This document shows positions 1 through 40,284 of a stretch of 40,284 bases of DNA, piece by piece. The stretch is from Deltaproteobacteria bacterium (GTDB taxonomy: Bacteria > Desulfobacterota > Syntrophobacteria > Syntrophobacterales > Thermodesulforhabdaceae). How positions within the stretch are numbered: position 1 is the stretch's first letter; every line of letters begins with the position of its first letter. A program made the translations under genes and the position numbers. The stretch is from the NCBI GenBank assembly GCA_019309115.1, contig JAFDGW010000023.1, positions 1 through 40,284 of the forward strand, given 5' to 3'. The notes under the pieces were generated by a model, which searched no databases, was not told the origin of the DNA, and saw only the letters and a list, made by a program, of their open reading frames with translations.

Positions 1-103
<103 letters not shown>

Positions 104-164
104 TTTTTTGCTTCTTCAAACCACCCATGTACGTCCTTGAGTAACGTCTTCTGGAAATCAGAAG

Positions 165-1232
165 TTATTTCCTTTCTCTTTTTTCGTCACTTGAAAATAG
201 CCCTCGTCCAAGAAATATGAAACTCAGGCCGTCGGCTATTAGCGTACCCGCGGTTTCAATAGCTTTCCTGAATGGAGTATTTCTAACGTAACGCCATTTT
301 AAATCTTTAGCGGTAGAACTTTCCTTTCGCAAATTCGTTACCACTGGAACTTCTCCTTTGAACAAGTTACCAGCGTGAACACGCATCCAGGCGTCTCCGC
401 CAGGTGCTATATCCGTCAAGTAATCCAAAACAACCTGTCCGCTATCAAAAATAGACGAAATGGCTTTTCTCCCTTGTGGAGATGCGCCTATCGTTGCATC
501 GGGAATTACTTCGAGTGTGTTCCAGGTACCAAGTATGACATCCTCTGCCATGTGATTGACACTTCCGCCCACTCCCTCTACAAGATCTCCCAGAAGTGCT
601 TCCTTTATGTTCTTAAAGAAATGTTTGATGCGTCCCCAAAAACCTTTGGGTTGAGGTACATTTTCAGGGGTGTAAAAACCGAAAGTAAACCCGCTTACCA
701 GGTGCTTAAAAAAGGATCCAACGGAATGAAGAAATCCTCTGTGACGACCTGTCTGTATGTGTCCATTTTTATCCACATATTTAAACTTGGCTCCTACAGT
801 AAAATCCAGCAGGAAGTTTTTGAGATTACTAAAGGCATCGCGTAGGTCCTTAATTACTGCACTGGAATAAGTTTCATTGCATCCGTGACAACGCCCATCG
901 GAAGATTCAAGATCATAGTTGTCACCTCCTGGGTTGCTCAAAAGCTGGTCTTCCACATACATTTTCAGGTAATTCGATTGAACAGACCGATATGACTTTG
1001 CTGCTCTAGACACAGGTATTGTCGACAATTTGTCAGAAACTTTAAGGTAGGCCTCGGATGCTATTATCTCATTCGAAGCGGGCGCATTTTTCCGTTCATT
1101 TGTGACCATTTCTTCCTGATATTTTATATAACTTTCAAAATTCGCCTTTTTTGCACCATTTTTCCAGGTCGGCTCATATCCGTTAATTGCAAAGGAATCG
1201 AACTCAATTTTTCCAACTTTCTTCGCTTTCAT
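165..1232 (-). CDS. hypothetical protein, 355 aa
   Basis: I do not recognise a family. The protein is soluble-looking and has no signal peptide or clear membrane segment. Residues 1-100 are polar and probably partly helical. Around residue 113 there is a CxxC pair (DGRCHGCNE). Residues 160-240 are rich in Phe, His and Lys (SFFKHL, FWGRIKHFFKNIKEAL), suggesting amphipathic helices. A glycine-rich segment (VEGVGGSVNHMAED) and the stretch SGQVVLDYLTDIAPGGDAWM follow. The ATG at 1232 has a good Shine-Dalgarno (GGAGG, about 7 bases upstream). The gene faces the 5S gene end to end and lies 49 bases downstream of the DUF4301 gene on the same strand, so the two may be cotranscribed. Confidence 0.75.
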   Translation of the reverse strand: MKAKKVGKIEFDSFAINGYEPTWKNGAKKANFESYIKYQEEMVTNERKNAPASNEIIASEAYLKVSDKLSTIPVSRAAKSYRSVQSNYLKMYVEDQLLSNPGGDNYDLESSDGRCHGCNETYSSAVIKDLRDAFSNLKNFLLDFTVGAKFKYVDKNGHIQTGRHRGFLHSVGSFFKHLVSGFTFGFYTPENVPQPKGFWGRIKHFFKNIKEALLGDLVEGVGGSVNHMAEDVILGTWNTLEVIPDATIGASPQGRKAISSIFDSGQVVLDYLTDIAPGGDAWMRVHAGNLFKGEVPVVTNLRKESSTAKDLKWRYVRNTPFRKAIETAGTLIADGLSFIFLGRGLFSSDEKRERK

Positions 1233-1281
1233 AAACTTCCTCCGATTTTATTGAGAAGCAATTACCGTACCAGTTCGCACA

Positions 1282-2811
1282 TCATTCTCTGTGTCCTGGT
1301 CCCAAAAGGTCCGTGACCTTTTTAACGGGCTGGAAAGTTTCAGCGGGGACTTCAACAAAAACGGTCAACCACCGTGCCATTGAACCATTCCACAATCCGG
1401 GGTGCTCCAGCACCTTTATAGGTTTCCCAAGATAATGCTTTTGGGTGATTATGATTGCGTTCGGATTGGTATAACGATGCAGGTCATAATTTTGACCCTT
1501 GAAGTCTCTAAGCGAACAAACAATGTCAACGGGGTTAAAGTGAGTGCTGGATTCCCATATCTTTGCTTGTTGAGGGTTGTGCATGTCTACTTGCGCTTTT
1601 TCCACGATTTGCCTGGATGTGCTACCATCTTTTTCATTAACCCAGAAAGGTCCCCCTCCGGGTGCCCCAACATTGGGTACCATGCCACAAACCCGACGTG
1701 GGCGATCGAGTAGTCTCTTGAACAGGAATGCGTGCTCACTAACACGCGTGCTGGCATATTCGTGCGGTAAAGAAATGTCCCATTTTTCGCAAATAAATTC
1801 AGCTTTTTCGTTTCCTTTGAGTGGATCTTTGTTCAGGGTGTCCAGCGCATCTCTAATATCATTGTCCAGTTCCACCAGAATTCCCCCTAGTATTTTTTTC
1901 CATTTCACCACGAGCGTTTTCAATGTGTCAGGCACAACGTTGTCTATGTTTTTTATGAAAACAATATCCCCCTTAAGTTTGTTCAAATTGGCAAGCAATG
2001 ATCCGTGTCCCCCTGGACGAAACAGCAGCCGACCATCCGCATCACGTACCGGCCTGTTTTTTTCGTCCACCGCAGGGGTATTTGTAGAGGGGCTTTGCAG
2101 AGAAAAGGTAACATCAAGATTATATTGATTATATTTTAGCTTTACTTCTTCAAGGGTTTCTTCGAATTTCTTCCACCATTCTGGTGTAACCGTGAAATGC
2201 AAACGGCATTTATTGTCACCATCCCGAAGATATGGAATCGCCTCGATGATTTGTTCTTCAAACGCTGTTCTTAACTCCGATCCATAGCGGTGAAATGGAA
2301 TAAGTGCTTTGGGCAGCAAACCGAATTCAAGATCTTTCAATATTATTTCACATAGTACTTTTAATGGTTCCTTTCCAATTATAAACTCATCGATGGAAAA
2401 CCCTTTATCAGAACACTTTTTTTCAATTAACGGATAAAAGGCGAAATTTTTTAGGTTTTCGAAAAAGAGGATAGCGTCATTATGACCGATTTTTTTTAAG
2501 TCCTGTAGAGTCTGATTGCCACCTAGCTTTACCACCTCCCACAAGCATTGGAACATTCTGGTGGCGGCTCCAGAGGCCGGAACGAATTTCGCCATACGCC
2601 CTTTCACCATTTCCTTTTCGTAAAGGGCGATGTAGCGATCTATTTCTTCGCTGTTCAAACGCAGTATGCCATCTCCTACGGTACACGGACGATTCAGGTC
2701 CAAAAACCAGTCGTTTTTTTTAAAAAGTTCAAGATAATATCGAAAAGTCTGTTCACTTATGTTTATTTCCGATAGTTGTTTTATATCAGCTTCTGTCGGC
2801 ATCCATTGCAT
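1282..2811 (-). CDS. DUF4301 family protein
   Basis: This 509-aa cytoplasmic protein resembles the DUF4301 family, which has no firm function. Family-like features are the N-terminal segment KFVPASGAATRMFQ (about residues 75-88), which resembles the phosphate-binding loop of nucleotidyltransferases, the central FRPGGHGSLLANLN (about 265-278), and the C-terminal segments GMVPNVGAPGGGPFWV and FNPVDIVCS. Length and organisation fit the family. The start is the ATG at 2811 with a strong Shine-Dalgarno (GGAGGAAG). A sugar-phosphate nucleotidyltransferase-like role has some appeal from the N-terminal loop, but that is inference only. No neighbour points to a pathway. Confidence 0.85.
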   Translation of the reverse strand: MQWMPTEADIKQLSEINISEQTFRYYLELFKKNDWFLDLNRPCTVGDGILRLNSEEIDRYIALYEKEMVKGRMAKFVPASGAATRMFQCLWEVVKLGGNQTLQDLKKIGHNDAILFFENLKNFAFYPLIEKKCSDKGFSIDEFIIGKEPLKVLCEIILKDLEFGLLPKALIPFHRYGSELRTAFEEQIIEAIPYLRDGDNKCRLHFTVTPEWWKKFEETLEEVKLKYNQYNLDVTFSLQSPSTNTPAVDEKNRPVRDADGRLLFRPGGHGSLLANLNKLKGDIVFIKNIDNVVPDTLKTLVVKWKKILGGILVELDNDIRDALDTLNKDPLKGNEKAEFICEKWDISLPHEYASTRVSEHAFLFKRLLDRPRRVCGMVPNVGAPGGGPFWVNEKDGSTSRQIVEKAQVDMHNPQQAKIWESSTHFNPVDIVCSLRDFKGQNYDLHRYTNPNAIIITQKHYLGKPIKVLEHPGLWNGSMARWLTVFVEVPAETFQPVKKVTDLLGPGHRE

Positions 2812-2933
2812 AATCTTCCTCCATAATTATGCAGTCCAATCTTTTTCTCGTAACTTACCAGCCGGATAGATAACAAATTTTGATGGGCTTAAGGAATCAA
2901 TAATGAACCTACGTTAGGACTTGTGGAGCTCTT

Positions 2934-5900
2934 TCATTCATTTGCAACTTTTAAGAAATCCTGTTCTTCGCAAAAGGCGCTTATTTTTGCTCTAATTTGA
3001 GCGTCTGTGAAACACTGAAGCTCTATCGCTCGGGCAGGGCATTCCGCCATGCAGGCTCCACAACCCTGACATATAGCCGGGTCAATTCTAATGGCTGACG
3101 CGATGTCTCCTGTGACCGATGGTGCTCCGTACGGACATACACGCAAGCACGACAGGCACATACTGCATCCGGACGGATCCACTACGGCGATCCGCCCTCC
3201 CACGGTCATATAACCACGACTAACGAAAATTGCTGCCTTGGCTGCAGCAGCTTTCGCTTGATCAATGCACTCTTCCAGAAACTTGGGTCCTTGAGCGGCT
3301 CCAGCCAGGAAAATCCCCGCACTTGCCGTTTCCACCGGTTTAAGTTTGGGATGGGCTTCCAAGAAGAATCCATCCGGATCAAGGCTAAGCTTGAATATCT
3401 TCGACAGCAATTGATGATCTTCATGAGGTTCCACTCCAGTACTGAGGACAACAAGATCCGCGGCCAAATTGATCGATTCCCTTAGGGTTGCATCGACAAA
3501 AGAAACCATCATTTTTCCGTTAGTTTTGTAAACTTCTGGATACCCATCTTTTTCATAATCGAACCGGAAAAAACGTACGCCCATTTTTCTAGCCTGGAGG
3601 TACAATAATTCCCGTTTTCCAAATGTTCTCATATCTCTGTACAGGATGGTCACATGCGCCTCCGGAAATTTTTCTTTAAACCATATTGCATTGGCTACTG
3701 CAGTGGTGCAGCATATGCGGCTACAATAGCTGTTATGGACATCACGTGACCCGATGCACTGTATCATGACCACGTTTCTGATTGAGTCAATGTACGGATC
3801 GTTTGTTGCCAGAGCCTTGTGAAACTCACGCTGGGATAGGACGTAACCATTGCCTTTTTTCCTGTATTCATTGGCTATGTATTCCCTCGCGCCTATAGCA
3901 ACAACAGTGGCACCGTGATGCAATTCGAGCCTCTTACCTTCTTTTTCGATAAGACTTACAAAATCTCCCGGTCGGCCACCCGTTTGAATTATGTTGGCAC
4001 CTAGGTGAACCTCTATGAGCGGATGTTCTGTAACCTTGTCAATCAATTCCTGTAAAAACTTCTGAACATCCTTTCCCGAAGGATGTCTGTATAACCATCG
4101 TTTTGCATGGCCTCCCAGCTCCCTTTCCTTCTCTATAAGAATCACTGGTATGTTTTGATTTGCTAGCACCAGAGCAGCGGTCATTCCCGCTGGGCCGCCC
4201 CCCACAACGAGTACCCGCTTGAGGACAGGGATTTTCAGGCCTTCAATCGGTTCGAGAAAACAAGCTTTTGCTACGGCCATTCGGACCAGATTTTTTGCTT
4301 TTTGAGTAGCAAAATGCGGGACTTCGCCATGTACCCATGAACACTGATCACGTATGTTTGCCATTTCAAATAGGTATCGGTTAAGGCCAGCTTTTTCCAG
4401 TGCATTCTGGAAGAGGGGTTCATGGGTGCGGGGTGAACAAGAAGCGACCACGACACGGTTGAGTTTGTGTTCTCGTATAGCCTCGACAATGTGTCCTGTA
4501 CCATCCGTTGCACAGGCGAAGATAAGATCTGTTGAATAAACAACCCCGGGCAGACTTTCAGCGTATTTTACCACTTCGTTCACATCAACCACTCCGGCAA
4601 TGTTAATCCCGCAATGACACACAAAGACACCAATCCTTGGTGGATTTAGCGGTATTTTTTCCGATTCAAAATCCCCTTTGTTCAAGTTGCCGGTCTCAAC
4701 CTCCGAAGAGGGTGGAAGAAGCAAAAGCTTTTGAACGGATGCAACAGCCGATGAAGCCTGAGTGACTGAGTCAGGTATATCCTTTGGGCTTTCAGCCGTG
4801 CCACAGACAAAAACACCTGGCAAATTGGTTTCAGTAACGAGCAGGGGGTCTGTTTGAGCAAAGCCGTAGTTGTCTGTTGCAATACCGAGTCTTTCGAGCG
4901 CACTTTGAGCTTCGGCAGAAGGTTCAATGCCCAGAGATAGCACAACAAGGTCGAAGACTTCTGTTTTCACCGTATTGGATTCTTCGTCAAAAAAGGTTAC
5001 TTCTAATTTTCCATCTTCTGGTCTTTCTACCACGTGTGAAATGCTTGCCCGAATGTACCTGACGCCATAATGTTCCCGTGCCCGCCTAACATATCGCTCA
5101 AATCCTTTGCCCATCGCCCTCAGGTCAATAAAGAACACGGTGGTATCGGTCCAGGGGTCATGTTCCTTTGTAACGATTGCCTGCTTGGTCGCATACATGC
5201 AGCAAACGGCAGAGCAGTACTCACGGCCGACCGAAAGATCTCGTGACCCAATACATTGTATCCAAGCTATTCTCTGAGGATGACTTCCATCGGACGTTAA
5301 AACCACCTGGCCATGGGTGGGTCCAGAAGCCGAAAGAAGCCTTTCGTATTCAAGACTGGTGATAACATTGGCAAATCTTCCGTAACCGTACTCCTGTTTC
5401 TTAAGCGGGTCGAAAAGCTGGTACCCCGTTGTAACAATGACTGCTCCAACTGACAGGGTTTGTTCTTCTGGTAGCATATTGTGGTCTATCGCTTTGGCCA
5501 TGCAAACTTCTTCGCACCTACCACATTCACTGCAAATTCCACAGTCCAGGCACCTGGATGCTTCAGCTATCACTTCTTCTCTGGAAAGCCCCAAAAAAAC
5601 TTCATCAAAGCTGGATTTCCTAACATTTGGAGGAATTTTCTTCTGCCGTTTCCTGGGAGAATTGGGAAGTTTTCTGAAGGGTTCCTGAACAGCAAGAATG
5701 CTTTCTCTTCGGCCTTCTCGAAGGTCAGTGCCCCTGAGAAAGCGATCAATTGACGTTGCTGCTTCTTTGGCCGTTCCAACGGCCTGAACGACTGACGATG
5801 GACCTACCACCACATCGCCTGCTGCAAAAACACCTTTCACAGATGTTTCAAAGGTTAGGGGATCCACGATTATGGTTCCCCATCTCGAGAGAGCAGGGCG

Positions 5901-7430
5901 AAATGCCGGTTCTTCCTGTTCTATAGGTGACGTGTCCGTTCGTTGCCCTATGGCAATAATAACCGTGTCTGCTTCCAGATTGAATTCACTACCTCCAATG
6001 GGGATAGGGCGTCTTCTTCCGCTCTCGTCTGGTTCACTCAATTCCATGCGAATGCAACCGACTCCTTCGACCCGATCTTTCCCGATGATTTCCGTGCACC
6101 CCGTCAGATACTCAACACGAATGCCCTCCTCCGCAGCCATTTCAATTTCTTCCGGTTCTGCCGGTATCTCCTTCCTGCTCCTGCGATACAGAACTGTAAC
6201 CTTTTTCGCTCCAAGCCGGATCGCCGTTCTGGCAGCATCGAAGCCGGTATTGCCTGCACCGATTACAATGACTGTTTTTCCGAAAACATGTTTTTTATCG
6301 GGATTTTTCAGAAACTCTATGGCGGGCAACACACCTTTTAGGTTCTCTCCGGGTAAGTTATGTTCCAGGGGTTTTTGAGCACCCGTTGCTATCAGAATAG
6401 CATCGTAACCATCTTCTTTCAGACTTTTTAAGGAAAAATCTTTACCCCACCGAACGCCCATTTCTAGTTCAATTCCACCAACACCCAGAATAGTGTCAAT
6501 TTCCCTTGAAACGATTTCCTTGGGGAGTCTGAAAGAGGGGATTCCATACTTGAGGAGCCCTCCAGGTTCGTCGTGTGCATCGAAGACGGTTACGTCATGT
6601 CCTTCTATTGCCAAGTAGTAAGCTGCACTAAGACCGCCTGGGCCGGCGCCTATTATGGCCACTTTCTTTCCCGTTGGTTCCTTTCTCGGTGGAATATAAG
6701 GCTCGTATGAGTAAAGATCCAGATCGGCCACAAAACGCTTAAGATCTCTGATGGCGATGGGTTCATCCTGAGCACCTCTGAGGCAGGCTTTTTCGCAAGG
6801 GCGATGACAGATTCTTCCACATACTGCCGCAAAAGGATTGCTTTTCTTTATCAGCTTCAGGGCTTCACGGAATTGTCCTCTTCGTATCAATGCTACATAT
6901 CCATGAACACTTATACCGGCTGGACAGGCAGCCTTGCATGGGGAGATACCTGTTTTATCGATAGCATAGGACGACGGAACTGCCTGGGGAAAGTGCTTGT
7001 AAATTGCCCGGCGCTCATTCATACCCATGTTAAAATCTGCAGGTACATCCACTGGACATACCTTTTCGCATTCACCACAGGCTGTACACCTGTTCTCGAT
7101 TACATAGCGAGGACGTCGCAAAACCCTTAGTTTGAAATTACCCGCCGAACCCTCCAACGAAACAACTTCTGTTCTCGTCAGAATGGTTACGTTAGGATGG
7201 TTTGCCACTTCCAGAAGTTTTGGGGATAGCATACACGTTGAACAATCATTAGTTGGAAACGTTTTATCAAGGCGGGCCATATTACCACCGATACTTATAT
7301 CCCTTTCTATAAGAAAAACCCTATACCCGCCTTCAGCTAGGTCGAGTGCACTTTGAATTCCGGCTATACCTCCGCCAATAACGGCAACAGCGTGATTGGG
7401 CATTGAGTTTAAAGAATCCTGTTGTTTCAC
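2934..7430 (-). CDS. hdrA: HdrA-GltD-HdrA fusion flavoprotein, electron-transfer subunit
   Basis: A 1498-aa iron-sulfur flavoprotein with two HdrA-type units and a GltD-like insert. Residues 12-125 begin the first HdrA unit (FAD loop GGGIAG at 19-24, CxxCxxCxxxCP at 115-126). Residues ~160-570 are like the small subunit of glutamate synthase: an Fe-S N-terminus (C165, C169, C204, C208, C212, C216), an FAD loop GAGPGG at 261-266 and an NAD(P)H loop GAGNTG at 391-396. A cysteine cluster (627-643) leads back to HdrA sequence up to ~905. A second HdrA unit runs 930-1498, with VFVCHCG (935-941), FAD loop GGGPAG (1077-1082) and two ferredoxin motifs (1422-1433, 1454-1465). Start GTG at 7430 has GGGAG 9 bases upstream. 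In HdrABC complexes HdrA carries the flavin that splits electrons. The GltD part suggests NAD(P)H as a partner (inference). Confidence 0.93.
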   Translation of the reverse strand: MKQQDSLNSMPNHAVAVIGGGIAGIQSALDLAEGGYRVFLIERDISIGGNMARLDKTFPTNDCSTCMLSPKLLEVANHPNVTILTRTEVVSLEGSAGNFKLRVLRRPRYVIENRCTACGECEKVCPVDVPADFNMGMNERRAIYKHFPQAVPSSYAIDKTGISPCKAACPAGISVHGYVALIRRGQFREALKLIKKSNPFAAVCGRICHRPCEKACLRGAQDEPIAIRDLKRFVADLDLYSYEPYIPPRKEPTGKKVAIIGAGPGGLSAAYYLAIEGHDVTVFDAHDEPGGLLKYGIPSFRLPKEIVSREIDTILGVGGIELEMGVRWGKDFSLKSLKEDGYDAILIATGAQKPLEHNLPGENLKGVLPAIEFLKNPDKKHVFGKTVIVIGAGNTGFDAARTAIRLGAKKVTVLYRRSRKEIPAEPEEIEMAAEEGIRVEYLTGCTEIIGKDRVEGVGCIRMELSEPDESGRRRPIPIGGSEFNLEADTVIIAIGQRTDTSPIEQEEPAFRPALSRWGTIIVDPLTFETSVKGVFAAGDVVVGPSSVVQAVGTAKEAATSIDRFLRGTDLREGRRESILAVQEPFRKLPNSPRKRQKKIPPNVRKSSFDEVFLGLSREEVIAEASRCLDCGICSECGRCEEVCMAKAIDHNMLPEEQTLSVGAVIVTTGYQLFDPLKKQEYGYGRFANVITSLEYERLLSASGPTHGQVVLTSDGSHPQRIAWIQCIGSRDLSVGREYCSAVCCMYATKQAIVTKEHDPWTDTTVFFIDLRAMGKGFERYVRRAREHYGVRYIRASISHVVERPEDGKLEVTFFDEESNTVKTEVFDLVVLSLGIEPSAEAQSALERLGIATDNYGFAQTDPLLVTETNLPGVFVCGTAESPKDIPDSVTQASSAVASVQKLLLLPPSSEVETGNLNKGDFESEKIPLNPPRIGVFVCHCGINIAGVVDVNEVVKYAESLPGVVYSTDLIFACATDGTGHIVEAIREHKLNRVVVASCSPRTHEPLFQNALEKAGLNRYLFEMANIRDQCSWVHGEVPHFATQKAKNLVRMAVAKACFLEPIEGLKIPVLKRVLVVGGGPAGMTAALVLANQNIPVILIEKERELGGHAKRWLYRHPSGKDVQKFLQELIDKVTEHPLIEVHLGANIIQTGGRPGDFVSLIEKEGKRLELHHGATVVAIGAREYIANEYRKKGNGYVLSQREFHKALATNDPYIDSIRNVVMIQCIGSRDVHNSYCSRICCTTAVANAIWFKEKFPEAHVTILYRDMRTFGKRELLYLQARKMGVRFFRFDYEKDGYPEVYKTNGKMMVSFVDATLRESINLAADLVVLSTGVEPHEDHQLLSKIFKLSLDPDGFFLEAHPKLKPVETASAGIFLAGAAQGPKFLEECIDQAKAAAAKAAIFVSRGYMTVGGRIAVVDPSGCSMCLSCLRVCPYGAPSVTGDIASAIRIDPAICQGCGACMAECPARAIELQCFTDAQIRAKISAFCEEQDFLKVANE

Positions 7431-7458
7431 TGCTAGTACTCCCGTAGCTTCAACATCC

Positions 7459-8286
7459 CTATGAAGTCAGCATTCTTTCCACCTTGTTTATAAGCGGTAG
7501 TGGATCGATGAAGTGACGTTTGAGCCACTTTTTCTGCCGTTCAAGGCCAAAAGCAAGGTTTATGAGTTCAGTGAAATAAAAAACCGGTAAGATCTTGGCA
7601 CCAGTGGGAAACATATCCAGGTTGGCCTGGCACATCTGGCAAGAGACTACTATGCAGTTTGCTCCAAATGCTACCGCCTTGTTGTGAAGTTTGGTCACAA
7701 GTACTTCCACAAGTTTAGGCCTAGTGATAGCATGACTGGCACCGCAGCAGTCAGTTTTGTGGGGCCATTGGATAACATCCACACCTAGCCGTTTCAGCAG
7801 GGTGTCCATGTTTGTAGGATTTTCTGGCTCTTTTGCGTCCGTGATCGCGGGCGGCCTCTGTACAACACAGCCATAATAGCAAACTGCCCTAAGCCCCAAA
7901 AGTTTCACTATTACCTTTTGGCTTATGCGCTCCAACATGTGTGGTGATGATAGATAGGCCAGCAGGTCGATGACTTTAACGGTTTTTACGAAGTCGTGAC
8001 CTTTTAGTAAGGCTTGCTTGCCGGCAGTCTTCAGCCTGTTAAAGCACAAAGCACATGGCACCAGCAGATCACACTCTTGCTCATAAGCCAGCCTGAGGTT
8101 GTGAAACGGAAGTTGAAATGCTGCTTCACTGTCTATACTATGAGCAGAGCTTGCTCCGCAACAGATCCAGCCTTCCAGTTCATCAATATTCACACCAAGC
8201 TGGTCAAAAACCGCCTTTATAGAATCGTAATAATCGCGTGCAGTCCCTTCCAGAGAACACCCCGGATAAATGGCAACTCTTCTCAT
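7459..8286 (-). CDS. hdrB: heterodisulfide reductase-like subunit B (two CCG domains)
   Basis: A 275-aa HdrB-type protein. It has two complete cysteine-rich CCG domains: C10, C42-C43, C78, C81 and C140, C180-C181, C216, C219. In HdrB this pattern binds two noncubane [4Fe-4S] clusters where disulfides or related substrates are reduced. I place the start at the ATG 8286, giving MRRVAIYPGCS, because family members begin just before the first YPGC. A longer frame back to a TTG at 8334 is open. The gene overlaps the end of hdrC by 83 bases in another frame, which is unusual. It is followed 28 bases later by hdrA, so the order is hdrC-hdrB-hdrA. The real substrate cannot be read from sequence. Confidence 0.92.
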   Translation of the reverse strand: MRRVAIYPGCSLEGTARDYYDSIKAVFDQLGVNIDELEGWICCGASSAHSIDSEAAFQLPFHNLRLAYEQECDLLVPCALCFNRLKTAGKQALLKGHDFVKTVKVIDLLAYLSSPHMLERISQKVIVKLLGLRAVCYYGCVVQRPPAITDAKEPENPTNMDTLLKRLGVDVIQWPHKTDCCGASHAITRPKLVEVLVTKLHNKAVAFGANCIVVSCQMCQANLDMFPTGAKILPVFYFTELINLAFGLERQKKWLKRHFIDPLPLINKVERMLTS

Positions 8287-8860
8287 CTGATTCAAGCCCG
8301 CCTCGAGTTTGTTTGCCATTCCTTCTACCATCAACCCCGATCGGAAGAATTTTCATGCGACCTTTTTTGAAAAGCTCAAGCCCTTTAAGAATGTCTCGTT
8401 GCAAAGAGCCGTCCTTCAGTTTTTTTCTGAGCACGGAAGGTTGCAAGATGTAAAGCATCATAAGGCTGGGTTCGTGTATGCGCCCCATTTTATTGACGTT
8501 CTCCAGAAAAATCCTGTGGAAAAGTCGAATATCTTCGACAAGGGGATTGACACGACCTTTTCTAACTGCCAGCTCTTTTAATCTGTCCATGATACCTGCT
8601 ATATCTACTCCGTTGGGGCAGCGCGTTGTGCAAGTCTGGCAGGATGAACATATCCATATGGTTTTACTTGCCAGTGCACGGTTCAGGTATCCCAAATGAA
8701 TGAAGCGTATTATTTGGTGGGGATAGATGTCCATGGCAAAGGTTAAGGGACATCCATTGGTGCATTTAGTACACTGAAAACACATAAGAGGGGACAAACC
8801 CCTCTTCTCGAAAAACTCTTCCGCTATGCTATAATCGACGACTTCCATATGCAAATTCAT
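8204..8860 (-). CDS. hdrC: heterodisulfide reductase-like subunit C (two [4Fe-4S] clusters)
   Basis: A 218-aa ferredoxin-like subunit that carries electrons between HdrA and HdrB. It has two CxxCxxCxxxC motifs (C27, C30, C33, C37 and C71, C74, C77, C81). The ATG at 8860 overlaps the stop of the GcvH-like gene as ATGA, which supports translational coupling; GGAGG lies just upstream. An upstream start at 8902 is possible but less likely. The last ~43 residues, after ILPIG at 171-175, read out of frame through the start of hdrB. They look unlike an HdrC tail, so the true or ancestral C-terminus may involve a frameshift near a run of four G. Confidence 0.9.
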   Translation of the reverse strand: MNLHMEVVDYSIAEEFFEKRGLSPLMCFQCTKCTNGCPLTFAMDIYPHQIIRFIHLGYLNRALASKTIWICSSCQTCTTRCPNGVDIAGIMDRLKELAVRKGRVNPLVEDIRLFHRIFLENVNKMGRIHEPSLMMLYILQPSVLRKKLKDGSLQRDILKGLELFKKGRMKILPIGVDGRRNGKQTRGGLESDEKSCHLSGVFSGRDCTRLLRFYKGGF

Positions 8861-9759
8861 TCCTCCGTGCGGAGTAAGAATTTTTTTACCAGCGTATCCC
8901 AACCTATCCGCTTCAGATTTCCATAAATGTCGTTTATCACTTCACCTCCCGTTGCAGCAAGTGACATTCCACCATAAACCTCCTGCACCATAGCATCCAG
9001 TTTGTTGGCTTCTTCCCTAAAAAAGTTTTTTGCTTCCTCGCCGTAGAATAAACTCCCCTGAGCATTAAGCTTGCGAATTGGTTCCAGCATGATAAGCCAG
9101 CCTTCTTCGTAAGGATCGTCTTTAACAAGGCTAGGACTTTGCATTACTCTGTGATTTCTCGCAACCACAATGCCTTCAACAGGCATCAGAAAGGGAGCTA
9201 TTTTTTCATCTCGACGAATGAGCCAGCCTCTTGTATTCTCTTTTACCTTCGTTCCAACTTCTGGTAACCGTATTTCCGAGATGAAACCAAGCAACCTGTG
9301 GGAAAAATCGTCAATTCCTATACGTATTAGACCTCCATGCTCGTACCTGAGCCAACTATGGCCAGGATGGTAATAATAGTCATCAGCCACCGTAAAGCCC
9401 CGAATCTCTGACTTTTTTACCTCATGACCTGCTATGGTTTCGTGATAAGCCTGCATGAGCTGGTCAAACTCGCAAGTTGAGCAGTCATAAGCATTGGAGC
9501 AGTACTTGACCGGAACATCCCCCGACATCATATAACGGCAGGCCCTTTCACTATGAGGTTTGCGCATCATCTCGTCCCGCCAGCTGGTGGTCTTTTTTCC
9601 TTGAGAGAGCGCCTTTTGCATGGCGCGATCAAAGGAGCAGGTTGTACAATCAAAGGCATTGTGGCAAAGTTTGAAATTAACCACTCCGGCCTTCATCCAT
9701 ATGCATTCGTCTTCTCTAATTCCAAAGATGACTCGTTTTGTTTTGCCCTGCTTTTTCAT
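8857..9759 (-). CDS. GcvH-like domain protein with two N-terminal cysteine repeats
   Basis: This 300-aa protein has two parts. Residues 19-41 and 74-96 are a repeat with the cysteine pattern Cx12Cx5Cx2C (C19, C32, C38, C41; C74, C87, C93, C96), each including KxC-x-NA-aromatic-DC; it could bind zinc or an Fe-S cluster. Residues ~118-236 resemble the H protein of glycine cleavage (HSWLRYE, RIGIDDF, LPEVGT, then VKDDPYEEGWLI). At the lipoyl site the aligned residue is E185, with K186 one step off, so classical lipoylation is doubtful. It is the first gene of a hdrC-hdrB-hdrA operon and has a strong Shine-Dalgarno (AAGGGGG) and a sigma-54 promoter upstream. H-like lipoyl carriers (LbpA) accompany Hdr proteins in sHdr sulfur oxidation; the parallel is inference. 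Confidence 0.85.
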   Translation of the reverse strand: MKKQGKTKRVIFGIREDECIWMKAGVVNFKLCHNAFDCTTCSFDRAMQKALSQGKKTTSWRDEMMRKPHSERACRYMMSGDVPVKYCSNAYDCSTCEFDQLMQAYHETIAGHEVKKSEIRGFTVADDYYYHPGHSWLRYEHGGLIRIGIDDFSHRLLGFISEIRLPEVGTKVKENTRGWLIRRDEKIAPFLMPVEGIVVARNHRVMQSPSLVKDDPYEEGWLIMLEPIRKLNAQGSLFYGEEAKNFFREEANKLDAMVQEVYGGMSLAATGGEVINDIYGNLKRIGWDTLVKKFLLRTEE

Positions 9760-9794
9760 TGTTTAACACCCCCTTGTTTCATTGACCAATTAAT

Positions 9795-9811
9795 ATGCAA
9801 TTCTAGTGCCC
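9795..9811 (-). promoter_or_regulatory. sigma-54 (-24/-12) promoter of the gcvH-like/hdrCBA operon
   Basis: On the minus strand the sequence GGGCACTAGAATTGCAT gives GGCAC, five bases, then TTGCA, with exactly ten bases between the GG and GC pairs, as in the consensus TGGCACN5TTGCW. Only the first base differs. Transcription would start near 9785, about 25 bases before the ATG at 9759. An NtrC-type activator with an intact GAFTGA loop is encoded divergently next door. Confidence 0.78.
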
Positions 9812-9886
9812 TCACCGTCTTAGCGGATTAGTGTATAAATATTAATGAGTTATGTTAGAGATTCGAAATTCGTGCATTAGGAGAGG

Positions 9887-9915
9887 TTGACGAATTTTTA
9901 TACTGGGTGTTTAAA
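9887..9915 (+). promoter_or_regulatory. possible sigma-70 promoter of the kinase/regulator pair
   Basis: TTGACG (9887-9892) and TTTAAA (9910-9915) are 17 bases apart, and the Shine-Dalgarno of the kinase gene lies about 15 bases farther on. The -10 match is weak and the region is AT-rich, so this is a tentative call. Confidence 0.28.
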
Positions 9916-9940
9916 AATACAACAGAGCAGGAGAACAACC

Positions 9941-11521
9941 ATGGATGAGAAAAAAAGAGCTAATTTAAGTCAAACTGCTGAAAGACCGTTAAAGATTGCC
10001 ATAATTGGCGGGGGGCGTAGGTGTCGCTCGCTTCTTGAAATGATAGACGCGGAGCGGTTTCCCTGGTTGAATGCTGAGATTGTTGCGGTTGTGGAGCCAA
10101 ATCCTAATGCCGTGGGCGTTCAGCTTGCTAGGGAAAAGGGTATTTTTACAACGGCGAGGGTGGAAGACCTTTATTCTATTGACTCTCTAGATTTAGTTAT
10201 CGAACTTGCGGGAAAGGAGGATCTGTTAAGGGGATTTTTAAAAAGGGGTGGTACTCCCAAGGTACAGATTCTTGGTACGACCATTTCGAGGCTTTTCAGT
10301 GATCTTATTCGCCTCCAAGAAGAGCACCTTTTTAGGGAAAAGCAGCTCGCACTTATAGAGAGCATAGCAGAAACCATATTTTCCAGCATCAGGGATCGCG
10401 TGATGATAATGCGACCGGACATGAAAGTTCTGGACGCCAACAATGCCTTGCTTGAGTGGTTAGGTATGGGGAAGGACGATGTTGTGGGCAAATACTGCTA
10501 CCAGATAACACACAGGTTCACTGAGCCGTGTTACTGCTATGGAATTCACTGTCCCCTTATGGAGTGTCTCGAGACGGGGGGAACGGGTCATTCCATCCAC
10601 GAGCATTCGGAAAGGGACGGTTCAACGAGATACTACGAAATAAGCACGGTACCCCTGCGGAATCCTAAGGGTCAAATCGAGGTGGTTCTTGAAATAATTC
10701 GCGATATTACGGACGAGCTCGAACGGAGAGTGGAGCAAAAAACCAAGGCTCTGAAACAGGACCTGGCTCGCCTAATTCACGAGGACAAAATGATAGCCCT
10801 TGGAAAACTGGTAGCAAGCGCCGTGCACGAAATCAATAACCCTCTCTCGGGCATACATGCCCTTGCAAAGTTAATGAGGAATCGCATGGAGGAAGACAAA
10901 CCACTTAGCGAGGACGAGCGAAAGCAATTCTGCTATTACCTTCAGCTAATAGATCAGGAATCTGCAAGGTGCAGTAACATTGTGGGAAATCTTCTCTCAT
11001 TCTCACGCCAGCAGAAGTTGGAAAAAGCCTACTTTAATGTCAACGAAATCATCAGGAAGGTTGTTCTCCTCAGTAAACACAAGATGGAACTTCAGGATAT
11101 TTCGCTGAAATTGGAACTTGAGGAATCCATTCCTAACGTTTTTGGAGATCCGGGACAGATTCAGCAATGTCTGGTTAACCTTGTATTCAACGCCATGGAA
11201 GCCATGCCAAACGGTGGGACTCTTACCATTAAGACTCATTATGAAGAACACAGGGAACGGGTCAGGATTGACGTGATAGACACTGGCGTGGGAATACCGA
11301 AGGAGATTATATCCCAGATATTCGAACCCTTTTATTCCACAAAGAGCAAAGACAAAGGAGTAGGGCTGGGGCTCTCTGTAGTTTACGGGATAATAAAAGA
11401 ACACCGGGGAAGTATTTACGTGGTAAGCCAGGTTGGAAAGGGATCGGACTTTATCGTAAGGCTTCCATGCCAGGAACATTCGGAAAGGGAAGAGGGGAAT
11501 TTGAACAATGGCAAATGCTAG
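9941..11521 (+). CDS. sensor histidine kinase with Rossmann-like and PAS sensor domains
   Basis: A 526-aa kinase with no membrane segment, so probably cytoplasmic. Residues 17-125 look like an NAD-type Rossmann domain (IAIIGGG at 19-25, then VVEPNP at 50-55), an unusual kinase input. A PAS domain follows at ~135-260, with cysteines at 186, 197, 199, 204 and 209 that could hold a metal or sense redox. The kinase core has the phospho-acceptor H296 in HEINNP, the N-box around N414, DTGVGI near 447 and GVGLGLS near 473. The start is the ATG at 9941 with AGGAG about 7 bases upstream; the in-frame TTG at 9887 lacks a well-spaced site. The gene overlaps the response regulator by 14 bases and is divergent from the Hdr operon, its likely target. 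Confidence 0.93.
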   Translation: MDEKKRANLSQTAERPLKIAIIGGGRRCRSLLEMIDAERFPWLNAEIVAVVEPNPNAVGVQLAREKGIFTTARVEDLYSIDSLDLVIELAGKEDLLRGFLKRGGTPKVQILGTTISRLFSDLIRLQEEHLFREKQLALIESIAETIFSSIRDRVMIMRPDMKVLDANNALLEWLGMGKDDVVGKYCYQITHRFTEPCYCYGIHCPLMECLETGGTGHSIHEHSERDGSTRYYEISTVPLRNPKGQIEVVLEIIRDITDELERRVEQKTKALKQDLARLIHEDKMIALGKLVASAVHEINNPLSGIHALAKLMRNRMEEDKPLSEDERKQFCYYLQLIDQESARCSNIVGNLLSFSRQQKLEKAYFNVNEIIRKVVLLSKHKMELQDISLKLELEESIPNVFGDPGQIQQCLVNLVFNAMEAMPNGGTLTIKTHYEEHRERVRIDVIDTGVGIPKEIISQIFEPFYSTKSKDKGVGLGLSVVYGIIKEHRGSIYVVSQVGKGSDFIVRLPCQEHSEREEGNLNNGKC

Positions 11522-12860
11522 GATATTGGTAGTGGACGATGAGCTCATCGTCCGAGAATCTCTAATGGGATGGCTTAGAAAGGCTGGTCATATCGTGGAT
11601 TGCGCCCAGGGTGGTCTGGAGGCTTTGGGCAAGATAAGAGAAACCGAGTATGATCTGGTGTTTCTTGACATAAAAATGCCCGACATGAGCGGAATAGAAG
11701 TGCTCGAAAAGATATGTGAGTGTTCGCCCGAAACGATGGTGATCATGATAACGGCCTACGGTTCTGTGGAGACCGCGGTGGAGGCGATGAAACTGGGGGC
11801 AAGCGACTATTTAATGAAGCCATTCGAGCCTGAACATCTTCTTGTACTGGTGGACAAACTTTTAAGACAGAAGCGTATAATTGAGGAAAATATCCTGCTA
11901 AAGGAGCAAGTTGCCGCCCGACGCGTGCGTTATCAGGATCTGGTTGGGGCATCTCCTTGCATGCAGAGGCTTTTTGAATTGATTGAAGAGGTTGCTGCGG
12001 TGGATTCCCCTGTGCTTATTCGCGGAGAAACCGGAACGGGAAAAGAACTGGTTGCCAAGGCCATTCATGCCAAAAGTCGTAGGCGTTACGGTCCGTTCGT
12101 TGCTATCAATTGCGGGGCTTTTCCAGAGAATCTTCTGGAGAGTGAGTTGTTTGGGTTTGAAGCTGGTGCTTTTACCGGAGCGGTTAAGACCCGTAAGGGG
12201 AGAATCGAAATGGCAGAAGGCGGTACGCTTTTCCTTGACGAAGTGGGTGAGATACCGTTGAAGATGCAGATAGACATGCTCCGAGTGTTGGAGGAAAAAA
12301 GGTTTCAGAGGCTTGGTGGTAGGGATTTTATATCTGTTGACTTCCGCTGTGTTGCCGCAACTCACGGAAATCTGGAAGAAGAAATCCGCAAGGGTAACTT
12401 CAGGAAGGACCTATATTTCAGACTGAATGTTATAGAGATCGAAGTACCGCCGCTCAGGGAGCGAAAGGAAGACATTGGATTGCTCGCTGAGTATTTCCTC
12501 TCACGGTTTAGGCGTGAAACAAACAAATCAGTAATGGCAATTACCAAGGATGCGATTGAGTTCCTCGAATCTTACGACTGGCCGGGAAATGTCCGTGAGC
12601 TGGAAAACGCAATAGAGAGAGCTGTGGTGCTTGCAAAAGACAAGGTCCTTACGCGCAAGGACTTTGCTTTTTTGACCCGCCAACCCGATGTTTTGGACGA
12701 AGGAGACAAAACACTGGAGGCCGTTGAAAAACACCACATTGCCAGGGTCCTCGAAGAGTGTGGGTGGAATGTGAGTAAAGCTGCCAGAATTCTCGGTATC
12801 AATAGAACCACCCTTCACAACAAAATAAAAAAGTACAATCTCAAAGATCGCCAGCAGTAA
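11508..12860 (+). CDS. NtrC-type sigma-54-dependent response regulator
   Basis: A 450-aa regulator with receiver, AAA+ and Fis-type DNA-binding domains. The receiver has the acidic pair at D10-D11, phospho-acceptor D54 (LDIKMPD) and K104. The AAA+ domain has Walker A GETGTGKE (173-180), the sigma-54 contact loop GAFTGA (220-225) and Walker B LFLDE (241-245). The C-terminal helix-turn-helix includes NVSKAARILGINRTTLHNKI. All active residues are present, so it should activate sigma-54 promoters once phosphorylated by the upstream kinase, with which it overlaps. The sigma-54 promoter found at 9795-9811 makes the gcvH-like/hdrCBA operon the obvious candidate target (inference). Confidence 0.96.
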   Translation: MANARILVVDDELIVRESLMGWLRKAGHIVDCAQGGLEALGKIRETEYDLVFLDIKMPDMSGIEVLEKICECSPETMVIMITAYGSVETAVEAMKLGASDYLMKPFEPEHLLVLVDKLLRQKRIIEENILLKEQVAARRVRYQDLVGASPCMQRLFELIEEVAAVDSPVLIRGETGTGKELVAKAIHAKSRRRYGPFVAINCGAFPENLLESELFGFEAGAFTGAVKTRKGRIEMAEGGTLFLDEVGEIPLKMQIDMLRVLEEKRFQRLGGRDFISVDFRCVAATHGNLEEEIRKGNFRKDLYFRLNVIEIEVPPLRERKEDIGLLAEYFLSRFRRETNKSVMAITKDAIEFLESYDWPGNVRELENAIERAVVLAKDKVLTRKDFAFLTRQPDVLDEGDKTLEAVEKHHIARVLEECGWNVSKAARILGINRTTLHNKIKKYNLKDRQQ

Positions 12861-12872
12861 GGCGTATTTAAG

Positions 12873-13439
12873 GTGCCAGCTCAACCTCCGACAATATTGA
12901 TACTTCCTCTAGGCAGACTGGAAACGCTGGTTCTGCGTGTGGTAGCCGGCTATATCCAGGGGATTTTAAAGGTTCCCGTGGACATAGGAGAAACCGTTGA
13001 AGTACCACAAGAAACCTACATCCCGGATCGACATCAGTACGACGCTGGCCTTCTCATTCGCTTCCTCCGGGAATTTGCGCCGTCCTACCGCTGTGTTCTT
13101 GGCATTACCTCGGTGGACATCACCTTGCCGATTTTTACCCACGTCTTCGGCGAAGCCGAACTAGGCGGTCATGCCGCCCTGGTGTCAACCTATCGCCTCG
13201 GAAAGGATACTCACGGGAGGAGAGTTACCGATGCGGTTTTTTACGAGCGAGTTGCAAAGGTTGCCCTTCACGAAATCGGTCATGTCTTTTCTCTTTATCA
13301 TTGTGGTGACGGAAAGTGCGTTATGCGATTCAGTGCGAAATTAGATGGCTTAGATGAAATTCCCCTTTATTTTTGTGATCGGTGTTATTTTCTACTTCGG
13401 AGAATGATATTCAGGAATCGCGCAGGGGAAGATACCTGA
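12873..13439 (+). CDS. amzA: archaemetzincin-like zinc metalloprotease
   Basis: A 188-aa protein of the archaemetzincin family (peptidase M54). The zinc site is HEIGHVFSLYHC: H133, E134, H137 and H143. The four-cysteine zinc knuckle is also there (C144, C149, C168, C171), with the Met-turn M151. The family motif has Gly at the eighth place of HExxHxxGxxH; here it is Ser (S140). Cellular substrates are not known for bacterial members. The start is a GTG at 12873, only 12 bases after the response regulator, so it may share that transcript. No signal peptide is seen, so it is probably cytoplasmic. Confidence 0.9.
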   Translation: MPAQPPTILILPLGRLETLVLRVVAGYIQGILKVPVDIGETVEVPQETYIPDRHQYDAGLLIRFLREFAPSYRCVLGITSVDITLPIFTHVFGEAELGGHAALVSTYRLGKDTHGRRVTDAVFYERVAKVALHEIGHVFSLYHCGDGKCVMRFSAKLDGLDEIPLYFCDRCYFLLRRMIFRNRAGEDT

Positions 13440-13538
13440 ATAAAGCTTGTCAAGCCGAGTCTGTCAAAGCTTTTTGTAAGGTATTGAAATCATTTTGGCG
13501 GAACAACAGGTTTTTAAACAACTCTTTACCAAAAGTGG

Positions 13539-13566
13539 TTGTAAACTCAGAAGGGATGATTACAAT
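13539..13566 (+). promoter_or_regulatory. possible sigma-70 promoter upstream of carA
   Basis: TTGTAA (13539-13544) and TACAAT (13561-13566), 16 bases apart, lie 75 bases before the carA ATG in a 201-base gap. The -10 box matches five of six bases and the -35 four of six. No leader peptide or PyrR-like attenuator was recognised in the gap. Confidence 0.38.
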
Positions 13567-13640
13567 TGGGCGGCCATGAAACCCGTACCGAATTCTGACG
13601 AAAGGGATTCTGATTCTTGGGTTTTGAAAAGGAGTCTATT

Positions 13641-14789
13641 ATGACCTACCCATGGGAACGTCCTCCGGCCTTGCTTGTGCTTGAAGATGGCACGGTCTTT
13701 CGCGGCCGAGCTTTTGTTGGACACGGGCGGGCGCTGGGCGAAGTTGTGTTTAACACTGGTATGACGGGCTATCAGGAAGTCCTGACAGATCCCTCGTACA
13801 AAGGGCAAATCGTTACGATGACTTATACTCAAGTTGGTAATTACGGCATCAATTCCGAAGACATGGAATCGAACGACGTGCAGGTTGAGGCCTTCATAAT
13901 AAAAGAATATCAGGATTATCCAAGCAACTGGAGGTCGGAGAAAAGCCTTGCGGACTTCCTAGCTGATGCCGGAAAAATTGGAATTGAAGGGGTTGACACC
14001 AGGGCTTTGACTCGCCACATTCGCCTTGCTGGAGCCATGAAAGGCGTGATAGCAACGGACACAGACGATATTGATGAGTTGCTGGAGCAGGTTCGAGCTT
14101 TCCCCGGTCTGATCGGTATTGACATGGTAAGGCGTGTAACCTGCAGTGAACCCTACCTTTGGCTGGGCGGAAAGCCTCGGAAAAGGTATGAATGGGACTC
14201 GTCCTTCGACGGTTACCGCATTGCCGCCTTTGACTTCGGTGTGAAGTATAACATCCTTCGCAACTTGGAAAGACGTGGATGCCAAATCCTGGTTTTTCCT
14301 GCCAGCACTGAAGCTGACGAAATACTGAGCTACAATCCGGACGGTATTTTCCTTTCCAACGGTCCTGGGGACCCTGCAGCCGTAACTTACGCGATAAACA
14401 CTGTCCGTGAGCTTTTAGGCAAAAAGCCTATGTTTGGTATATGTCTTGGCCATCAGCTTATAGCACTTGCCCTTGGTGGTAGCACCTATAAGCTTAAATT
14501 CGGCCATCGTGGCATAAATCAACCCGTCAAGGATCTTTCCACGGGAAAAATCGAGATAACCAGCCAGAATCACGGATTCTGCGTTGATCTCAATTCTCTT
14601 GACACCTCGGCTGTAAAGTTGACTCATTTGAATCTCAACGATGAAACCCTCGAAGGGCTTGAGCACAAAGACATTCCGGTCTTCTCTGTCCAGTATCACC
14701 CGGAAGCAGCGCCGGGACCTCATGATGCTTCCTACCTTTTTGATCGGTTTATTGCACTCATCGATAAATGTTCCAGAAGGACAAGATGA
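13641..14789 (+). CDS. carA: carbamoyl-phosphate synthase small (glutaminase) subunit
   Basis: A 382-aa protein that hydrolyses glutamine and passes ammonia to CarB, making carbamoyl phosphate for pyrimidine and arginine synthesis. Residues 1-~190 are the CPSase small-chain domain; residues ~192-376 are a class I glutamine amidotransferase with the triad C268 (GICLGHQ), H353 and E355 (QYHPEA). The start is the ATG at 13641 with GGAG 8 bases upstream. A longer in-frame reading from 13617 has no such site. It ends 9 bases before carB, the usual partner. Confidence 0.97.
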
Positions 14790-14798
14790 GAGGGAACT

Positions 14799-17700
14799 AT
14801 GCCAAAGCGTGAGGACATTCAGAAAATCCTTATAATTGGTTCTGGTCCTATAGTGATTGGACAGGCCTGTGAGTTTGACTACTCTGGAACTCAGGCGTGC
14901 AAAGCACTTAAAGAAGAGGGCTACGAAGTGGTGCTGGTAAACAGCAATCCTGCCACAATCATGACTGATCCGGGGATGGCGGACAGAACCTACATTGAGC
15001 CCATAACGGTTGATGCTGTGGCGAAAATAGTGGAACGTGAACGTCCCGACGCTCTTCTTCCAACGCTTGGTGGTCAAACGGGACTCAACACAGCTGTAAG
15101 CCTGGCAAAACAGGGCGTATTGGATAAATACGGTGTGGAAATGATAGGCGCCCGTGTTGACGTAATCGAAAAGGCCGAAGACCGGAAGCTTTTCCGGCAA
15201 GCTATGGAACGAATTGGTCTGAGGGTGCCTAAGAGTGGAATAGCCCACTCCCTTTCGGAAGCCAGAGAAATAGCAGAAGATATTGGCTTTCCCATAATAG
15301 TCAGGCCATCTTTTACGCTAGGCGGAACGGGTGGAGGTGTTGCGTACAACTGGGAGGAGCTGGACGAAATCGTCCGTGGAGGTCTTGATGCAAGCCTTAT
15401 AAGAACGGTAATGCTGGAAGAGTCGGTACTTGGATGGAAGGAATTTGAACTTGAGGTCATGAGGGATAACAAAGATAACGTTGTTATAATTTGTTCCATA
15501 GAAAATATGGACCCCATGGGCGTGCACACTGGTGATTCCATCACTGTCGCACCCGCTCAGACTCTTACGGACTGCGAATATCAGAGAATGCGAGATGCCG
15601 CCATTGCGATCATGCGGGAGATTGGAGTGGACACGGGCGGCTCTAATGTTCAGTTTGCCATCAACCCTGAAAATGGTGATATGGTTGTTATTGAGATGAA
15701 CCCTCGTGTTTCGAGGTCGTCCGCACTTGCATCGAAGGCAACGGGCTTTCCCATAGCTAAGATGGCGGCCAAGCTTGCGGTTGGGTATTCGTTGGACGAA
15801 CTTCCCAACGACATAACCCGTGAAACTAGGGCATCTTTTGAGCCGACCATAGACTACGTTGTTGTAAAGATTCCTCGGTTCACGTTTGAGAAATTCCCCC
15901 GGACACCTGACATCCTGACTACGTCGATGAAATCGGTAGGGGAGACAATGGCGATCGGTAGAACCTTTAAGGAGGCACTGCAGAAGGCAATCAGGTCATT
16001 GGAAATTAACAAATATGGCTTTGCCGATGCACTTTCCGAAGTGGGGCAAGACTACATTGAGATGTTAAAGGACAGGTTGAGTTATCCCAATTCCATGAGA
16101 TTGTTTCAAATTGCGGAAGCGCTACGACTTGGGGTTTCTGTGGATGAAATTTATGAGCGAACCAAGATAGATCCATGGTTTCTACATCACATACAACAAA
16201 TAGTGGTTTTCGAAGAATACTTGAAGGAAAATCCGGGTTACATTGACACAGCCGAAGGCATGAAAACGGCAAAATCTTGGGGTTTCTCTGATATACGGCT
16301 CGGGCAGTTGAGCGGGATGAATGAGGAAGTGATTTTTCAGAAACGTCAGAAGCTGGGTGTAAAACCTGTGTACAAACTTGTTGATACGTGCGCCGCCGAG
16401 TTTGAAGCGTACACACCATACTACTACTCGTCATACGAAGATGAGGACGAATCCAGGCCGTCAAAAAAGCGTAAAGTTGCCATATTAGGAAACGGTCCCA
16501 ACAGGATAGGGCAGGGCATAGAATTTGACTACTGTTGTGTTCATGCATCCTTTGCACTTCGCGAAATGGGCATCGAGTCAATCATGATAAACTCGAACCC
16601 TGAAACAGTATCGACTGACTATGACACATCGGATAAGCTCTTCTTTGAGCCTCTTACTAGGGAGGATGTGCTTGCAATAATAGAAACAGAAAGGCCCGAA
16701 GGGATTATAGTTCAGTTCGGTGGTCAAACTCCGTTGAACCTTGCGGTACCCCTTGAAAGAGCAGGCGTTCACATCCTCGGCACATCGCCTGACGCTATAG
16801 ACAGAGCGGAAGACCGAAAAAGGTTTCAGAAGCTTCTTCAGAAGCTCGGTCTAAAGCAACCTGATAACGCCACGGCTACCAGCGCAGATGAAGCCGTGGA
16901 AGCCGCTAGGAAGATTGGCTACCCTGTGGTTGTCCGACCATCTTATGTGCTTGGCGGTAGGGCAATGGAAATTGTTTACGATGAAAAATCTCTACGTGAG
17001 TTCATGAAAACGGCCGTCGAGGTAAGCCTGGGCCATCCTATTCTTATCGATAAGTTTCTTGAAGACGCCATTGAAGTGGACGTGGATGCCATAAGCGATG
17101 GGAGTATAACGGTGGTTGGCGGCATAATGGAACACATCGAAGCGGCGGGGGTGCATTCTGGCGACAGCGCCTGCGTTTTGCCTCCAATAACCATATCCAG
17201 AGAGCTTCAGGCGGAACTTATGAGACAAACCAAGTTGATAGCAAAAGAGCTTGGCGTGGTAGGGCTCATGAACATACAATTTGCCATTCAGAAGGACGAG
17301 GTTTACATATTGGAGGTTAATCCCAGAGCCTCCAGAACGATACCCTTTGTCAGCAAGGCCATTGGGGTTCCGCTTGCCAAGCTTGCTACCAAGGTTCTCA
17401 TAGGAATGAGCCTTGAAGAACTTGGCTTTACGAAAGAAGTGACCCCTGACCATATATCTGTGAAAGAAGCCGTTTTTCCGTTCAATAGGTTCCCCGGAGT
17501 TGACATACTGTTAGGTCCGGAGATGAAATCCACCGGTGAAGTCATGGGAATCGACAAGAGTTTTGGAATCGCCTTTGCCAAGGCACAAATGGCTTCGGGA
17601 TTTAATCTTCCTACATCCGGTACTGTGTTTGTCAGCGTTCATGACAAAGATAAGCCAAAAGTTGTAGATGTTGCCAGAAAATTTGAAGAACTTGGTTTTA

Positions 17701-18053
17701 AAATAATAGCCACGTCGGGCACCGCCAGGTTTTTGAAAGACAACGGTGTAAATGCTGAAAGAGTCTTCAAAATAAGTGAAGGTCGTCCTCATGTTGTTGA
17801 TTGTATAAAGAACGGTCAGGTTCATCTCGTTATAAACACAAGCTTGGGGCGCAAAACCTATTCGGACGCCTTCCAGATTCGCCGTGCTACTTTGCTGTAT
17901 AACATTGCCTACACCACCACGGTAGCAGGAGCCAGAGCCTTGGCTGAAGCGGTCGAAGCTCTTCAAAAAGGTGACTGGACAGTCTGTTCACTTCAGGAAT
18001 ATCATGGTGGAGCCTTTGGGGAAGGCAGAAGCGCAGCCGTTTCAGGCCATTAA
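14799..18053 (+). CDS. carB: carbamoyl-phosphate synthase large subunit
   Basis: A 1084-aa subunit that uses two ATP to turn bicarbonate and ammonia into carbamoyl phosphate. It shows the family's two homologous halves, each with a preATP-grasp and ATP-grasp domain (first half opening [21 protein letters not shown], second half near residue 560 with [19 protein letters not shown]). The C-terminus from about residue 940 is the MGS-like allosteric domain. Length is typical. The ATG at 14799 has GAGGGA upstream. It lies between carA and purF on one strand, with 16 bases to purF, suggesting one transcript for pyrimidine and purine entry enzymes. Confidence 0.98.
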
Positions 18054-18069
18054 TGACGGAGTTTAACAG

Positions 18070-19491
18070 ATGGTGTTACCGGATCCTGTCCCTTACCTGC
18101 CATCCCGTCGTGAAGAATGTGGAGTCTTCGGCGTCTTCGGACACGAAGATGCAGCAAAACTTACTTATTTTGGGCTGTATGCCCTTCAGCACCGGGGTCA
18201 GGAAAGTGCGGGGATAGCCGTATCGGACGGAGGATGCATCAAGGAACACAAAGGTATGGGGTTGGTTTCTGAGGTTTTTGGTGAAGAAACTCTGGACGCC
18301 CTTAAGGGACATCTTGCAGTTGGTCACGTGAGGTACTCCACAACAGGTTCGTCCATGCTCAGTAATGCCCAGCCTTTTGTCGTTTTTCATGGTCATGAAT
18401 ATTACGCTATTGCCCATAACGGAAACTTGGTTAACGCTTATGAGTTGCGGAGGAAACTGGAGGCGGAAGGTGCCATATTTCGAACCACTATGGACACTGA
18501 AGTTGTCATGCACCTGATAGCTCGCAATTTGAAATACGGGCTAGATGAAGCAATAGCCAGGGCGCTCGACCAGGTAAGGGGTGCTTATTCGCTTATTATG
18601 TGCACCCGTGACAAACTCATAGCAATCAGGGATCCACACGGATTCCGACCTTTGTGCCTGGGAAAACTGGGGGATACCTTCGTCGTCGCATCAGAAACCT
18701 GTGCTTTTGACCTCATCGAAGCCCACTATATACGAGATGTCCAGCCGGGCGAAGTTCTCATAATCGATCACAATGGTCCTGAGTCATTTTTCCCTTTCGA
18801 CACAGCTGAGCCGAAATACTGCATCTTTGAGCTTATATATTTCGCTAGGCCGGACAGTTCCGTATTCGAGCAGAATGTTTACTTGGTGCGGAAAAAACTC
18901 GGCAACCTTATGGCAAAAGAGTACCGAATTGACGCCGACATGGTTTTACCCTTTCCTGACTCAGGTAACTATGCAGCCATAGGATATGCTCAGGCATCTG
19001 GTTTGCCGTTTGAAATGGGCATAATCAGGAATCACTATGTGGGAAGAACATTTATTCAGCCGAGTCAGGCTATGCGCACCTTTGCAGTGCGTGTGAAGTT
19101 AAATCCAGTCAGAGAGCTTATCAGGGGCAAGAGGTTGGTACTTGTTGAAGATTCGATTATTCGAGGTACCACAACAAAGACACGAATTCATACCCTAAGA
19201 CAGGCCGGGGCTAAGGAGCTTCATCTCTTGGTGAGTTGTCCACCTCATCGGTTTCCCTGTCCGTATGGTATAGACTTTTCCACGAAGGGAGAATTGATTG
19301 CTGCAAGGAAATCGGTTGAAGAAATCCGAGATTTTATCGGACTCGATTCCCTGGGTTACCTGAGCCTCAAAGGGCTTTTACGAGCGGCTGGTAGCATGTC
19401 TCGTAACCATCCGTACTGCGTGGCGTGTTTTACTGGTGAATATGCCATACCGCTGGAAGAGGAATTGAGAAAAGATTGTTTAGAGAGGTGA
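18070..19491 (+). CDS. purF: amidophosphoribosyltransferase
   Basis: A 473-aa enzyme for the first step of purine synthesis: PRPP plus glutamine gives phosphoribosylamine. A 16-residue leader precedes C17 (EECGVFG), which must become the N-terminal nucleophile after cleavage. The glutaminase domain covers ~17-250. The phosphoribosyltransferase domain has the PRPP loop VLVEDSIIRGTT (357-368). C251, C397, C450 and C453 match the four ligands of the [4Fe-4S] cluster in the Bacillus-type enzyme, so this is the iron-sulfur, self-processing class. The ATG at 18070 has GGAG 8 bases upstream. Confidence 0.97.
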   Translation: MVLPDPVPYLPSRREECGVFGVFGHEDAAKLTYFGLYALQHRGQESAGIAVSDGGCIKEHKGMGLVSEVFGEETLDALKGHLAVGHVRYSTTGSSMLSNAQPFVVFHGHEYYAIAHNGNLVNAYELRRKLEAEGAIFRTTMDTEVVMHLIARNLKYGLDEAIARALDQVRGAYSLIMCTRDKLIAIRDPHGFRPLCLGKLGDTFVVASETCAFDLIEAHYIRDVQPGEVLIIDHNGPESFFPFDTAEPKYCIFELIYFARPDSSVFEQNVYLVRKKLGNLMAKEYRIDADMVLPFPDSGNYAAIGYAQASGLPFEMGIIRNHYVGRTFIQPSQAMRTFAVRVKLNPVRELIRGKRLVLVEDSIIRGTTTKTRIHTLRQAGAKELHLLVSCPPHRFPCPYGIDFSTKGELIAARKSVEEIRDFIGLDSLGYLSLKGLLRAAGSMSRNHPYCVACFTGEYAIPLEEELRKDCLER

Positions 19492-19501
19492 TACTTTCGG
19501 T

Positions 19502-20515
19502 ATGACAGGTTTTCGAGATGCGAGGATTCTTGAATGGGCGAAAGAGGCGCTTACTATTGAGGCTGAAGGTATTCTTGCCGTCAGAGAAAAGATAGGTGCG
19601 GAGTTTGAAAAGGCGATAGAACTTTTTGCCAGGTGTCAAGGTCGGGTAATAACGACGGGGATTGGAAAATCCGGTATAGTTGCCCGCAAGATTGCAGCCA
19701 CCCTGAGTTCCACAGGAACGCCTGCTTTTTTCCTTCATCCAGTGGAAGCCCTACATGGCGATCTGGGCATGGTTCGCGGTGAAGATATTATCCTTGCAAT
19801 ATCCAACAGTGGAGAAACCACCGAGCTATTTGAGATGATACGGGCAGTCAAACCTCTGGGAATTCTTGTTGTTACACTCGCTGGAAATCTTAATTCTCGC
19901 CTTGCTCGCCTTAGCGATGTAGTTATCGACGTTGGCGTTCCTAGAGAAGCCTGTGCTTTTGGACTGGCACCCACAGCAAGCACTACTGCTGCACTGGCCG
20001 TTGGCGATGCATTGGCGGTGGTACTTACTAGAAAAAAGAACTTCGATATTAATGATTTTCGAAACTTCCACCCTGGTGGTCATCTCGGAAGGCGACTCAT
20101 GGTGCCGGTTGTACAACTTATGAAGCGAGGTGAAAACATACCGAAGGTAGTTGTTGGCGCATCGATGGAAGAGGTAATAGATGAGATGAATCGCAAGGGC
20201 TTGGGAGCTACTCTTGTTATGGATAAAGAGGGCAAGCTTATGGGAATTTTTACCGACGGCGATCTGAGGAGAGCCATAACCAGATGGGGCTCCGAGCTTT
20301 ATGAGCGGGTTATTGAGGATGTGATGACCAGAGACCCAAAAACTGTGACTGTTGATAGCTCCGTTGCTGATGCACTCCAGATTATGGAAAGATTCTTAAT
20401 AACGGTTCTTCCGGTTATTAGCGAGCAAGGGAGCGTGGAGGGTATCCTTCACCTTCACGATCTTCTAGGCAAAGGGCAGGTAGAATTTCGTATTACCAAT
20501 CAGGTTATCGAATAA
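19502..20515 (+). CDS. kdsD: D-arabinose 5-phosphate isomerase (KdsD/KpsF family)
   Basis: A 337-aa isomerase that converts ribulose 5-phosphate to arabinose 5-phosphate, the first step toward Kdo for lipopolysaccharide. It has a SIS domain at ~40-185 (GIGKSGIVARKIAATLSSTG, HGDLG, NSGETTE, then FHPGGHLGRRL) and two CBS domains at ~210-265 and ~275-330 (IFTDGDLRR; VLPVI). Length fits the family. It lies 10 bases after purF. Kdo genes are not in the window, so the assignment rests on the domain order. A Gram-negative envelope is implied. Confidence 0.94.
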   Translation: MTGFRDARILEWAKEALTIEAEGILAVREKIGAEFEKAIELFARCQGRVITTGIGKSGIVARKIAATLSSTGTPAFFLHPVEALHGDLGMVRGEDIILAISNSGETTELFEMIRAVKPLGILVVTLAGNLNSRLARLSDVVIDVGVPREACAFGLAPTASTTAALAVGDALAVVLTRKKNFDINDFRNFHPGGHLGRRLMVPVVQLMKRGENIPKVVVGASMEEVIDEMNRKGLGATLVMDKEGKLMGIFTDGDLRRAITRWGSELYERVIEDVMTRDPKTVTVDSSVADALQIMERFLITVLPVISEQGSVEGILHLHDLLGKGQVEFRITNQVIE

Positions 20516-20545
20516 ACCGAGTGCTTTCTTCCATACAGTAGCCGG

Positions 20546-22360
20546 ATGTACACCCAGATAATTTACTTTCTTGTAGTTCTTTTCGTTTTCACCACAGGAG
20601 GAAACAGCGATAAGCTATTGCTGGGTAATAAAACTGCTTTTCTCCTTACCTGTGGTCAATTCTACCTGTTTCATTTGATTTGCAAATATCTTTACGGCAG
20701 GGCGGCGAAGCGAGTGTGGGCGGGGCTGTCTATTCCCTCTATGGCTCAACATGCTATAGAAAGCCTGCTGAATATTGTGGCTATCTTTTTTCTCGTGCTT
20801 TTAACCTATGTGGTACAGGTCAAACGTTTCATAAATCACTTTGAAATTTTCCGCTTTTCCCCAACCCTGACCGCTCTTGTCGGACTGTGTTTTTACTTCT
20901 TTTACCTCGTTATTATGTGGCGTCACACCGTTAGGTTTCATCAACGCTTTGCTGGAAGCAACGTTGTTTCGAAAGACTACGTAAAACAGCAGTTTGTCCT
21001 CTATGCCGGATTGCTGGTTCCCTGGTTGTTCCTTTCAGGGATATCTGAAATTCTTGAGCATCTATTACCCTTTCGGATGTTCCAAACAGAAACAGGTGAA
21101 TTCATTCTGTTTGCCTTCGGGCTTGTCCTCTTTGTTACTTTCGGTCCGTCGCTTATGGTTAAGGCCTGGCGCTGCAAGCCGATTCTTGCTGGGGAAAGGC
21201 GCGCGGAACTCGAGAAGTTCTGTAAAGAGCAGGGTTTTATTGTTAAGGACCTTTTGCTGTGGCCACTACTTGGGGGAAAAGGTCTCACTGCAGCAGTTGT
21301 GGGATTTCTACCTCGCTGGCGTTACATCTTAATAACTCCCGGTCTTTACCATCTCTTAAATGATGACGAACTCAAAGCCGTTTTGGCTCACGAACTGGGA
21401 CACATAAAGCTCAGGCATATGCCTTTCTATCTTCTTTTTTTTGTAGCCTTTTCCGCCATGCTCTACATTTACGGAGATGTGGGCTTTTTGCTACTTATGA
21501 AAAATTCCCTGTTTTTGCAAATGGTTTTCGATAACGGTGCGCTGAGTCAAACAGTTCTTGCTCTAGTTTGTTCGGTTCCACTTCTCGCGTTTCTCATAGT
21601 GTACTTCAGGTTCGTATTCGGCTATTTCATTCGAAACTGCGAAAGGCAGGCAGATCTTTACTCCATGAGAGTGATTGGGAACCCGTGGTCTCTGATTTCA
21701 GCTTTTAAGAAAATATCTCTTGCAAGTGGTAACATAGAAGATTTGCCAAGTTGGCATCATTACAGCATTCGGCAGAGGATAGAGTTTTTGAAAGCCGCTT
21801 ATTATTATCCAGCCTTAGGTGTTAGCCATGATGTTAGCCTGAAAAGGGCCATGGTTGTTTTTGCCGTAACGTTTGTTTTGCTAGCTGGTGGAGGGATTTT
21901 ACTGAAACGATCTGAGTGGTACAAAGACCAGGGCCTGGACGTGATAATTCACATGCTAGCCGGCGAATTCAAACAGAAGGGGGTTACAACTGGAGAAATT
22001 TACGCAATGTATGGGGGATACCTTCTTGAAAAGCACAGGTACGGTGAAGCGGAAAGAGTTCTAGAAAGGGGCCTTGAGCTGTATCCTGAAAATGCAGAAG
22101 TTCTGAACAACCTAGCATGGTTGTACGTCACCGCCCCAGAGCCTTACCGATCGCCGGAAAAGGCGGTTGCTCTTGCCAGCAAAGCAGTTAAACTCGCCCC
22201 GGATAAGCCCTACATCTGGGACACTCTTGCGGAAGCCTATTACATCACCGCTCAGTACGAAAAAGCCTTGAATGCCATATCCCGTGCCGTTAAGCTGGAT
22301 TCAAATCCGTATTATGCCCGTCAGATGCAAAAGATTTTGAAAGCTCTGAAAAAACAATGA
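20546..22360 (+). CDS. membrane M48-family metallopeptidase with C-terminal TPR repeats
   Basis: A 604-aa protein. Several hydrophobic segments (about 1-50, 70-125, 148-205, 290-365 and 433-455) predict an integral membrane protein. Zinc site: HELGH with H282, E283 and H286, and the third ligand E366 in CERQADLYS, as in HtpX/Ste24 peptidases. Residues ~480-600 form TPR repeats (EAERVLERGLELYPENAEVLNNLAWLY, then KAVALASKAVKLAP). Such proteases act in membrane protein quality control; the TPR part could bind partners or substrates. The ATG at 20546 has only a weak ribosome site, so the start is less sure. It follows kdsD by 30 bases. Confidence 0.88.
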   Translation: MYTQIIYFLVVLFVFTTGGNSDKLLLGNKTAFLLTCGQFYLFHLICKYLYGRAAKRVWAGLSIPSMAQHAIESLLNIVAIFFLVLLTYVVQVKRFINHFEIFRFSPTLTALVGLCFYFFYLVIMWRHTVRFHQRFAGSNVVSKDYVKQQFVLYAGLLVPWLFLSGISEILEHLLPFRMFQTETGEFILFAFGLVLFVTFGPSLMVKAWRCKPILAGERRAELEKFCKEQGFIVKDLLLWPLLGGKGLTAAVVGFLPRWRYILITPGLYHLLNDDELKAVLAHELGHIKLRHMPFYLLFFVAFSAMLYIYGDVGFLLLMKNSLFLQMVFDNGALSQTVLALVCSVPLLAFLIVYFRFVFGYFIRNCERQADLYSMRVIGNPWSLISAFKKISLASGNIEDLPSWHHYSIRQRIEFLKAAYYYPALGVSHDVSLKRAMVVFAVTFVLLAGGGILLKRSEWYKDQGLDVIIHMLAGEFKQKGVTTGEIYAMYGGYLLEKHRYGEAERVLERGLELYPENAEVLNNLAWLYVTAPEPYRSPEKAVALASKAVKLAPDKPYIWDTLAEAYYITAQYEKALNAISRAVKLDSNPYYARQMQKILKALKKQ

Positions 22361-22373
22361 TCTCAACTCAATT

Positions 22374-22898
22374 TCAAATAGCATACACGCACAACCTGTC
22401 CCGGCCTGCAGTTTCCGTGGCCCTTAATGTCCAGCCTCGTGGTGGAAAGTGAAGACCATATACCCACAATTCCCCACTCCAGTTTTTGCTTTTGAGAAGA
22501 TCGGCCAGTGGATCGAATGGTTTGTCCGGATAGATGTAAATAGTGTCGGCGTAGTAAATGTTTAAGGTGAGATAGTTACCACAAATCACAGAGGCGTTGG
22601 CCAGGTCGAGAGTTCTGTAAGCTTGGGCAGCTAAGGTGCACAGTTCCGGATCTATTTCAATTCCCACGGCGTTCGTGAAAATGGATGCCACGGCAACAAC
22701 CACACCGTCCCCGGATCCTGCATCAATGAATAGTCTTCTGCCTTGCAGATTCAGCTTCTGAAAAAAGTAGTAGATGGACACAGGTCTTGAAACCGCCCAC
22801 ATACCAACGCTGGTGCTACGGTAGGGAACTTCGTCGTGGATTTTGTACAGCTCTGCATAGTATCTATAGATTTTTCGAAATTCCTCAGACCGTAGCAA
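22374..22898 (-). CDS. class I SAM-dependent methyltransferase-like protein
   Basis: A 174-aa protein with the SAM-binding motif I LFIDAGSGDG (56-65) and an acidic residue after strand 2 (GIEIDPE, 79-85), typical of small Rossmann methyltransferases, including the DOT1-like group. A motif IV such as NPPY or DPPY is not clear; instead IYPDKPFDPL follows. The substrate is unknown. The start is a TTG at 22898, ten bases after the stop of the beta-helix gene; an in-frame ATG occurs farther in. It ends 13 bases from the stop of the convergent M48 gene. Confidence 0.78.
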   Translation of the reverse strand: MLRSEEFRKIYRYYAELYKIHDEVPYRSTSVGMWAVSRPVSIYYFFQKLNLQGRRLFIDAGSGDGVVVAVASIFTNAVGIEIDPELCTLAAQAYRTLDLANASVICGNYLTLNIYYADTIYIYPDKPFDPLADLLKSKNWSGELWVYGLHFPPRGWTLRATETAGRDRLCVYAI

Positions 22899-22907
22899 GT
22901 TTCCCGC

Positions 22908-23726
22908 CTATCCACGAGAACTTATTACACTATTGGGAGGATAGTAACCTCCGGGCACGAGAACCCCTGGCCACACAAGACTATGAGGTCCCATCAAAAC
23001 GCCAGGATTCGTTACGGAGTTGCAGCCCAGTTCACTCCCATCCCCCACGATCGCTCCAAGCTTCTGAAGACCCGTGTCAATCTCCTCGTCGAGCAATTTT
23101 ATTTTTACAGCCTTTCTGTTCATTTTGAGGTTCGCCAGTTTTACGCCAGCCCCAAGGTTAACATCTTGGCCAAGGATGCTATCTCCGATGTAGGCAAAGT
23201 GGCCGGCCTTGGCACCGTCCATCATGATAGAGTTTTTCATTTCCGTTGTATGTCCCACTACACAGTGATTTCCCACAATGCATTTTCCACGAACATAAGC
23301 ACCTTGCCGCACTTCAGTGTAGTTTCCAATTACCGTAGGGCCCTTTATTAGCGCCGTTGGCTCTATCACTACACCCTTCCCCAGAGACACTCTGCCATCC
23401 CATATAACACAGCCAGCAAAGAGCACGGTAGCATCGGTAGTTTCCACTCCCTTAATCTTTACCCTGAAGTTTCCCTTCGATGCGTCCCCGCCGAGTATCT
23501 CGAAACCAGATCTGTGGACTTCGCCATTGTGAATAACCACTGTTTCTTGCAGGGGCCGCTGAAAATCCCGGAACGAATGGGGCAGTCTTTCTGCTTTTTC
23601 CAGCAGTTCATAGCACATTTCGCGAATGTCCGGCACGATCTTCCAGACCTGCTGATACTTTCTTAAAAGATCACCAAATGACAGGGTAGATAAATCAAAA
23701 AAAGAGTGAGTTTTGAGAAGTTCCAT
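22908..23726 (-). CDS. left-handed beta-helix protein, GlmU-C/acyltransferase-like
   Basis: A 272-aa protein. From about residue 95 on it has the hexapeptide repeats of a left-handed beta-helix (for example IEPTALIKGP, VIGNYTEVRQ, IVGNHCVVGH, SIMMDGAKAG and IGDSILGQDV). It resembles the acetyltransferase end of GlmU and related sugar-nucleotide enzymes but lacks the nucleotidyltransferase domain (no LAAGxGTRM). An acyl- or acetyltransferase on a sugar-nucleotide is likely, with no clue to the substrate. Residues 1-70 are helical. The ATG at 23726 has AAGGAG 7 bases upstream. Confidence 0.85.
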   Translation of the reverse strand: MELLKTHSFFDLSTLSFGDLLRKYQQVWKIVPDIREMCYELLEKAERLPHSFRDFQRPLQETVVIHNGEVHRSGFEILGGDASKGNFRVKIKGVETTDATVLFAGCVIWDGRVSLGKGVVIEPTALIKGPTVIGNYTEVRQGAYVRGKCIVGNHCVVGHTTEMKNSIMMDGAKAGHFAYIGDSILGQDVNLGAGVKLANLKMNRKAVKIKLLDEEIDTGLQKLGAIVGDGSELGCNSVTNPGVLMGPHSLVWPGVLVPGGYYPPNSVISSRG

Positions 23727-23747
23727 TGAGGTGCTCCTTTTTTGTCG

Positions 23748-24194
23748 CTATTGCCCCGTCTGGTTTCTGAGAAATTTACCATGTTCGATCTTTATACACT
23801 TGCTCATTACCACCTCAAGCCCTGCTTTCCTCGCCTTCTCGGCGGATTCGTTGTGAGCAAGCCCAAGTTGCATCCAGACAACTTTAGCACCTATGGATAT
23901 AGCATCGTCAACGATGGGCGGAATCGCTTCCGGTTTTCTGAAAATATCTACAACGTCCACAGGTTCCGGAATTGACTTCAAATCGGGATAACACTTTTCG
24001 CCGAGGACCTGTTCGTACTTTGGGTTAACGGGGATTATCTTATAACCGTGCTCTTTCAGGTACCGGGCTACTTGGTGGCTGTCCCGATCTGGTTTTTCTG
24101 AAATCCCAACAATTGCTATGGTTTTGACGTTTTTTAAAATATTAACGATTTCCTCGTCGGGCGGATTGTAATCCGGAAGTTCGCATGTTTGCAT
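23748..24194 (-). CDS. CoA-binding domain protein (YccU family)
   Basis: A 148-aa single-domain protein of the CoA_binding_2 type: IAIVGISEKPDRDSHQVARYL near residues 26-46, then IPVNPKYEQVLGEKCYPDL, then DVVDIFRKPE and VWMQLGLAHNESAEKA. Members bind CoA and are linked to acyl-CoA or NDP-CoA-ligase-like modules. C-terminal CIKIEHGKF is family-like. Start ATG 24194 with GGAGGAGGG upstream; the longer frame from 24257 lies inside the U32 gene. It overlaps the end of that gene by 53 bases. Confidence 0.9.
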   Translation of the reverse strand: MQTCELPDYNPPDEEIVNILKNVKTIAIVGISEKPDRDSHQVARYLKEHGYKIIPVNPKYEQVLGEKCYPDLKSIPEPVDVVDIFRKPEAIPPIVDDAISIGAKVVWMQLGLAHNESAEKARKAGLEVVMSKCIKIEHGKFLRNQTGQ

Positions 24195-26304
24195 GGTCTT
24201 CCCTCCTCCAGTTAAAAATAGAATATGGCTCGTCAGATCTCTCTCTTTTAAATCCACTTAATAACCTGGAAAGGTCCTTTCGTAAACTCCGAGGGCCTTC
24301 GCTTATGTCAATTTCAAAGAGGCGGTAGCCCATTTTTTCGAGATCAGATATGAAAGCAAACCAGCTTACAGGGCGATCCGGGAAAACGAGTGCAAAGGAT
24401 CCCTGCTTTTTGTACACGTAGCCTTCACCTCTGGGAGAAAAAAATGGTTTCTGCTCCATCAGCTTTGGATGTAATGCTGAAATCATAATTGGCATCCAGT
24501 GAAAGACTGTCACTATAGGGGCAGCCGGCAAAGGGTCATCCATTAGCGCCCTTAACTCACCTTCGGACATTTCCGCAGACAGTGTAACCCAGGAACAACC
24601 CAGTTCGGCAAGATGGGCGATGGCAAAGTGGTTCCTTATGTTGAGGCGAACGCCCGCCACAATGCCAAGCTTTGTTCCGGTTATATTGCAGCCCTTCAAA
24701 AGTTCCAGATGAGCGAGATTGTTCACTTCCCATAGTATGAACCCCTTGCTAATGAACCACATAATGGCTCGCCTAAGATTATCCGATTCCATGTAAGGTG
24801 AAGGCAAGGATAAAATAAGCCGCTCTTTTTGTGCCTTTAGAAGTCGCATTTCACTGAGGCTTCGCAGGTTTGATAACGTGGCCTTTAGTATAACCCACTT
24901 CGCCGGGGAGTTGAGAGCCATTGGCAACTCTGCTGTAGATCCGATTTTTAAAATAAGTTTCTTGCCGGATTTTCTTACCTGACGCCTGATATCTGGTATC
25001 TCCAGTTCTGCTTGGAAACCGCCTTCTTCCGAAGCTATCAAAAGCGACAAAGCCGTAACCGTCTCAGATTTTATTCGGTTCCAAATTTCCCGAGGGTTTG
25101 TCAAAACGTTCGCACTCCATGCACTACCCACCCGGAACAGTCGGCTGCCTTCTGGAAGTTGTGGCATACCCACTATCAGCACAGTGGTACCGGCATTGGC
25201 GCTTTTGAGTTCCTTCCCGTCCATAGTCTGTATGCTTTTGACACGAGCTAGAGGTTCTTCCTTGCCTCTGTTCGATTCCGGCCTCAGTAAATCCCCGACA
25301 GTGATAGAGCGTCTGACCTTCACGACGGCGGCTTTTCGCCCTTTCATTCGCTGAACCACGCCTACCCAGATTCCACTAGTCCCGGATCGGTGAGGCGTTA
25401 AAACGCTAGATGATGGATCATCAGACCAGAAACCCTCCGTGAACTTGCGAGATGGCGAATCCGCAAGAATGGCTTCTGCTTCTTCGATAGCCTTCCTTTC
25501 GGCTTCTTTTCCATCGGCGTCTAGAATCATCCTATACGCCCTGACCACCGAATACACATAATCCGGTGATTTCATTCTGCCTTCTATTTTAAGAGCTTTA
25601 ACACCGGAACGCTTGAGTTCCGGCACATGTCGCAGACCGCAAAAATCGTTACAGGATAAGAAGAAACCTTCCCTTTTCCCCTGTCTGAATTTTAATCGGC
25701 ACGGTTGAACGCATTTTCCCTCAAGCCCGCTTTTTCCACCCCGAAAGCTACTTGCGTAACAAAACCCGGAGTAAGAATAACACAGAGCGCCATGAACGAA
25801 GACTTCCAGTTCAATAGGAGACGCTTTTGCGAATTGAACAACGGTGGAAAGGGGGAGTTCGCGTGCCAGAACCACTCGTTTTGCCCCAACAGATTGTGCC
25901 GCCTTAATTCCGTCCAAGGTGTGAATGCCTGCCAGGGTGCTGAGGTGTAAAGGTACATCAGGAAAAAGTTTTTTGAAAAGATAGATGATTCCCAGGTCCT
26001 GAACAATAACACCATGAGGTTCTATAGAAGCAATCCGGCATATTAGTTTCTTGACCTCTTCGGCTACACTGGCCCTTGCGAGAGCGTTCAAGGCGATGTA
26101 AATCCTCTTTCCTCTCGCCGCTGCCCAGCGGGTGAGGATTTCACAGTCTCGAAGTGAAAAATTAACGGCCGATGCTCTTGCGTTCCATCCCTTCAAACCT
26201 ATGTAAACAGCGTCCGCCCCAGCCTCTATGGCCGCCCAGAAAGCCTCAATAGATCCAGCAGGGGCCAGTAGTTCGGGCTTTGGCGTTTTCCCCTCTTCAG
26301 TCAT
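24142..26304 (-). CDS. U32 family protein, RlhA/YdcP-like (putative RNA hydroxylase)
   Basis: A 720-aa protein. The N-terminus has PELLAPAGS (9-17) and the U32 signature near 180-225: FVHGALCYSYSGFCYASS, then GKCVQPCR, with cysteines that could hold a [4Fe-4S] cluster as in UbiU/UbiV and RlhA. A long C-terminal part fits the RlhA (YdcP) type, which hydroxylates a cytidine in 23S rRNA, but the C-terminus is poorly conserved, so the substrate is inferred. Older annotation as collagenase is not supported. The ATG at 26304 overlaps the creatininase stop by 8 bases and has AAGGAA upstream; the TTG at 26328 is less likely. Confidence 0.88.
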   Translation of the reverse strand: MTEEGKTPKPELLAPAGSIEAFWAAIEAGADAVYIGLKGWNARASAVNFSLRDCEILTRWAAARGKRIYIALNALARASVAEEVKKLICRIASIEPHGVIVQDLGIIYLFKKLFPDVPLHLSTLAGIHTLDGIKAAQSVGAKRVVLARELPLSTVVQFAKASPIELEVFVHGALCYSYSGFCYASSFRGGKSGLEGKCVQPCRLKFRQGKREGFFLSCNDFCGLRHVPELKRSGVKALKIEGRMKSPDYVYSVVRAYRMILDADGKEAERKAIEEAEAILADSPSRKFTEGFWSDDPSSSVLTPHRSGTSGIWVGVVQRMKGRKAAVVKVRRSITVGDLLRPESNRGKEEPLARVKSIQTMDGKELKSANAGTTVLIVGMPQLPEGSRLFRVGSAWSANVLTNPREIWNRIKSETVTALSLLIASEEGGFQAELEIPDIRRQVRKSGKKLILKIGSTAELPMALNSPAKWVILKATLSNLRSLSEMRLLKAQKERLILSLPSPYMESDNLRRAIMWFISKGFILWEVNNLAHLELLKGCNITGTKLGIVAGVRLNIRNHFAIAHLAELGCSWVTLSAEMSEGELRALMDDPLPAAPIVTVFHWMPIMISALHPKLMEQKPFFSPRGEGYVYKKQGSFALVFPDRPVSWFAFISDLEKMGYRLFEIDISEGPRSLRKDLSRLLSGFKRERSDEPYSIFNWRREDHANMRTSGLQSARRGNR

Positions 26305-27022
26305 CTGTTTCCTTTTCCATGGCGTCAATTATTTTGATCATTTCGGCAACCGACGCCTCTAGGAGCTTTTTCCCCTTTTCTGGCGAAGCTTTTTGCGGAT
26401 CTCCCCATACTCCACCAGGCCAATATTTCCGTTTATCTCGAACTATCATAAAGGGCGGAAAATCCGGCCATTCTTTCTGAGCAGTTCCTTTAACCGTTTC
26501 TGGCCTCATGTGTAAAATGACCGATGTTTCCACTTCACCGGCATGTGAGTCATCCGTAGTTTCGACAATTCCCTTCCAGGCTCTTGCTCCAAGATCGAGC
26601 ACCGTCAATACGGCACACTTAAGTTTGTCCAGTTCGTTTACGAGTTCTTCACAAGCATCAATGAGCATTGCACTATGAGTACTCCCCGCATGTCCGCTAA
26701 GTATGATAACGTTTCGAAATCCCTGCTTGTAGAGGGAGCGTACTATATCGCAAATGATAGTCCTGAGAGTTAATCCGCTTATACCTATCGTTCCCGGGTG
26801 CTGGGATGTGCTGCGGCAAAGCCCATACCATAGCGGGGGTGCAACCCATACGAATCTTTTTTGGGCCGTTCGCCTAGCAATTTCCGTAGCGTGCCAGGTA
26901 TCAGTGCCCAATGGAAGGTGTGGCCCGTGTTCTTCCACCGATCCACAGGGTAAAATTACTGTGCTTGATTTCCTTAGCCCATCGGCTAGCTCATTCATCG
27001 TTATTTCTTCAATCAACGGCAT
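26297..27022 (-). CDS. creatininase family protein
   Basis: A 241-aa protein of the creatininase/amidohydrolase fold. The metal motifs are GSVEEHGPHLPLGTD (27-41), LSGHAGSTHSAM and DDSHAGEVETS. Known members hydrolyse creatinine or formamidopyrimidines (ArfB, MftE-type); this one has no nearby pathway genes to choose among them. The ATG at 27022 overlaps the purB stop by 14 bases and has GAAAGGG 8 bases upstream; a TTG at 27040 is less likely. Confidence 0.88.
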   Translation of the reverse strand: MPLIEEITMNELADGLRKSSTVILPCGSVEEHGPHLPLGTDTWHATEIARRTAQKRFVWVAPPLWYGLCRSTSQHPGTIGISGLTLRTIICDIVRSLYKQGFRNVIILSGHAGSTHSAMLIDACEELVNELDKLKCAVLTVLDLGARAWKGIVETTDDSHAGEVETSVILHMRPETVKGTAQKEWPDFPPFMIVRDKRKYWPGGVWGDPQKASPEKGKKLLEASVAEMIKIIDAMEKETDD

Positions 27023-28313
27023 CGTTAAAAACCCTTTCAAAGATAGTATTCACATGTCGTGTGTAATAAGAAAGGTCGAATAGCTCATCCAGTTCGTGAG
27101 TGCTCAAATAACGGGTAATGTCCGGATCGCTGGCCAGTCGATCTCTCAGCGTACCACCTTCTTGCCAAACCTTCATGGCGTTTCTCTGAACTATTCTGTA
27201 AGCGTCTTCCCGAGTAAGGCCCTTCTTTGTAAGGGAAAGCATAACCCGCTGTGAAAAGAAAAGCCCACCAGTGATGTTCAGGTTTCTTTCCATGTTTTCA
27301 GGGTAAATGGTGAGTTTTTCCAGAATTGATGTCAGGCGATTGAGCATGTAGTTGAGAAGGGTGGTGCTGTCAGGAGCAATTATGCGTTCAACGGACGAGT
27401 GAGATATATCGCGTTCGTGCCAGAGAGCCACGTTTTCCATTGCGGCAATTGCGTTTGCGCGAAGCACCCTAGCAAGCCCCGACAGGTTTTCACAACCTAT
27501 GGGATTTCTTTTGTGGGGCATTGCCGATGAGCCTTTTTGTCCCGGAGCAAAGAATTCTTCTGCTTCCCTTACTTCCGTGCGCTGAAGGTGTCGAATTTCC
27601 ACGGCTATTTTTTCCACGGTGCACCCAATGACGGCGAGAGTGGTAAAATATTCAGCATGGCGGTCCCTCTGGACTATCTGAGTGCTTATGGGATCTGGTT
27701 CCAACCCAAGCTTTTTGCATACTGCTGTTTCAATTTCAGGATCGATGTTTGCGTAAGTACCAACAGCTCCGGAAATCTTGCCTACGCGAACGGTTTCTCT
27801 TGCTCTGTTCAGTCGCTGGCGGTTTCGTTTCATTTCCTCGTACCAGAGGGCAAACTTCAGGCCCAGGGTAACCGGTTCGGCGTGAACACCATGAGAACGG
27901 CCGATCATAACCTGATCCTTCCATCGAAAAGCTTGGTTTTTCAGTACGCTCATGAGGCGATCTATGTCTGCCAGCAGAATGTCAGAAGCTTCTACGAGAA
28001 GGAGGGCAAAGGCGGTATCTAGAACATCTGATGAAGTGAGTCCTTCGTGAATGAATCGTGATGACGGGCCTACGTACTCTGCTACGTTTGTAAGAAAGGC
28101 GATCACGTCGTGTTTAGTTTCCATCTCGATTTCGTCAATTCGGCCGACGTCAAAGTTTGCCTTTTCATGGATGTTTTTCCAATCTTCTTCTGGGATTTCT
28201 CCCCTTTCTGCCCTCACTTCACATACAGCCAGTTCCACTTCCAGCCATTTTCTGTACTTGTTTTCCAGGCTCCACAACTGTGCCATCTCTGGCCTTGTGT
28301 ACCTCGAAATCAT
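27009..28313 (-). CDS. purB: adenylosuccinate lyase
   Basis: A 434-aa enzyme that releases fumarate from SAICAR and adenylosuccinate in purine synthesis. The lyase signature is clear (GQKGSSAMPHKRNPIGCENL, near residue 260). N-terminal MISRYTRPEMAQLW and HEGLTSSDVLDTA are typical. Length is normal. The ATG at 28313 has GGAG upstream. It is followed by the creatininase gene with a 14-base overlap and preceded by ktrA with an 11-base gap, so cotranscription is likely. Confidence 0.97.
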   Translation of the reverse strand: MISRYTRPEMAQLWSLENKYRKWLEVELAVCEVRAERGEIPEEDWKNIHEKANFDVGRIDEIEMETKHDVIAFLTNVAEYVGPSSRFIHEGLTSSDVLDTAFALLLVEASDILLADIDRLMSVLKNQAFRWKDQVMIGRSHGVHAEPVTLGLKFALWYEEMKRNRQRLNRARETVRVGKISGAVGTYANIDPEIETAVCKKLGLEPDPISTQIVQRDRHAEYFTTLAVIGCTVEKIAVEIRHLQRTEVREAEEFFAPGQKGSSAMPHKRNPIGCENLSGLARVLRANAIAAMENVALWHERDISHSSVERIIAPDSTTLLNYMLNRLTSILEKLTIYPENMERNLNITGGLFFSQRVMLSLTKKGLTREDAYRIVQRNAMKVWQEGGTLRDRLASDPDITRYLSTHELDELFDLSYYTRHVNTIFERVFNDAVD

Positions 28314-28324
28314 TTGCGTCTCCT

Positions 28325-28993
28325 TCAGTCTTTGATGTCTCCTTCGAGATTCTCCATACCCTTGTGAGAACCCAGCAGAATCAGGGCATCTCCGGGGCGG
28401 ATTTGATACGATGCTTTGGGGATAAATTGAAGTGTTTTCGAGCGAGGGCTCCTTATCGCGATGACCTGAATACCGTATTTGTTTATAAGATCGAGGTCTC
28501 TGAGGGTTCTTTCGTAGAATGATTCAGGGGCAGATATTTCAAAAATCGCATAATCTTCTTGGAAGGGCAGGTAATCAAGCATGTTGGGATTGTGTATTCT
28601 TCTGGCAAGACCCTGGGCGACGTCTCTTTCGGGAAATATTATATGGTGCGCCCCAACCTTTTGTAGTATCTTCCCATGCTCTTCACTCAGGGCTTTGGCA
28701 TATATCTTTTTTACCCCGATTTCTCGCAGATTGAAGGTACTCAAAATACTCGCCAGCATGTTAGTGCCAATTGCAACAACGGCAATATCCACGTCCTGAA
28801 TGCCAAGGGACTCTAGAACTTCCCTGTCTCTTGCGTCGGCGACAACGGCTTCACTTATTTCGTGACGAACACGCTGTACAGCTTCCTTGTTAATGTCAAG
28901 CCCTATTACTTCATGCCCTCTGCTGTACAAGTCTCTACCAAGGTAATAACCGAAGTTTCCCAATCCAATAATGGCTATCTGTGCCGTTCTCAT
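28325..28993 (-). CDS. ktrA: K+ uptake regulatory subunit, TrkA/KtrA family
   Basis: A 222-aa cytoplasmic gating protein. It has one RCK_N domain with nucleotide loop GLGNFG (11-16) and VIGLDINKEA, and a C-terminal RCK_C/TrkA-C domain (~140-215, QIRPGDALILLGSHKGM). A single copy of each domain and the short length fit KtrA rather than the double-length TrkA. It binds ATP/ADP or NAD(H) and gates the KtrB channel-like transporter. It sits 5 bases after ktrB. Confidence 0.93.
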   Translation of the reverse strand: MRTAQIAIIGLGNFGYYLGRDLYSRGHEVIGLDINKEAVQRVRHEISEAVVADARDREVLESLGIQDVDIAVVAIGTNMLASILSTFNLREIGVKKIYAKALSEEHGKILQKVGAHHIIFPERDVAQGLARRIHNPNMLDYLPFQEDYAIFEISAPESFYERTLRDLDLINKYGIQVIAIRSPRSKTLQFIPKASYQIRPGDALILLGSHKGMENLEGDIKD

Positions 28994-28998
28994 GCTTC

Positions 28999-30387
28999 TT
29001 AACCTACCATTATTTTTTCTTCCGCATACTTGTACTGAGCCCTGGTCGGTGAAGGCCTAATCGCCATGGCCATGGTCAAAGGACCCAGCCTACCTACAAA
29101 CATGAGCATTGTGACTACTAGTTTACCCCAGGTAGAAAGAGTGGGAGTAACGCCCATACTCAGGCCAACGGTACCAAAAGCCGATATAGCCTCAAACAAG
29201 TATTTTATAAAAAGACCCTGCGTTTCAGAGTATGGCTTATAGCCCAGTTCGGCTACGAGCAAAAGGGCCGTTCCGGAAACTATAACGATTGTTGCCAACA
29301 CGAAAACGGCCATGGCTTTGCCAACTGATTCTTCATCAATGGTGCGCTTAAAAAGGGAAGGGGCTTCCAGTCCGCGCAGGCGACACCATCCCAATGCTAC
29401 CAGGGTGGTGAAAGTTGTGGTTTTTATTCCTCCCCCGGTCGATCCGGGAGATGCGCCTATAAACATGAGTATCATTGTACCGAACAGGGTGATATTGTTC
29501 ATGGACGAAAAATCCAGGGTGTTGAATCCGGCTGTTCGCGTCGTGGTGGATTGAAAAATGGCAGCTAAAAATCTTTCATAAAGACTGAAACCTTTCATGG
29601 TTACATTCCATTCGCTGAGAACAAACAGAAGTGTTCCCGTAAGAAGCAAAATAGAAGTGGTGAAGATGACCGCACGGGTATGAAGGGACAGGCCGTTCCA
29701 GAGTCGGCGAAGGTTACGATGCATTTTGGTGGACGAGTATAATTCGTGCAGTACTAGGAAGCCAAGGCCACCCGTAATTATGAGGGTGCACATGGTAAAG
29801 ACAACGATGGTATCGCTTCGAAATCCTGTAATGGACTCGGAGAACAAACTAAAGCCGGCATTACAGAACGCGCTGACGGAATGGAAAATAGCTTGGTATA
29901 GCGCCGTTCCCCAAGATGGCGAAACCTTTTTAAATCGCGTAAAGAGCAAAAGTGCTCCGGCGGCCTCTATTGTCAAAGTGAAGAAAATGATGCGACGCAG
30001 TAATGACAGGAAATCGGAACGAGGACTGTAAGTGAAGGTATCCTGAAGGATAAAGCGAGAACGGAAAGATATGCTTCTTCCTAAAAGTAATAGGAGTCCT
30101 GTTGAGAAGGTCATTATTCCAAGACCGCCAAGCTGAATCAGCACCAGGATGACAATCTGGCCTGAAAGGGTTAATTCCTTTCCTATGTTCATTACCGAAA
30201 GACCTGTAACACAAGCGGCGGACGTTGCCATGAATAGGGCATCAATAAATGACATATGCAAATGACTGTTGTGGGCTTCCCGCAAAGGGAGTATCATTAG
30301 CATTGCAGTTCCTACAGCTATAAGCGTTGCAAAACTCAGGATGGGAATTAACCAGGGTGAAAGGGCGTGTCTATGGTTCGGTCCCAT
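28999..30387 (-). CDS. ktrB: K+ (or Na+-coupled K+) transporter, TrkH/KtrB family
   Basis: A 462-aa membrane protein with about ten hydrophobic segments, organised as four M1-P-M2 units. The four selectivity-filter motifs are CVTGLS, FCNAGFS, RTAGFN and GTVGLS. Partner of the downstream ktrA. The ATG at 30387 has GGAGG 13 bases upstream. K+ uptake would serve osmotic adjustment and turgor. Length fits KtrB/TrkH. Confidence 0.94.
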   Translation of the reverse strand: MGPNHRHALSPWLIPILSFATLIAVGTAMLMILPLREAHNSHLHMSFIDALFMATSAACVTGLSVMNIGKELTLSGQIVILVLIQLGGLGIMTFSTGLLLLLGRSISFRSRFILQDTFTYSPRSDFLSLLRRIIFFTLTIEAAGALLLFTRFKKVSPSWGTALYQAIFHSVSAFCNAGFSLFSESITGFRSDTIVVFTMCTLIITGGLGFLVLHELYSSTKMHRNLRRLWNGLSLHTRAVIFTTSILLLTGTLLFVLSEWNVTMKGFSLYERFLAAIFQSTTTRTAGFNTLDFSSMNNITLFGTMILMFIGASPGSTGGGIKTTTFTTLVALGWCRLRGLEAPSLFKRTIDEESVGKAMAVFVLATIVIVSGTALLLVAELGYKPYSETQGLFIKYLFEAISAFGTVGLSMGVTPTLSTWGKLVVTMLMFVGRLGPLTMAMAIRPSPTRAQYKYAEEKIMVG

Positions 30388-30587
30388 CTTTGCTTTGACG
30401 CCTCCTTAATTGGTGCGCTTCATATAACCCCCTTTTGGAGCAAAGGGCAATATTGGTTTGTACCTGCTTGGCCGTGCCAAAATAATAAGGCATGCGGCGC
30501 GCGCTTTTTATTGCATACGCGTGTGGGCAGGTAATCGAAGGTTGTTAGTATTTGCGAGCAAATGGTGAAATTCCGGGAGATGAAAGG

Positions 30588-31112
30588 ATGGAAACTTTTC
30601 TGGTAGCATTGGACGGGACCCCAGCTTCCACCAGGGTTGTGCACTATGTTGGAAAAATTGTAGCTTCGCTAGAGAAAACCAAAATTTTCTTATTCCATGT
30701 GCTTCCCGTAGTTTCTCCGAATTTATTAACCGAAGAGGAGGTGAAACGAGTTCAGGAGGTACATGAACAAGATGATTTTGAACATCTTTCAGGGTTTTTT
30801 TGGTCTAAGGAGGCCGAAGAAAAAATGAATCAGACTTTTGAAAATGCCATGAACATACTTGTAGAATATGGGGTGCCACCGGAGAGTATCCACAAGGTGT
30901 TCGCTGTCGAATCTGACTCTATCGCTAACCTGATTTTGGCTCATGCTAAAAGGTTGAAGTGTTCAACCGTTGTGGTGGGGCGCAGAGGACTCGGCCGTGT
31001 TAAAGAAATTCTTCTCGGTAGCACTTCGTCTTCGGTTATACGTAATGCTAAGGGATATACCATATGGGTCGTCGATACCCCCCAGGAAGACACGTCACAG
31101 GGAGGAAAATGA
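30588..31112 (+). CDS. universal stress protein (UspA family)
   Basis: A 174-aa single-domain protein. The ATP-binding type signature is present: VVVGRRGLGRVKEILLGSTSSSVIRNAK (G-x2-G-x9-G-S/T). The start is the ATG at 30588 with GGAG 8 bases upstream. Upstream TTG (30552) is unlikely. The 200-base gap before it, shared with the divergent ktrB, holds GC-rich imperfect palindromes (for example TACCTGC paired with GCAGGTA, roughly 30461 and 30527) but no feature I can name. It is probably cotranscribed with the reductase gene that follows. Confidence 0.92.
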   Translation: METFLVALDGTPASTRVVHYVGKIVASLEKTKIFLFHVLPVVSPNLLTEEEVKRVQEVHEQDDFEHLSGFFWSKEAEEKMNQTFENAMNILVEYGVPPESIHKVFAVESDSIANLILAHAKRLKCSTVVVGRRGLGRVKEILLGSTSSSVIRNAKGYTIWVVDTPQEDTSQGGK

Positions 31113-31984
31113 TGAAGAAATTGCTGGCCCTCATTTGCTCACCTAGAAAGCCCTCTAACTCAGAACTTTTCGCGAAAGCGGTGGCAAAAGAGTTGGGCTC
31201 TGATTGGAATCTTGAATTGGTTCGTTTGGTGGAGTGGAAGATTTTTCCTTGCAGAGCCTGCTACAAGTGTTTGTTCAATTCATGCCCCCAAAAGGACGAC
31301 ATGTCCGCCCTGCTGGAACATATCGCAAACGCGGACGCCCTGATAATTGCTGCTCCAACATATTTTCTCGGCCCAAACGCCAGGTTGAAAACCTTTCTGG
31401 ACAGGGGCCTTATGTTTTATTCCCTCTTGGATAAGCTCTGGGGAAAACCAATGCTCGGGGTGGTAACGGCTGGCATAAAGGGAATGGAAGGTTATTCGAA
31501 GCTGGTGTTGGACGGCGCAATAAAGATTATGGGAGGGCGATTACTTGGTACCGTTGTCGTGTTTGGAGCCTTCCCCGGTGAAGCCGTGATGGGTGTGGAA
31601 AATAGAGAAAAGATAAGGAAAGCTGCTGAGGCTTTGATATCTAATAGGCCCATTGAAGAAGAGAGCGAAATACGCTGTCCGGTGTGCGGGGGCGATTCTT
31701 TCCGATTTGGTTCAAATGGTTTTGTGAAGTGCCTGAGATGCAGCAACGAGGGCAATTGGAGTATTGAAAATGGACGCTTGCGTATGGATATTGCGGTTGG
31801 TGAACACCGGCTGTTCCTGTCGTATGAGGAAGCTCAGAAACATGCAGATTGGTTGCGAGGCATGAAAGAACGATTTCTGGAAGTGCGTCATCAATTGAAA
31901 CCCGTAATACAAGAATTCGCAGGAGTGGGGCAGACTATCGTTCCACCTTCTAAAACAGAGGAATCAAGAGAAGTCAGCGAATGA
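31112..31984 (+). CDS. flavodoxin-fold NAD(P)H/FMN reductase with C-terminal zinc ribbon
   Basis: A 290-aa protein. Residues 1-~170 are a flavodoxin-like FMN reductase domain: SPRKPSNSE (10-18), cysteines C47, C50, C53 and C58, then APTYFLGPNARLKTFLDR (81-98). Residues 186-215 form a zinc ribbon (C189, C192, C207, C210). Related flavoproteins carry out two-electron transfers to quinones, metals or iron-sulfur proteins; substrate unknown. The ATG at 31112 follows GGAGG and touches the stop of the stress-protein gene; the ATG at 31109 overlaps it as ATGA. The 3' end overlaps the convergent gene by 11 bases. Confidence 0.85.
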   Translation: MKKLLALICSPRKPSNSELFAKAVAKELGSDWNLELVRLVEWKIFPCRACYKCLFNSCPQKDDMSALLEHIANADALIIAAPTYFLGPNARLKTFLDRGLMFYSLLDKLWGKPMLGVVTAGIKGMEGYSKLVLDGAIKIMGGRLLGTVVVFGAFPGEAVMGVENREKIRKAAEALISNRPIEEESEIRCPVCGGDSFRFGSNGFVKCLRCSNEGNWSIENGRLRMDIAVGEHRLFLSYEEAQKHADWLRGMKERFLEVRHQLKPVIQEFAGVGQTIVPPSKTEESREVSE

Positions 31985-32693
31985 TGCCCTTAATCTGATT
32001 TCCGTATTGTTGATATATTCGCTGGGCCAGGTCGTCCAGACGGTGTTCTATATACTTAGGCGCCGGTAGCTTTGCAGGTTCAGGAAGCTTCCATGATTCA
32101 AACTGAACGGGCTTGAAATATAACTTCTTATCAATTGACATAAGTTCTTCGGGGGAAAAATTCTCCCCCAATATTTTTTTTCGTTCCAACCCGCAAACGT
32201 CCATACTTTTGAGAAAACGGATAATGGTCAATACGTCATAATTATTATGAAATTGCTTTATGTTTATGTTTACGGCGTCACACTCCTTGCGGAATTCTTC
32301 GTAGCCAGATCGGTATTCGTCCATGCGGTTTACAAGTCTTTTGTACGCCTCAAAGAACAACTTTTTAAATTTACCCTTATTGGTAAGTGCAGTCACTTTG
32401 ATGAACCTGACGTCATGTTGAAACTCACGGGTTAAACAATCGAACCAGTAAGATCCAAGCTGTATTCCTACCATTTCCGCCCAATCATTGCGGAACGAAT
32501 CGTCGATAAGCAAATATCCCATGCGAGTAAATCGCTTTCCGGCTTTACGAGCTTTCTTGAGAGTTAAGCGGGCCATTTCTTCAAGCTCTTCAAGCTGGAG
32601 GTCTATAAGGCGACGTTCATGCAGGTAATTTTCTATTACTTCTTCCTGTACCTGCTGTGTTAGGGAGGCAATAAGATCGTCTTCTAAGGGCAT
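31974..32693 (-). CDS. hypothetical protein, 239 aa, paired with an ATPase
   Basis: I recognise no family. The protein is soluble and charged, with an N-terminal helical segment (residues 1-55: a long heptad-like stretch LQLEELEEMARLTLKKARKAG) and no signal peptide. The start ATG 32693 has a good Shine-Dalgarno (GAGG). It lies 12 bases after a RecA/KaiC-like ATPase gene on the same strand, so the two probably form a two-gene operon and may act together. A regulatory or adaptor role is a guess. Confidence 0.8.
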   Translation of the reverse strand: MPLEDDLIASLTQQVQEEVIENYLHERRLIDLQLEELEEMARLTLKKARKAGKRFTRMGYLLIDDSFRNDWAEMVGIQLGSYWFDCLTREFQHDVRFIKVTALTNKGKFKKLFFEAYKRLVNRMDEYRSGYEEFRKECDAVNINIKQFHNNYDVLTIIRFLKSMDVCGLERKKILGENFSPEELMSIDKKLYFKPVQFESWKLPEPAKLPAPKYIEHRLDDLAQRIYQQYGNQIKGIIR

Positions 32694-32705
32694 TGGTAAA
32701 CCTCT

Positions 32706-33404
32706 TTACTGGCATGGTACAAAAACTTGAGGTTTAAGTATAACCTCTTTTCCTTCCGGATTATAGACTTTTCTGTCTTTTGCTACCCGGAGTGAGATGT
32801 TTCCTTCAGGGGTTGGAGCAAGAATGACTATCACGTCGAGTAATTCTTCAAAATTGTTGCATGGGTGGGGAATTTTCTTCGGATTTTCTTCTTCTAGGTG
32901 CCTATGTGTTCGAGCCGACGCCCACATGGGTATTTCCTGATCGTTTAGCAATTTCTTCATATTCGAAAAAAAAGTTTTATCATAGCGTTCGAAATCCAAA
33001 CCGTCCAAGACCACAAGAGATGGTTTGAACCTAGCCTGCCCGGACACATTTTCAAGGGTTTCGGCCAACTTTTGAAGCGAAAAGCTGTTGTGAAGGAATG
33101 AAACTATAAACCTTTGAGGTTCTATAGATTTTACGAGGCCTTTGAGTACTGTGGTGGAAGTGAGGTTGCCGTGTACCCTCAAAAGTTCTTCATACCACGT
33201 CCTTATTTTATCAGGGGGCTCATCTATGCATACATGAAGGATTTTTCCACCACTCGATATTTCCTCAAGTGCAATGAGAGTGAGGAAAGCGGTTTTCCCA
33301 ACCCCGGCCCGAGATACAATCACACCGATTTCCCCTCCCATCAGCTTGGCATCCAGTAAATCAAAGACGCCGCTCTTTACTTCCGGTAAGTTCGATGTTT
33401 CCAT
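32706..33404 (-). CDS. RecA/KaiC-like P-loop ATPase
   Basis: A 232-aa single P-loop domain. Walker A is SRAGVGKTA (31-39), the second acidic turn is HVCIDEPPDKI (57-67) and Walker B is LVVLDG (130-135). This resembles short KaiC/RecA-fold ATPases of uncertain role, with no DNA-binding tail visible. ATG 33404 has GGAGG upstream. The neighbouring 239-aa gene is probably its functional partner. A 7-base inverted repeat (33427-33469) lies upstream. No hint of a phage or transposon. Confidence 0.82.
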   Translation of the reverse strand: METSNLPEVKSGVFDLLDAKLMGGEIGVIVSRAGVGKTAFLTLIALEEISSGGKILHVCIDEPPDKIRTWYEELLRVHGNLTSTTVLKGLVKSIEPQRFIVSFLHNSFSLQKLAETLENVSGQARFKPSLVVLDGLDFERYDKTFFSNMKKLLNDQEIPMWASARTHRHLEEENPKKIPHPCNNFEELLDVIVILAPTPEGNISLRVAKDRKVYNPEGKEVILKPQVFVPCQ

Positions 33405-33426
33405 TTGAAATCCTCCCTTTGCTAAA

Positions 33427-33469
33427 TTCGCTTGTGTTTCTACATATCACACCGATTACGAAAAGCGAA
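33427..33469. repeat. inverted repeat between the ATPase gene and fusA
   Basis: TTCGCTT (33427-33433) is matched exactly by AAGCGAA (33463-33469). Nested inside it GTGT (33434-33437) pairs with ACAC (33449-33452). It lies in the 102-base gap before the ATPase gene and after the fusA stop. No T run follows on either strand, so a terminator is unlikely; an operator or leader hairpin is possible. Confidence 0.35.
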
Positions 33470-33506
33470 ATACTACCAATGCTCCCCGCTCGCTTAAAAG
33501 CTCAAA

Positions 33507-35576
33507 TTAGGGAGAGTTTTTCCGACGCTCTTTGATGATTTCCTCGGCAATATTTGTGGGAACAGGGCTGTAGCGTAGAAATTCCATGGTGAATTCTCCC
33601 TTACCCTGCGTAGCAGACCTCAGCACCGTGGCATATCCAAACATCTCCGCCAGCGGGACTTCCGCTTCAACGGTTGTGTAGGTACCGTCTTCAGAAGTGC
33701 TAATGATAGCTCCTCGCCTCTGGGTCAGGGTTCCCAATACAGCGCCCTGAAACTCGGAAGGTGCCTCCACCACAACCTTCATTACCGGTTCCAGCAGAAT
33801 GGGTTTTGCCTTCAAGTAAATTGATCTGAAAGCACCAATCGCTGCCTGTTTAAAGGCAAGATCTGATGAATCCACCGGGTGATATGCACCATCTTCCAAA
33901 ACCACCTTTACACCCACTATGGGACAACCAGCCAAGGTGCCTTTGGACAGACATGCTCGGAAACCGGCATCGCAGGAAGGTATGAATTCCTTAGGGATCA
34001 CTCCGCCTGTCAGACGGCTTTCGAATTCATACTCCCCTTCCTCCAGTGGCTCAATGTAACCTGCTACCCTGCCGTATTGACCGGCCCCTCCGGTTTGTTT
34101 TTTGTGAGTATAATCAAAATAAGCTCGCTTCGTTATGGTTTCCCGATAGGCCACCTGAGGCGGACTGGTTTCGAGGTCTATTCCGTATTCACGTCTCATC
34201 CTTTCAAGGTAAACCTCAAGGTGCAACTCTCCCATGCCGGATATAATAGTATCGCCGGTTTCTTCGTCGACGTAAGCGCGAAAAGTGGGATCTTCTTTTA
34301 CAAAGCGATTAAGAGCTTTGCTGATTTTGGTGTGTCCTTCTTTGCTTTTTGGCTTTATCGCAAGAGAGATGACCGGAGCCGGCACATACATTGAAGCCAT
34401 TGAATAGCGCACCTGCCCGTCCGTGAAGGTATCACCGGATACGCAATCAATCCCAAAGAGTACCACAATTTCTCCGGCTGATGCTTCTTCGATTTCTTCC
34501 ATATCACTTGCGTGCATTCTGCCCAATCGTCCTACCTTGGCCTTTTGACCTGTTCGCATGTTCACTAAGGTGCTACCCTTTCGCACCTTGCCCTGATATA
34601 TCCTGAAATATGTCAACTGTCCGTAAGGACTTACTTCCAGTTTGAAGGCATACATAACAAGAGGTTTGTCATCATCAGGCACAAGTTCCACCGGTGCTTC
34701 GTCCCGGTTCAAATCGAATGCCTGAACAGACACATCAAGAGGACTCGGAAGGTAGTGCACGATTCCGTCTATCAGCGGCTGAATTCCTCTGTTCTTGTAA
34801 GCTGAACCTACAAAAACCGGCGTTAGTTTGAGAGATAACACTCCGCGGCGGATGGCGTCGTGAATCAAGGCTTCCTCTACTCGCTCTTCTAGGATGGCTT
34901 CGGTCAATTCGTCGGAAAAGAGAGAAGCCGCATCTAGGAGTTCGTCGCGCTTCATTATGGCTTCTTCCATATATTCAGGTGGAATTTCACGCTCCACTAC
35001 TTCTTCTCCCAGAGGGCCTTCAAAGGTGTACGCTTTCATCTTAATGAGGTCTATAACCCCCTGAAAATTCCTTTCCAGGCCCAACGGAAGCTGCACAAAA
35101 ACAGCATTAGGATCAAGTTTTTCCCTCATCTGGTTCAGGACTCTGTCGGGGTTTGCACCGATACGGTCGCACTTGTTTATAAAGGCTATGCGGGGAATAC
35201 CATATCGTTTCATCTGACGATCAACGGTTATAGACTGGGATTGAACCCCCCCAACAGCGCAAAGAATTAGCACACCACCGTCTAAGACTCTTAGAGCCCT
35301 TTCCACTTCTATGGTGAAATCTACGTGACCCGGAGTATCTATTATGTTGATCTCGTGGCCTTTCCAGAAACAGTATGTGGCAGCAGACTGAATGGTTATG
35401 CCTCGTTCTTTTTCCAGCTCCATAAAATCCATTGTCGGACCACGGCCGTCTTTTACGTCGTGGACGGTGTGAATTCGTCTTGTGTAATACAGGATACGTT
35501 CCGTAAGTGTGGTTTTTCCAGAGTCAATATGAGCACTTATACCGATATTTCTTATCTTTTCTCTTGATGCTTTCAT
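33507..35576 (-). CDS. fusA: elongation factor G (spd-type EF-G)
   Basis: A 689-aa GTPase that moves tRNAs and mRNA on the ribosome. G motifs: AHIDSGKTT (15-23), DTPGH (80-84) and NKCD (134-137). Domains II-V follow in the usual order (for example [14 protein letters not shown]). The P-loop Ser in place of the usual Ala (DAGKTT), together with the insertion [20 protein letters not shown], fits the spdEFG1/mitochondrial EFG1-like class of spirochaetes, planctomycetes and deltaproteobacteria. This is not the str-operon EF-G; no rpsL, rpsG or tuf is adjacent. ATG at 35576; the Shine-Dalgarno AAAGGGGG is ~11 bases upstream. Confidence 0.95.
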
Positions 35577-35678
35577 AATCGTTCAATCCCCCTTTACCTG
35601 TTTCATGTGTGAAAAACGGTCGGGACATATAACAGGGGCAGAAGCGAAAGTGAAGGGAAAATGCAGGGTGATGTGGTT

Positions 35679-37061
35679 CTAATGGGGGATCTTTAGGACC
35701 ATCGATGGACGGATAATAGAAGGCTTGGACAAACCATTGAGCTTCACTATCTCACGCACATGTGTGTCAAATCTTTTTGCTATCGCCCATAGCGTATCAC
35801 CGGGTTTGATACGATAAAACCTAAAGCGCCTGGGTTTTTTATAAGCCAGGCGCACAGTGCGGACTTTTAATATCTGACCGGGTCTTATTATGTAATTTGA
35901 TGCAATTTTGTTGTCTTTCATCAGCGATCTTACAGTTATGCCGTACCTCCTGGCAATACCGTAAAGAGTGTCACCTTTTTTGACTCTGTAAAAGATATAC
36001 TGCGAGTCCTTCCTTACGAGACGCTTTCTTATTTGTACTTTAACGGGTTCTGGCTGCGGAGGTGGAATGTCCAGGAGAACATCTTTGTGAAGCATGGCTA
36101 GTGCTGTGGGTATATGGGATGAGAGCATATCAACGTCCAGGCTCATTGCAAGCTTCAGCGAATTAACTTCAAAGCGCTTTCGGTAAAACACAATACCCAT
36201 ACCGGGATGAAGATCCTCTTCACCTTTCAATCCGTTCCACCGTTTCAGGTCATCGGCCGATACTCCCAGCTGCATACTCAGATCTTCGATAGACGATGGA
36301 TTATCAATATAAACAAGTATTTTCTTCGGAAGAAAATTTCGTTGAGCCATTTCAATTACCCTGAGTTCCCTCTGGTTTAACTTTCTGTATCGTCCGGCCA
36401 ACTCTGACCATGGTGCATGAAACCTGACGTGCATGTGATCTCTGTGTCCCTTCACATGTTTAATTATGGCGCGAGGAGAACCTCCGGGGACATTGTAAAA
36501 AAGAGATTTAAGAAAGGCTTCACTGAAACCCTGAGACCGAGCGTACTTATAGAGGAGCCTCTGGATTTTGCGATCTATGAAAATCTTTTCCACCATGCCG
36601 CTTTGTAGCAGGTGCCTGATGAAACACCAAGTCTTGGGCACATCCATGTTAGTGGCATTCATCGGAATAAAAGTGTGAAGTTCCCTGTTGTTTTTGGCGA
36701 ACATACCAATGTCCACATCCCGACCGTTCTGATGAGATCTATGCTTCGGATACCATGGACCACCGTGAGGTTTTGAAAAGTCTCCTAGATAAATCCTGCA
36801 GGAATCAGGATAGTCTTTACGAAAACCCTCTAGCGCATCCAGCAAAGCTCCTATCACTTCAGGCGTAGTGTAGGTATGTTCTTTAGATCTCAAAATGTAT
36901 CCGTCGAACATCCTGGGAAAGGGTATCCCGTTCTCCAGCCTGCCCGCCCATGGATACCCTATGGATCTGGTAACTTTACAATGAGCTGAAGACGAAGCTA
37001 CCGCCAAAAGCAGACAGACCAAGGCTGTATAATTAAAGTACAAGAATAGTTTATGATTCAT
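35679..37061 (-). CDS. penicillin-insensitive murein endopeptidase (MepA-like) with LysM repeats
   Basis: A 460-aa exported protein. A signal peptide is likely at 1-~27 (hydrophobic run from ~6, AVASSSAHC). No convincing lipobox. The M74/MepA catalytic domain is at ~30-225 with zinc ligands in HRSHQNGRDVD (H110, D117) and GHRDHMHVRF (H209, H211). Three LysM peptidoglycan-binding repeats follow (~249-293, 358-401 and 415-459); the first is degenerate. It cuts cross-links in peptidoglycan in the periplasm. The fusion to LysM is longer than E. coli MepA. The ATG at 37061 is the clear start. Confidence 0.9.
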   Translation of the reverse strand: MNHKLFLYFNYTALVCLLLAVASSSAHCKVTRSIGYPWAGRLENGIPFPRMFDGYILRSKEHTYTTPEVIGALLDALEGFRKDYPDSCRIYLGDFSKPHGGPWYPKHRSHQNGRDVDIGMFAKNNRELHTFIPMNATNMDVPKTWCFIRHLLQSGMVEKIFIDRKIQRLLYKYARSQGFSEAFLKSLFYNVPGGSPRAIIKHVKGHRDHMHVRFHAPWSELAGRYRKLNQRELRVIEMAQRNFLPKKILVYIDNPSSIEDLSMQLGVSADDLKRWNGLKGEEDLHPGMGIVFYRKRFEVNSLKLAMSLDVDMLSSHIPTALAMLHKDVLLDIPPPQPEPVKVQIRKRLVRKDSQYIFYRVKKGDTLYGIARRYGITVRSLMKDNKIASNYIIRPGQILKVRTVRLAYKKPRRFRFYRIKPGDTLWAIAKRFDTHVREIVKLNGLSKPSIIRPSMVLKIPH

Positions 37062-37182
37062 GAAAAGTCTCCCGAATATCGGTTTGGTAAAAGATCGATT
37101 AGCTGGCTGACCATAACCACTGTTACAGAAAAGACTGATGTTTTGTCAATGTTCGGAGTCTCTTTGGGAACGAAAACCGGAT

Positions 37183-38139
37183 TTATTTCCTCGGATGGGT
37201 ACCGGCCAACCCGTCCAGTGCTAGCTTTGCTGCTCCAAGTAGAGCCGCAGTGTCTCCAAGCGTGCTTGTCTTAAGAATTATCTCATCCAAGTCTAACATT
37301 GACATATGTTCCCTAAGAGCATCTTTTGTGGCTGGCTCCATAAAAACCCATGCCCTACTTACCCCACCGCCTATAATCGCTTTGCGAATGCCAAGAAGCG
37401 TAAAGGCATTGGCTATTGCAACTCCCAGTGCCTTGCCGGCTATTTTAAAGAGTTCTAGTGCACGTTCATCCCCAGTCAGAGCCAGCTCGTACAGCTGTCT
37501 GGATGTGGACACCTGTTTTTCCGGAAAAATGTTCTGGCGTTGTATCATTCTAATTATTCCACCTTCCGAAGCATAAGCCTCCAGACAGCCCAATTTTCCG
37601 CATAGACATTGTAGCCCGCCAGGATAAACTGTGGTGTGGCCAATTTCGGCGGCAAAGCCAATTCCTTCCTCTCCAGTCCAGACCTTTCCGCTCAGAACGA
37701 GGCAACCTCCTACCCCGGTCCCAAGCGTGATACCGAGCCAGTCTTTAAATAAAGCGCCGTCTCCTGCCCAAACTTCGCCTCTACCGAAAGCGTTTGCATC
37801 ATTGTCTATGAAAACCCGCATGTTTACACGTGAACAAATCTTTTCGGCCACCGTCAGGTTTCTTGCCTCTGGAATGTTCGGAGAAAAAATCACAATGCCT
37901 CGTTCAGAATCTACCTTGCCGGCTATTCCCAATCCGATCGCTTGCACGTCACAATCCCTTGCTCGGGCTGTATTCAGCACCTTCTCCAGTGCCGACACGA
38001 TCTGTTCCAAAAAGTCCTGAGCTGATCCTGTGTGGCGAATGCGAATTTTTTCTGTACTTATTATATTTTTCGCCTCATCAACTATTGCGAATCTTGCATG
38101 AGTTCCCCCTATGTCACCACCTATGACTGTACGTTTCAT
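37183..38139 (-). CDS. glk: ROK family glucokinase/sugar kinase
   Basis: A 318-aa kinase. Features are the phosphate loop GGDIGGTHARF (7-17), catalytic D114 in IDNDANA, the glucose-site residue H168, and the ROK zinc motif CLCGKLGCLE (C178, C180, C185). There is no N-terminal helix-turn-helix, so it is a kinase and not a repressor. Glucose is the usual substrate, but other hexoses are possible. ATG 38139 has GAGG about 7 bases upstream. The gap of 121 bases to mepA holds nothing I recognise. Confidence 0.9.
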   Translation of the reverse strand: MKRTVIGGDIGGTHARFAIVDEAKNIISTEKIRIRHTGSAQDFLEQIVSALEKVLNTARARDCDVQAIGLGIAGKVDSERGIVIFSPNIPEARNLTVAEKICSRVNMRVFIDNDANAFGRGEVWAGDGALFKDWLGITLGTGVGGCLVLSGKVWTGEEGIGFAAEIGHTTVYPGGLQCLCGKLGCLEAYASEGGIIRMIQRQNIFPEKQVSTSRQLYELALTGDERALELFKIAGKALGVAIANAFTLLGIRKAIIGGGVSRAWVFMEPATKDALREHMSMLDLDEIILKTSTLGDTAALLGAAKLALDGLAGTHPRK

Positions 38140-38265
38140 GCCTTGCCTCGGCTACTAAGACGTTCATACTTCATTTGTTGCTTTGATTTTTGAATTGTAT
38201 AGTTCAGTTTTGCAACTTTGGGTAGCTTTTTCAAAACCCTTTTTTGGCGTAGCCTTGACCAACTC

Positions 38266-38294
38266 TTGACAAAACATTCACGACTGGATAAGCG
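38266..38294 (+). promoter_or_regulatory. possible sigma-70 promoter before the tRNA-Cys-like element
   Basis: A perfect TTGACA at 38266-38271 is followed by a weak -10 region: TAAGCG at 17 bases or GATAAG at 15 bases. A start near 38300 would put it just upstream of the tRNA-like 5' end at 38307. The -10 box is poor, so confidence is modest. Confidence 0.42.
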
Positions 38295-38306
38295 ATTTCA
38301 TGCAAA

Positions 38307-38378
38307 GGTAGCATACCCAAGGGGGAAGAGGGCAATTTGCAAAAGCGTTATTCGCCAGTTCGAATCTGGCTGCCGCTT
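38307..38378 (+). tRNA. tRNA-Cys(GCA)-like element, degenerate, possible pseudogene
   Basis: The 72 bases have the exact geometry of a bacterial tRNA-Cys. Acceptor GGTAGCA (38307-38313) faces TGCCGCT (38371-38377). The anticodon loop TTGCAAA (38337-38343) has GCA at 38339-38341, the variable loop is five bases, and the T arm GCCAG-TTCGAAT-CTGGC (38354-38370) is perfect. T8, the D-loop GG and T33 are kept. Mismatches are A-C in the acceptor, C-A in the D stem and two (A-C, A-G) in the anticodon stem. No CCA is encoded. A terminator follows 22 bases later. Either a decayed gene or an atypical tRNA. Confidence 0.6.
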
Positions 38379-38400
38379 CTATTAGAAAAGGGAATGTCGG

Positions 38401-38426
38401 GCTAACCTAGAAGGTTAGCTTTTTTT
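38401..38426 (+). terminator. rho-independent terminator
   Basis: GCTAACCT (38401-38408), a three-base loop AGA, then AGGTTAGC (38412-38419), and seven T (38420-38426). The perfect 8-bp stem makes this a strong terminator. It would end a transcript through the tRNA-Cys-like element, before trmB begins at 38450. Confidence 0.85.
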
Positions 38427-38449
38427 ATGGCCGCGGGGAGCGTTCGTGT

Positions 38450-39391
38450 ATGAAAGCCCGGTATATCTCCCTGAAACCTCTAGTTGACTGGCGTAGAAAG
38501 CGTAGACCCTTAGATTTTTCCGATCTTTTTAGTGAATGTCGTCCTGTCGTGCTTGAAATTGGATTTGGCAACGGGGAATATCTGGGCCGCAGGGCTGCTG
38601 TGGAACGGTCGAAAAACTTCGTGGGTCTGGAAAGAGAATGGCAGTCAGTATGGCGCGCCCTGCGTTACATAGCCAGGAACGAACTCAGCAATGTTCGCAT
38701 AATAAAGGCTGACGCCAGATGGGCAATATTCAGGCTCTTCGGGGAACATACCTTTTCGGAAATATACAGCCTCTTTCCATGTCCCTGGCCAAAGGAAAGA
38801 CATAAGCGACATCGCCTTTTCAGCAAGAAATTCCTTCAGCGCCTGAACAACATTCTTGAACCTGGTGGTAGATTGTGGATAGTTACCGATGATGGAGATT
38901 ATGCAAAGTGGGTCATAGAACAATCCCAAAGTACCGGCTTTAAAGTTGATCAATCCGCGGTTCCTGCCGGTACCTATGGTACAAAATATGAGAACAAATG
39001 GGCAAAAGCAGGGCTTAAATTCTTTTGTTTACTTACCTTTTGCAAGGAGTACGAATGCCCCAACTTCGACGTTAAGGAGTACACATTGCAAACCCATAGA
39101 ATAGTTCACTTCAATCCCGACGAATTCCGTCCAATTCCGGTAAGAGGACAGATTGTGGTGGATTTTAAAGATTGTCTTTTTGATCCACAACAGCAAAGAT
39201 GTTTGGTACGTGCTGTAGTTGTCGAAGACGAATTTGTGCAGGACTTTTGGATTGAAATTCGCAAGCATGAAGCCAACTGGCACATAAGGCCGGCTAGTGG
39301 ATGTAGCTGGATTCCAACTCTTGGACTCCAGAAAGCACTTGATGCAATCAGAGACTCATGCCTCCGGAATATACCAACAAACAGGAGTTAA
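38450..39391 (+). CDS. trmB: tRNA (guanine-N7)-methyltransferase with C-terminal extension
   Basis: A 313-aa protein; the family core is ~210 residues. SAM loop LEIGFGNG (35-42), then FPCPWPKERHKRHRL (109-123) and TKYENK (178-183). TrmB makes m7G46 in tRNA variable loops. The usual motif is FPDPWPK; here Asp is replaced by C111, at a conserved position, so activity should be checked. Residues ~205-313 are an extra domain, as in some thermophile TrmB proteins. It begins 24 bases after the terminator and ends just before the PC4-like gene. Confidence 0.88.
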   Translation: MKARYISLKPLVDWRRKRRPLDFSDLFSECRPVVLEIGFGNGEYLGRRAAVERSKNFVGLEREWQSVWRALRYIARNELSNVRIIKADARWAIFRLFGEHTFSEIYSLFPCPWPKERHKRHRLFSKKFLQRLNNILEPGGRLWIVTDDGDYAKWVIEQSQSTGFKVDQSAVPAGTYGTKYENKWAKAGLKFFCLLTFCKEYECPNFDVKEYTLQTHRIVHFNPDEFRPIPVRGQIVVDFKDCLFDPQQQRCLVRAVVVEDEFVQDFWIEIRKHEANWHIRPASGCSWIPTLGLQKALDAIRDSCLRNIPTNRS

Positions 39392-39394
39392 TTG

Positions 39395-39628
39395 ATGGCA
39401 ACGGAACCAAAAGTCGTATATTCCTTCCAAAAAAACGCTCTGGAGGAGGTGCGCGCTTCAGTAACCACTTTTAAAGGGAAAAATTATTTAGATATTCGAG
39501 TGTACTATAAGGCTGACGATGGAGAATTCAAGCCATCTCGAAAGGGAATAACCCTAGCCACTTCACTGATAGATGACCTTGAGGAAGCGGTAAAAAAACT
39601 CAGGGAGGCGCTGGACGAGGCTGGGTGA
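39395..39628 (+). CDS. PC4/p15-like single-stranded DNA-binding protein
   Basis: A 77-aa protein of the transcriptional coactivator p15 (PC4) type: YSFQKNALEEVRASVTTFKG at the N-terminus, DIRVYYKADDGEFKPSRKGITL in the middle and a C-terminal helix. Bacterial members bind single-stranded DNA/RNA. Start is the ATG at 39395 with AGGAG about 10 bases upstream; the TTG at 39392 is also in frame. It starts 3 bases after trmB, probably in one operon. Confidence 0.85.
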   Translation: MATEPKVVYSFQKNALEEVRASVTTFKGKNYLDIRVYYKADDGEFKPSRKGITLATSLIDDLEEAVKKLREALDEAG

Positions 39629-39912
39629 ACATAAGTGACATTTCGGAGCTTCAAAAAATCATATTGAGAAGTGCCGCCAGGCGGAAAATGCCAGGGATGA
39701 TGATTCCTGTTTACAGGGTCCTTGGTAGAGTGAGAAGATTTGTATCAGGAAGGATTTTAGAACCTTCGGAAATTATGGATACCCTCAAACCTTTTGAATT
39801 ACATCTGGAAAAGCTCGGCTATGTCCAATGGATCCTGATAGTCTTCGACAATTTTTTGAACTTTCATTTTGGCCAGTGCCGAACCCTTGAGATGGCAGAA
39901 GCTTTGAAGTAG
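39625..39912 (+). CDS. small hypothetical protein, 95 aa, ending in an amber codon
   Basis: Begins with a GTG at 39625 that overlaps the PC4-like stop as GTGA, so translation may be coupled. The protein is basic at the N-terminus (ILRSAARRKMPG) with helical character; I recognise no family. It ends in TAG at 39910-39912, and the same frame stays open for another 58 codons to TGA at 40087-40089 (see findings). The real product may be longer or broken. Confidence 0.55.
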   Translation: MNISDISELQKIILRSAARRKMPGMMIPVYRVLGRVRRFVSGRILEPSEIMDTLKPFELHLEKLGYVQWILIVFDNFLNFHFGQCRTLEMAEALK

Positions 39913-40059
39913 AACGCAACTGATCACTTGGGGCACATAACAGGATGGCAAATTTACCACGCTCTGCACGATCCAGAAGCAGATATTCCACTTGCCCGAT
40001 ACAATACACCAAAATATCGGGTTATTCGGGCTCGAGAACCACTTGGAGTTGATGTTTAT

Positions 40060-40284
40060 CTTTTGCGGGCGGGAAGACCCCTTCCGTGAGGGAGGGGATG
40101 AAAGCCCACAGGTGCGTTAGCACCTTGAAACTAAACAACTATGAGTATAGATTACAACTGCAGAGATGAGAACGAAAAGAGCAATAGTCTTGGAATTAAA
40201 CAACTTGACAGAAGAACAGCAGATAATACTTGGACACCTCACCTACCACGCTGGAAAGCTCTGGAATCAAGCAAACTACCTCGT
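40060..40284 (+). mobile_element. IS200/IS605-type element, left end, cut by the window
   Basis: Two hairpins precede a tnpB start: CCCCTTCC-GTGA-GGGAGGGG (40078-40097, 8 bp) and AGGTGC-GTTA-GCACCT (40110-40125, 6 bp). Subterminal hairpins fit the ends of IS200/IS605/IS1341-type elements. The outer boundary is not defined by sequence; 40060 is only a guess. No tnpA is seen here. The right end lies outside the window. Confidence 0.6.
40166..40284 (+). CDS. tnpB: TnpB (OrfB) family nuclease, N-terminal fragment
   Basis: The frame from ATG 40166 stays open to the window end (39 full codons) and reads MRTKRAIVLELNN, then LTEEQQ, then AGKLWNQANYL. This matches the N-terminal part of TnpB proteins, where AGKLWNxANY is typical. 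TnpB is an RNA-guided nuclease of IS200/IS605 elements. The catalytic RuvC part is beyond the window, so its integrity is unknown. No good Shine-Dalgarno precedes it. Confidence 0.85.
   Translation, partial: MRTKRAIVLELNNLTEEQQIILGHLTYHAGKLWNQANYL

Follow-up and report, generated by a model that had tools for sequence, protein, structure and literature searches.

A GcvH-like protein family with a degenerate lipoyl site, encoded beside an archaemetzincin, a sensor kinase, and a sigma-54 regulator in Thermodesulfobacteriota

The H-fold surface of GcvH docks several partners in turn, and proteins annotated as GcvH-like are commonly taken to be lipoate carriers. LbpA, which is encoded alongside the Hdr-like subunits of the sHdr sulfur-oxidation pathway, is one such protein; its lysine is strictly conserved, it has a dedicated ligase, and a Cys lies near either end (PMC6067878). 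We compared with these systems a 300-aa protein, here labeled GCVHx, encoded from an ATG start on the minus strand at positions 8857 to 9759 of a 40,284-nucleotide deltaproteobacterial stretch of DNA (the window), by combining ORF, Pfam, alignment, and structure-model evidence. Relative to GcvH (PF01597, TIGR00527), GCVHx has the whole H fold and retains its His/Trp and Gly/Asp framework; however, it lacks the lipoyl lysine, adds an N-terminal domain with two Cys4 motifs and a C-terminal extension, is unaccompanied by lipoate machinery in its genome, and scores 65.9 bits against the TIGR00527 equivalog, below the cutoff of 115.85. In contrast to LbpA, it has neither the lysine nor a dedicated ligase, carries eight N-terminal Cys residues, and belongs to a dsrA-bearing genome of the sulfate-reducer type. 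Hence, GCVHx is not an LbpA, although its position beside Hdr may be similar. The GcvH-related model NF045810 (GcvH_rel_desulf), named for Desulfo- bacteria, gives it only 31.9 bits against a cutoff of 150 and, with 167 positions, cannot span both the Cys domain and the extension. A neighboring gene encodes an archaemetzincin with the full zinc-protease motif (NF033823/PF07998), which at 141.2 bits falls just below the NF033823 cutoff of 145. A partial literature search that included sigma-54 regulon papers recovered no prior description of GCVHx or of a link between GcvH-like proteins and archaemetzincins, nor any report tying archaemetzincins to sigma-54 regulators. GCVHx may put the H-protein fold to a use that dispenses with lipoate and has no earlier description.

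The GCVHx family and its lipoyl site

The H-protein fold domain (positions 9013 to 9375, minus strand) matches Pfam GCV_H over residues 129 to 249 (E = 3e-22), and an AlphaFold model built with 49 sequences has a pLDDT of >90 over most of this domain and superposes on the Escherichia coli H-protein (PDB code 3a8i; Z = 18.1; 1.5 Å over 128 residues). As an earlier note on this DNA had described, the domain is preceded by two exact Cx12Cx5Cx2C repeats, C19-C32-C38-C41 (positions 9637 to 9705, minus strand) and C74-C87-C93-C96 (positions 9472 to 9540, minus strand). It is followed by a helical extension (positions 8860 to 9012, minus strand) that is absent from canonical GcvH. The Cys region is poorly modeled (pLDDT mostly 36 to 60), and we therefore left its structure uninterpreted; none of the fold matches listed covers it, which in itself proves nothing. 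Given the low confidence of the model here, it is a guess that the two Cys4 knuckles bind metal, most likely zinc in a structural role.

When the protein is aligned by HMMER with the pea, Thermus, and E. coli H-proteins, no gap falls in the lipoyl hairpin; E185 matches the lipoyl lysine and K186 the position after it (E185-K186, positions 9202 to 9207, minus strand), and the tip of the β-hairpin in the model falls at D184-E185 (protein numbering is used throughout; model numbers are one lower). Thus, the placement given in the earlier note holds, and the structural check that it had proposed for K186 finds this residue one past the lipoyl position, which is occupied by E185.

Of the 247 genomes in a phylum sample, 201 gave relatives at E ≤ 1e-8, and many of these relatives are canonical GcvH. 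The specific GCVHx type, defined by a cutoff of our choosing (E below about 1e-22), is present in 63 genomes, as counted from the table. A genome scan yielded 80 named loci, in records labeled Thermodesulfobacteriota or deltaproteobacterial or, for a few, just "Proteobacteria"; because these loci are related by descent, counts over them are not independent. In an alignment of the 80 relatives with the window protein, the eight Cys residues are invariant or nearly so (80 to 81 of 81; the second motif in all 81), and this retention marks the motifs as more than chance occurrences. Further conserved positions include several His, Trp, Gly, and Asp residues of the H domain and the GG, D, W, and FL positions of the extension; short members that lack the Cys domain still have both the H fold and the extension. 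The lipoyl column, on the other hand, is degenerate (G 39, D 12, E 9, S 9, N 4, K 2, and others), with Lys in just 2 of the 80 relatives and in 7 sequences of a broader set of about 97; Lys occupies position 186 in 11 of 81 sequences. This family-wide degeneracy shows that the site has decayed rather than been swapped for one new residue. We accordingly rejected any residue at this position as a lipoate substitute, including a glutamate-specific replacement, for E185 is itself unconserved and gives no support to a specific replacement chemistry. In place of the possible variant of the Hdr-carrier theme raised in the earlier note, these alignments point to a family of H-fold proteins in Thermodesulfobacteriota that no longer carry the lipoyl lysine, and not to a one-off variant of LbpA.

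Lipoylation machinery is likewise missing. Neither LipA nor an LplA/LipB-type ligase (PF21948) was found in the host metagenome-assembled genome (MAG), which is 96% complete and in which the controls were detected, and no lipoate ligase was found in three same-family genomes or in five other carriers of the GCVHx family. The sole other GCV_H match in the host genome is a 71-aa biotin-carrier-like protein, and a second, canonical GcvH was rejected on that ground. With no ligase in the host and its three relatives, lipoylation of GCVHx is very unlikely. That a conserved family appears to keep the fold without the cofactor, even in organisms devoid of lipoate ligase, implies that Hdr-GcvH neighborhoods should not be read as a sign of lipoate-based sulfur oxidation.

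A kinase, sigma-54 regulator, and archaemetzincin unit

Divergently from GCVHx, the plus strand encodes a sensor histidine kinase (positions 9887 to 11521) with an N-terminal Rossmann (NAD-type) domain (about 9983 to 10290) followed by PAS, HisKA, and HATPase domains; an NtrC-type sigma-54 response regulator (positions 11508 to 12860); and the archaemetzincin (M54; positions 12873 to 13439), whose HExxHx5HCx4CxM...CxxC motif is intact. Across the family, an archaemetzincin gene lies within 6 kb of the GCVHx-type gene in 72 of 80 loci, and all three genes are present in 24 of the 29 loci with full flanks. This association with archaemetzincin extends across the GCVHx family tree, in three gene orders, and the zinc-protease motif (HExxH...H plus Cys4) is intact in all 110 distinct neighboring archaemetzincins, the window's included. 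At the genome level, archaemetzincin occurs in 59 of the 63 genomes with the specific GcvH type versus 34 of the other 184 (p about 1e-27, uncorrected for phylogeny and with the type defined by our own cutoff). By gene-context comparison, then, the strongest link of GCVHx is to this unit and not to Hdr. The earlier note, which did not mention the unit, had placed the gene in an Hdr operon; this setting is confirmed in the window, but Hdr is not the dominant conserved association of the family.

Pfam returned no matches on the N terminus of the kinase. A profile search placed acetaldehyde dehydrogenase NAD domains best (E = 8e-5), and the model of this region resembles Rossmann NAD enzymes (PDB code 1nvm; Z = 11.0; 2.0 Å over 97 residues), from which we infer that the domain would bind NAD. 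The PAS domain (positions 10382 to 10717) contains a segment rich in Cys and His, HRFTEPCYCYGIHCPLMEC, through which a second redox or metal signal might enter.

A predicted sigma-54 −24/−12 promoter, GGGCACTAGAATTGCA (positions 9796 to 9811, minus strand), lies 52 bases ahead of the GCVHx ATG and reads GGGCAC-N5-TTGCA; same-family relatives have TGGCAC-N5-TTGCT at −20 to −55. The window contains four −24/−12 matches against 2.65 expected, so that a single match alone is not significant and the call rests on position and conservation: sites scoring at least 12 lie upstream of 68% of the family genes, compared with rates of 1.4% for shuffles and 6% for control ORFs. A −24/−12 element upstream and a sigma-54 activator nearby together predict sigma-54 dependence, and RpoN is encoded in the host genome; given the conserved element and RpoN, GCVHx is likely a target of the adjacent regulator. 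An intergenic alignment of four same-family genomes, too diverged and with its −24/−12 region misaligned, yielded no nameable enhancer site.

Hdr coupling and the proposed function of GCVHx

On the same strand, downstream of GCVHx, are genes for an HdrC-like dicluster ferredoxin (positions 8204 to 8860), an HdrB-like CCG-domain protein (positions 7459 to 8334 by ORF bounds; the true start may be further in), and a 1,498-aa fusion of HdrA, a GltD/NfnB-like module, and a second HdrA (positions 2934 to 7430), an architecture that suggests an NAD(P)H-linked bifurcating Hdr. The stop codon of GCVHx overlaps the ATG of hdrC as ATGA (positions 8857 to 8860), with GGAGG ahead, in keeping with the Hdr operon membership recognized in the earlier note. 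The gene immediately downstream encodes HdrA in only 14 of 80 loci, so a role with Hdr cannot be the whole function of GCVHx. In the family tree, the HdrC-HdrB arrangement is restricted to the window's own clade, while a downstream HdrA recurs in several clades; in other genomes, the GCVHx domain follows HdrA-FlpD and a molybdopterin-binding-like segment within a single fusion protein, and the loci of some relatives have HmcB/HmcC-like genes or a type III sulfide:quinone reductase nearby. Hdr coupling thus appears clade specific yet recurrent. The HdrA-FlpD fusion, the HdrA genes downstream in several clades, and the ATGA overlap support physical work with Hdr, and the redox fusions and neighbors as a whole support work of GCVHx on redox complexes beyond regulation.

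We give a probability of roughly 0.5 to the reading that GCVHx is an H-fold docking subunit for Hdr-type redox complexes, induced through sigma-54, free of lipoate, and equipped with two metal-binding knuckles; its degenerate lipoyl site, invariant tetracysteine pair, conserved gene unit, and sigma-54 promoter come from comparison among relatives. It is possible, though we would hold it only tentatively, that GCVHx acts mainly in signaling by binding the kinase or regulator, with the Cys knuckles sensing metal or thiol redox, the archaemetzincin ending the signal, and Hdr being one regulated cargo. The greater steadiness of kinase, regulator, and archaemetzincin as neighbors and the gene's own sigma-54 promoter, which would suit a feedback loop, speak for such a role, whereas the fusion of the domain to HdrA-FlpD and its co-transcription with hdrCBA in the window speak against it, as does the finding of no kinase or regulator fusions to the domain in the loci examined.

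The earlier note had suggested a possible carrier or sensor in which a metal or thiol group replaces lipoate. What survives of this is the non-canonical lipoyl site, a probable metal- or thiol-bearing N-terminal domain, and Hdr as a plausible partner; nothing at residue 185 replaces lipoate, and the Cys repeats belong to a domain of their own, off the hairpin. In its remaining form, a redox-active thiol or metal center of the repeats would shuttle electrons or sulfur to HdrB, as the eight invariant Cys residues, the Hdr operon setting, and the precedent of LbpA as sulfur carrier for the sHdr complex (PMC6067878) might lead one to expect; we consider this unlikely, since short members without the motifs retain the H fold, the C-x2-C within a four-Cys setting resembles a structural metal site, and residue 185 varies across the family. 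A lipoylated LbpA- or GcvH-type protein, modified via K186 or by an imported ligase, could be argued from the lysine beside the site and from a MAG completeness of only 96%, but we rejected a lipoylated carrier as highly improbable in view of the degenerate site, the rarity of K at position 186, the ligase missing from all four same-family genomes, and the missing LipA.

For the docking-subunit reading, the following sequence of events can be proposed. The kinase would sense NAD(P)(H) or redox state and phosphorylate the regulator, which would switch on GCVHx and, in the window's clade, the translationally coupled hdrCB-hdrA operon. GCVHx would then act as a lipoate-free docking or scaffold subunit, its two Cys4 knuckles holding a probably structural metal (most likely zinc) and its H-fold surface docking onto an HdrA-type flavoprotein. 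Some component of the circuit, GCVHx being one candidate, is probably trimmed or turned over by the archaemetzincin. A wider possibility is that of an undescribed sulfate-reducer circuit: a kinase that binds NAD would act with its regulator to induce a lipoate-free H-fold protein, this protein would dock on Hdr-, Hmc-, or SQR-type complexes, and a dedicated archaemetzincin would clear it. This reading is speculative and short of probable. If true, it would make the H-protein fold a cofactor-less, regulated docking subunit and give the bacterial archaemetzincin a physiological role. The fixed neighborhood of kinase, sigma-54 regulator, and archaemetzincin offers a testable handle on the regulation of electron-bifurcating Hdr complexes, as well as on bacterial archaemetzincin function.

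Several redox neighbors of the family have features of their own. In 29 cases (loci L043, L045, L062, L128, L129, and others), HdrA-like genes near GCVHx contain an in-frame TGA within NDC[AS]M-U-IxSPKL, a probable selenocysteine, and the window's own HdrA has Cys at this position. In locus L092 (positions 1529 to 4551), a Tat-type HmcB-like FeS protein and an HmcC-like membrane subunit are flanked by GcvH-like proteins, one of which has a stretch at its N terminus that resembles a membrane anchor. In locus L066 (positions 4100 to 9214), a run of four tandem GcvH-like paralogs adjoins genes for a type III sulfide:quinone reductase of the selenoprotein subtype family and for a DUF1641 protein.

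Follow-up and report, generated by a model that had tools for sequence, protein, structure and literature searches.

Pseudogenes of bacterial tRNAs are a known class that has been counted genome-wide (PMC9858662), and the calling of pseudogenes by score is routine (PMC8450103). That bacteria gain and lose tRNA genes via duplication, transfer and deletion has also been established (PMC7661048). The element described here resembles the bacterial tRNA pseudogenes (PMC9858662), as far as they are outlined in that study, in being tRNA-derived, in having broken helices and in sharing its genome with a functional isoacceptor. Unlike in the cases outlined there, its intact orthologues can be identified as well as an intact copy within its own genome, and the promoter form and the terminator have been kept. 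In the account of tRNA gene-set evolution (PMC7661048), a second copy accompanies the loss of the first, as is the case here. However, that account, in its main outline, deals with large tandem duplications in the laboratory and with loss by deletion, whereas here a dispersed copy is found by the end of a repeat in a natural genome, and the first copy was lost by decay. In the literature searched, no paper on this locus was found.

The element is located in the window, which is the whole stretch of DNA that was analysed (40,284 nucleotides). With a probability of about 0.93, it represents the ancestral tRNA-Cys(GCA) gene of the lineage, now a pseudogene, which an intact copy on contig C66 had made redundant and which decayed without pairing constraint. 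The following features were assigned:

38266 to 38271, plus strand: TTGACA, the putative -35 element of the promoter that once served the tRNA-Cys, within 16 nt (CTCTTGACAAAACATT) that are identical in the syntenic locus of the relative G002
38289 to 38294, plus strand: TAAGCG at the -10 position, spaced 17 nt from the -35 element; TAAGCA in five intact loci (L055-L059)
38307 to 38381, plus strand: probable tRNA-Cys pseudogene, 75 nt with CTA at its 3' end, where intact copies have CCA; differs from the family sequence by 14 substitutions
38399 to 38426, plus strand: hairpin and T run resembling an intrinsic terminator, in alignment with the G002 terminator
38450 to 39391, plus strand: trmB, intact, coding for a tRNA (guanine-N7)-methyltransferase family protein of 313 aa (Pfam PF02390, 123 bits)

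The tRNA-like element spans 38307-38378, or extends to 38381 if the CTA end is counted. In a covariance-model scan, the Rfam tRNA model RF00005 matched it over the full model length with 24.9 bits, which is below the cut-off of 29 (E = 0.0075 in the search across the whole genome), and ARAGORN made no tRNA call in the window. When compared at the DNA level with the intact tRNA-Cys of the same genome, the element gave E = 1.4e-15 and 83% identity, with 61 of 75 positions being the same. The low E-values against both the model and the intact gene imply that the resemblance to a tRNA is not due to chance. The original prediction of a tRNA-Cys-like sequence with a GCA anticodon and a perfect T arm was borne out: the anticodon GCA, U73 and the T arm are retained, the latter with a stem of 5 bp and the loop TTCGAAT. 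The mismatches predicted in three of the stems were likewise found. In the acceptor stem, pair 4-69 is broken and pairs 1-72 and 3-70 have turned into G-U wobbles; pair 11-24 is broken in the D stem, and the adjacent pairs 29-41 and 30-40 are both broken in the anticodon stem. With 4 of the 20 pairs broken, the element lacks the intact acceptor, D and anticodon stems of a functional tRNA-Cys, and the encoded 3' CCA has become CTA.

Two further matches to the tRNA model fell below the cut-off in this genome, a 3' fragment of a tRNA-Arg on contig C26 and part of the tmRNA on contig C13. The former, the 3' half of a tRNA-Arg(TCT) at C26:4802-4855 on the minus strand (L154, G000:C26:4300-5400), can be aligned with the intact gene over 49 nt, six of which are mismatched. 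An open reading frame near it on the opposite strand resembles, by eye, the first part of a tyrosine-type integrase, and the fragment seems to be what remains of the attachment site of an integrated element.

Among the 14 substitutions that distinguish the element from the family tRNA-Cys sequence, 10 are C:G to T:A. As a null model of decay, the same substitutions were placed at random in 200,000 simulations. The element retains 16 of 20 stem pairs compared to a simulated mean of 16.1, and 69% of the simulations retain at least as many; stem positions take 9 of the 14 substitutions, with 8.9 expected from the simulation. The T-stem pair 52-62, altered from G-C to A-U, is the only pair changed on both sides. 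This compensatory change was rejected as evidence of constraint, since at least one double-changed, still-pairing pair was seen in 61% of the simulated decays. The predicted cloverleaf energy is -3.2 kcal/mol for the element versus -30.7 kcal/mol for the intact gene, and the optimal fold of the element is a different one. In cloverleaf stability, 61% of the simulated decays equal or exceed the element, and its predicted RNA fold is no stabler than that of shuffles (z -0.21). The 20 intact tRNA-Cys loci show 0-5 differences from the family sequence and 20/20 pairs each. They comprise the C66 copy and those from 19 of the 32 other genomes of the order with a tRNA-Cys match; the DNA search took in 39 genomes, of which 6 gave no match and were left aside. 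The damage to the element matches random mutation, without regard to pairing. A specialised RNA or an atypical Cys tRNA, which the original prediction had kept in view, gained no support, with pair retention at the random expectation and the lone double-changed pair expected by chance. The idea of a specialised or otherwise constrained RNA was rejected, as random decay under the same substitution spectrum gives equal values for pair retention, for hits in stems and for cloverleaf energy.

Upstream of the element, a strict scan for the sigma-70 consensus identified no promoter. In all 20 intact loci, TTGACA is present 39-48 nt upstream of the tRNA, followed by TA after 17 nt in 19 of them. TTGACA occurs 29 times on both strands of the window, with TA at the same spacing in 2 cases. 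The arrangement TTGACA, 17 nt and TA at the element has the predicted promoter form which is conserved in the order. Downstream, the terminator scan found one candidate, with 0.8 expected from shuffles, so that support for the hairpin comes from its match with the G002 terminator and not from the scan. The flanking TTGACA (38266-38271) and the terminator (from 38399) of the original prediction both stand, the promoter being backed by the 19 of 20 loci and the hairpin by G002. By our own arithmetic, if the promoter decayed as fast as the tRNA body, a hexamer left unchanged would be unsurprising, and its retention is no proof of selection. Given the intact promoter form and the terminator, transcription of the pseudo-tRNA unit is plausible from the sequence.

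In the four other genomes of the family examined (L150-L153), the tRNA-Cys gene was found directly upstream of trmB, and their trmB products are 53-62% identical to the TrmB of the window. In the two other families of the order, the 15 tRNA-Cys loci tested had no trmB in their flanks, which were covered up to 1.5 kb. Two parts of the window flanks match those of G002, the 16-nt stretch that contains the -35 element and the terminator, and each match beats all 500 shuffles. The synteny in four relatives and the flank match to G002 together identify the window copy as the old locus and the C66 copy as the newcomer. A gene for a PC4-type small protein (PF02229) follows trmB at 39395-39628 of the window, and G002 likewise has one downstream of trmB. 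The gene upstream of the element, coding for a ROK-family kinase, is divergent.

TrmB methylates G at position 46 of tRNAs. In tRNA-Cys, this position is T in the window copy (38307-38381) and in 20 of the 20 intact loci examined (including L017:298-372), so that the neighbouring TrmB would not be expected to modify tRNA-Cys. An action of TrmB on tRNA-Cys was rejected on these grounds, and the suggestion that the adjacent gene for a tRNA modifier is meaningful proved to be a weak hint.

The assembly of 2.51 Mb in 72 contigs is 96.4% complete and has 44 tRNA loci above the cut-off. Among these, a single tRNA-Cys was named by ARAGORN, at C66:55632-55706 on the minus strand, which is the one normal copy available for comparison with the element. 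It is identical over 75 nt to the G002 and G003 copies, has its own TTGACA promoter and lies upstream of a gene named by eye as glnA. The flanks of the C66 copy share with those of the window only the 11-nt TCTTGACAAAA (P 0.038 upstream, 0.99 downstream), and have no significant match to the G002 flanks (P 0.07 and 0.36). The glnA of G003 is 80% identical to the one on C66, and the open reading frame upstream of it codes for 721 aa, glutamate-synthase-like by eye. No glnA was found within the flanks (up to 1.5 kb) of 17 tRNA-Cys loci tested, and in four family members the tRNA-Cys match sits apart from the glnA match; the glnA-adjacent site was rejected as the ancestral one on both counts.

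The contig ends 278 nt from this tRNA-Cys, inside a 113-nt repeat which ends 165 nt upstream of the gene (L149:11873-11985, the end of G000:C66). The repeat was identified at 20 further places in the genome, at 16 of them nearly full length. Many contigs start or stop at it. One copy (L167:2389-2504) overlaps the 3' end of an open reading frame of 469 aa, which reads like that of a TnpB protein. The repeat end by the C66 tRNA-Cys suggests, without proving it, an IS-associated rearrangement. A foreign origin of contig C66 was rejected, short of proof, because the end repeat recurs at 20 other places in the genome and each of the four family members has a counterpart of the C66 glnA. The C66 copy may have arisen by duplication within the lineage or have come by transfer from a near relative, since the tRNA would be identical in both cases.

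The start of trmB lies 23 nt past the T run, and a scan found no promoter-like site between them. If promoter and terminator persist by selection, they may do so because the unit is the trmB leader. That the kept promoter, the decayed tRNA body and the terminator form a non-coding leader setting trmB expression is improbable; if true, a tRNA gene would have become the 5' leader of the mRNA for a tRNA-modifying enzyme. It is quite improbable that the decayed tRNA was exapted as part of a regulated trmB 5' leader, for example by an alternative fold competing with the terminator. Promoter, terminator and tight trmB linkage are retained, and in the predicted optimal fold of the truncated leader the 5' end of the pseudo-tRNA pairs with the 5' arm of the terminator. 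However, this pairing has -7.7 kcal/mol compared to a mean of -8.4 kcal/mol in simulated decays, 64% of which are at least as stable, and an antiterminator formed in this way was rejected as no better than chance. Relatives with an intact tRNA have the same terminator and trmB linkage, so that no new device is needed.

An atypical tRNA-Cys that is still functional has a negligible probability. The retained anticodon, U73, T arm and promoter form would fit such a tRNA, but two adjacent anticodon-stem pairs are broken in addition to D and acceptor pairs, the score is under the Rfam cut-off, there is no sign of pairing constraint, and a normal tRNA-Cys exists in the genome. That an integrative element left the sequence behind as a tRNA fragment at its attachment site is scarcely credible either. 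A probable remnant of this type is present in the same genome (the tRNA-Arg(TCT) 3' half at C26:4802-4855), but the window element is full length with promoter form and terminator kept, and intact genes occupy the syntenic position in four relatives.

A decaying pseudogene with its promoter and terminator kept, the simple reading of the original prediction, is thereby upheld by the synteny, the intact tRNA-Cys elsewhere and the pairing-blind mutations. At the level of sequence, orthology by synteny, an intact copy elsewhere, damage in a neutral pattern and a kept promoter form and terminator were demonstrated. The history of the locus would probably have started from the family arrangement of promoter, tRNA-Cys, terminator and then trmB. 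An intact copy, equipped with a TTGACA promoter of its own, would have come to lie upstream of glnA on C66, beside the end of a multi-copy repeat with a TnpB-like gene, and an IS may have helped its arrival. Its duplication, relocation or transfer would have preceded the decay, making the original tRNA-Cys redundant. The original copy would then have gathered substitutions, mostly C:G to T:A, ignoring pairing.

Beyond annotation, the finding is otherwise of little consequence. It provides a clean case of tRNA-gene replacement midway, with intact orthologues in relatives and with the decayed original and the intact copy in one genome, and it illustrates that the retention of a promoter and a terminator on either side of a damaged tRNA is not in itself a sign of a new RNA.
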